Source: Lentisphaerae bacterium GWF2_38_69 (GTDB lineage: Bacteria > Verrucomicrobiota > Lentisphaeria > Victivallales > GWF2-38-69). Taken from it: a stretch of 39,165 nt of DNA. Shown here piece after piece: positions 1 to 39,165 of this stretch. A program made the position numbers and the translations under genes. The stretch is taken from contig MHBE01000009.1 of NCBI GenBank assembly GCA_001803205.1, forward strand, positions 1 to 39,165, in the 5' to 3' direction. The notes beneath the pieces were generated by a model, which did no database searches, had not been told where the DNA came from, and saw only the letters and a program-made list of their open reading frames with translations. Position 1 is the first letter of the stretch. Each line of letters starts with the position of its first letter.

Positions 1-114
1 TATATCGAGGAAAGCGGATTCCAATCTATTCATCAGGACATTGTGGAAGTGATTAAATTGTTGGCAAGTATCGTGAAATCCTCAAAAGAATCTCTGAGGA
101 TAATGGAAAGTTGA
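1..114 (+). CDS. 3' end of a gene cut by the window edge, possibly four-helix-bundle (S23-type) protein
   Basis: The frame starting at base 1 is open for 37 codons and stops with TGA at 112-114. The peptide begins YIEESGFQSI and ends in a helical stretch rich in I, V, L, K and S. This loosely resembles the last helix of four-helix-bundle (S23-type) proteins, where a YI-x-EE turn precedes a V-x-EV-x-K helix. The match is by eye and short, so only the presence of a C-terminal coding fragment is reasonably supported. Confidence 0.35.
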   Translation, partial: YIEESGFQSIHQDIVEVIKLLASIVKSSKESLRIMES

Positions 115-191
115 AAATGGGGAATGGAACTTATACGAAAGAAGCAACTATGCTATCCGTTCATTTTCAACTATAACTAAAAAGGAAAAAT

Positions 192-485
192 ATGGCGAAA
201 AATATAGAACTGAAAGCAAAAACAGTAATAGCAAGAAGCCCTGATCAGGAATCAGCCTATCTTGACGGAGAAATAGTCATGATGAATGTGGAAAACGGCA
301 ACTACTATAATTTTAATGAAGTAGGAACTAGAATCTGGGAACTTATTGAGAAGAACCCTTTGACAATTGAAGAAATAGCTGAAAAGATATTTGAGGAGTT
401 TGAAGTAACCAGAGAAGTAAGCTTGGAAGACACAATCAAATTTTCCAAAAAGATTTATGAATGGGGGCTTATAAAAGTTCAATAA
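192..485 (+). CDS. PqqD-like peptide-recognition protein (RRE fold)
   Basis: A 97-residue protein with the PqqD pattern: an N-terminal strand pair (VMMNVENGNYYNFNEVGTRI, residues about 29-48), then helices continuing IWELIE and ending in a short EWGLIKVQ strand. PqqD-family proteins bind the leader of ribosomally made peptides (RiPPs) and present it to modifying enzymes. An AAAGGA ribosome site lies just before the ATG. The next gene, a B2-type transglutaminase-like protein, starts 9 bases after the stop, the usual B1-B2 order of lasso-peptide and related clusters. It is therefore probably the recognition half of a split leader peptidase. Family assignment is good; the substrate is unknown because no certain precursor is visible. 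Confidence 0.8.
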   Translation: MAKNIELKAKTVIARSPDQESAYLDGEIVMMNVENGNYYNFNEVGTRIWELIEKNPLTIEEIAEKIFEEFEVTREVSLEDTIKFSKKIYEWGLIKVQ

Positions 486-494
486 GTTTTTTGA

Positions 495-932
495 ATGAAA
501 GTATTTATCTACACATACAAGTTTTCCAAATTGAAAAATGCCGACAAGCGCTTGATTATCGAAGCCGTCGTTTTTCTTTTTATCGCCAGGATGACAATCC
601 TTTTCCTTCCTTATTCAGTTTTAAAAAAACTTCTTGGGAAACATAAACATCGTAACATTGTTGAACCCTTAGATATCAGAACAATAAGAAAAGTCGCAAA
701 TATCATAAAAATTGCTTCTGACAGGCTTCCCTGGAAATGCAACTGTCTCCCTCAGGCAATAGCCGCCAGACATATGCTTAAAAAAAGAAATATCAGCAGC
801 ACTCTATACCTTGGCATGAGCAAGGATAAAGAAAAAAAGATAATTGCCCACGCGTGGTTAAAAGCAGGCAATATTCCCATAACAGGCGGAAGAGATAACA
901 GCGAATTTACCGAAGTGGCTTATTTTGGATAG
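495..932 (+). CDS. B2-type transglutaminase-like leader peptidase
   Basis: A 145-residue protein of the transglutaminase-like family used as the B2 protease in lasso-peptide biosynthesis. The Cys motif is seen at WKCNCLPQAIAARHML and the His motif at AHAWLKAGNIPITGG, matching the usual C...RAL...AHAWV pattern. In known systems B2 cuts the leader from the precursor after the PqqD-like protein has bound it. The gene follows that protein in the same direction with a 9-base gap and ends 5 bases before the stop of the oppositely oriented ABC transporter gene. Length is normal for stand-alone B2. No asparagine-synthase-like cyclase is present, so the product need not be a lasso peptide. Confidence 0.78.
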   Translation: MKVFIYTYKFSKLKNADKRLIIEAVVFLFIARMTILFLPYSVLKKLLGKHKHRNIVEPLDIRTIRKVANIIKIASDRLPWKCNCLPQAIAARHMLKKRNISSTLYLGMSKDKEKKIIAHAWLKAGNIPITGGRDNSEFTEVAYFG

Positions 933-937
933 AAGAG

Positions 938-2710
938 TCAATCAAGGCTATTATCAATAACATTTAAGATCTTGCCGTTTTTGAGATTTATTACCTTGTC
1001 CGCAAAATTTAAAATAGAAGGTTTATGAGAAATTATAAGAAGCGTGTATTTCCCTCTCAACTGCTTGATAGCTTCAAGGATTTTTTTCTCGTTTCCCACA
1101 TCCAGCGCGCTTGTGGCTTCATCAAGAATCAGAAGAGAAGGTTTTCTGAGAATTGTTCTGGATAGGGATATTCTCTGCCTTTCTCCTCCCGAAAGCCTCA
1201 GTCCCCTGTCTTTTACCACAGTATCAAGGCCTTTGTTCATGGACATAACCAGGTCATAGGCAGATGATAATCTTAGCGCCTCGAATATTTCTTCATCTTT
1301 AACATCAGGATTTCCTTTAATAAGATTATTCCGTATGGTGTCATGGAATAAAAATATTTCCTGCGGCATATAACCTATAGCTCTCTTCCACTTGTAGAGG
1401 TTTTCTTTGCTTATGACTGTATCATCAACTTTTATAGCGCCAGAATCAGGTTTCAGCATTCCTGAAATCAAATCTGCAATAGTGCTTTTGCCCGAACCGG
1501 AATGTCCTATTAGCGCTGTAATTTTTCCAGCCGGAATTTCTAGCGTTATGCCGTTTAGTTCAAATTCGGATTCATTTCCGTACGAAAAATTAATATTTTC
1601 CAGCTTTATTGATTCGCTGAGCGACATTTTATTTGAATTAGTATCTTGCGTGTGGTTACTGAGTTCCCTATGTCTATCTGAGTCATGCTGTAAACTTTTC
1701 ATCGCCAGAAACGAAGGGAACATCCCAAGAATGTGTTGTGAGCTTGTTAGCAGTTCCAGAAAGCACGGGGCCAGTCTGGAAAAAATAAGGATAAGAAGAA
1801 GAACTCTCTCAGCTCCTATCTGGAATACGTTCATAGCCAGGTAAAGATATACGCATAGAAAGAAGCTGGTAGTGATAGTAAAAATCATATTGGTTCTTGA
1901 GTTAAGCATAGAAGAAGAAAGGGAGGTTGCCGATATTTCCTCATTCAGCTTTACGAAGTTTTGATACTCTTCTTTTTCCAGGCAGTAGCTCTTGGCTATT
2001 TTAAGGCCGTTTATATGGTCAAGAAGTATTGAGTAAATACCAGAAAGCGCATTCCTGGCTGTAGCGCCTTTTTGAAACGACTCAGGAAGATGGGATTTCA
2101 ATAAATAGAAAGTGGCGCAGAATACGAGAAGTGCAAAAAATGTCAGTTTTGCGGAAATCATCAACGCCCATAAAATATAAAAAAATGCGACAGTTATTCC
2201 AATAAGGGCTTTCATAAAGAAAAAAGTCCCTGTAGAAACTCTCGGGATGTCTGAAGTAATCACATGAGCTATGTTCGAAGACTTTAGTTGAGCTATAAAG
2301 TTCCATTCCGCAAAAATAATAGACTTGAATAAATCACACCTGAGAGAGGAAGTAAACTGGTTTTGCAGCGTAGTATTGAGCAGATTTTGTCTATAGTTTA
2401 TATATTTTATCAGAACGGTCAGAATGAAGTAGCAAAATAGCACCGAACCTATTGTTAGAGGAAGGCCAATGAAGTTCAATGTTTTCAGCAGGTAATTCGT
2501 AACGGAGTTCAGGGACATATCGTTTCGATTGGTTCCCAATCCAAATATCTGAAGAAACGGAATGAGCATGAATATCCCGATCCCTTGCCCAATGCTGGAA
2601 AGAGCTGTAAGCATTACCAGAAAAAGCAGTTTATAACGACAGAACCCTGCGAAGGATTTTATATATAACAGAAATATTTTGAAAGACTCTTTTTTTGATT
2701 TATACGGCAT
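938..2710 (-). CDS. ABC exporter, fused membrane and ATPase domains (McjD/MsbA type)
   Basis: An ABC half-transporter of about 590 residues. The N-terminal 330 residues hold several hydrophobic segments (for example LLFLVMLTALSSIGQGIGIF). The C-terminal third is the nucleotide-binding domain with Walker A GHSGSGKST, Q-loop region YMPQEIFLFHD, signature LSGGERQRISL, Walker B LLILDEATSALD and switch IISHKP. Such proteins export lipids, drugs or RiPPs. The neighbours suggest peptide export and self-immunity. I chose the ATG at 2710 (protein MPYKSKKES). A TTG at 2779 would add 23 residues and has no ribosome site. It converges with the B2 gene (5 bases between stops) and diverges from the nucleotidyltransferase gene. 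Confidence 0.88.
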   Translation of the reverse strand: MPYKSKKESFKIFLLYIKSFAGFCRYKLLFLVMLTALSSIGQGIGIFMLIPFLQIFGLGTNRNDMSLNSVTNYLLKTLNFIGLPLTIGSVLFCYFILTVLIKYINYRQNLLNTTLQNQFTSSLRCDLFKSIIFAEWNFIAQLKSSNIAHVITSDIPRVSTGTFFFMKALIGITVAFFYILWALMISAKLTFFALLVFCATFYLLKSHLPESFQKGATARNALSGIYSILLDHINGLKIAKSYCLEKEEYQNFVKLNEEISATSLSSSMLNSRTNMIFTITTSFFLCVYLYLAMNVFQIGAERVLLLILIFSRLAPCFLELLTSSQHILGMFPSFLAMKSLQHDSDRHRELSNHTQDTNSNKMSLSESIKLENINFSYGNESEFELNGITLEIPAGKITALIGHSGSGKSTIADLISGMLKPDSGAIKVDDTVISKENLYKWKRAIGYMPQEIFLFHDTIRNNLIKGNPDVKDEEIFEALRLSSAYDLVMSMNKGLDTVVKDRGLRLSGGERQRISLSRTILRKPSLLILDEATSALDVGNEKKILEAIKQLRGKYTLLIISHKPSILNFADKVINLKNGKILNVIDNSLD

Positions 2711-2849
2711 TGTTTGCTTATAGTAAATATTGATTTTTTTGTAAAAATAGACCGGAAAGCTTATTGCCGCTATCTGCAAGTTGCATTAGCATGTAAATAA
2801 CATCTGAATTAAGTTATTTCCGTTATATTAGTCAAGTAAAAGGTGGCGA

Positions 2850-3926
2850 ATGGATATTTATAATTTAAGCATCAAAGAACTACTTCATCATAAGCTCTAT
2901 ATGCACAGAGAATTCTGCTCCCCTGAACGCCTTTCAGCTTATGATTTGAAAGAATTGGCCAATATGAGGGAACGGCAAAAAAAGAGAAGTCTTGCTTTGG
3001 CAATGGAACTCAAAAGTCTTGTTACGCTTTTTTCAGAGAACAATATTCGATTCATAGTTCTGAAAGGTCTTCCTCTATCAGTCAAACTATACGGCGACAT
3101 AAGCAGGAGACCTTCCAAAGATATCGATATTCTCGTCAAGGAAGACGATTTTGAAAAAATGATCGCAATTCTGAAGCCCGGCTACGAAATCGAAAAAAAC
3201 TTCTTCGCAAGATCTCATGCTCATCTGCTTATTAAGAATCGGTTTAACGGCAATATTCATGAAATACATTTGAGGCTGCTTCATAACAAATATCTTTTTG
3301 ACAAGTTTGATCCCTTCGGATGTAAATCTGATATCATAAATGTATTAGGAATGAAGCTTCCTGTTCTGCCATCTCCTTATGACCTGATTTATTTTATTAT
3401 TCATGGGGCTATTCATAGTTGGTTTAGGTTATTTTGGCTCAAGGATCTCTCCGAATTTTGCTCCAGAAGCAACTTTAATATGCCTGAGCTTTTGAAATTG
3501 TCTGAAGAGTATGGAGTAACTAGAATAGTCGCAAGTTCTCTCATAACCTGTAACAGGATATTAGCAAAACCTGAATTAACGCAAGCGCTTAAATCTTATG
3601 CCGACAAAGATAAGCATATTAACACGCTAACGAATTTAAACCTTTCAAGTATAAAAAGCTCTATTCCTCCGAATACATCAGAAGCTTTGAAAATCAAAGC
3701 TATAAATAAGTACAAGTTATTAAGACACTGTCTCCTATTAAGAAAGGATATGAAGTACAAAATTGTTTCTCTTCTATCAAACTTTAGTCCTAGTGAAAAC
3801 GCGTTGACTCTTCCTCTGCCTGAGAAGTACCATTTCTTGTACTTGTTTCTGCACCCAATCCTTGCTTGTTACCGCTGGTATGGTGCAAAATATCTTGGGA
3901 AAAAGGCGCATCTTCATTTTAAATGA
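2850..3926 (+). CDS. NTP_transf_5-type nucleotidyltransferase
   Basis: A 358-residue protein of the uncharacterised nucleotidyltransferase family that often accompanies lasso-peptide and other RiPP genes. The fold signature is visible as FIVLKGLPLSVKLYGD followed by RRPSKDIDILVKEDDF, which gives the acidic D-x-D pair for metal binding, with a later LIYFIIHGAIHSWFRLFWLKD helix region. The exact reaction in RiPP clusters is not established to my knowledge; transfer of a nucleotide to a small molecule or peptide is implied by the fold. AAGGTGG precedes the ATG. It is divergent from the ABC transporter gene across 139 bases, which should hold promoters for both. Confidence 0.75.
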   Translation: MDIYNLSIKELLHHKLYMHREFCSPERLSAYDLKELANMRERQKKRSLALAMELKSLVTLFSENNIRFIVLKGLPLSVKLYGDISRRPSKDIDILVKEDDFEKMIAILKPGYEIEKNFFARSHAHLLIKNRFNGNIHEIHLRLLHNKYLFDKFDPFGCKSDIINVLGMKLPVLPSPYDLIYFIIHGAIHSWFRLFWLKDLSEFCSRSNFNMPELLKLSEEYGVTRIVASSLITCNRILAKPELTQALKSYADKDKHINTLTNLNLSSIKSSIPPNTSEALKIKAINKYKLLRHCLLLRKDMKYKIVSLLSNFSPSENALTLPLPEKYHFLYLFLHPILACYRWYGAKYLGKKAHLHFK

Positions 3927-4011
3927 TCAAATTTCATCAATATTTGAATTTTTTAAATTTACCGTTAGACAATTCTTTCTGTTGTTCTATTTTATAATCT
4001 CTTTACTTAAT

Positions 4012-4088
4012 GGCGTGTTGCCCAAGTGGTCTAAGGGGACGGTCTGCAAAACCGTTATTCGTCGGTTCAAATCCGACACACGCCTCCA
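4012..4088 (+). tRNA. tRNA-Cys (GCA)
   Basis: The acceptor arm GGCGTGT (4012-4018) pairs with ACACGCC (4078-4084). The anticodon stem-loop ACGGT-CTGCAAA-ACCGT gives anticodon GCA. The T arm has GTCGG-TTCAAAT-CCGAC. The discriminator is U (4085), the cysteine identity base, and CCA is encoded at 4086-4088. A TATAAT box sits at 3993-3998 upstream. Its last 41 bases are repeated at 7826-7866, which marks it as the attachment site of an integrative element. Confidence 0.95.
4048..4088 (+). repeat. Attachment site copy within tRNA-Cys (attL)
   Basis: This is the 3' part of the functional tRNA, from the anticodon loop through CCA. It matches 7826-7866 at 40 of 41 positions. Identity stops sharply at 4047 and 4089. 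Confidence 0.75.
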
Positions 4089-4752
4089 CTTTATTTTTGC
4101 TCTTGGCTCTTCCACTACAACGAGAGCAGATTTCCATTTAATAATGGTACATTCCGTTGAGGATGAAATAACATATTTTTGTCATAAGAGCAGCCCCGGC
4201 AATAGCCTTTTATACAGGCCTGAGATTTAAAGACATAGTTCATCTTCGCAAATAGCAGATATACCAGTTCCGTTTTGTTTTTCGAACTTACACCTAGGGA
4301 CGCCCCCCCCCCCTGGCCGTCTCCAACTTGCTCGGGCAGGCTCCGAGGCGTCCGCCTATTAAAAGTGACCACCGTCACCGGTCAGTAACGCTTCTGCGTT
4401 AAAATCGAAAACCATTTCGTTATAGGTATAACTCATGATATTAAGGAAAGTAAAAAACTTTCAGATATTCAGCTACCTTAAACATTCGGGGCAGAGATAT
4501 TGATAATGCTTTAGATTTGCCGAAGGAATATCTCAGGCAAAAGTTGAGCGCGCTAGAACAGTCCTCGACAAAGCCACGACTGAGGTCAAGGAAGCTGGGA
4601 AAAGGATATAAAAGAATTTTAGAAGGATGCTTTCTGAAGTATTTATAGAATGAATGTTGATATTATTATATTTTTAGATAATATTCCATTTTAGAATAAA
4701 TAAATAAATTGTGCTGACTATAGATATAAATAATATGTAGTTTTGGAATAAT
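4089..4752. other. Left arm of the element without an intact gene
   Basis: I find no convincing complete gene in these 664 bases. 4303-4313 is a run of eleven C followed by TGGCCGTC. 4386-4430 is the first copy of a 45-bp repeat. After the repeat the same frame reads on as THDIKESKKLSDIQLP and then stops. Around 4515-4610 a short plus-strand frame reads VERARTVLDKATTEVKEAG before a stop, which looks like the remnant of a helical protein. A minus-strand open frame at 4115-4378 has unusual Gly/Pro-rich composition over the poly-C tract and resembles no family I know. Confidence 0.5.
4386..4430. repeat. 45-bp perfect direct repeat, copy 1
   Basis: It starts TAACGCTTCTGCGTTAAAAT and ends CGTTATAGGTATA, and is identical to 5927-5971. 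It contains a small hairpin, AACGC-TTCT-GCGTT. The flanks differ immediately on both sides. Confidence 0.85.
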
Positions 4753-5125
4753 ATGAATAATTGGAAAACAGGAGCCAACAGAAGAATTTAAAAGAGATTT
4801 TAAGCACTATGAAAAGAAAAAGCCTAATGAATTGCGTGCAGTTTTAATTAATTTTGACAGGTTTTTTAATGCTTTAAAAGAAGTGAATAACCCTCTTTTA
4901 ATTAAGGCCTGATACATTCACAGTGAGCCTAAAGGAATGTTGGCGATAGACCAGAAGGGAAAAAGTAAAACAAAGCTGCAAGAGACTAGACTTTATATAT
5001 TTTGCATGATCGAGGGTAAAATAGTCAAGCTGTTGAAAATGGGCAATAAAAATACTCAGTCCGACGATATACAGAAATGTATCAAGATAATTGAGCAAAC
5101 AAACAAGGAGAGAGGAAATGGATAA
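4753..5125 (+). pseudogene. Broken HigB/RelE-type (Gp49-like) toxin
   Basis: The frame starting at 4772 reads EPTEEFKRDFKHYEKKKPNE and continues to NPLLIKA, meets TGA at 4913-4915, then continues in the same frame as YIHSEPKGMLAIDQKGK to the stop at 5123-5125. The second half (RLYIFCMIEGKIVKLLKMG, then a D-I-x-K helix) fits the C-terminal strands and helix of Gp49-like RelE/HigB mRNA-interferase toxins. The likely original ATG at 4753 (MNNWKT) is in another frame, so there is both an early frameshift and a nonsense codon. Its end overlaps the start of the HTH gene by 8 bases, the classic toxin-then-antitoxin HigBA order. The toxin is almost certainly inactive unless UGA is read through. Confidence 0.6.
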
Positions 5126-5684
5126 GCAATTCAATAATACAGAAGAGCTGATTAACAGTTTATCTGAAAGCGAGTCCTTTAAAAAAGCTGCTGTCAATGA
5201 TTTAAAAAACAGAAAGATTTCTCAATTTTTATTCACAATGAGGTGTAGAAGTGGGTTAAATCAATCTGAATTAGCTAAGAAAATCAATGTTACACAAAGC
5301 AAGATTTCCAAGATTGAAAGTTCCGCAGACGATAAAATAAGCGTTAAAGACTTATCTATGTATGCAGACGCTTTAGGTCTTCAGCTTGAAGTAGGGTTCA
5401 GGAATAAAAAAACAAAAATTTTCGATCTTGTCAAATATCATGCTTTTAGAATCAAGGAGCACTTAGATGAGCTATGCAAATTAGCAGGAGATGATGCAAC
5501 TATTCAAAAAGGCGTAATGCTTGCTCATGGCGAAACATTATTCAATGTAACTAATATGATAGCTTCTAATCTTGAAAAATTTCCGATATTCAAAGAATGT
5601 CAAAAAGCAGAACAAGAGAGTGTTCATATAAAGCAACCTCTGTATAATACTGAAGGCAAAATTGAAGAATTTGCTTCAACTTAG
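5118..5684 (+). CDS. HTH (XRE/HigA-type) antitoxin-like regulator
   Basis: A 188-residue DNA-binding protein. The HTH_XRE domain spans residues about 35-90: LNQSELAKKINVTQSKISKI is the helix-turn-helix, followed by SVKDLSMYADALGLQLEVGF. The C-terminal half is mainly helical (KYHAFRIKEHLDELCKLAGD) and unfamiliar. AAGGAGAGAGGAA directly precedes the ATG at 5118, which decides the start over an in-frame upstream one at 5091. The gene overlaps the broken HigB-like toxin by 8 bases, so it was the antitoxin and autorepressor of that pair. With the toxin dead it is now probably an orphan. Confidence 0.8.
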   Translation: MDKQFNNTEELINSLSESESFKKAAVNDLKNRKISQFLFTMRCRSGLNQSELAKKINVTQSKISKIESSADDKISVKDLSMYADALGLQLEVGFRNKKTKIFDLVKYHAFRIKEHLDELCKLAGDDATIQKGVMLAHGETLFNVTNMIASNLEKFPIFKECQKAEQESVHIKQPLYNTEGKIEEFAST

Positions 5685-5926
5685 AAGTAAAAGCTCCGGA
5701 TTTCTCCAGGGCAAGAAGTAATAGATATAGCTAGGATACAGTTATTTGCTTGCTTTTTACAAACGCTTGAATATCCTCTTCTTTAAATGTCCGTAGTTTT
5801 GAGAAATAGCTATTTTCTGGCAATTAAGATTGCCGATTTTTATGTAGGTTTATTAGGTAGTGTCAGATCCACGCAGAGCGTGGCAAGGTAGGGCGTGTGA
5901 CGATTGCCCCCCTTATAAACGGACGC
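5685..5926. other. Intergenic stretch inside the element
   Basis: No gene seen. A perfect hairpin CCACGC-AGA-GCGTGG lies at 5869-5883 just left of the second 45-bp repeat and is not followed by a T run. Confidence 0.4.
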
Positions 5927-5971
5927 TAACGCTTCTGCGTTAAAATCGAAAACCATTTCGTTATAGGTATA
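5927..5971. repeat. 45-bp perfect direct repeat, copy 2
   Basis: Identical to 4386-4430 over all 45 bases. Its right end joins directly to the integrase fragment, whose open frame runs through the repeat from 5930. Confidence 0.85.
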
Positions 5972-6379
5972 CATGGAGATTACATTGGTCTTATTCCGGC
6001 CAAGACGAAAAGGAAAAAGAAAGATGTCCATATTTATATACGGCCTGACCTAAGGAAGGTTCTCGACTATCAACTTGAACAAATTCCTGATGATGAAGAT
6101 TACTTTTTCCCTGATGCTATTGCTCAATACGAAGGTAACGAGTTTCGCTTGACATTCGGGAAAATACTCGATAAATGCAATATTAAATCCAATGCAAGAG
6201 GAAATGTAGGCTTTCACTCTCTACGCCATACCTTTGTAACGCTTGCAGAGGAAAGCGGAATAGACAGGCGCATTATCCAAGGAGTAGTAGGGCATGGCAG
6301 CCCTGTTATGACAGGCCATTACTCACACGATCTGAAGTGCATTCGTGAAATTGATAAAATGCCTTCATTACTAGAATAA
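5972..6379 (+). pseudogene. Tyrosine recombinase (integrase), C-terminal catalytic fragment
   Basis: The frame from 5972 to the stop at 6377-6379 encodes about 135 residues. Seen in order: the beta-hairpin with catalytic Lys (GLIPAKTKRKKKDVHIYIRP), the H-x-L-R box (GFHSLRHTFVTL), and VGHGSPVMTGHYSH with the second His and the nucleophile Tyr. The N-terminal arm-binding and core-binding domains and the first catalytic Arg are missing; the frame hits TAA at 5927-5929 at the edge of the 45-bp repeat. An internal ATG at 6149 would give only 76 residues. This is presumably the enzyme that inserted the element into tRNA-Cys, now broken. Confidence 0.82.
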
Positions 6380-6397
6380 CAAACTACAATTTAAGTA

Positions 6398-6431
6398 TTG
6401 AAGAAACTCCAAGTGTAATTATACTATAATT
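6398..6431 (+). promoter_or_regulatory. brnTA promoter with palindromic operator
   Basis: A TTGAAG (6398-6403) and TATACT (6420-6425) pair with a 16-base spacer precedes brnT. The -10 lies in a perfect palindrome AATTATA-C-TATAATT (6417-6431). A transcript start near 6432 would be at or within a few bases of the start codon, so the mRNA may be leaderless; no ribosome site is visible. A palindrome over the promoter fits autorepression by the BrnA antitoxin. Confidence 0.5.
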
Positions 6432-6437
6432 GTGACA

Positions 6438-6713
6438 ATGCTAAAAATTACATGGGATACAAACAAGGCAGAGCTAAACCTCAAGAAGCACAATGTAAGC
6501 TTTGAAGAGGCTAAAAGTGTATTCTATGACGAGAAAACTATTGAGTTCTTTGATACCGGACACTCCGAAGAGGAAAGCAGATTTCTTCTCCTGGGAATGT
6601 CTGATCAGTTCAGGCTTCTTCTTGTCGCGCATTGTTACAGGGATGAAGAATCTATTATACGAATAATATCAGCAAGGAAGGCAACTAAAGATGAAAGCAA
6701 ACACTATAGATGA
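6438..6713 (+). CDS. brnT: BrnT-family ribonuclease toxin
   Basis: A 91-residue toxin of the BrnT family (RelE-like fold, cuts RNA and arrests growth). Diagnostic features are the N-terminal ITWDTNKAELNLKKHNVSFE, the central HSEEESRFLLLGMS and the C-terminal IIRIISARKATKDE, the family's hallmark R-I-I-S-A-R-K-A-T block. Length is normal. I use the ATG at 6438; a GTG two codons earlier (6432) is possible. The antitoxin gene overlaps its end by 23 bases. Unlike the HigB-like toxin next door it is undamaged, so the pair may still be active and may help retain the decayed element. Confidence 0.88.
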   Translation: MLKITWDTNKAELNLKKHNVSFEEAKSVFYDEKTIEFFDTGHSEEESRFLLLGMSDQFRLLLVAHCYRDEESIIRIISARKATKDESKHYR

Positions 6714-6936
6714 TATTGAAATGAAAGCCGAATACGACCTTTCCAAGTTTAAATCTCACAAGAACCCTTACGCCAAGAGGCTTAAGAAGCAGATTACTAT
6801 AGGACTGCATAAGGAAGTAATTGACTATTTTAAAGAACTATCCAAGGAAACGAATATTCCTTATCAGAACATCATTGATATGTACCTTGTGGATTGTGCC
6901 AGAAAGCACTTGAAACCAAATATCAGTTGGAAGTAA
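6691..6936 (+). CDS. brnA: BrnA-type (ribbon-helix-helix) antitoxin
   Basis: An 81-residue protein. The ribbon-helix-helix unit is at residues about 33-70: KKQITIGLHKEVIDYFKELS is the strand plus first helix, then NIPYQNIIDMYLVDCARK the second helix. BrnA binds and neutralises BrnT and represses the shared promoter. It overlaps brnT by 23 bases, typical of translational coupling. An internal ATG at 6721 is an alternative start. The N-terminal 30 residues (MKANTIDDIEMKAEYDLSKF) resemble the toxin-binding arm of BrnA/CopG-type antitoxins. Confidence 0.8.
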   Translation: MKANTIDDIEMKAEYDLSKFKSHKNPYAKRLKKQITIGLHKEVIDYFKELSKETNIPYQNIIDMYLVDCARKHLKPNISWK

Positions 6937-7095
6937 CCTCTTGCCTTCCGGAAAGATTAGAGTCAGTTCATACCCGAAATCAATTTCAGGCTCCGCACAG
7001 TTCCTTTCAGGAGTGCTTGCCAGTAATAGTGCGATCCTCCGGAATTTGTTTTCGGACTGAATACGGCTGTTACTGGCATTTTTTCTCTTCAGCTC

Positions 7096-7680
7096 TCAAA
7101 TATCTGTAGCTACCTTATTAAATACATATGCCATTAAGCCGTTTGCTGTTAATATTTCATCTTGAGTATAAGCTTTCCCCTTAAGATCCTCTATTAGATG
7201 TCCAGTAAATACTGAGTGATTCGGAATTGATCCTCCGGAGTCAGAAACTACTTCATCGGCTTTTCCAGCAGTAAGTACTTGTCGCGAATATCTAAGCATC
7301 ATATCTTTTAGAAAACGTGCGCTACCTGCATGCAATCCTCTAGACAGAGCTAATCCTCCATAGCATGCATCCATTATAAAGAGCATATGCTTTGCTCTAA
7401 TTAGTTCGGAATTACGAGTAAGATCATCCCATCTTATGAGAGAAGACAAGTCATGAGTATCTGCATCATAGGGAATTAAATAGCCTACTTCGCCACGAAT
7501 GGCACTATGTGTAGTCCCATGTCCAGCAAAGAATATTAATATCCTCTCATCGCAGTCAACATTTTTAGCAAGTTTCATAAACTCATGACAGATGTTGTCT
7601 TTGGTTGCAGCGTCATCGATTAGATAGACTATGTCTTCTTTGCGATAAACTTTAACTGATAGTAATATCGCATTTATCAA
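7096..7680 (-). pseudogene. Truncated caspase-fold (peptidase C14) protein
   Basis: The open frame encodes 194 residues with the caspase catalytic dyad: His54 in ERILIFFAGHGTT and Cys106 in MLFIMDACYGGLALSRG, each after a hydrophobic strand as expected. The first strand and helix of the fold, with the usual LLIGIN start, are missing: the frame begins at a TTG directly after an in-frame TAG. Beyond the TGA at 7096-7098 the same frame continues open for about 80 codons (ELKRKNASNSRIQSENKFRR, later IDFGYELTLIFPEGKR), so the protein was once longer. Bacterial caspase-like proteases act in cell-suicide and phage-defence systems, which fits an island setting. Both ends are damaged, so I call it a pseudogene, though the catalytic core is intact. 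Confidence 0.65.
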
Positions 7681-7825
7681 CTAATTAGTCAATCTTTATT
7701 ATATGCAACTCTCAGGCTCAAACTTGGTAGTACTACAGAGTAACTAATTCAGGAAATATCTCATTATATCAGATTATATCTATGAGTATAAATAGCTAAT
7801 ATTTAGGCACTTGATAGCTAACTTT

Positions 7826-7866
7826 AAAACCGTTATTCGTCGGTTAAAATCCGACACACGCCTCCA
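7826..7866 (+). repeat. Second attachment site copy (attR), tRNA-Cys 3' remnant
   Basis: A 41-bp copy of the tRNA-Cys 3' end, including CCTCCA. The T-loop TTC is changed to TTA, and there is no 5' half, so it is not a working tRNA. It lies 27 bases from the 3' end of folE and marks the right boundary of the element. Confidence 0.75.
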
Positions 7867-7893
7867 TTTTTTTATTGAACTCTGGCTTTTGTA

Positions 7894-8448
7894 TTAGAAG
7901 TTGCTCGGTTGGGATATTAGATTCAGGAATTCATTGCGGGTAACAGCTGAAGTTCTGAAAGAACCAAGCATGGAGGAAGTTACCATTTTTGAATGCTGTT
8001 TTTCGACGCCTCTCATAGTCATGCACATATGCTGAGCCTCGATAACGATACCTACTCCTCTTGCTCCTATTTTCTCAATAATAGTTTCTCCAATCTGTCT
8101 GGAAAGTCTTTCCTGAAGCTGGAGCCGTCTGGCAAAGACATCGACGATTCTGGCAAGTTTGCTTACCCCAATGATTTTCTTATTGGGTAGATATCCAACA
8201 TGGCATTTTCCATAAAACGGAAGCATGTGATGTTCGCACAGGCTATAAAACTCAATATCTCTTACGATTATCATATCGCAGTTTTCAGACTCAAAGAGGG
8301 CATCTTTTATTATGTCATCAATGCTTTCAGTATAACCTTTAGTCAGGAATTTCCAACTTTTAGCCACTCTATGGGGAGTATTGACAAGTCCTTCACGATT
8401 TGGATCTTCTCCGATTTTAATAAGCAGATCTTTTATAAGTTTTTCCAT
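7894..8448 (-). CDS. folE: GTP cyclohydrolase I
   Basis: A 184-residue enzyme that converts GTP to 7,8-dihydroneopterin triphosphate, the first step of folate (and some queuosine and biopterin) synthesis; it forms a homodecamer in the cytoplasm. Zinc ligands are seen: Cys71 and His74 in [15 protein letters not shown], and Cys142 in [18 protein letters not shown]. The substrate-binding blocks [17 protein letters not shown] and [13 protein letters not shown] are also present. Length is typical of the family. It is the last gene of a five-gene minus-strand run, 18 bases after rlmN. The integrative element ends just past its stop codon without touching it. Confidence 0.95.
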
Positions 8449-8466
8449 ATTGTATTTATTTATTAG

Positions 8467-9501
8467 CTAAATTGATTTTAACTTTTTTGCTCTAAGTTGT
8501 CCGCATGCGGCATCTATTCCAGCTCCTTTTTCATATCTGAAAGTGACATTTGCGCCGGATTTTTCAAGTTCTTTTGAAAAAGCAAGGCATTTATCGCGCG
8601 TCGGTCTGGAGAAAGAAGAGCCTTCTACTTTGTTAAATGGTATAAGATTAATTTTGGCTCTGAGATCATTGGCTATATCTGCGAGGCTTTTAGCTTGTTT
8701 CAGGGAATCATTTATTCCGTCAATCAAAGTATATTCTAAGGTTATGAGCCTTGAAGTTTTAGCAAAATACCGTTTGCAAGCATCAATAATTTCCTTTATC
8801 GGAAAACGACTTTTATCAGGAATCAGCAGAGCTCTAGTCGAGTCATCCGGAGCATGAAGAGAAACAGCAAGATTGTACTGTTTTCCCAAGGCTGTTAGTT
8901 CATCTATTTTCTTAGGGATGCCGCTTGTAGAAATGGTTATTCTGCGCTGCGCATAGCCTATGTATTCTTCAGAGCATATAATATTCAGGGCTTCAGTCAG
9001 GTTTTTAAGATTCAGGAGCCCTTCTCCAATACCCATAAAAACTACATTATCGGGTAGTTTTCCGATGTATTTTGAAAGTAATATAAATTGTCCTGCAATT
9101 TCTGAGGCTGTAAGGTTTCTGACAAAGTCGGGTATTCCGCTTGCGCAGAAACGGCATTTAATTGGGCAGCCTACTTGTGAGCTAAGGCAGAAAGTTTGCC
9201 TGTCAGGAGTTTTTATAAGTACGCTTTCGACGCAATTATTGTCTTCAAGCTCTATTAAAAATTTTTCTGTTCTGTCGGAAGTGTTGCATGACTCGGCTAT
9301 TTTAGGATAATCATATGAAAAATTATCCTTTAACTTTGCTTTGAGATCTGCGGGAAGGTTGGACATCAAATCAGGATTAATTATAAACTTTTTATATACC
9401 CAATTGATTATCTGATTGACTCGATATCCGGGCATTTCGGGAATGACAGCGGAGAGTTTCTCGTAAGTGATCCCAATAGTTGGTTTTTTGTTAATATTCA
9501 T
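8467..9501 (-). CDS. rlmN: 23S rRNA (adenine-C2)-methyltransferase RlmN
   Basis: A 344-residue radical-SAM enzyme that methylates A2503 of 23S rRNA (and A37 of some tRNAs) through a methyl-cysteine intermediate. The iron-sulfur motif C-x3-C-x2-C lies in QVGCPIKCRFCASG (Cys112, 116, 119), GEGLLN is the SAM-binding G-E segment, and the C-terminal catalytic Cys333 is in AACGQLRAKK. Length is normal. The ATG at 9501 overlaps the TGA of the upstream membrane protein (TGATG), so translation is probably coupled; a TTG one codon earlier is less likely. Confidence 0.95.
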   Translation of the reverse strand: MNINKKPTIGITYEKLSAVIPEMPGYRVNQIINWVYKKFIINPDLMSNLPADLKAKLKDNFSYDYPKIAESCNTSDRTEKFLIELEDNNCVESVLIKTPDRQTFCLSSQVGCPIKCRFCASGIPDFVRNLTASEIAGQFILLSKYIGKLPDNVVFMGIGEGLLNLKNLTEALNIICSEEYIGYAQRRITISTSGIPKKIDELTALGKQYNLAVSLHAPDDSTRALLIPDKSRFPIKEIIDACKRYFAKTSRLITLEYTLIDGINDSLKQAKSLADIANDLRAKINLIPFNKVEGSSFSRPTRDKCLAFSKELEKSGANVTFRYEKGAGIDAACGQLRAKKLKSI

Positions 9502-11165
9502 CAAAATTCAATTCCTATAGTTTTCTTTGGTTCCTGGAAACCTTTCCAGATATAGATAGTTCTGCCATTGTAATTAATAGCAGAAATTTTTGTCCATTGT
9601 CTTTCTGTGTAGTATGCGGGCATGGAAAGAGAGAGAAGATATACTGTTTTTTCCGAAATTGGCAGATGTTCAAAGGTGTCTATCTTTTTTATCTTGCAGC
9701 CTAGATAGCTTCCCAGTACATACATGTCTGCAATTTCGGGGGCTTTATAAATCACAAGGTTACTATTAAATTCTCCTCCAATGTCTTTCTTTATAAGATT
9801 TGCAGTTTTCTTTGTTTCATCGCTTTGGCTTATGTATGGAATTGTTACTGCCCAAAAACATAACATAAAAACCAATGCTGCGCACAAGCAATGCATCCAG
9901 ACTGAAATTTTCTTTCTTGATAAGATTGCTGCAGTTCCTACAAGGACTGCGATAAGAGTTTGAACTATTCCTATTTCCTTATAAACAGCAAAAAAAGAAA
10001 AGCCTTTTGAGAAAAATGTATTCTGAATAAATACAAACAGGTTCGATTCGTTCCACAAATTTTTAGGTATTATAAAAAACAAGAGTGAAATAATGGCATA
10101 AAAAGTAAAAACCCAAACTATTACTGAAATTATAGAGTGAAAGATAAAGCCATTTCTGCGTACCGCTAAAGAGTAATTCATTCCGGCCAGAATTGCCAGA
10201 GGAGGAATAAGAAGCAAATCAAGTCTGTGATTCTTTTCCGGAGAAAGCCATAAGAGAAAAAACAAAGCAATAAAAACGGTTCTCAAAAATCTGCTGAAGA
10301 TCGGGTTTTTATCAAGGGGTTGATAGGCCGCGCAAAAAGGAGGCCATGCTATTATAGACCAGGGCAGGAGATTTAAGAAAAGTTCAAAAGGATAAGTCAA
10401 GAGGCCTTTAAGGTAATGAGCAGTAAAGAGAGTAGAAATGCCTGCATAATTGACTGAAATTGTATTTGCTGAACCTTCATGAAGGAGCATGCACAGCACT
10501 ATAAAAATAGCAATAACAGCCAGAGAGACCTTAAAACCCCATGTGTTTAATTTTTTCCATATGGTCAAAGGCCTTCTTAAAAAGATCAGGGGAAAACAAA
10601 AATAGAAAAAGGATATCCAGCCTATCGCATAGAAGGCAAAGCCGCAGAAAATTGAAGCTAAAATCCATGCTTTATTCCAATTGCCTTTTACTGCAGCTTC
10701 ATAGTACCAGACAAGCCAGCCGATAAGCATAAGTGCTATGCCCAGAGTCAGAGGAGATCCTACAATCGCTGCTGTAAGCATGATATATGAAGACATGATA
10801 AATCCTGCGCTAACAACTGCAGGTTGGATTCCGGAAGTTCTCATAGAGGCAATAAATACTACTACGACTATTGCAGCAAGAGAAAGGATTGAAACAAGCC
10901 TGATTCCGATTTCCAGGGAAAAGCCGCTTTTATACAATATCGAAACCAGATAAGGAAAGAGCGGAAAAGTATTAGCAAGTGTTTCACCGTGAGCTAGAGC
11001 TGAAAAAGATGAGAAATTGTTTTCAAGAGCAATAACGGCAAATTTTCCCTCGCTGCTGAGAAGTTCTCTTAGACCGAGATTCCAGGGAGAATAGAGCAGA
11101 CAAAAGAATATAACAAGAAAGGAAACGCTTAAGTATTTATTTGGAATTTTTTCTTCGTAAATCAC
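9501..11165 (-). CDS. ArnT/PMT-like membrane glycosyltransferase
   Basis: A 554-residue integral membrane protein with roughly 11-13 hydrophobic segments over its first 430 residues and a soluble C-terminal part with no obvious motif. The N-terminal LRELLSSEGKFAVIALENNF matches the first periplasmic loop of GT39/GT83-type enzymes, where an acidic residue is needed for sugar transfer from a polyprenyl-phosphate donor. A later basic segment, SPEKNHRLDLLLIPPLAIL, matches the R-Y/L-L-P motif of ArnT-like proteins. The usual D-E-x-R of ArnT is replaced by S-E-G-K, so the acceptor and sugar cannot be predicted. It starts with GTG 9 bases after the zinc-ribbon gene. Confidence 0.72.
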   Translation of the reverse strand: MIYEEKIPNKYLSVSFLVIFFCLLYSPWNLGLRELLSSEGKFAVIALENNFSSFSALAHGETLANTFPLFPYLVSILYKSGFSLEIGIRLVSILSLAAIVVVVFIASMRTSGIQPAVVSAGFIMSSYIMLTAAIVGSPLTLGIALMLIGWLVWYYEAAVKGNWNKAWILASIFCGFAFYAIGWISFFYFCFPLIFLRRPLTIWKKLNTWGFKVSLAVIAIFIVLCMLLHEGSANTISVNYAGISTLFTAHYLKGLLTYPFELFLNLLPWSIIAWPPFCAAYQPLDKNPIFSRFLRTVFIALFFLLWLSPEKNHRLDLLLIPPLAILAGMNYSLAVRRNGFIFHSIISVIVWVFTFYAIISLLFFIIPKNLWNESNLFVFIQNTFFSKGFSFFAVYKEIGIVQTLIAVLVGTAAILSRKKISVWMHCLCAALVFMLCFWAVTIPYISQSDETKKTANLIKKDIGGEFNSNLVIYKAPEIADMYVLGSYLGCKIKKIDTFEHLPISEKTVYLLSLSMPAYYTERQWTKISAINYNGRTIYIWKGFQEPKKTIGIEF

Positions 11166-11174
11166 AAATATAAA

Positions 11175-11447
11175 TCAGAGGAAGGACTGTCCGGCCTCAC
11201 TTTCGAGACCTATCAACCCAGAGCTCAGGAAACTTCCCGAAGCGAAGTGTTGTATTGTAATCCATTTATCCACTGTCGGTTTAAGCAAATAGTCTTCTAT
11301 CTCTACATTAAGAACTATATTTTTATTGCAATAAGGGCAGTGCTTGAAGTGTTCGATATCTATTCTATAAAGAAGTTCAGAGCATTTCGGACAGACCAGA
11401 ACCTTGTCAACTTTCCAGTCGATTCTCTTGAAATCATATTTTTTCAT
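11175..11447 (-). CDS. Small zinc-ribbon protein
   Basis: A 90-residue protein with a C-x2-C...C-x2-C ribbon (LVCPKCSELLYRIDIEHF then HCPYCNKNI, residues about 18-44), which should bind one zinc ion. The rest (DYLLKPTVDKWITIQHF and a Ser/Gly-rich tail FASGSFLSSGLIGLE) matches nothing I recognise. It lies between ilvH (23-base gap) and the glycosyltransferase (9-base gap) in the same direction, so it is a real member of that transcription unit. Function unknown. Confidence 0.65.
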   Translation of the reverse strand: MKKYDFKRIDWKVDKVLVCPKCSELLYRIDIEHFKHCPYCNKNIVLNVEIEDYLLKPTVDKWITIQHFASGSFLSSGLIGLESEAGQSFL

Positions 11448-11470
11448 TTATTGAGAGTCTCCTGTTTGAT

Positions 11471-11977
11471 TCAGACTTCATTCGTAAAATGTGATGGGCC
11501 TGGTTTTCTGCCGATGGCTACTTTTCCTGTTCTTGCAAGATCAATAATTCCGAACCCGGCCATCATCTTAATAAAAGCATCAATTTTTTCTCCGCGGCCT
11601 GAAAGCTCTATGGTAAGTTCGCTTTCGTGCACATTTACTATTTTGCCTTTAAAAATTTCTGTAATCTGCATTAGTTCGGAACGGGTGGCTGCTGTAGCAT
11701 TAACCTTGATGAGAAGCAGTTCTCTTTCTATGAAATGCTTACCGGTTAAATCCGAAACTGATATTACATCTATAAGCTTTGAAAGCTGTTTCTCTATCTG
11801 CTCAATTACAGCATCATCTCCTGATGTGGCTATAGTCATTTTGGAAACGCCTTCTTCGTTGGTTGGGCTTACCGTGAGGGAGTCTATATTGTAGCCGCGC
11901 CCGCAAAAAAGCCCTGCAATTCTTGCCAGTACGCCAAATTTATTCTCAACTAATACTGATATTACATGCTGCATCAT
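11471..11977 (-). CDS. ilvH: Acetolactate synthase small (regulatory) subunit
   Basis: A 168-residue regulatory subunit of acetohydroxyacid synthase, which makes the common precursor of valine, leucine and isoleucine. The N-terminal ACT domain is clear (MQHVISVLVENKFGVLARIA then GLFCGRGYNIDSLTVSPTNE), followed by the C-terminal domain (ERELLLIKVNATAATRSELM, later GIIDLARTGKVAIGRKPG). Valine feedback is normally sensed in the ACT domain. AAAGG precedes the ATG. It is the first gene of the minus-strand run. The catalytic subunit ilvB is not next to it in this window, which is unusual. Confidence 0.95.
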   Translation of the reverse strand: MMQHVISVLVENKFGVLARIAGLFCGRGYNIDSLTVSPTNEEGVSKMTIATSGDDAVIEQIEKQLSKLIDVISVSDLTGKHFIERELLLIKVNATAATRSELMQITEIFKGKIVNVHESELTIELSGRGEKIDAFIKMMAGFGIIDLARTGKVAIGRKPGPSHFTNEV

Positions 11978-12130
11978 CTGAACCTTTCAAAGATTAATAT
12001 TTAATAACATAAAGTTGTTTGTTTTTATATATAGCTAATTGTTCCGTTTTAGCAAGCGCATCAAGAAAACTAGAAAATGGAAATTCAGCATGCAATGCAA
12101 AAATATTCAATTTTATTGAAGAAAAACTGA

Positions 12131-12159
12131 TTGGCTCTTTTTCTTTATTAAAATATTAT
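12131..12159 (+). promoter_or_regulatory. Putative rocD promoter
   Basis: TTGGCT (12131-12136) and TATTAT (12154-12159) are separated by exactly 17 bases in the 229-base gap between ilvH and rocD. Transcription would start near 12166, and an AGAGGA ribosome site lies before the ATG. Confidence 0.45.
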
Positions 12160-12206
12160 GTAAATTTCTGTTTTTAATTAATCTAAGGAATCAGAGGATA
12201 TTTATT

Positions 12207-13430
12207 ATGAGCATTGATAGTCCTGTAACTACAGAAGGCTTCATCGAACTGGAAAATAAATACGGCGCAAAGAATTACAAACCTCTCAATGTAGTCCTTT
12301 CTAAAGGGCAGGGCGTATGGGTTTGGGATATCGAAGGGAAAAGATATCTTGATTGCCTTTCAGCCTATTCTGCCGTCAATCAGGGGCACTGCCATCCGAA
12401 AATTATTCAGGCTATGATTGATCAGGCTCAGAAAATGACTCTTTGTTCACGCGCTTTCAGAAATGATCAACTGGGTCTTTTCTACAAAGAACTTTGCGAA
12501 ATGACAGATTCGAATATGGTTTTACCGATGAATAGCGGAGCCGAAGCAGTAGAATCTGTAATCAAAGCTGTCAGGAAATGGGGATATAAATGCAAATATA
12601 TTCCGGAAGGACAGGCCGAAATAATAGTTTGTAATAATAATTTTCATGGCAGGACTGTAACAATCATTAGTTTCAGCAGCGAACCTCAGTACAAGGACGG
12701 ATACAGCCCTTATACTCCCGGCTTTAAACTTATTCCGTTTGGGGATGCAGAAGCTCTTGAAGCGGCTATTACTCCAAATACAGTTGCTTTTATGGTTGAA
12801 CCTATCCAGGGAGAGGGCGGGATAATCCTTCCTCCTGAAGACTACCTAAAGAAAGTCCGCGAAATTTGCACAAGAAAGGGAATAATGTTTGTAACAGATG
12901 AAATTCAAACGGGGCTTGGAAGAACAGGTAAGATGCTGGCAGAAGAACACTTCGGAGTACAGGCAGATGTGACTGTTATCGGCAAAGCTCTTTCTGGCGG
13001 TGCATATCCTGTTTCGGCAGTTCTTTCCAATAAAGAAGTCCTTGGAGTATTCCACCCCGGCGACCACGGCAGCACATTTGGCGGAAATCCCTTAGCCTGC
13101 GCTGTAGCCAGAGTTGCTCTTAGAGTTCTTAAAGAGGAAAACCTTCTTGACAATGCCGCAAAACTCGGTTCATATTTCATGGAAAATCTGAAAAAGATCA
13201 AGAGCCCTTACATCAAGGAAATCAGAGGAAAGGGCATGCTTATCGGTGTAGAACTTTTTGTAGAAGCAGGCGGAGCTAGGAAATTCTGCGAAGCCCTTCA
13301 GGAAGAAGGCGTTCTATGCAAGGAAACACATGACCATGTGATCCGTTTCGCCCCACCTCTTGTTATTAAAAAGGACGAAATCGACTGGGCCCTGGAAAGA
13401 ATAGACAAAGTCCTCACAATGAGCTTATAA
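12207..13430 (+). CDS. rocD: Ornithine--oxo-acid aminotransferase
   Basis: A 407-residue class-III PLP enzyme that moves the delta-amino group of ornithine to 2-oxoglutarate, giving glutamate semialdehyde (arginine catabolism and proline synthesis). Family features are [19 protein letters not shown] at the start, the PLP-phosphate site [17 protein letters not shown], the acidic [20 protein letters not shown], and the Schiff-base lysine in [32 protein letters not shown] is the class-III C-terminal motif. Full length. It stands alone between a promoter and a strong terminator. Closely related class-III enzymes (ArgD) have a similar fold, but the N-terminal block favours RocD. Confidence 0.92.
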
Positions 13431-13444
13431 GTTTCAGATTGTAC

Positions 13445-13471
13445 CACGGGCGTCTCGCCCGTGTTTTTTTT
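13445..13471 (+). terminator. Rho-independent terminator of rocD
   Basis: A perfect 8-bp GC-rich stem CACGGGCG-TCT-CGCCCGTG (13445-13463) is followed by eight T, 15 bases after the rocD stop. It separates rocD from the restriction-like system downstream. Confidence 0.92.
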
Positions 13472-13558
13472 GTATCCTTTGTCCTAATAGGATTTTTCGT
13501 TTTTTTCATATTATGGTTATCTAAATATTGGATTTCTCCTCAGAGACAGTTACGCTAT

Positions 13559-13586
13559 TTGACTATTGACTATTGTTTCCTATAAA
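13559..13586 (+). promoter_or_regulatory. Putative promoter of the methyltransferase-MORC-OLD-Vsr operon
   Basis: TTGACT (13559-13564) and TATAAA (13581-13586) are separated by 16 bases. The -35 is doubled by a second TTGACT at 13566-13571. Transcription would start near 13593, about 60 bases before the methyltransferase ATG. GCTAT (13553) and ATAGC (13595) flank the promoter and could be part of an operator. Confidence 0.5.
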
Positions 13587-13651
13587 GATAGACTATAGCA
13601 TGAATTAGTATAACCGTTAGAAGTATAATCATAACTGTCTATTTATTACGC

Positions 13652-14746
13652 ATGCAAAAGAGAATCAAAGAGATAGAATCAGGAAACAACAAAAGACTGA
13701 AAGCAGTGGATTTTTTTTGTTCTGGAGGCGGAATGACTGCTGGATTTCGCAAGGCTGGTATCAAAGTCTTGGGAGGAATTGATATTGATTCGGAATGCGG
13801 AAGAACTTATACCGAAAACAACCCCGGTTCGAAATTTATTCACTCTGATATCAAAAAGTTATCTTTTTTAACTCTCAAAACAGAACTCAAAATAGAAGAG
13901 AATGATGATAATCTGATATTTATCGGATGTAGCCCTTGTCAATACTGGAGCAATATCAAGACAATAAAAGCGAAATCGGAAGAATCCAAAAACCTACTCG
14001 TCGACTTCCAAAAGTTTGTAGATCATTTTAATCCTGGATATATTGTGATAGAAAATGTCCCAGGTATTCTAAAGCGTTCCGAAGAGAGTCCGCTGAAAGC
14101 CTTCTTAAGTTTTCTTAATAAAAAGAATTATAAATATGTGCATGACATAATTAACGCATCTCATTACGGCGTTCCTCAAACAAGAAGAAGGTTTTTACTT
14201 CTTGCTTCAAGGGTTACGGATAATATTTCTTTGCCAATAGCTGATACCAAAGACAGTTTGCCGACGGTCAGACACTTTATCGGAGATAAAAAGAAGTTTA
14301 AAGCGATTCCAATAGGACATAATGATACTACGGATTTTCTGCATACGACATCAGGACTTTCAGCTGATAACCAAAAGCGCTTACTACTTACGCCTCATGA
14401 CGGTGGAACAAGAATGGCATGGAAAGATACGGAATTGCAAATTCCGGCTTACATGGGAAAGGATAATTCTTTTCAGGATATATATGGGAGAATGTATTGG
14501 GACAAACCAGGTCCAACAATTACGACAAAATTTTTTAGCATAACAAACGGGAGATTTGGTCACCCTGAACAAGACAGAGGGATTTCGCTTCGTGAAGGTG
14601 CAACTCTACAAACTTTTGATTTGGATTATAAGTTTTTTTCTACATCAATGGCATCTGCCGCACGCATAATCGGTAATGCCGTACCTCCTCAATTATCAAT
14701 GCGTATTGCAAAAACAATATTAAAGAATATTCGAAACTATGACTGA
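13652..14746 (+). CDS. DNA (cytosine-5-)-methyltransferase
   Basis: A 364-residue C5-cytosine methyltransferase with its motifs in standard order: I (VDFFCSGGGMTAGF, residues 19-32, SAM binding), IV (GCSPCQYWSN, catalytic Cys96), VI (IENVPGIL, Glu134), VIII (QTRRRF, 176-181) and X (GNAVPPQ, 341-347). The region between VIII and X (residues about 190-320) should contain the target-recognition domain; the recognition sequence cannot be read from it. The Trp-Ser after PCQ differs from the commoner PCQPFS. Its end overlaps the next gene by 8 bases. It is the modification arm of the system downstream, and the terminal Vsr gene independently supports 5-methylcytosine as the product. Confidence 0.95.
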   Translation: MQKRIKEIESGNNKRLKAVDFFCSGGGMTAGFRKAGIKVLGGIDIDSECGRTYTENNPGSKFIHSDIKKLSFLTLKTELKIEENDDNLIFIGCSPCQYWSNIKTIKAKSEESKNLLVDFQKFVDHFNPGYIVIENVPGILKRSEESPLKAFLSFLNKKNYKYVHDIINASHYGVPQTRRRFLLLASRVTDNISLPIADTKDSLPTVRHFIGDKKKFKAIPIGHNDTTDFLHTTSGLSADNQKRLLLTPHDGGTRMAWKDTELQIPAYMGKDNSFQDIYGRMYWDKPGPTITTKFFSITNGRFGHPEQDRGISLREGATLQTFDLDYKFFSTSMASAARIIGNAVPPQLSMRIAKTILKNIRNYD

Positions 14747-16787
14747 AAGAACTAAGATATTCCATATAAAGATATTAGGAAGATTGCTTGAGCTTCTAGG
14801 CGTTCAAATGTATAAACATAGAGATGCGGCTGTTGCTGAACTTGTTGCAAACTCTTGGGATGCCGGAGCAAAGCATGTTTGGATTACTATCCCAACTGGT
14901 ACCGAGTATAACAAAGATATAAGCGAAATCTCTATAGAAGACGATGGCTGTGGGATGAATGAGGCAAGCTTGCAAGATAAATATCTTGTAATTGGGCGGA
15001 ACAGAAGGATTGCAGAAAGTTCTGAAGAGTTTAAAGGCAGACGAGTTATGGGAAGAAAGGGAATTGGCAAACTCGCTGGCTTTGGAATAGCATCGATGAT
15101 GAAAGTTGAAACATGGATAGATAATCAATCCATTGAGATTTCTCTTGATCTGAATCATTTGAAAAACAATCCTACTACAGAAACAAAAGATGATATAGAT
15201 AAAAATTTAGATGGTACTATTCGCGATGAAAAACCTAAAGGTATACATGAAGTCTCCTGTTCAGGTACCCGCATTAGGCTATCTACATTAAAACAACAGA
15301 CCAGTATAGATATTAATGCTTTACATATTTCGTTGGCGAGGAGATTTAGTAGAACAGTTCAAGGACACATGAAGATTTTCATTAATGAAGAACCTTTAAA
15401 ACCACCTAAAATTGACATACATAAAAATTCGCCACCTTTAGATAACGAACTTGAAACTGAAAGACTAGATAATAATGAGGTTAAGTATACATATTCTTAT
15501 TCTAACAGCCCCTTAACAAGAGATAGGAATTTACAAGGATGGACTATTTTAGTTAACGGAAAGACAGCACAAGCCCCACCCTTCTTTTTCAATGTAGATA
15601 TTAATGGGACATCCCAGCATAGTAGTAAATACCTACTTGGCACTATAGAAGCCGATTTCTTGGACAAGGGTTCAACAGATGAGACTGATATTGTTTCTAC
15701 TGATAGACAAGAGATAGATTGGGATAGAGAAGAAGCAAAATCATTATGGGATTGGGGACGAAAGCTTACGCAAAAAATCTTTAACGAAATTGGTGAGCGT
15801 AATGCTGAAGAATCTAAAAACATTGTTGAAGAACATCCAGAGTATAAAGCCAGAATAGATGCGCTAGATAAACCACTTCGAATACAATGCTTAAAATTCA
15901 TTGGCAGTATTGGTAAAATAAAAGTGTATGGGGATGAAATGTCAGCCAAGGAAAAAATTCTTCAGATGGCGGATCAAATTATAAAGGCCTTTGAGTATAG
16001 GCATTTTATCGATGTAATTAATGATATTGAAGAAGCAAGTGAAAACCCAGAAAACCTAGAAATACTTCTTACTCATTTAGAAAAATGGGAAGTGCTAGAA
16101 AGCCGCTCGATACTCGAAATTATAAAAGGGCGGATAAGGGTTGTTGACAAATTTTATGACATGATTATTAATAGAGCTCCAGAGACGGCAAATAGAGACT
16201 TGGGCGCAGATAATTTTCATGATTTAATTGCTGGGTTCCCTTGGCTATTAAATCCTGAATGGCAAGTATATTTAGAAGAGAAGTCAATTTCTACCATACT
16301 TAAAAAACTAGGAGAAAATGACTTTCCTGAATTAATGAAGAATAAGCGAGTAGATTTTCTTGCCTTACAAGGTAGCGGCACAATTGCTGTAATTGAAATA
16401 AAAAGTGTAGATGATGTCTTACCTTTAGAGGAGCTTAGAAAGCTTGAAGATTATAAAAATGCTTTAACTTCTGCCCACAAAGAAAAATTGGTATGTGTTT
16501 TAATATTTGGTGGCAAACATAGTATACCAAAAGAGACATGGCAAAGATACGAAGAATCCGTAGACTTCAAAATCTTGGAGTGGAAAAATGTTTTTTCTGC
16601 CAATAAAAACTATTACTTGCACTATAGAGCTGTTCTTGAAAACCATATTTCAGATCCTAATTTCAGACTGAAAGCAGATGAAATTAAAAACACAAGAAGA
16701 ATGCTAGAGAAAGACTCGGTTTATCGTAATGTGATTGATAGAAAAGAAGGACTAGGTATTCAAGATATAAACATTCCTATATCTTAA
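14739..16787 (+). CDS. GHKL (MutL/MORC-like) ATPase fused to a PD-(D/E)XK nuclease domain
   Basis: A 682-residue protein. The N-terminal GHKL ATPase has the N box AVAELVANSWDAGAKHV (Glu34, Asn38), G1 box EDDGCGM (68-73) and G2 box MGRKGIGKLAGFG (104-116), the glycine-rich ATP lid of Hsp90, MutL and MORC proteins. A middle region (about 250-520) is mainly helical without clear motifs. Near the C-terminus, RVDFLALQGSGTIAVIEIKS gives Asp539 and Glu553-x-Lys555, the D...E-x-K core of a PD-(D/E)XK nuclease, with EEKSIS upstream. Prokaryotic MORC-like ATPases are known from restriction-modification neighbourhoods. The likely role is an ATP-operated clamp or translocating nuclease that attacks unmodified DNA. 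It overlaps the methyltransferase by 8 bases; 91 bases separate it from the next gene. Confidence 0.85.
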   Translation: MTERTKIFHIKILGRLLELLGVQMYKHRDAAVAELVANSWDAGAKHVWITIPTGTEYNKDISEISIEDDGCGMNEASLQDKYLVIGRNRRIAESSEEFKGRRVMGRKGIGKLAGFGIASMMKVETWIDNQSIEISLDLNHLKNNPTTETKDDIDKNLDGTIRDEKPKGIHEVSCSGTRIRLSTLKQQTSIDINALHISLARRFSRTVQGHMKIFINEEPLKPPKIDIHKNSPPLDNELETERLDNNEVKYTYSYSNSPLTRDRNLQGWTILVNGKTAQAPPFFFNVDINGTSQHSSKYLLGTIEADFLDKGSTDETDIVSTDRQEIDWDREEAKSLWDWGRKLTQKIFNEIGERNAEESKNIVEEHPEYKARIDALDKPLRIQCLKFIGSIGKIKVYGDEMSAKEKILQMADQIIKAFEYRHFIDVINDIEEASENPENLEILLTHLEKWEVLESRSILEIIKGRIRVVDKFYDMIINRAPETANRDLGADNFHDLIAGFPWLLNPEWQVYLEEKSISTILKKLGENDFPELMKNKRVDFLALQGSGTIAVIEIKSVDDVLPLEELRKLEDYKNALTSAHKEKLVCVLIFGGKHSIPKETWQRYEESVDFKILEWKNVFSANKNYYLHYRAVLENHISDPNFRLKADEIKNTRRMLEKDSVYRNVIDRKEGLGIQDINIPIS

Positions 16788-16878
16788 TTGTTTATTGATA
16801 TAAGATACTGATTATAAGTTGATAATTGTTTTTTTACATAGCAAGTAAGCCAGATATTTTTAGTCTGCTGATATTACA

Positions 16879-18666
16879 ATGGATATTGCAATCCTGATAG
16901 ATGAAATTTCAAAGATGAAAGCAAGAAATGCTTTCAAAAGCTATATTGAGTATATTCAATTTCCATATTTCAGAAATCTAGAGAAGAATACGCGAATTAC
17001 TTTTGGTTTTCCTTTGACTGTTTTTGTAGGTCAAAACGGTTCTGGCAAAAGTTCTACACTTCATGCTCTTTATGGAGCACCTAAGAAAAACACTCCTTAT
17101 GATTTTTGGTTTTCTACCGCTATTGATCCTATTATAGAAGTTTCAAGTGGTGGTGATCGACATTGCTTTTTCTATGTCTATAAAAACCACATGGGCAATG
17201 AGCTTGAAGTCCTTAAATTGCGTATATTCAAACGGAATAATCCTGATTACTGGGAAACCAGTAGGCCGGTGTTAGCCTATGGAATGAAGAAACTACCTGG
17301 AGGGAAACGAAACGAACCTATTGAAAAAGATGTCGTATATATAGATTTTAGATCAGAACTTAGTGCTTTTGATAAATATTTTTACTTTAAAGATCCAAGA
17401 AGGACTAAAACAGTTAAGACCAAACAGGACTACCTAAGAAAGTATTCTGTGTATTTGAAGAAAATAATTGATGGAAAAGGATCAATTTTAACAAGATACA
17501 ATAAGGAACAAAACGAAACGCTTAAAATATTTACTCCCATCGAGCTTTATCATATTTCAACTATTTTAGGTAAGAAGTATAAATCTGGAAAAATTGTAAG
17601 ACACAAATTGTTCGAAGAATGGGGATACTCTGTTATTTTTGAGACAGCAGTCTGTTCTTATTCTGAGGCTTTTGCAGGTAGTGGTGAGATAGCTGTTGTA
17701 AGGTTGGTTTTAGAGGTTTTAGATGCAAAGCAATATTCTCTTGTTTTGTTAGATGAACCTGAGGTGTCTTTGCATCCAGGAGCACAAAAACGACTAACAT
17801 ATTTTCTTCTGGATCAGACAAGAAAGAAACAACTGCAAGTAGTTGTTTCTACTCATTCTCCCAGCATCATAGAAATATTACCGCCTAAAGCCATCAAAGT
17901 TTTCTCTCAGCTTCCTTCAGGAAAATTTAATGTCACTAATGAGGTAACACCTGATGAGGCATTCTATCATTTAGAACAAACCAGCTCCGCAAATAAAACC
18001 TTAATAGTAGAAGATTTGCTATCAAAAGAAATCGTCAATGGGGTATTAAAAGAGATGGGCAACGCTACTGCGTCACTATTTCAAGTTAACTATTATACTG
18101 GAGGCGCTTCAGTTATTAAAAATAATTTTATCAATGTATATAGCCACTCCAATGAGTTAAATAAGTTTGTCATTTTTGATGGTGACCAAAAATTAGTTCC
18201 ACAACATTTCAATCCTGATTCAATAATCGGATTAGATCAAACGATTGAAAGATATAAAAGTGAAATAAAGAAACAAACAGGAAGCGATATTACTTTTTAT
18301 CCTGACGGTAGCAAAAATGGAGGAGCAAGAGAGGATCAGCTTAAAAAACTACAGGAAAATTACTTAAGATTCTATTTGCGTAATGTTTTTTATTTGCCGT
18401 TAAAGTCACCGGAAGAAATAATCTGGAATCAAGAGTTGGTCGAACAGTTTTTGAAAGCAATAAAGAAAGCGGATAGCATAGAAAAAATTAATGAGACCGA
18501 AGGTTGTAAAGATAGATTTCTGCTTATTACAGAGGCTATGACAGGCGATAGTAAAAATATTGTTTCAATTGAAAAAATGTTTTTAGAAAATTGGTTAAAG
18601 GAAAAACCTGTAACATATGAGCAAGTAATAGCAATTATTACATCTATCCGAGATTTAAATGACTGA
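16879..18666 (+). CDS. OLD-like ABC-type ATPase with C-terminal TOPRIM domain
   Basis: A 595-residue protein. An ABC/SMC-type ATPase is split around a long insertion: Walker A FVGQNGSGKSS (residues 49-59), a signature-like FAGSGEIAVVRLVLEVL (265-281), Walker B YSLVLLDEPEVSLHPG (286-301) and the switch VSTHSPSII (323-331). The C-terminal part carries TOPRIM features: Glu378 in TLIVEDLLSKEIV and the acidic pair in FVIFDGDQK (Asp434, Asp436). This architecture is that of OLD-family nucleases, which include the GajA subunit of Gabija and the P2 Old protein. No UvrD-type helicase is present, so it is not Gabija. Its end overlaps the vsr gene by 8 bases, so the two are probably co-translated. Confidence 0.82.
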   Translation: MDIAILIDEISKMKARNAFKSYIEYIQFPYFRNLEKNTRITFGFPLTVFVGQNGSGKSSTLHALYGAPKKNTPYDFWFSTAIDPIIEVSSGGDRHCFFYVYKNHMGNELEVLKLRIFKRNNPDYWETSRPVLAYGMKKLPGGKRNEPIEKDVVYIDFRSELSAFDKYFYFKDPRRTKTVKTKQDYLRKYSVYLKKIIDGKGSILTRYNKEQNETLKIFTPIELYHISTILGKKYKSGKIVRHKLFEEWGYSVIFETAVCSYSEAFAGSGEIAVVRLVLEVLDAKQYSLVLLDEPEVSLHPGAQKRLTYFLLDQTRKKQLQVVVSTHSPSIIEILPPKAIKVFSQLPSGKFNVTNEVTPDEAFYHLEQTSSANKTLIVEDLLSKEIVNGVLKEMGNATASLFQVNYYTGGASVIKNNFINVYSHSNELNKFVIFDGDQKLVPQHFNPDSIIGLDQTIERYKSEIKKQTGSDITFYPDGSKNGGAREDQLKKLQENYLRFYLRNVFYLPLKSPEEIIWNQELVEQFLKAIKKADSIEKINETEGCKDRFLLITEAMTGDSKNIVSIEKMFLENWLKEKPVTYEQVIAIITSIRDLND

Positions 18667-19096
18667 TGTTTTTACAAAGAAGAAGCGTAGTCAACTGATG
18701 GCTTTGATTTCCGGAAAAGAAACAAAACCCGAAATATCGGTCAGAAGTTTTTTATTCAGACAAGGTTTCCGTTTCCGTAAGAATGTAAAAACGCTTCACG
18801 GTAAACCTGATATTGTATTACCAAAATATAAAACTGTAATCTTTGTTCACGGATGTTTCTGGCATGGACACGAGAGTTGTTCAAAGGGAACTCGACCAAC
18901 CTCTAATGTTGAATTTTGGAAAACAAAAATTCAAAGGAATATTGACAGGGACTCCAAAGTCAAAAACGAACTTAATGCTTTAGGTTGGCATGTTATAACC
19001 ATATGGGAGTGCGAAATAAAGAATAAAGGTTCCTTTTCTGCTATGATGAACAAACTGATTAGTCTTTTAAAATCATTAAATAGAACAAAGAAATAG
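18659..19096 (+). CDS. vsr: Vsr (very short patch repair) endonuclease
   Basis: A 145-residue Vsr-family nickase. Seen are the start FTKKKRSQLMALISGKETKP, the catalytic Asp51 in LHGKPDIVLPKYK, the FVHGCFWHGHESC block with His64 and His69 and zinc ligands, and the closing GWHVITIWECE. The numbering of Asp51, His64 and His69 agrees with E. coli Vsr as I recall it. Vsr nicks next to T:G mismatches made when 5-methylcytosine deaminates, so its presence with a C5-methyltransferase is expected. It is the last gene of the operon, overlapping the OLD-like gene by 8 bases (AAATGACTGA). Confidence 0.94.
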   Translation: MTDVFTKKKRSQLMALISGKETKPEISVRSFLFRQGFRFRKNVKTLHGKPDIVLPKYKTVIFVHGCFWHGHESCSKGTRPTSNVEFWKTKIQRNIDRDSKVKNELNALGWHVITIWECEIKNKGSFSAMMNKLISLLKSLNRTKK

Positions 19097-19184
19097 AATT
19101 GTTGATTTTAAACACATAAAGAGCTAATTTCCAATCCTAAGTAGCGTAATATTTTTCTCGAAACATTAATGAATATTTACATAT

Positions 19185-19934
19185 ATGAAAACTAAAGGAC
19201 AAATGACTTTCTGGGAGCATATTGAAGAGCTGCGCTGGACAATTTTCAAGATTATTGGGACTCTTGTCGTAACGACTATTCTTGGCCTCTTCTTATCTGA
19301 CATGATACTTAAGTTATTTCTTCTTCCGATAGAGATTATTAAGGAAAGGTATCCTGAATTCATAGTGCAGCAAATCCTGACAAACCCCTTTGACGGAGTG
19401 ATAATAAAACTCAAAGCAGCGTTAATGGGCGGGATTATATTAGCATATCTGCCTGTATTTTATTTCGTGTGGCAGTATGTGAAACCTGCTTTGAAGAATA
19501 ACGAAAAGAAAGTCTTCTTCTGGGCAGGCATTGTCGGGACTCTGTTTTTTATTACAGGAATCATATGCGGATATCTGGTAATAACGCCTATGCTTTTTGC
19601 TCTCCTTAAATTCGGAATATCTTCAGCAGAAAATCTTTGGGCTGTAAGAGAATTTGTGAGTTTTGTGTTTTATTGGCTGCTTGGAGCGGGTATAATTTTC
19701 GAGCTGCCTCTTTTGATGTTCGTATTATGCAGTTTAGGAATCATCAAAATAATAACGCTGAAAAAACTCAGAGCCTATTTTTATGTAGGAGCTTTTATTT
19801 TTGCGGCGGTCGCCACCCCTTCAACAGACCCTTTTTCAATGCTTCTTGTGGCTATTCCTTTATTAGTTCTTTATGAAATAAGCATTTTTGTCATATCAAT
19901 TTTGGATAAAAAATCGAATAGAGTTGATGATTGA
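19185..19934 (+). CDS. tatC: Sec-independent protein translocase TatC
   Basis: A 249-residue polytopic membrane protein, the signal-peptide receptor of the Tat pathway, which exports folded proteins. Diagnostic motifs are MTFWEHIEELRWTIFKI at the N-terminus, the first periplasmic loop with NPFDGVIIKLKAALMGG, and FAAVATPSTDPFSM in the last third. About six membrane segments are visible. Its stop is 63 bases before tatA. Together with tatA and the RR-signal DUF362 protein it forms a compact export module. Confidence 0.95.
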   Translation: MKTKGQMTFWEHIEELRWTIFKIIGTLVVTTILGLFLSDMILKLFLLPIEIIKERYPEFIVQQILTNPFDGVIIKLKAALMGGIILAYLPVFYFVWQYVKPALKNNEKKVFFWAGIVGTLFFITGIICGYLVITPMLFALLKFGISSAENLWAVREFVSFVFYWLLGAGIIFELPLLMFVLCSLGIIKIITLKKLRAYFYVGAFIFAAVATPSTDPFSMLLVAIPLLVLYEISIFVISILDKKSNRVDD

Positions 19935-19997
19935 GCCCTTTTGGAAAATGGTTTTAAAGATATAATCTCTGGAAAATAAAAAAGGAGTGAATAGAAA

Positions 19998-20195
19998 ATG
20001 ATAGGCGCATGGGAAATTGTTCTGATTTTTTTGGTTATCCTTTTAATATTCGGAGGAAAGAAAATTCCTGAAATAGCACGCGGTTTAGGCAAGGGATTGC
20101 GTGAATTTAAAAAGGCAAAGGACGAAATTACTGATGATATAGTCAAGATAGAAAAGACAGATTCAAAAGTAAAAGATGATAAAGAACAGGACTGA
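19998..20195 (+). CDS. tatA: Sec-independent protein translocase TatA
   Basis: A 65-residue pore subunit of the Tat translocase. It has one N-terminal membrane helix ([14 protein letters not shown]), the hinge [20 protein letters not shown] and an amphipathic helix, then a charged tail ([13 protein letters not shown]). AAAGGAG precedes the ATG. No separate tatB is nearby, so a TatA-TatC minimal system is likely. The next gene starts 6 bases after its stop. Confidence 0.93.
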
Positions 20196-20201
20196 TTGAT
20201 T

Positions 20202-21113
20202 ATGGACAGAAGGGAGTTTTTGAAAAAATGCGCTATGGCAACAGTTGCGGCCGGTGTAACTCGTTTCTTTGGCAATTCCGCTCTGGCTGCCGATGATAGT
20301 ACGGCTATTGATGTAGTGGCTGTTAGGAACGGGACACCTGATGCTATGTTTGACGCCGGGATAGAGGCTCTCGGAGGTATTAAGAATTTTGTCAAGAAGG
20401 ATCAGACCGTTGTATTGAAGCCAAATATGAGCTTTGCGAGCATACCGGAGAAAGCGGCAACAACAAACCCTATACTTGTTAAGCGCGTAATAGAGCAATG
20501 TTATAAAGCCGGAGCCAAAAAAGTTTATGTGATAGATCATTTGCTGATTGTCAACGATAATGAATTGAACGAAATTGCAAAAACAGCTAAAGAAGCTGGA
20601 GCGGAAGTTCGTTCTGCAGATGGTAGTCAGTGCTATAAGGAAGTTAGAATTCCAGGTGGGAAGAACCTGATTTCAGCACAGGTTCATGAACTTGTTATTA
20701 ATTCTGATGTCTTTATTAATATGCCGATATTGAAGCATCACGGCGGAGCCAAAATGACCTGTGCCCTTAAGAGCCTCATAGGAACAACATGGGACATGAA
20801 AGAGTTTCATACAAACGGGCTAGACCAATGCATAGCTGATATTTCACTTTTCAGAAGACCAACTATCAATATTGTCGATGCTTACTATGTCTTGACCGAA
20901 GGCGGTCCGAGAGGAAGATCAAACTCAAAGGTTATAAACCCTAAAATGCAGTTTATTTCTACAGATATCGTAGCTGTAGATGCTGTTTCTCTCAAACAGG
21001 CAAGGCAATGGGGTATTGTAGTCGGAGAAGTACCTTATATAAAAATGGCTTACGATCATCATCTCGGCAAAATGGATATCAGTAAGATGAACATTAAGAA
21101 AATAACTGTATAG
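20202..21113 (+). CDS. DUF362-family protein with Tat signal
   Basis: A 303-residue protein beginning MDRREFLKKCAMATVAAGVT, a textbook twin-arginine signal (R-R-E-F-L-K), with a probable cleavage near GNSALAADD. The mature part is DUF362: VVLKPNMSFASIPEKAATTN, KKVYVIDHLL, then PILKHHGGAKMTCALKSLIG, which matches the family core. DUF362 proteins often occur with ferredoxin domains; their reaction is not well defined. I chose the ATG at 20202, 6 bases after tatA; two upstream codons in the same frame lack support. It is encoded between the Tat genes and a membrane polyferredoxin, so it is probably a periplasmic partner of the latter. Confidence 0.88.
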   Translation: MDRREFLKKCAMATVAAGVTRFFGNSALAADDSTAIDVVAVRNGTPDAMFDAGIEALGGIKNFVKKDQTVVLKPNMSFASIPEKAATTNPILVKRVIEQCYKAGAKKVYVIDHLLIVNDNELNEIAKTAKEAGAEVRSADGSQCYKEVRIPGGKNLISAQVHELVINSDVFINMPILKHHGGAKMTCALKSLIGTTWDMKEFHTNGLDQCIADISLFRRPTINIVDAYYVLTEGGPRGRSNSKVINPKMQFISTDIVAVDAVSLKQARQWGIVVGEVPYIKMAYDHHLGKMDISKMNIKKITV

Positions 21114-21142
21114 CTCTTCTTTTTTAATATCTAAACAATCCA

Positions 21143-22582
21143 ATGTTATATAGAATATTCAGAATACTTGTTTCGGGTCTGATTCTCCTTGCCTTTCTGT
21201 CAGGTTTTTTCATCCATTTTGATCTGTTTGAAAGTCTCAGCTCATATATTGCGTCGTGGCAGTTCTTTCCCGCGATAATCTCTTCTTTAAAATCGGGTTT
21301 CTTTGCCATATCCCAGATTGTTGTTTTAGTCATAACTGTTTTATTCGGGAGGATTTACTGTTCCTTAATTTGCCCTCTGGGAACAGTTCAGGACTTTTTT
21401 GGAATATTTTCTAAAAGGAAAAGAAAATTTTATTCGCCTTCTTTATTGGTTCGCTACACAATTCCCTTGATTGCGATATTGTTTTTCGTTTTAGCCATAT
21501 CTGCCTTGATTGGGATAACAGAACCTTACAGCATCGTTTCACGATCAATGTCATATGCTGACAGTTTAATAAGGCATGAATTCAAAGGAGAGGTTCTTTA
21601 TACTGGAATAATCGCTTTGATAATCCTATGCGCGATAATAATTCTTTCTCTTCTCAGAGGCCGATATTATTGTAACTCTTTTTGTCCTACAGGGGCTATT
21701 CTATCATTGTTTTCCTGGTTTCCGCTCTTTGCTGTCAGGATGAATAAAGATAAATGTGTCTCGTGCGGGAAATGCTTACAATCGTGTAAAGCCGAGTGCA
21801 TTGATGTCAAAGATAAAAGGATTGACAGTTCCAGATGTGTAGCGTGTTTTAACTGCATGGACAAGTGTAATTTTAATGCAATAAGTTACAGCATATTTAA
21901 GAAATCCAAATCTTCTGAGGAGAATCCCAAAGGAAGGCAGACAAATCGAAGGAGTGTTATAAGTTTAATTGTATTGGGAATATTGACATACCCTTTTTCA
22001 AGGCTTTTACACTCAAAAACCAGTGCTTTGCCAATTGTCCCCCCGGGAAGTGACAGCATTAAACACTTCACAGAAAACTGTACAGCATGCCATTTATGTG
22101 TATCTCAGTGCCCTACGAAAGTGCTGAAGCCTTCGTTGTTTGAATATGGAATAGCAGGTCTCATGCAACCCAGACTTGATTATAATTCCGGCTACTGCGA
22201 CTACAACTGCAATATCTGTAATAAAATATGCCCTACTAAGGCCATAAAACCTCTTTCTCTGAGCGACAAACAGAACATAAGTATCGGACTTGCCTCGATT
22301 GATGAGAGTATATGTATTCCATATGCGAAAGGAACCGCATGTGCTGCATGTGACGAGATGTGTCCTACAGGAGCTACACATATGATTAAATACAAGAATG
22401 GCCTTCCCGCTCCGAAAGTAGATAACGATATTTGTATTGGTTGTGGAGCCTGCGAAAATGCCTGTCCTGTAGCTCCTAAAAAGGCTATCATAGTAACCTC
22501 AAGAGCGTATCACACTAAAATAGATCCACTAAAATCTACCAAGAGCAATTCAAAAGATAATATTAATGACTTTGCCTTCTGA
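21143..22582 (+). CDS. Membrane-bound polyferredoxin (NapH-like)
   Basis: A 479-residue protein. The N-terminal half has about four membrane segments with the NapH-type motifs YCSLICPLGTVQDFFG and YYCNSFCPTGAILSLF. The C-terminal half contains repeated cysteine clusters: CVSCGKCLQSCKAECID, CVACFNCMDKCN, CTACHLCVSQCPTKV, YNCNICNKICPTKA, ACAACDEMCPTGA and CIGCGACENACPV. Several 4Fe-4S clusters are therefore likely. A membrane electron-transfer role is implied by the family, passing electrons from quinol or cytoplasm to a partner such as the DUF362 protein encoded 29 bases upstream. The partner assignment is inference from context. Confidence 0.88.
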   Translation: MLYRIFRILVSGLILLAFLSGFFIHFDLFESLSSYIASWQFFPAIISSLKSGFFAISQIVVLVITVLFGRIYCSLICPLGTVQDFFGIFSKRKRKFYSPSLLVRYTIPLIAILFFVLAISALIGITEPYSIVSRSMSYADSLIRHEFKGEVLYTGIIALIILCAIIILSLLRGRYYCNSFCPTGAILSLFSWFPLFAVRMNKDKCVSCGKCLQSCKAECIDVKDKRIDSSRCVACFNCMDKCNFNAISYSIFKKSKSSEENPKGRQTNRRSVISLIVLGILTYPFSRLLHSKTSALPIVPPGSDSIKHFTENCTACHLCVSQCPTKVLKPSLFEYGIAGLMQPRLDYNSGYCDYNCNICNKICPTKAIKPLSLSDKQNISIGLASIDESICIPYAKGTACAACDEMCPTGATHMIKYKNGLPAPKVDNDICIGCGACENACPVAPKKAIIVTSRAYHTKIDPLKSTKSNSKDNINDFAF

Positions 22583-22699
22583 TTTATCAATGTGATGAAT
22601 TGACATTAGCCGATTGTTATATTTTTTGAAGAGTATCTTGTATAAGCTAGAAATAGAGTTTTATGATTTGATGTTGACGGAAAGATGAAAGGGGGGTAG

Positions 22700-23947
22700 A
22701 TGAGTTCAGATTTCAGGATTTTGTTTTTCACTAGGATTATCAGGCTTTTTGCGTACGGATTTCTTTCCGTCGCACTGGCTCTATATCTCTCGGCTATAGG
22801 TATGACTAATTTTGAAATAGGGCTTTTGCTTTCCCTGACATTGCTTGGGGATGTTTTTGTTTCAATGTGGATAACTATAGTAGCAGACCGTGTAGGAAGG
22901 AAGCGCATGCTTATTCTTGGTTCTCTGCTTATGGCTGGAGCCGGTGTAGTATTTATATTTTCAGTAAATCCCATAATTCTTACTTTGGCTGCGATAATCG
23001 GGATTATCAGCCCAAGCGGGAATGAAATCGGACCATTCCTTTCAATTGAACAGGCTTCTCTTGCTCAAATTGTTCCAAATGAAAAGAGAACCTGGATATT
23101 CAGTTGGTACAACCTTGCAGGCTCCTTTGCAACGGCTGCAGGGGCGTTATGCAGCGGCTGGATCGTTTTTGTCCTCAAGGAGATTGGAATCGGAGAAATA
23201 AGTTCTTATCGAGCTGTCCTTTTTACCTATGCAATAGCAGGAATAGTCCTTATGTTTCTTTTTGTTAAACTCTCGCCAAATACTGAGACTCCAAAAAGAG
23301 AACGGATCAAGACTGATTCGGAAGCATTGCAATTGAGATTCGGACTACATCGTTCAAAAAAAATCGTAATGAAACTCAGTGCGCTTTTTACGCTTGACTC
23401 TTTTGCCGGAGGATTCGTTATCCAGAGCTTAATGGTGTATTGGTTTAACATCCGTTTCGGGGCTGATATTACTATATTGGGGAGTGTTTTCTTCGCGGCG
23501 AATTTGCTGGCTGGAGTCTCAGCGCTCATGGCAGCCAGGATTGCTAAATGGATCGGTCTTGTCAATACAATGGTATTTACCCATATACCATCAAATATTC
23601 TGCTCATACTTATACCATTGATGCCTAATTTTACTCTGGCTGTCATTTTGCTCCTCCTGAGATTCAGTATATCTCAGATGGATGTGCCGGCACGACAGTC
23701 TTATACTATGGCTGTCGTCGATTCTGATGAAAGGACAGCTGCTTCAGGAATAACTAACACTATCAGGTCTATTGGAGCTTCCTTGTCGCCGGTTCTGGTC
23801 GGATTGTTCCTAAGCAATCCTGCTTTGCTTTGTTTACCTTTCTTTTTTGCCGGAGGATTGAAAATCGTTTATGATTTAGCGTTTTTCAGAGTTTTCAGGC
23901 ACATCAGGCCGCCGGAAGAGGAGAACAGGAATAAAAGGAATCTTTAA
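22700..23947 (+). CDS. MFS transporter
   Basis: A 415-residue major-facilitator protein with about 12 hydrophobic segments. The loop between segments 2 and 3 reads VADRVGRKRMLILGSLLMAG, matching the MFS signature D-R-x-G-R-K. A central basic loop (ETPKRERIKTDSEALQLRFG) separates the two six-helix halves. DVPARQSYTMAVVDSDERT in the second half resembles the loop of drug-efflux-type members. The substrate cannot be told. GAAAGGGGGG lies just before the ATG. It follows the polyferredoxin gene by 117 bases and may be a separate unit. Confidence 0.85.
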   Translation: MSSDFRILFFTRIIRLFAYGFLSVALALYLSAIGMTNFEIGLLLSLTLLGDVFVSMWITIVADRVGRKRMLILGSLLMAGAGVVFIFSVNPIILTLAAIIGIISPSGNEIGPFLSIEQASLAQIVPNEKRTWIFSWYNLAGSFATAAGALCSGWIVFVLKEIGIGEISSYRAVLFTYAIAGIVLMFLFVKLSPNTETPKRERIKTDSEALQLRFGLHRSKKIVMKLSALFTLDSFAGGFVIQSLMVYWFNIRFGADITILGSVFFAANLLAGVSALMAARIAKWIGLVNTMVFTHIPSNILLILIPLMPNFTLAVILLLLRFSISQMDVPARQSYTMAVVDSDERTAASGITNTIRSIGASLSPVLVGLFLSNPALLCLPFFFAGGLKIVYDLAFFRVFRHIRPPEEENRNKRNL

Positions 23948-24135
23948 ACTTTATGCAGTTTATTCAATACAGAAATCCTTTTTTAAAGATACCCATAATG
24001 AAACCTGGCAGAAGACACTCCCAAAAGAAATTCTAAAATAATATCAGCGTAATTGTATTTCATGAAAGGAGAGTTGACTTTATGGCAAGAGGAAAATACA
24101 CTTTATCACACATAATATGTGTAAAGGAGTAGTTT
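23948..24135. other. Spacer before the vapBC remnant
   Basis: No full gene seen. A 16-codon frame at 24082-24132 (MARGKYTLSHIICVKE) has AAAGGAG in front and another AAAGGAG at its end that serves the following mini-frame. It is too short to call as a gene. Confidence 0.35.
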
Positions 24136-24168
24136 ATGCCGAATGTTACGATAAAAAGAAGCAATTGA
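24136..24168 (+). pseudogene. VapB-like antitoxin remnant
   Basis: A good ribosome site (AAAGGAG, 24123-24129) and ATG open a frame MPNVTIKRSN that stops at once. The opening M-P-N-V-T-I-K is like the first strand of VapB-type antitoxins. What follows is the tail of a PIN toxin, so the rest of vapB and most of vapC have been deleted. Confidence 0.4.
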
Positions 24169-24175
24169 CTGCAGT

Positions 24176-24319
24176 ATGTTAAATACTCTTTCCTTTTGGG
24201 ATTCTTTGATTATCTGTTCTGCAGATTATCCTAAATGCTCCAGGATACTTACAGAAGACTTAAATCATTCTCAGGTTATTAGAGGAATCGAGATTTTAAA
24301 CCCATTTATAAAATCGTGA
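24176..24319 (+). pseudogene. VapC (PIN-domain) toxin, C-terminal remnant
   Basis: The frame reads LSFWDSLIICSADYPKCSRI, then LTEDLNHSQVIRGIEILNPF before TGA. This is the characteristic VapC ending: S-F-W-D-x-L-I, T-E-D-L-x-H-x-Q and I-x-N-P-F, carrying the third and fourth PIN acidic residues. The N-terminal two thirds of the domain are missing. Its stop overlaps the GTG start of tmk. It is non-functional as an RNase but may supply the coupling context for tmk translation. Confidence 0.7.
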
Positions 24320-24975
24320 AAAAACAAAATATAAACAAAGGTTTTTTTATAACTTTTGAAGGGCCGGAAGGCTCAGGGAAGTCCACACAGGTTAAACTGC
24401 TGGCTGAATTCCTTGATTCTGAAGGCATTTCTTATATCCTGACGAGAGAGCCGGGCGGAACGGATTTTGCAGAGAAGATAAGGGGTATATTGAAAGACAC
24501 ATCTCTCAACAAGGTTTTATCATTGAAGACAGAAGCACTTCTCTTTCAGGCAGCAAGAGCACAGCATGTTTTTGAAAAAATCAAACCTGCCCTTAAAGAT
24601 GGAAAAATAGTAATATGCGACAGATATGCGGATTCCTCAACTGTTTACCAGGGTGAAGCAAGAGGGTTGGGAAAGAAAGAAATTGAAGCTCTGAACTATT
24701 TTTCGACGGATAATCTTAATCCTGATCTTACCATACTGATGGACATTGACCCGGAAACAGGACTTTCAAGGGCTCACATCAGAGAAAACTGTTCACTTGA
24801 GAAAGACCGTTTTGAAGAGCAGGGGTTATCCTTCCATAAGAAAATCAGGGAAGCTTTCCTAAGACTTGCCTCGGAGCATCCAAGCAGATACAGGATTATT
24901 AATGCCTCAGATGAAGTTTCAGTAATTCATAACAAAATCATACATATCCTCAGAGATGAATTTAAGCTATTTTGA
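24316..24975 (+). CDS. tmk: Thymidylate kinase
   Basis: A 219-residue enzyme that phosphorylates dTMP to dTDP. Seen are the P-loop FEGPEGSGKST (residues 14-24), ILTREPGGTDFAEKIR, the DRY motif region VICDRYADSSTVYQGEARGL, and ILMDIDPETGLSRA before the lid. Length is normal. It starts with GTG overlapping the stop of the VapC remnant (GTGA), with no clear ribosome site, which suggests that the deletion placed it directly after the old toxin gene. Its end overlaps holB by 20 bases. Confidence 0.94.
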   Translation: MKKQNINKGFFITFEGPEGSGKSTQVKLLAEFLDSEGISYILTREPGGTDFAEKIRGILKDTSLNKVLSLKTEALLFQAARAQHVFEKIKPALKDGKIVICDRYADSSTVYQGEARGLGKKEIEALNYFSTDNLNPDLTILMDIDPETGLSRAHIRENCSLEKDRFEEQGLSFHKKIREAFLRLASEHPSRYRIINASDEVSVIHNKIIHILRDEFKLF

Positions 24976-26044
24976 GAATAAATACCCGCATGTAATAAAA
25001 TCGATTCGCACAGCTAAGAGCAACAATAGGCTCGCTCACGCTTATTTGATTTATGCTGATGATACCGCACTTGGCAAAGAGCTTTCCTCTGTAATGGCTA
25101 AGTTAATCGCATGTGAAAAAAATACTGAAGGAGTAGGCCTACTCAGGGCAGACCTACCCCGGGCAGACCTGCCCTGCGGAAAGTGCAGAAGCTGCCTGGC
25201 TCTTGAGAGAAACTCCTATACAGATTTATACAAACTGGAACCTCTTTCGAAATCAAGGAGGATTCTTATTGGAGATAATGACAGGGAGCCTAATACAATG
25301 AGATGGTTTCAGTCAAGGTTCTATTATTCATCTTTAAGTTCATCCGGTTCAAAAAAACTAGGTATAATCTACGAGGCTGACAGAATTCTGATACAGGCGC
25401 AGAATGCTTTTCTCAAGACGCTTGAAGAACCGCCGGCAAATTCGCATTTTATTTTGTGTACAGATAATCCTAAAGCGCTTCTTCCGACAGTGCTTTCCAG
25501 ATGCCATAAAATTTCACTTCTGACCAATAAGGTTTCATATGAGTTCAAACACGCAAAAGATCTTTTTGACTCTCTGAGACGAATTGTTTCTTCTGAAAAA
25601 AATATTTCAAATGCCGGAAAGGAAATAGAAATACTTTGCGGGATATTCACAGATATCAAGAACGAGGCTGAAAAAGAGATTGCTGCAGAGTTTGATGAGA
25701 AGGCCAGGAGAAGCGGAGAATCAGCTTCTGACATAAAAAAATATCTTACTCCGGCTAAAGATGCGGCCGTCTCAGCTGGTTATATGCTAAGAAGAGAAGA
25801 ACTCATCAATGCCATAGTTACCTGGTTTTCACAGTTGTATCAATTGTCCCTTGGTATTTCCCATAGCAACCTGCCAAATGGTGAAATTATTGATGAAAAA
25901 ATAATAGCTGAAGCTAATGTGGATGATTTGAAAGTTTTGGCTTATCTTGAATACGCTGAAAGACTATCATGGGTGCTTAAATTCAATATTGATGATACAT
26001 TGGCTGTCCATGAGTTTGTAATGAATTCTTTCTTTAAAACTTAA
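24956..26044 (+). CDS. holB: DNA polymerase III delta' subunit
   Basis: A 362-residue clamp-loader subunit. The N-terminal RLAHAYLIYADD, the zinc module (Cys53, then CGKCRSC with Cys74, 77 and 80), KLGIIYEADRILIQAQNAFL, KTLEEPPANSHFILCTDN and the arginine-finger-type TVLSRCHKI (the S-R-C motif) identify it. tmk-holB adjacency is common in bacteria. The zinc module is enlarged between Cys53 and Cys74 by about 15 residues (GVGLLRADLPRADLP). Their DNA, 25133-25174, is a cluster of palindromes and a tandem repeat. The C-terminal part is weakly conserved, as usual. Confidence 0.9.
   Translation: MNLSYFENKYPHVIKSIRTAKSNNRLAHAYLIYADDTALGKELSSVMAKLIACEKNTEGVGLLRADLPRADLPCGKCRSCLALERNSYTDLYKLEPLSKSRRILIGDNDREPNTMRWFQSRFYYSSLSSSGSKKLGIIYEADRILIQAQNAFLKTLEEPPANSHFILCTDNPKALLPTVLSRCHKISLLTNKVSYEFKHAKDLFDSLRRIVSSEKNISNAGKEIEILCGIFTDIKNEAEKEIAAEFDEKARRSGESASDIKKYLTPAKDAAVSAGYMLRREELINAIVTWFSQLYQLSLGISHSNLPNGEIIDEKIIAEANVDDLKVLAYLEYAERLSWVLKFNIDDTLAVHEFVMNSFFKT
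25133..25174 (+). repeat. Palindromic tandem insertion inside holB
   Basis: It contains the palindrome GTAGGCCTAC (25133-25142), two nearly identical 15-bp units encoding RADLP (25145-25159 and 25160-25174) and a hairpin GGGCAG-AC-CTGCCC (25161-25174). It is GC-rich compared with its surroundings and stays in frame. Confidence 0.6.
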
Positions 26045-26125
26045 AATTATCTCGATACAACTGCCTGCGGCAGTCACTCAGGATGCTTAAATCCGTTTAT
26101 TGCCTTTCAATTACACTCGGGAGCC

Positions 26126-26413
26126 GTGTTTTGCGTGGCAAAATATATAGAGATGGTGTGTTTCTGCAACCAGACTATCAGTGAAAGCCTGAAGAAGTCG
26201 TTTTACTCCGGCAGGATTATAGAAGTTAATCTGGATGTTGCAGGGAATTGGGGGAGAATTCAGGGAGAGCTTGCAAAAAAAGGACAGATGATGCCGGTAA
26301 TAGATTCTTTAATCGCCTGCACTGGAATTACCTATTCCATGGCAGTAGTAACACGAAACATAACAGACATGGAAAGAAAGCATCTGGATAGTATTCCTTT
26401 GTGTTACCTTTGA
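26126..26413 (+). pseudogene. PIN-domain (FitB/VapC-type) toxin, C-terminal part
   Basis: A frame of 95 residues. The part from about residue 30 matches the second half of FitB-type VapC toxins: SGRIIEVNLDVAGNWGRIQG, then QMMPVIDSLIACTGI and MAVVTRNITDMERKHLDSI, carrying the D-S-L-I-A and V-T-R-N-x-x-D motifs. The first strand with L-D-T-N-V and the second acidic residue are missing, and the first 28 residues are unrelated. The usual N-P ending is also altered. No antitoxin gene precedes it. It is a remnant lying 81 bases after holB. Confidence 0.65.
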
Positions 26414-26570
26414 GTTGTGGTCAAATGTTTTAAGAGTTCACCACTAAGGGCACTAAGGGAAGAAGTAAAAGCCAGGAGGGAGGAGATGATGTTTGATGTT
26501 GGATGGAAGACCGGAAACGGATTTAGCCACAGCTTGCACGGATTAACGCGGATAAGATAAAGAAACAGGT

Positions 26571-26592
26571 GGTTCGGGGTTCGGGGTTCGGG
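26571..26592. repeat. Three-copy 7-bp tandem repeat
   Basis: GGTTCGG occurs three times in a row, plus one G. Such G-rich heptamer arrays are prone to slippage. Confidence 0.7.
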
Positions 26593-26750
26593 AAATACCT
26601 AAAACCCGAAACTGAAAACCGGCTTTTATGTTTTTATTTTGTTATAAAGAAACCATTCATGCATCAAAGGGACGCGTGGTGTCCTATAGAGTAGGATATT
26701 TTTCCCCATATACAAAATTATTTTAATGTAAAATATTGCTTAGACAGCTT

Positions 26751-26820
26751 CTCGATACTTCGCTTCGCTCAACTCGATGACCGTTCCAGAGTGCGATGAG
26801 TTTTAGCATGGTGTATCGAG
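26751..26820. repeat. REP/MITE-like inverted unit
   Basis: CTCGATAC (26751-26758) and GTATCGAG (26813-26820) are perfect inverted ends of a 70-base, locally GC-rich segment (CTTCGCTTCGCTCAACTCGA inside). A second CTCGATAC occurs at 26051-26058 next to a hairpin ACTGCC-TGC-GGCAGT (26060-26074), which suggests a dispersed family. Confidence 0.45.
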
Positions 26821-27078
26821 GGGCAGACTATCGGGTTTTTCGAAAACAAATTCGATTACGGTATATAAAAAGTAGATATCAATACTTTACTAAAAAGCTA
26901 AGAATTAACGCAATCAGACTTGGCTGTAGACGAGAACCGCATTTATTGCTAGATTTGAAAAAGGGATAAAATTGCCGCTAACATACCTCCCTTATACTTC
27001 TCTTTATCCATGAATTCTGCTGAAGAGCGATTTTTATTAGACTGAAACTGGTAGTTTTCTTCATGTTTCCTACCCTTA

Positions 27079-28134
27079 TTATATTGTTGAAAACTTCCAG
27101 ATTGTTTTTTCTTTATAAGGTTTTATGGGTGTCGCAATAGTATCAGGAAAAGCCGGATGGTTTACGCTATCCGGAAGTCCTTGTGTTTCAAGGCAGAAAG
27201 CATATTGTTTTGGGTAACAGTGTCCTGATTTGCCTATTTTCGAGCCGTCCAGGAAATTGGAAGTATAGAAGACCAATCCAGGCTGGTTTGTACAGACATC
27301 TATTTTAATGCCGCTATCGGGAGAGTAAGCTGAAATAGATGCCTTTGAAAGGGAAGGGGAGTTTAGAACCCATGGGTGGTCATAACCTCTTGTTTGCCGG
27401 ATTTGCGCAAAATCGTCGTTTATTTTCTTGCCTATATCTGTTTCTTTTCTGAAATCCATAGGTGTATTTTCAACATTCTCAAGTTTTCCCAAGGGTATTG
27501 AAAACTTGTCTGTGGGAATATATTTATCTGAGTCGACTCTAATCACATTATTTAGAATGTCTTTTCTTGAAGTTTCTCCGTTTAAGTTGAAATAGGTATG
27601 GTTTGTCATAACGACCGGGGTTGGCTTATCTGTCGAGGCCTGGTATTCAATCGAGAATTCATTATCGGAATTAAGTTTGTAAGTGACGATTACATTAAGA
27701 GTTCCCGGGTATCCTTCCTCTCCGTCCGGGCTGATTCTTGAGAGAACCAGACTGACAGAATTATCATCTTTTTTTTCTATCGCGTCCCATATTTGCTGGT
27801 CAAACCCCTTGATGCCGCCATGAAGGTTTTTAAGACCGGCTTCATTTTTTGCAAGTTGATAAGTCCTGCCTGCTATCTTGAACATGCCGTTAGCTATTCT
27901 TCCTGAAGTTCTGCCTATTATAGCGCCGAAATAGACGTCATTCTTTAAGTAGCTGTCCAGATCATTATAACCTAATACTATGTCGGTTTTCTTACCTTTC
28001 CTGTCCGGCACAAGCAACGAGGTAATAATTCCGCCATAAGTAATTATACCTGCGGACATTTTACCGTTATCTAATTTAAAGAGATAAACTTCCCTGCCGG
28101 AAAGAGTACCGAAGAGTTTTTTTGTAATTCTCAT
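27079..28134 (-). CDS. galM: Aldose 1-epimerase (galactose mutarotase)
   Basis: A 351-residue enzyme that interconverts alpha and beta anomers of glucose and galactose. Family features are ITYGGIITSLLVPDRKGKK, the GRIANGMFKIAGRTYQL strand pair, NLHGGIKGFDQQIWDA, the catalytic His in VMTNHTYFNLNGE and the catalytic Glu in AFCLETQGLPDSVNHPAFP. No signal peptide, so it should act in the cytoplasm. It lies 11 bases after the GH13 gene on the same strand, so the pair forms a sugar-use operon in which the epimerase can process released glucose. Confidence 0.94.
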   Translation of the reverse strand: MRITKKLFGTLSGREVYLFKLDNGKMSAGIITYGGIITSLLVPDRKGKKTDIVLGYNDLDSYLKNDVYFGAIIGRTSGRIANGMFKIAGRTYQLAKNEAGLKNLHGGIKGFDQQIWDAIEKKDDNSVSLVLSRISPDGEEGYPGTLNVIVTYKLNSDNEFSIEYQASTDKPTPVVMTNHTYFNLNGETSRKDILNNVIRVDSDKYIPTDKFSIPLGKLENVENTPMDFRKETDIGKKINDDFAQIRQTRGYDHPWVLNSPSLSKASISAYSPDSGIKIDVCTNQPGLVFYTSNFLDGSKIGKSGHCYPKQYAFCLETQGLPDSVNHPAFPDTIATPIKPYKEKTIWKFSTI

Positions 28135-28145
28135 TTGCTGCCTTA

Positions 28146-29876
28146 TTATTTAACTTCAAAAATCATTGCTTCAAAAGGTTTGAGAGAGATTTTCGAATCA
28201 TTTATATGTGGGTTTGATGAGTAGTTGTGAATAAGAAGTTTCGCTTTCCTAAGATCAGCTGTCTTGGTATCGAAATCTGTATGAGTTCCTCTGAAATTGC
28301 ATACTACAAGAAACTCTTTGCCTTCATATTCTCTTGAATAGGCATAGACATTTTCATTATTAAAATCGATAATATTTACTGTGCCGTAAACAAAAGCAGG
28401 ATTGGCTTTTCTAAGGGAAATCATTTTTTTATAGTAATTGAGGATTGAATCCGGATCTTTCAATTCAGCTTCGACATTGATGGTCTTATAGTTTGGATTA
28501 ACCTTTATCCATGGAGTGTCAGCAGATGTAAATCCCGCATTTTTGGCACTGCTCCACTGCATAGGAGTTCTAGCATTATCCCTGCATCTTGCCAGGATCC
28601 CGGGGAGCAATTCAGCTTCAGTTTTTCCTTCGGCAATTTTTTCCTTATAATAATTAATTTCTTCTACATCTTTAAATTCTGCAGGAGTAAAAGGGCAATT
28701 TGTCATTCCTATTTCATCACCCTGGAAGACATATGGCACGCCCCACTGTGTCAAGAGAAAAGTCGCAAGCATTTTTGCCGATGGTTTCCAATAATCCTTG
28801 TCGTTGCCCCAACGGCTTACAGCTCTTGCCTGATCATGATTGTCGAGAACAGCACTTATCCAGCCTTTTCCATAAAGGCCATTGTACCAGTTCTGATAGA
28901 TTTTCTTAAATGCCACCAGACTATAAGGGGTCGGATGGAATTTGTCCCCGTCATTGCCCAGTCCCATTATGTCGAGCTGGAAAAGAGTTTTGAGAGGTCC
29001 TTCTTTTTCTCCTACAAACTCATAAGCATTTTCAGGATCTACTCCTGGCATTTCTCCCACTGTCAGGATGTCATATTCCGAGAGTACCTTATCATTCATC
29101 ATCTTAAGGTAGATTAAAGCCATAGGCATTTTACCCCAGAGATCTGAACTTTGGTTAATGTCGGGAAGAGCATTGAGCGTAATTACATCGAAACGGATTC
29201 CGTCAGCGCCTTTGTCCAGCCAGAACTTTGCCACGCTGAAGAGCTCTTCTCTGACCTTAGTGGTTTTCCAGTTGAGGGCAGGCTGCTGTTTTGCGAAGAT
29301 ATGTAAATAGTATTCGTTGGTCGGCTTGTTATATTCCCATGCTGAACCGGAAAACCACGATTTCCAGTCATTAGGTGCTGAACCGTCTGCTTTTGGCGGA
29401 TACCATACATAAAAGTCATGATAAGGGTTATCTTTGGATTTTCTGGCTTCGATAAACCACTGGTGTTCATCTGAAGTATGGCTGAAAACCATGTCAACAA
29501 GAATTTTTATGCCTTTCGCGTGAGCTGATTTTACAAGTGAATCGAAATCCTTGAGTTGACCGAATTTTGGATCAACATTTTTATAATCGCTGATATCATA
29601 ACCCATATCTACTCCAGGAGAAGGATAGAATGGCGTAATCCAAATTACATCGACTCCGAGGTTTTTTAGGTAGTCGAGTTTATTTTCAATCCCTTTAAGG
29701 TCTCCTATGCCTGTGCCTTTGGAATCATTGAAGGAACGGATGTAGACTTCATAGCACACGGCATTATGCCACCATCGAGCATTTCCTTTGGCAATAGTTA
29801 AACTATTGTCTTCAGCAGGCAGGTTTGAGCATGAAAGAGCCGCTCCCATTGCTAACGCAACTAAGGTTTTTTTCAT
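28146..29876 (-). CDS. GH13 alpha-glucosidase/alpha-amylase, exported
   Basis: A 576-residue glycoside hydrolase family 13 enzyme. The N-terminal MKKTLVALAMGAALSCSNLP is a signal peptide with a possible but atypical lipobox (ALSC). GH13 regions: I VDMVFSHTSDEH (128-138), II GADGIRFDVIT (nucleophile Asp230), III LTVGEMPG (acid/base Glu275), IV VLDNHDQAR (Asp348). WFIEARKSKDNPYHDFYVW and DNARTPMQWSSAKNAGF are typical of the oligo-1,6-glucosidase/MalL group. Region I has Ser where the family has an almost invariant Asn (N-H). The likely substrate is short alpha-glucans or maltose-type sugars outside the cytoplasm, with galM downstream. Confidence 0.9.
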   Translation of the reverse strand: MKKTLVALAMGAALSCSNLPAEDNSLTIAKGNARWWHNAVCYEVYIRSFNDSKGTGIGDLKGIENKLDYLKNLGVDVIWITPFYPSPGVDMGYDISDYKNVDPKFGQLKDFDSLVKSAHAKGIKILVDMVFSHTSDEHQWFIEARKSKDNPYHDFYVWYPPKADGSAPNDWKSWFSGSAWEYNKPTNEYYLHIFAKQQPALNWKTTKVREELFSVAKFWLDKGADGIRFDVITLNALPDINQSSDLWGKMPMALIYLKMMNDKVLSEYDILTVGEMPGVDPENAYEFVGEKEGPLKTLFQLDIMGLGNDGDKFHPTPYSLVAFKKIYQNWYNGLYGKGWISAVLDNHDQARAVSRWGNDKDYWKPSAKMLATFLLTQWGVPYVFQGDEIGMTNCPFTPAEFKDVEEINYYKEKIAEGKTEAELLPGILARCRDNARTPMQWSSAKNAGFTSADTPWIKVNPNYKTINVEAELKDPDSILNYYKKMISLRKANPAFVYGTVNIIDFNNENVYAYSREYEGKEFLVVCNFRGTHTDFDTKTADLRKAKLLIHNYSSNPHINDSKISLKPFEAMIFEVK

Positions 29877-30034
29877 AGATAGTACTCCCCCTTTTTGTTT
29901 TGAATTACAGAAAAAATGATTAATCCATTATAACATAAAGATGTACTAACCGTCAAGGTGCAGCTGACCTTTAAATAAAACAAGTGATGAGTTAAAGTTA
30001 TTATGCTATTTGGAGATAATTGAATAATAAAGAA

Positions 30035-30448
30035 TTATTTAGAGTTTTCCGGAACGAAGTTGGTTTTCAGAAGATTGATTATAGGAAGGAAAAGAGGGCA
30101 GGGCAGTTCTTTCCAGTCGAACCAATCCCATTTTTCACATTTATCAGGCTCCATTATTTTTAATTCACCTGAAGAGTAATCAGCAAGCATAAAAATAGTT
30201 ATGTAGTGTTTGGATTCCAACTGAAATATATCGTTAGTGACACTTGCGAATCGGATGTTTTTTATTATAAGATTTGTTTCCTCTGCCGTTTCCCTTATTG
30301 CACACTCTTCCCAGGATTCCCCGAATTCCAGATGTCCCCCAGGGAAACACCATGAAGCTGCTCCGTGAGCATTTTTTCTCTTTCCAAGAAGTACTTTCCC
30401 GCTCTTTCTGATAATCATTCCTACTCCGACTCTTGGAAAACGATTCAT
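30035..30448 (-). CDS. Nudix hydrolase
   Basis: A 137-residue pyrophosphohydrolase. The Nudix box is GGHLEFGESWEECAIRETAE followed by ETNL (from Gly38), matching G-x5-E-x7-R-E-U-x-E-E except that the usual last Gly is Asn. The substrate is not set by the box; the W-C-F-P-G-G-H-L-E start resembles NUDT15-like members acting on (d)NTPs. The ATG overlaps the stop of the chorismate mutase gene by 4 bases (ATGA), so the two are translationally coupled. Confidence 0.88.
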   Translation of the reverse strand: MNRFPRVGVGMIIRKSGKVLLGKRKNAHGAASWCFPGGHLEFGESWEECAIRETAEETNLIIKNIRFASVTNDIFQLESKHYITIFMLADYSSGELKIMEPDKCEKWDWFDWKELPCPLFLPIINLLKTNFVPENSK

Positions 30449-30951
30449 ATTTTCTTTCCTATAACGGCGTAACTTAAAGGTTGATTATTATTAGAAGGAT
30501 TATTTATAGTTATTATATCAATTGCAGGATGAGCAGTGTTTGTAGATGGAGTTCTTATGACCGCGTAAGTATTTAAAGAATTCTCTGCTGCTTCTACGGC
30601 TTCTGTTGCTGAATGGAAGCCTTTGAGGTTTATGCAGCTTCCGAATTTTGAAAGAGTTGCGATAATGGCAAATATGTCATTTTTGTCATAGGAAATTGTT
30701 ATGGGGTGTTCGAACAGCCGGGCACCAGAAATAATTTCTCTGAATACGGCAGAAACAATTTCTTTTGGGAAACTGGATTTGGCGCAGAGCCTTTCCATTA
30801 TTCTTTTTTCTCTCTCTGGTACAAACACTGCTGCAGAAGAAGATTCTTTTATCTTTCCGACCTCTTTAACAAGTTCATATCTTTTTGCAATGAGATCGAT
30901 TATTTCATCATCGACAGCATCAATGTTTTTTCTGAGTTCTTCTATATTCAT
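30445..30951 (-). CDS. Chorismate mutase with a vestigial prephenate-dehydratase-like tail
   Basis: A 168-residue protein. Residues 1-85 are an AroQ-type chorismate mutase: IEELRKNIDAVDDEIIDLIA, KRYELVKEVGKIK and VPEREKRIMERL contain the catalytic Arg, Lys and acidic positions. The remaining 80 residues (ITISYDKNDIFAIIATLSKF, FHSATEAVEAAENSLNTYAV) have the rhythm of one lobe of prephenate dehydratase but lack its T-R-F catalytic motif and the ACT domain. A full P-protein is about 360 residues. It would convert chorismate to prephenate for phenylalanine and tyrosine synthesis. The nature of the tail is inference. Confidence 0.75.
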   Translation of the reverse strand: MNIEELRKNIDAVDDEIIDLIAKRYELVKEVGKIKESSSAAVFVPEREKRIMERLCAKSSFPKEIVSAVFREIISGARLFEHPITISYDKNDIFAIIATLSKFGSCINLKGFHSATEAVEAAENSLNTYAVIRTPSTNTAHPAIDIITINNPSNNNQPLSYAVIGKKI

Positions 30952-31307
30952 AATTAAACGGTATGAAGATTTTTAAAGTATAGGATTATTTTTATTTTTC
31001 TTAATTTTTCCCGGATTTAATTCATTTTACAAGTGTAATCCTTAGTCTGCTTATTAATTTGTAATAAATAAGCAATTGGAGACACAGCAAAACAAGATTG
31101 ATCAATAAGTTTACATTCGCTGTTCAAGGGTGTAGAGATACTTTAATTCCAATGCCGGCTTTCAGTGACTTGAAACATAATATGTAAAATTTAAACATAT
31201 AAATGTTCTTAAAGAAATTGATGCTGCTATACAATATGGCACAGAGTATCAAATGACCCTTAAATAAAAACTATCGATTATATCATCTATTTTCTAAAAC
31301 TCAGAGT
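30952..31307. other. Intergenic stretch with possible gene debris
   Basis: No intact gene. Near 31203-31268 a short plus-strand frame reads NVLKEIDAAIQYGTEYQMTLK before a stop, which looks like the tail of a lost gene. Confidence 0.3.
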
Positions 31308-31589
31308 TTAAAATGTCAGAGTTTCTATAAGGTTTTCATGCTTCAGTTTTTCAGGAAATGTTGAGTAATCTGATAAAATACCAAAAAAATCATCGGCTTT
31401 AAATGCAGTTTCAGGAGCAATGACTCCTTTTTTGTTGTCTTTTATCCCTTTTGCAATAGTAAAAAAAAGTGGAAACCTTGGGGTCGAAAATCTTATGATA
31501 GTATCCAATATCCTCCCTAATAAAGAATTATCGGAGGAACCTTTTACGAGTTCCTGACCAGCTTCTTTGACTGATACAGGTGTTGTCAT
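31308..31589 (-). CDS. Hypothetical protein
   Basis: A 93-residue frame (MTTPVSVKEAGQELVKGSSD to the end LKHENLIETLTF) with balanced composition and a hydrophobic PRFPLFFTIAKGI segment. No family is recognised and no strong ribosome site is seen. A plus-strand frame with protein-like content begins over its 5' end, so one of the two may be a remnant. The call rests mainly on length and composition. Confidence 0.35.
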   Translation of the reverse strand: MTTPVSVKEAGQELVKGSSDNSLLGRILDTIIRFSTPRFPLFFTIAKGIKDNKKGVIAPETAFKADDFFGILSDYSTFPEKLKHENLIETLTF

Positions 31590-31728
31590 TGCTTGGAATA
31601 CTTATACTGCCAAAGGCAATCCATCCTTTCATACCGATGGAGCTGTAACATTCTCTGAATCTTCATATCATAAGATAAATAAACCTCTCATTATAAACTC
31701 AGATTTTGCAGTTGGTTATCTTCCATGA
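31560..31728 (+). pseudogene. Possible C-terminal gene fragment
   Basis: A plus-strand frame without a start reads TGVVIAWNTYTAKGNPSFHT, then DGAVTFSESSYHKINKPLII and NSDFAVGYLP before TGA. The composition is like that of a secreted or beta-rich protein rather than random sequence. It is opened by a TGA just upstream, so only a fragment remains. No family recognised. Confidence 0.25.
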
Positions 31729-31765
31729 AGCGAAAATTAAAATTGACGGCAATAAAGATATGATT

Positions 31766-32332
31766 CTAAGGGCTATTATGATGAGCGTCAAATGCTTCAA
31801 TGGACACTTTTTGATGAATCATTTTTATGAATGCTGCACAATCCTGGATTTGCGATGCATATCTTTCACTGAAAGAAGGATCATTTTGTTTTTTATTTAA
31901 AGTCACTTCATCAATGAATGAACAAAGTAATAATATATTTTCTTTTTTGGGGGCATTGAGCAGGTCACAGAATTGCTTTATGCTGTTTCTGGCTTTTAAT
32001 AAGGCTTTAATTTCAATTATAGCCGCAGCATATGAGATTTCACCTGAAAGATATTTCTCCAGTAGTTTGCACTTATACTCTTTACATGTTTTCAAGCGTC
32101 TGGAATCGTGATAAAGAGTGCATAGATTTTCCTTTTGCCATTTGCAGGGCAAAGGGGAAGAGAGTTCTCCGTTAACCTTGCTTGGATTAAAACCAAACTG
32201 CTCGATGAATGAAATATCATCATCTTCGTGGATAAATACATTGGGATATATTGAACCGTCACAGCATAAGCCGCATTCAATGCAGATGTTTCTGTTTTTT
32301 GTTGAAAAGTCAGGTTCTGTTAAATTATTCAT
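31766..32332 (-). CDS. YkgJ-type cysteine-cluster protein
   Basis: A 188-residue protein of the zinc- or iron-cluster YkgJ group (CxxCxxCC). The first cluster is Cys17, 20, 23 and 24 in NICIECGLCCDGSIYP, then PCKW, LCTLYHDSRRLKTCKEYKCK carry the remaining cysteines in the family order. Such proteins are thought to bind an Fe-S cluster or zinc; their function is not established. The C-terminal half is helical and not conserved. It is a single gene, divergent from the acid phosphatase gene. Confidence 0.8.
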   Translation of the reverse strand: MNNLTEPDFSTKNRNICIECGLCCDGSIYPNVFIHEDDDISFIEQFGFNPSKVNGELSSPLPCKWQKENLCTLYHDSRRLKTCKEYKCKLLEKYLSGEISYAAAIIEIKALLKARNSIKQFCDLLNAPKKENILLLCSFIDEVTLNKKQNDPSFSERYASQIQDCAAFIKMIHQKVSIEAFDAHHNSP

Positions 32333-32554
32333 ACTCCCTCTTTAAATAATAAAAAACTTAATTTTTCCTTCTTTTTTTCATATAGCCAGAAACTTTATCG
32401 CACAGACAAGATTATGCAAGGATTTAGCTTAATAGTTTTATCTTCATTCTATCCAAGAAATATGAAAAACCTGCAATTACGATTGCAGAATCTGTTATTA
32501 TGAGATTAAAATCTGCTATTAACAATTATCAATCATATTTAAAAAGGAAGCTTT

Positions 32555-33637
32555 ATGACAATATTACTTACGGAGCTGAGAAAAGGCATATTTCTTATCT
32601 TTTTCATAATCAGCTTGTTCTCTCTTTTAAATCTATCTGCTAATGACAAGCTTATATTCGCAGTAACTCTGATAAGGCATGGTGACAGGACTCCTACCCA
32701 CGATATCAAAAGCGATCCATACAGTTGGGATATAGGAAAAGGAGAATTGACTGCTTTGGGAATGAATCAGCAAAACCAGCTTGGAGCCAAGATGAGGGAG
32801 CGGTATGTCAATTCGTTGAAACTTCTATCGGAAAAATATGTAAATAACCAAATATATGTGCGTTCTACTGACTTTAACAGAACTATTCAGAGCGCTGAAT
32901 CTTTTCTGAACGGCCTGTATCCGTTGGGACTTGGCCCCATGCTTACGAATGGAAACCCGGCTCTTCCCGCTGCGTATCAGCCGATACCTATAAGAACTTT
33001 GCCTGTTCCGATGGATAATTTACTTCTTGCCCACGATGCGCAAATAGATGAATTCAATAAAATGTGCGACAAATATCTCTATTCGTCTGATGAATGGAAA
33101 ATTGAAGAAAGTAGATATTCAGGAAACTTCAAGAAATGGTCATCAATATTCGGAAGCAAGATCCAGAGCATAAAAGACCTGCAGAATATAGGAGATAACC
33201 TTAATGTCAGAGATAGAAATGGCGTTCCATTCCCTAATGGGCTTACCGAGCAAGAAGCGAAAACAATAATTTATTTATCGGATTGGCTTCAAGCACAACA
33301 ATTTAAACCCAAAGAAGTAGGAAACTTTTTCGGAAGCGAATTCCTCGTAAAACTTAGAGATGATATGCAGAAGGCTATCAATAATTCTCAGCAGTATAAA
33401 TACATACTCTACTCAGGGCATGACAGTTCTATACTTCCTGTTTTGAGCGCATTGGGAGTTCCGCTCAACTTAAACCCGCCTTATGCTTCTCATATAGACT
33501 TTGAACTTTACAAAGATGGCAATTACTATTGTGTTCAGGTGCTCTTTAACGGCAAGAATTTAATTTTACCAGGTGAAGACTTAAGCAGATGCAGTTTTGA
33601 AAATTTCAGTAAAATTGTTGAAAAATCCAAACCATAA
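32555..33637 (+). CDS. Secreted histidine acid phosphatase
   Basis: A 360-residue enzyme of the histidine phosphatase superfamily, branch 2 (acid phosphatase/phytase). It begins with a signal peptide or membrane anchor (GIFLIFFIISLFSLLNLSAN, residues 11-30). The catalytic R-H-G-x-R-x-P motif is VTLIRHGDRTPTHD (Arg41, His42), and the proton-donor motif is YSGHDSSILPVLSALGV. IYVRSTDFNRTIQSAESFL is the third conserved Arg segment. It hydrolyses phosphomonoesters by a phospho-His intermediate, here probably outside the cytoplasm to scavenge phosphate. GGAAG precedes the ATG. It is monocistronic as far as can be seen. Confidence 0.9.
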   Translation: MTILLTELRKGIFLIFFIISLFSLLNLSANDKLIFAVTLIRHGDRTPTHDIKSDPYSWDIGKGELTALGMNQQNQLGAKMRERYVNSLKLLSEKYVNNQIYVRSTDFNRTIQSAESFLNGLYPLGLGPMLTNGNPALPAAYQPIPIRTLPVPMDNLLLAHDAQIDEFNKMCDKYLYSSDEWKIEESRYSGNFKKWSSIFGSKIQSIKDLQNIGDNLNVRDRNGVPFPNGLTEQEAKTIIYLSDWLQAQQFKPKEVGNFFGSEFLVKLRDDMQKAINNSQQYKYILYSGHDSSILPVLSALGVPLNLNPPYASHIDFELYKDGNYYCVQVLFNGKNLILPGEDLSRCSFENFSKIVEKSKP

Positions 33638-33812
33638 ATCTAAATCCTTGTACATGTATTATGCATATAAAATTACTGTTTATTAATTTATAAATGCTTA
33701 TTATACTAGTTTCCTGCAAAATAGAGACTGTTGAATAAATTCAGTATATTTTGTCGGGCGGCTTAAAGCTTCCTTCCCTTTTTCATTTTTTTGCTTTTGC
33801 CTCGCAATAACC

Positions 33813-34223
33813 TTAAAATCCAATCTTCGGCTTATCGGAATAGACCGGAAGAAGCTTTTTCAATGCCTTAATAATATCAACTATAGTTTCATCGTGATTA
33901 TCTAATCTTTGTTCAAGTTCAGTTATCTTCTTGCCAAATTCGGCGTGAGAAGAAATAATCTCTCTAGTTTTAACAAACACACGCATAATCATAATATTGA
34001 CCTGAATGGCTCTTTCACTCTTGAGAACGCTTGATAACATAGCCACGCCCTGTTCAGTAAAAACATAAGGAAGAGTTCTAAGACCGCCCCAACTTGAGGT
34101 CACAATTTGTGACTTCAAGATTCTAAGTTCTTTGCTATCAAGTTGAAACATAAAGTCATCAGGAAATCTTTCATTCCCAAATCCTTTTTGAAGAAGTTCA
34201 AATTATTTTCCGAAATGATAGCA
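33813..34223 (-). pseudogene. ORF6N-domain protein, N-terminally truncated
   Basis: The frame from about 34223 down to 33813 encodes ERFPDDFMFQLDSKEL, then IVTSSWGGLRTLPYVFTEQG, VAMLSSVLKSERAIQVNIMI and a helical tail, ending in IGF. These are the second half of the ORF6N DNA-binding domain and its C-terminal coil, common in phage and mobile elements. The normal beginning (R-G-x-x-V-M-L-D-x-D-L-A) is absent: a stop in frame lies upstream. A shorter protein from the ATG at 34151 (112 residues) could be made but would lack half the domain. Confidence 0.72.
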
Positions 34224-34291
34224 TATCAAGAAGAGATTTTAACAATAATAGAAATATGAAATATTTATATCTAAGTTGTTTAATATTAATA

Positions 34292-34311
34292 TGGTGCGCG
34301 AGGGGGGACTC
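34292..34311 (-). repeat. 20-bp copy of the tRNA-Leu 3' end
   Basis: Identical to 36056-36075, the 3' terminus of tRNA-Leu(UAG) including CCA, in the same orientation. Identity ends exactly at both edges. It directly abuts the GIY-YIG gene (8 bases from its stop). Confidence 0.75.
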
Positions 34312-34319
34312 CCTGGCCG

Positions 34320-34619
34320 TCACGAGCCTGGGCTCGTTTTCGGCTTCCTGGCCGATCCGGCACGGACATAGGCGGGCAGGCGAACCCCTTTTATCTTTCT
34401 AAAAAGCTCTTTTGCGCCTTTAAGCTGTTTGTAATATTGTTCCTTATCAATTGCTTCTGCCCTTGTAGGGAATTCTTCGTAATATACTAAATGCCAAGGG
34501 ATGCCGTTTTTTGTTGACTTTGTTTTCCCTGAATTATGTTGTTTTAACCTTAACTCAATATTTTCGCAATGCCCCTTGTAGTATCTGGAAGTTTTTTCGC
34601 TGTAGATAAGATAAAACAT
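34320..34619 (-). CDS. GIY-YIG endonuclease-domain protein
   Basis: A 99-residue stand-alone GIY-YIG nuclease (UvrC/homing-type fold). FYLIYSEKTSRYYKGHCENI contains the two strand motifs in variant form (L-I-Y...Y-K-G), RLKQHNSGKTKSTKNG carries the Arg/His helix, WHLVYYEEFPTRAEAIDKEQ the catalytic Glu. The protein ends with an unusual GC-rich-coded tail, VRAGSARKPKTSPGS. The stop is 8 bases from the tRNA-Leu fragment. Such small genes recur next to tRNA ends in candidate-phylum genomes, which suggests a mobile habit; that last statement is my impression, not a result. Confidence 0.8.
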   Translation of the reverse strand: MFYLIYSEKTSRYYKGHCENIELRLKQHNSGKTKSTKNGIPWHLVYYEEFPTRAEAIDKEQYYKQLKGAKELFRKIKGVRLPAYVRAGSARKPKTSPGS

Positions 34620-34737
34620 TGAGTCAGTAATAGAGTCTGAACTTGACCTGATTGACCCGATAGTGAAACTCTATCCTTTAGGCGTACTGAAAGGCTAAAG
34701 TCTTGTTCTATCAGTTTACCAATTTACATAATATTTA

Positions 34738-34772
34738 TAACACGATATTGAAATGATAATTATAATGTGTTA
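34738..34772 (+). promoter_or_regulatory. vapBC promoter/operator candidate
   Basis: A TATAAT box (34761-34766) lies between inverted arms TAACAC (34738-34743) and GTGTTA (34767-34772), 27 bases before the vapB ATG. VapBC complexes normally repress their own promoter through inverted repeats of this kind. No good -35 is seen at the standard spacing. Confidence 0.4.
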
Positions 34773-34798
34773 TTTAGTGTGTAGAAGGAGACACAACT

Positions 34799-34996
34799 AT
34801 GGCTACAAACTTACTTTTAGACGATGCTTTGATTAATCAGGCCGTAAGGCTTGGTCATCATAGAACCAAGAGGGAAGCTGTTACTTCTGCGCTTAATGAA
34901 TATGTGGCACATAAAAAGCAGCAGGAGATAAAAGGACTTTTCGGGTCAATTAGCTTTGACGATAATTATGATTACAAGAAGGCAAGAAACAGGTGA
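34799..34996 (+). CDS. vapB: VapB-type antitoxin
   Basis: A 65-residue antitoxin. Residues 1-38 form a ribbon-helix-helix-like unit (MATNLLLDDALINQAVRLGH, then TKREAVTSALNEYVAH) typical of the VapB family with the T-K-R-E-A-V motif. The C-terminal arm (IKGLFGSISFDDNYDYKKAR) carries the toxin-binding G-x-x-x-F-D-x-x-Y-D-Y pattern. AGAAGGAG precedes the ATG. It overlaps vapC by 4 bases and should repress the shared promoter. Confidence 0.9.
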   Translation: MATNLLLDDALINQAVRLGHHRTKREAVTSALNEYVAHKKQQEIKGLFGSISFDDNYDYKKARNR

Positions 34997-35388
34997 AAGT
35001 ATTAATCGACACCTGTGTATGGTCAGAGGTTTTGAGAAGAAAAGACCTGAATAACGAGTTTTCTCAAAAACTTTCAGTGCTTATCAGCGATATGAGGGTC
35101 GCAATCATCGGTCCAATCAGACAGGAACTTCTCTCCGGAATTTCAGATCATAAGCAATTTACTAAGCTCAAAAATCATCTTGATGCATTTAAGGATATTG
35201 CATTAAAAACAGAGCATTTTATTAAAGCTGCGGAGTTCTCAAATATTTGTCGGGTTAGAGGCATACAGGGTTCGACTATTGATTTCCTGATCTGTTCAGT
35301 CTCTGTTACAGAAAACTTGTTAATTCTCACGACTGATAAAGACTTTGACAATTATGCTCAGCACCTGCCTATAAACCTTGTGAAATAA
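34993..35388 (+). CDS. vapC: VapC PIN-domain ribonuclease toxin
   Basis: A complete 131-residue PIN toxin. The acidic metal-binding set is present: Asp6 (VLIDTCVW), Glu45 (IRQELLSG), Asp97 (GSTIDFLICSV) and Asp115/Asp117 (LTTDKDFDNYAQ). VapC toxins cut tRNA or rRNA and are held inactive by VapB. It is the only undamaged vapC among three PIN loci in this window. It ends 3 bases before the stop of the oppositely oriented exonuclease gene. Confidence 0.93.
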   Translation: MKVLIDTCVWSEVLRRKDLNNEFSQKLSVLISDMRVAIIGPIRQELLSGISDHKQFTKLKNHLDAFKDIALKTEHFIKAAEFSNICRVRGIQGSTIDFLICSVSVTENLLILTTDKDFDNYAQHLPINLVK

Positions 35389-35391
35389 AAA

Positions 35392-35880
35392 TTACCGCTT
35401 CAGGTAAAGTAATGCGCAGGCTCTTGCATCGGAGAGAGCCTGGTGATGCTGTAACTCAATTCCCATACGCTGGCAGCAGCAGTCTAACCTTGCAGGATTA
35501 TAGCCTTTCCTTCGATAAATTTTGCAGGTACATTCCCATCGTGGACTAAGATTCAGCTCTGAATAATCCAAACCGTAATGCTTCATTGCAGCATTAAGGA
35601 CACTTCTATCAAAAGATTCATTATGAGCTACGATAATTTTACTCGACAATCGTTCCCTGATTTCAGGATATATATTGGAGAAAGGAGGCATATTTTTTGT
35701 ATGTTCAGCGGTTATCCCATGAACTCTAATATTCTGATACCAATACTCATTTTTAGGAGGTTGAATCAAGGAATAATATTCATCAACAATACGACCATCC
35801 TGAACAGTAACAATAGCTACGGCACAAGCTGAATGTCTGTGTCCTGTTGCTGTTTCAAAATCTATAGCTGTAAAATTCAT
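35392..35880 (-). CDS. DnaQ-type 3'-5' exonuclease (DEDDh)
   Basis: A 162-residue exonuclease domain like that of DNA polymerase III epsilon/PolC. Exo motifs: I FTAIDFETATGH (Asp, Glu), II IVAHNESFDRSVLN (Asp), III HHQALSDARACALLYL (His, Asp). The ATG at 35880 puts the domain at residue 3, as in relatives; upstream in-frame starts at 35940 (ATG) or 35970 (TTG) would add 20-30 polar residues. It lacks polymerase or BRCT domains, so a repair or nucleotide-trimming role is likely. It sits between vapC and tRNA-Leu inside the tRNA-bounded cassette. Confidence 0.88.
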   Translation of the reverse strand: MNFTAIDFETATGHRHSACAVAIVTVQDGRIVDEYYSLIQPPKNEYWYQNIRVHGITAEHTKNMPPFSNIYPEIRERLSSKIIVAHNESFDRSVLNAAMKHYGLDYSELNLSPRWECTCKIYRRKGYNPARLDCCCQRMGIELQHHQALSDARACALLYLKR

Positions 35881-36055
35881 ATATTGGTTGTCTCTCTCGT
35901 TTTGGATTTTCATCGAAACTGTGTTTTCCTCATCCTTCATTAACGTGTATTTCACATCAGAAATGTTCAAAGACCATTTCCTTAAAAAATCTGGATTTGG
36001 TATAACAGCAAAGTTAAGTAAATTTAAAATAATGAGGCTAATGAGGTGAAATAAG

Positions 36056-36139
36056 TGGTGCGCGAGGGGGGACTCGAACCCCCATGCCTTCCGGCACTAG
36101 ATCCTAAATCTAGCGCGTCTGCCATTTCGCCACCCGCGC
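36056..36139 (-). tRNA. tRNA-Leu (UAG)
   Basis: On the minus strand GCGCGGG pairs with CTCGCGC, the anticodon loop TTTAGGA between CTAGA and TCTAG gives UAG, a long variable arm (GTGCCGGAAGGCAT) marks a class-II tRNA, and the T arm is GGGGG-TTCGAGT-CCCCC. The discriminator is A and CCA is encoded. The last 20 bases are duplicated at 34292-34311. Confidence 0.95.
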
Positions 36140-36183
36140 GCAAATTGAAACGGAAAGAACTGAAAAATAATGCTCTTTTTCAT

Positions 36184-37575
36184 TTAATCAACTTTCGTTT
36201 CTATTGTGAAGCTAACAATCTTTCTGGTAGTGTCAGTAATCTTTGCAAGGTTTGAACGCCTGATAGGAGCGAGCCAATATATTTTTCCCGAATCGTCTGA
36301 GAAAATGACGATATTATTCCGATTGGGGATTTTTTCATTCTGAAGAACTTTGCTGACTTTGATTTCTATATCAGAGCCAAAGGGAATAAACTTCTCACCT
36401 TTGATTATATTTCTAATAATAAATTCATCCGGAAGCAATTCCGCGTCAAAATAAACTTCATCATTTTTATCATAGCAAATCTTGTCTGAGTATTTTGCAG
36501 AAAGGATAAAATCTCCTGCCGCAGCATTATTGTTTAGTTTCCAGTTCCATCTGATGTTAAAAGGTTCATTATTGTTTTTTAATGAATCGATGACTGAAAT
36601 GTTATCCTTGTGCAGGGAAAGGAATTTTTTTCCGTTTAGCGGAATAAGGCATTTTTCCGAGTGAAGCCTGGTCATTTCCTGTTCAAATCTTTCAATTAAA
36701 TCTTTTGCCGGGATAAAGTCATAAAGGAGCATATCTGTAAGGAAATATCGCAAGATTCTAACTCTCAATGCAGGGTGAAGTTCTTTCAATGAAGAAAAAC
36801 TCAGTGTATTATTTTTTCTTACAGAGGGATATTTGAAGAGAGCTTCATTTTCAATAAATCGAGCATCCTGTTCAACGGCTGAGTATGAAGCAGAAATTGA
36901 TGCGGAAACATTCGGGATATGTTTTTCGAGAATAGGGAGAAGTTCGTTCCGGATAAAATTTCGCCTGTAAAAGGTTTCGTTGTTTGTTGAATCTATCCGC
37001 CACTCTTTTATTCCTTCTGAAAGAAGAAGTTCTTCAATCTGCGATTTAGTAAAGTCAAGAAGTGGCCTGATATAGGTCACTTCTCTTATTATCGATGTAT
37101 TCCTCAGAGAGGTTAAGCCGGATGAACTTGAGCCGCGGAAGAGCCTGATAAGAAGGTTCTCGATTTTATCGCCGGCATGATGCCCGAGCGCTACGCAGCA
37201 TTGCTTATCAGAAGCAAGCATCTCCCATTTCTGCTGTCTTAGTCTTCTTGCTGCTTCTTCAATGCCTTCATTATCTCTCTTGAGTTCAGGTATATTCAGA
37301 GAGAATTCCTTGTAATCAATTTCTAATTTCTCGCAAAATTGTCTGCACCATTCTGCGTCAGATAAGCTTTCTTTTCCTCTTATCCCATGTTCAAAATGAA
37401 CCGCAATAAGTTTAAAGGAATAACTCTTCTGTAGCTCTCTAAGAATCAAAAGGAGAGCAGTACTGTCAGCTCCTCCGCTGAATCCGGCAAAAACTACCTT
37501 ATAGCTTAAGAGATCTATATTTTTAGATGAGTTCTTTTTAAAAATGGAAACATTATCTAATACATTATACATCAT
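36184..37575 (-). CDS. tilS: tRNA(Ile)-lysidine synthase
   Basis: A 463-residue enzyme that changes C34 of tRNA-Ile(CAU) to lysidine so that it reads AUA. The N-type ATP pyrophosphatase P-loop is VFAGFSGGADSTALLLIL (SGGADS at 33-38). Also seen are AVHFEHGIRGKESLSDAEWC, ALGHHAGDKIENLLIRLFRG and IDSTNNETFYRRNFIRNELLP, which carry the family's H-x-x-D/E and N-x-D-x-x-x-R-N-x-I-R features. The C-terminal substrate-binding domain is present. Full length. It overlaps the upstream HAD gene by 11 bases. Confidence 0.95.
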   Translation of the reverse strand: MMYNVLDNVSIFKKNSSKNIDLLSYKVVFAGFSGGADSTALLLILRELQKSYSFKLIAVHFEHGIRGKESLSDAEWCRQFCEKLEIDYKEFSLNIPELKRDNEGIEEAARRLRQQKWEMLASDKQCCVALGHHAGDKIENLLIRLFRGSSSSGLTSLRNTSIIREVTYIRPLLDFTKSQIEELLLSEGIKEWRIDSTNNETFYRRNFIRNELLPILEKHIPNVSASISASYSAVEQDARFIENEALFKYPSVRKNNTLSFSSLKELHPALRVRILRYFLTDMLLYDFIPAKDLIERFEQEMTRLHSEKCLIPLNGKKFLSLHKDNISVIDSLKNNNEPFNIRWNWKLNNNAAAGDFILSAKYSDKICYDKNDEVYFDAELLPDEFIIRNIIKGEKFIPFGSDIEIKVSKVLQNEKIPNRNNIVIFSDDSGKIYWLAPIRRSNLAKITDTTRKIVSFTIETKVD

Positions 37576-38278
37576 ACATAATATCCATCAAAGAACAAAA
37601 CAAAGAATTCAACTCAATAAGATCATTTACAATAAAATCAGCTGAGTCTTGAGTTGAATTGTAATTGTAAAATCCATATCCATGTTTAATAGCAATAGTT
37701 TTCATGCCTGCTGCCATTCCTGCTATAATATCAGTGTCCATATCACCAACAAAAATACAATCTTCAGCTGAAACCTCTAGGATTTTTGCTGCTAGCAAGA
37801 GAGAATCTGACTCTGGTTTAGGTCTAAGAACATCATCACTACAAACTAGGCATTTAATAGTCTTAAAAATATTAAATTTAGAGATGCTTAATCCTGCGAA
37901 ATGTTTACTTCTATTAGTAACTATTCCCCATCTTATATTATTTCTGTCTAATAAATGAATTAAATTTTCAATTCCATTATACGGGTTTTCATGTCTTCCC
38001 ATAATTTGAGAATACATAGTTTTTCCAAATAGCAAAATTTCTTCAGGAAGTACTTCGTCTGACTCTAGTTTTATAGCTTTTCTGATTATGGATTCAGGAC
38101 TCGTAAGATTCAAATATTTGATAGAATTTAAGTGTTCTGTCGTCATATCTGGAAAGAATTTTTCAATAATACAAATAAGAGAATAATAAATATCTGGCCA
38201 GGAATCAAGTAGCGTCCCATCTAAATCAAACAGGACAGTTCTTACTGTGCTTCGTTTACTCTTAATAACTTCATTCAT
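37565..38278 (-). CDS. HAD-family phosphatase (phosphoglycolate phosphatase-like)
   Basis: A 237-residue HAD hydrolase: motif I VLFDLDGTLLDSWPD (nucleophile Asp), motif II IVTNRSKH, motif III lysine in LRPKPESDSLLLAAK, motif IV FVGDMDTDIIAGMAAG. An alpha-helical cap lies between motifs I and II, typical of Gph/PpaX-like enzymes. The precise substrate (phosphoglycolate, pyrophosphate or a sugar phosphate) cannot be told. It is the first gene of a two-gene unit with tilS. Confidence 0.88.
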   Translation of the reverse strand: MNEVIKSKRSTVRTVLFDLDGTLLDSWPDIYYSLICIIEKFFPDMTTEHLNSIKYLNLTSPESIIRKAIKLESDEVLPEEILLFGKTMYSQIMGRHENPYNGIENLIHLLDRNNIRWGIVTNRSKHFAGLSISKFNIFKTIKCLVCSDDVLRPKPESDSLLLAAKILEVSAEDCIFVGDMDTDIIAGMAAGMKTIAIKHGYGFYNYNSTQDSADFIVNDLIELNSLFCSLMDIMYDV

Positions 38279-38388
38279 AATTGAAAAATAAAAACAATCT
38301 TAGTTTATGCACCATTTAAGCAGAGTATTTTCATATTTTTCTATCATATTTCACTGTAGTCCCATAAGCTGAGAAAATATTGAAAAAC

Positions 38389-38450
38389 GATGGATTGCGA
38401 CCAGAGTATGTTCGACTTAAAAACTACGGAGGTCGAAAATGCAATCCATC
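38389..38450 (+). promoter_or_regulatory. Long stem-loop at the transposase start
   Basis: GATGGATTGC (38389-38398) and GCAATCCATC (38441-38450) are perfect 10-bp inverted arms. The second arm begins at the last base of the start codon (38439-38441), and GGAGGT lies in the loop. The structure could limit transposase translation, especially in transcripts entering from outside. Confidence 0.45.
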
Positions 38451-39165
38451 AAAAGTAAGAGTATCATTTTACAGCAAATTATCCAATACATTCCCGGACA
38501 TTTGGTTGATAAGCTGGCAAAAGAATATGGGATAACAAAGAAGGCAAGAACATTTAGCCCATCCAGCTTTCATGCAATTTGATTATGCCAAAGGGATTTT
38601 TAGGAGGTTTAAGAGGGTAATAAATGTAGTTGATTCTACTACATTAGAGCTTGTTGCCAACTGCATGGACTGGGCGAAACACAGAAAACGCAAAGCTGCC
38701 GCCAAGTGTCATATGAGATTGGATCTACAGAGTTTCCTGCCGAAGTTTGCCATAGTAGACAGCGCCAAGCACAGCAACCCTGCAAAAGCCTATGAGGTTT
38801 GCGCAGGAATAAAAGCAGGAGAAATAGTAATTTTTGATAAAGCCTATGTCGATACAGTGCATCTATGGGAATTAGGCAGGCGCGGCATTTTCTGGGTTAC
38901 ACGAGCCAAAGATAATATGCTCTACGAAGTTGTTTCGCAAATGAAGCCGTCAAAAACACCAAATATCCTGAAAGACGAGATAGTAACTTTTAACTGTCCA
39001 AAAACCAAGGAACAATATCCTGGCATATTCAGGAGAGTAGAAGCCAAAGTCATAGTTGACAAAAAAGAAACTGTTAAGGGCAATGCTATGGAGTTACGCA
39101 GATTTAAGGAAACTCATAGAAACCTGTGGGACAGCATCGAACAAGTTCAGGATGGTTGGAACTCC
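38439..39165 (+). pseudogene. IS4-family transposase with internal deletion
   Basis: The first 47 codons (38439-38579) encode the DUF4372-type N-terminal domain: IILQQIIQYIPGHLVDKLAK, then ARTFSPSSFHAI and TGA. In the next frame, from about 38584 to the window end, the DDE core follows: FRRFKRVINVVDSTTLELV with the first Asp, KCHMRLDLQSFLPKFAIVDS and EIVIFDKAYVDTVHLWEL with the second Asp. About 80 codons with the S-L-R-D and S-T-L-S-x-A-N segments are missing at the junction, with a frame change. The C-terminal Y-R-E-K region lies beyond the window. It is therefore inactive. Confidence 0.8.

Follow-up and report, generated by a model that had tools for sequence, protein, structure and literature searches.

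What kind of system arises when genes for a C5-cytosine DNA methyltransferase (M), a GHKL ATPase carrying a nuclease domain, an OLD-family ATPase-TOPRIM nuclease and the mismatch endonuclease Vsr stand side by side? This arrangement occupies positions 13559-19096 of a 39,165-nt stretch of Lentisphaerae bacterium GWF2_38_69 (contig MHBE01000009.1), the whole of which is called the window here. OLD nucleases are common across defence systems. How they discriminate self from non-self is an open question, as stated for Gabija (PMC12407980).

Layout of the operon

An open reading frame check recovered the four genes at the coordinates given in an earlier note on this DNA, with 8-nt overlaps at the M/GHKL and OLD/Vsr junctions, and a terminator-like hairpin was found upstream, where the note had placed a terminator. 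The features are as follows.

13445..13463, + strand: hairpin resembling an intrinsic terminator, closing the upstream aminotransferase gene (8-pair stem, 7 G-C, then T8)
13566..13594, + strand: weak sigma-70-like promoter candidate, TTGACT-17-TAGACT (score 9/12; not above chance)
13652..14746, + strand: M, C5-cytosine DNA methyltransferase, 364 aa; PC motif Cys96, ENV 134-136 (Pfam DNA_methylase, TIGR00675)
14739..16787, + strand: putative R, GHKL/MORC-like ATPase with C-terminal PD-(D/E)XK nuclease, 682 aa (NF050001)
16215..16637, + strand: PD-(D/E)XK domain of the GHKL protein, about aa 493-633; Asp539, Glu553, Lys555 (conservation, model)
16788..16878, + strand: 91-nt gap between the GHKL and OLD genes, with a weak promoter-like site at 16833-16860 (site not above chance)
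16879..18666, + strand: OLD-family ABC ATPase-TOPRIM nuclease, 595 aa; Lys57, Glu378, Asp434, Asp436 (homology, fold, clade)
18659..19096, + strand: Vsr, very-short-patch T:G mismatch endonuclease, 145 aa; Asp51 (TIGR00632, Pfam Vsr)

The residues singled out in the earlier note all lie at conserved positions (Cys96 of M, Glu34 of the GHKL protein, Lys57 and Glu378 of the OLD-like protein), Asp51 of Vsr being assigned by inspection of its PD motif. M matched Pfam DNA_methylase (E=2e-50) and, above cut-off, TIGR00675 (dcm); P95-C96-Q97 and E134-N135-V136 were invariant in its alignment. Vsr scored 147 bits against TIGR00632 (curated cut-off 97.85) and matched Pfam Vsr at E=9e-34, and its closest relative found, at 58%, is encoded in a gonococcal remnant locus (L099). 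Vsr genes likewise stand beside C5-methyltransferases as the V genes of m5C restriction-modification systems, including gonococcal V.NgoAXIII and V.NgoAXIV (PMC6116569, PMC6789123).

The claim that all four genes share one promoter fared less well. Promoter-like sites numbered 20, compared with 22.9 expected in shuffles, so the upstream plus-strand candidate is no better than chance, and the gap before the OLD gene holds a weak promoter-like site of its own. The operon genes are presumably co-transcribed, and the OLD gene, having its own upstream gap, may be transcribed separately. GC content is 0.34-0.37 across the operon versus 0.377-0.379 in the flanks, with two neighbouring genes at 0.41-0.44.

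The GHKL protein and its restriction enzyme relatives

Over its full length, the GHKL protein matched the NCBIfam model NF050001, which describes the BbrUII/HgiDII type II restriction enzymes (E=1.2e-70), and its C-terminal 332 aa alone matched profile positions 361-642 of 659 (E=5.4e-16). Because its score of 238.8 bits lies under the equivalog cut-off of 550, compared with 800.8 and 620.8 bits for the true members in loci L055 and L004, we class it on sequence grounds as a relative of these enzymes and not as an equivalog; its identity to true members is only ~25%. BbrUII/HgiDII systems likewise place a C5-methyltransferase beside a GHKL ATPase with a C-terminal PD-(D/E)XK domain, with GTCGAC as the target of M.HgiDII, whereas the window adds OLD and Vsr genes. 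The full-length match, and that of the nuclease half alone, contradict the earlier statement that no classical restriction enzyme is present, and a role as a mere loader or scanner of DNA is not borne out for a protein with such relatives.

In the nuclease domain, D539 and E553 were invariant and K555 at least 90% conserved across 16 diverse homologues. An alpha/beta core was seen at this domain in the AF2 model (pLDDT 77), whose best PDB fold match, to the N-terminal part, was the MORC3 ATPase. The domain plan is that of paraMORC3 (GHKL, S5-like and a C-terminal RE-fold, E-D-ExK), and an alignment read by eye placed GWTILVNGKTA opposite the MORC S5 motif GhXhhpXXRhl, with K replacing R. As in the operon described here, paraMORC/MORC restriction-modification operons (Iyer, Abhiman and Aravind 2008, PMC2292703) place DCM and Vsr genes near one for a GHKL ATPase whose RE-fold C terminus is paraMORC3-like; the present operon differs in having no SF2 helicase, and the accessible part of that paper makes no mention of an OLD gene.

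That MORC-like ATPases occur near methyltransferases, as the earlier note held and the 2008 paper foresaw, is borne out: M and GHKL genes, with or without Vsr, were repeatedly found in many phyla with no OLD gene (with Vsr in L002, L003, L043, L046, L052, L086 and L088-L091), and overlapping M-GHKL pairs also occur on plasmids and in prophages. None of the loci compared has a second set of M, GHKL, OLD and Vsr. The four genes occur together only in the window, which leaves their joint function unproven; the earlier note had itself named this outcome as one that would speak against it, and we reject a conserved four-gene system. The sole other locus found with both a GHKL and an OLD gene, L103, encodes a GHKL protein of a different family. 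The gonococcal remnant retains the frame M-GHKL-X-Vsr, with a split M, a truncated GHKL gene and a Ymh-family gene as X, and in L043 a UvrD-like helicase gene precedes Vsr. Judging from these two loci, the position ahead of Vsr may be a slot of variable content, with OLD as possible cargo.

An OLD clade linked to C5-methyltransferases

The OLD-like protein carries the hallmarks of its family, an ABC ATPase with Walker A and a TOPRIM domain with E...DxD. K57, E378, D434 and D436 were invariant in 21 clade members, and in 33 proteins when HEC-04-like proteins were included. The top PDB fold match of its AF2 model (pLDDT 84.8) was Thermus OLD (6p74), at a global TM of only 0.32, followed by GajA and the retron Eco8 OLD. 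Together with its close homologues it forms a separate clade (34-45% identity; 22 clusters when grouped at 90%), and the closest full-length OLD, at 45%, is that of L105. Among phage protein families the nearest is phrog_3940, which has no assigned function.

OLD proteins have been assigned to classes 1-5, found alone, in Gabija, in retrons, in PARIS and in archaeal Cran1 (PMC10568477, PMC12796447). The window OLD has in common with them the ABC ATPase, the TOPRIM domain, the catalytic acids and the TsOLD/GajA fold, but their partners are none, UvrD, a reverse transcriptase, split AriAB or a membrane protein, whereas that of the window clade is a C5-methyltransferase. A UvrD/PcrA/Rep-like GajB helicase (class 2) was absent from window ORFs between 12000 and 21500, no reverse transcriptase (class 3) was found among the ORFs neighbouring the OLD gene, and the protein is a single 595-aa polypeptide, not the split AriA/AriB of class 4. 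The best PADLOC profile was HEC-04 (E=5e-35), a partial match of 119 bits versus 626-719 for full-scoring members. HEC-04/IbfA, a single-gene ABC ATPase-TOPRIM defence (PMC12111858), has the same domain order at 20-23% identity. HEC-04-like genes stand alone, as class 1 does, whereas a C5-methyltransferase gene adjoins, or lies a few genes from, that of every member of the window clade.

Clade members were collected by OLD sequence alone. A viral scan with the single window sequence gave 0 matches, and a profile of four members gave 32; together with a Rubritalea locus (L098) and the window, these viral-contig loci form 22 clusters at 90% identity. A C5-methyltransferase was adjacent or within a few genes in all 22, and each of the 50 E. 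coli genomes carrying the M has OLD adjacent, compared with 0 of 14 HEC-04/IbfA-type control loci with an M nearby (Fisher p ~3e-10). The earlier note would have been undercut by close homologues living apart from methyltransferases; all OLD clade homologues examined had one. The idea that OLD is a random insertion related to HEC-04 was dropped after the Rubritalea locus and the viral-contig scan revealed this clade.

Gene order varies (OLD->M, M->OLD or convergent) without breaking the linkage, and the M partners come from lineages unrelated to one another. Most loci lie in prophages, flanked by antiterminator Q on one side and by lysis or Hok genes on the other, usually as a bare OLD-M pair; the prophage pair of E. 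coli ATCC 8739, for example, spans about 1004746-1007639 of NZ_CP043852. L105 has the two genes side by side with no GHKL gene, and an HpaII-type C-M-R-OLD operon of Verrucomicrobiota extends the linkage beyond prophages. A Mantel test relates the OLD distances to those of M (r 0.82; 0.67 for a set of 18 representatives, p=2e-4), a correlation expected for any genes travelling together. Members were seen nowhere but in prophages, viral contigs and chromosomes: plasmids yielded only distant HEC-04-like homologues, and INPHARED phages yielded none. Sampling of the window's phylum and class and of Verrucomicrobiota returned only the window and the Rubritalea locus, so the clade is rare there. No report of an OLD-C5-methyltransferase pair was found in the literature covered, to which bioRxiv and most subscription papers do not belong.

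In a tree, the window M and that of L105 are sisters (62% identity, support 99/94), and the window M groups with OLD-paired methyltransferases, apart from those of the closest GHKL relatives. A related M (~56%) occurs in the gonococcal remnant, which has a GHKL gene but lacks OLD; this remnant is also the near relative for which a literature name may exist (PMC6789123).

Possible modes of action

With moderate confidence, we read the operon as a 5mC restriction-modification system with two nuclease arms, an HgiDII-like restriction enzyme and a methyltransferase-coupled OLD, plus Vsr repair. M would methylate a site and so mark self DNA, and the GHKL-PD-(D/E)XK protein, of BbrUII/HgiDII type, would cut unmodified sites by ATP-driven dimer clamping. 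OLD would form the second arm and attack foreign DNA, kept off self DNA by the methylation that M lays down or by M itself, and Vsr would mend T:G mismatches arising from 5mC deamination. M and the nucleases would have a target site in common, and the system would probably act against phages. For the clade at large, we see an even chance of a new OLD class, a two-gene unit of OLD and C5-methyltransferase spread by prophages, in which cytosine methylation would license self and unlicensed DNA would activate OLD; the window would then be a composite whose M also serves the HgiDII-type enzyme.

Rather unlikely, in our estimate, is that M, the GHKL enzyme and Vsr make up an ordinary type II system while OLD is an independent, stand-alone defence gene with no dependence on M, lodged in a variable position ahead of Vsr much as HEC genes sit within Hma systems. 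The recurrence of M, GHKL and Vsr without OLD, the other genes in a comparable slot in L099 and L043, the single-gene action of HEC-04/IbfA relatives (PMC12111858) and the 91-nt gap 5' of the OLD gene would fit this explanation. It is countered by a clade never seen without a C5-methyltransferase, in contrast to the HEC-04-like OLDs, and by cassettes that, at most loci, consist of OLD and M only.

We doubt that the core is instead an M-OLD pair, with M controlling OLD as a methylation-gated nuclease or a guarded partner, and the GHKL enzyme a later, independent addition protected by the same M. The tight 8-nt M/GHKL overlap is that of dedicated M-R pairs, and the gonococcal remnant joins a related M and the closest Vsr to a GHKL gene with no OLD, although the OLD-paired lineage of the window M and the GHKL-free pair of L105 are consistent with such a core.

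It is very improbable that, as the earlier note had it, the GHKL protein scans or loads on unmodified DNA and, within a single joint machine, switches on both OLD and the nuclease that it carries itself. Adjacency and two overlaps agree with that model, as does the proposal, in PMC2292703, that GHKL ATPases act on DNA superstructure alongside nucleases; but the GHKL relatives are restriction enzymes with M alone, the OLD relatives pair with M alone, and only L103, with its different GHKL family, has both. The part of that model that survives is a system telling self from non-self by methylation and having at least two nuclease centres; the conserved four-part unit and the loading role do not. 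Scarcely credible is that the pair is one successful phage cassette, with M serving only to shield the phage's DNA against enzymes of the host and OLD keeping other phages out on its own: most loci are prophages, but the linkage extends to the HpaII operon and to the chromosomal operon of the window, persists when the gene order is reversed or convergent, and involves M lineages unrelated to one another.

If DNA methyltransferases accompany this clade without exception, it would give OLD proteins their first system with a licence of the classical, modification-based kind. TOPRIM nucleases would then join the enzymes that serve as the restriction part of restriction-modification systems, and the window would present one methyltransferase common to two unrelated nucleases. 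The OLD-M pair could be tested at once, because E. coli ATCC 8739 carries it intact, and 31 further complete genomes of the species have it too.

Gene content of the four-gene operon

At the level of sequence, the operon encodes a 5mC methyltransferase (M), an HgiDII-type restriction enzyme and an OLD nuclease, both with intact motifs, and a Vsr endonuclease. We rate the window as carrying a composite 5mC restriction-modification (R-M) operon that reveals a methyltransferase-associated class of OLD proteins. The features are as follows.

13445-13463, strong hairpin terminator between the aminotransferase gene and the four-gene block
13652-14746, same strand as the other three ORFs, M
14739-16787, same strand as the other three ORFs, GHKL protein
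16879-18666, same strand as the other three ORFs, OLD-like protein
18659-19096, same strand as the other three ORFs, Vsr

The block is flanked by a class-III aminotransferase gene and tatC. With the aminotransferase gene and the terminator before it and tatC after it, the defence block is set apart from its housekeeping neighbours and appears to have been inserted between them; the lower G+C content of its genes (0.34-0.37 versus ~0.38 in the flanks) is a weak hint of acquisition. The genes overlap by 8 nt at the M-GHKL and OLD-Vsr junctions, with a 91-nt gap between GHKL and OLD. The earlier note gave all four a single promoter, but promoter calls around the operon did not outnumber those in shuffled sequence, so the genes may or may not share one transcript.

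M is a C5-cytosine methyltransferase (Pfam E=2e-50) that scores above the dcm cut-off and retains the PC motif and ENV, and Vsr scores above its curated cut-off. Methylation blocks the cognate restriction enzyme, and Vsr repairs T:G mismatches at deaminated 5mC. Contrary to the earlier note, which saw no classical restriction enzyme, the GHKL protein is homologous over its full length to the BbrUII/HgiDII type II restriction enzymes (E=1.2e-70); searched by itself, the nuclease half matches the equivalent section of that profile (E=5e-16). D539 and E553 do not vary among 16 diverse homologues, in which K555 is at least 90% conserved, and the ATPase part of an AlphaFold model (pLDDT 77) is MORC3-like. 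Because its score of 238.8 lies below the equivalog cut-off of 550, we consider the protein a relative of BbrUII/HgiDII that may differ in specificity. GTCGAC is the site modified by M.HgiDII; M.BbrUII has been characterised as a 5mC enzyme (PMC5867850).

The OLD clade and its methyltransferase partners

Pfam, PADLOC and PDB searches placed the OLD-like protein in the ABC ATPase-TOPRIM (OLD) group. Its top PADLOC profile was HEC-04, at 119 bits versus 626-719 for full-scoring HEC-04 proteins; unlike the window gene, the HEC-04/IbfA-like genes seen on plasmids or in genomes have no M, GHKL or Vsr alongside. A structure model built from 21 clade sequences (pLDDT 84.8) best matched Thermus OLD (6p74), GajA and the retron Eco8 OLD, with E-values of 1e-11 to 1e-13 and low global TM-scores (~0.3), perhaps owing to domain arrangement. 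All clade members share Walker Lys57, TOPRIM Glu378 and Asp434/Asp436, and the C-terminal part beyond the TOPRIM core is least conserved.

OLD proteins of the window type are consistently linked with C5-methyltransferases. The first closer relative, in a Rubritalea MAG (L098; 37.5% over query residues 21-594), is the final gene of an operon (5113-9522) comprising a C-regulator, a C5-methyltransferase, an HpaII-family restriction enzyme (Pfam E=3e-101) and OLD, such that OLD follows a classical type II R-M system. Scans of viral contigs returned L103 and L104 with a two-member query and 32 loci with a four-member query, all 32 with a C5-methyltransferase in the cassette; the queries contained OLD sequence only, and M therefore introduced no bias. 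The clade, including the window and L098, forms 22 clusters at 90% identity, and M immediately adjoins OLD in 18 of them. In the other four, the intervening genes are of restriction type, namely GHKL (window), the HpaII-type enzyme (L098) and paraMORC with a response-regulator-like gene (L103), or, by inspection, a transposase-like ORF (L115). The association contrasts with none of 14 HEC-04-like loci having M (Fisher p ~3e-10), and OLD and M sequence distances are correlated (Mantel r 0.82; 0.67 on 18 thinned representatives; p=2e-4). Gene order varies (OLD to M, M to OLD or convergent) and the linked methyltransferases fall in several separate branches, so the linkage does not stem from one fixed operon being inherited.

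Three versions of the pair occur in complete E. coli genomes: two in 10 and 8 genomes, and a third in 32, among them ATCC 8739. Almost all copies are annotated as 'ATP-dependent nuclease' with an adjoining 'DNA cytosine methyltransferase'. OLD adjoins M in all 50 genomes that have the M, and the pairs sit in prophages next to Q antiterminator, lysis or Hok genes. OLD-M pairs are not always intact in prophages: transposase-like ORFs lie inside the OLD gene in L134 (6989-10706) and between OLD and M in L115 (6923-11372).

Published OLD classes comprise single genes, Gabija, retrons, PARIS and archaeal Cran1, none with a methyltransferase partner (PMC10568477, PMC12796447). We found no OLD-C5-methyltransferase pair in the literature, with bioRxiv, most subscription papers and REBASE outside the scope; the E. 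coli pairs may already be listed, for example in REBASE. We infer that the four genes would be co-expressed, act at a shared target site and serve an anti-phage role, with OLD as a second restriction arm that is either under licence from the same methylation or held in check through binding by M.

Related loci and possible origins of the operon

A tree of 40 rows places the window M as sister to that of L105 (62% identity, support 99/94), where M adjoins OLD without GHKL and the OLD is the closest full-length relative found (45%). The M genes of L103 and a Phocaeicola plasmid join the same clade (100/100), and those accompanying the closest GHKL relatives (L002, L043) fall elsewhere. On the phage-like contig of L105 (2358-7905), the M-OLD pair adjoins a second, divergent M-Vsr pair. 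The viral contig L103 (6977-14490) encodes an M 53-54% identical to that of the window, together with a paraMORC-type GHKL protein of 979 aa and a response-regulator-like protein; a clade OLD gene faces them, in a layout reminiscent of the two-component-like R-M elements described in PMC8011034. Two histories fit the window: an M-OLD pair may have gained the GHKL enzyme, or a frame of M, GHKL and Vsr may have acquired OLD.

Pairs of cytosine methyltransferase and GHKL 'ATP-binding protein', mostly with overlapping or adjoining genes, occur on Pantoea, Halobaculum, Haloplanus, Acinetobacter and Streptococcus plasmids. M, GHKL and Vsr occur together in a Chloroflexota MAG (L002), Kitasatospora (L003), a same-phylum genome (L043), L046, L086, L088-L091 and a viral contig (L052), and OLD is absent from all of these loci. 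This R-M neighbourhood was predicted by Iyer et al. 2008. L043 (549-13012) has type III R-M genes, GHKL, a C5-methyltransferase, a UvrD-like helicase with a Cas4-like C-terminus and Vsr in series, the helicase being another additional gene directly preceding Vsr.

A remnant in Neisseria gonorrhoeae (L099, 7169-10134) retains a related M (~56%), a GHKL fragment, a Ymh-family gene and the closest Vsr (58%), indicating that an M-GHKL-X-Vsr frame with variable X also exists. It may be the NgoAXIII remnant, for which PMC6789123 mentions only Vsr and a truncated methyltransferase. Here M is broken into two ORFs in differing frames, the GHKL fragment is 297 aa long and Vsr is intact.
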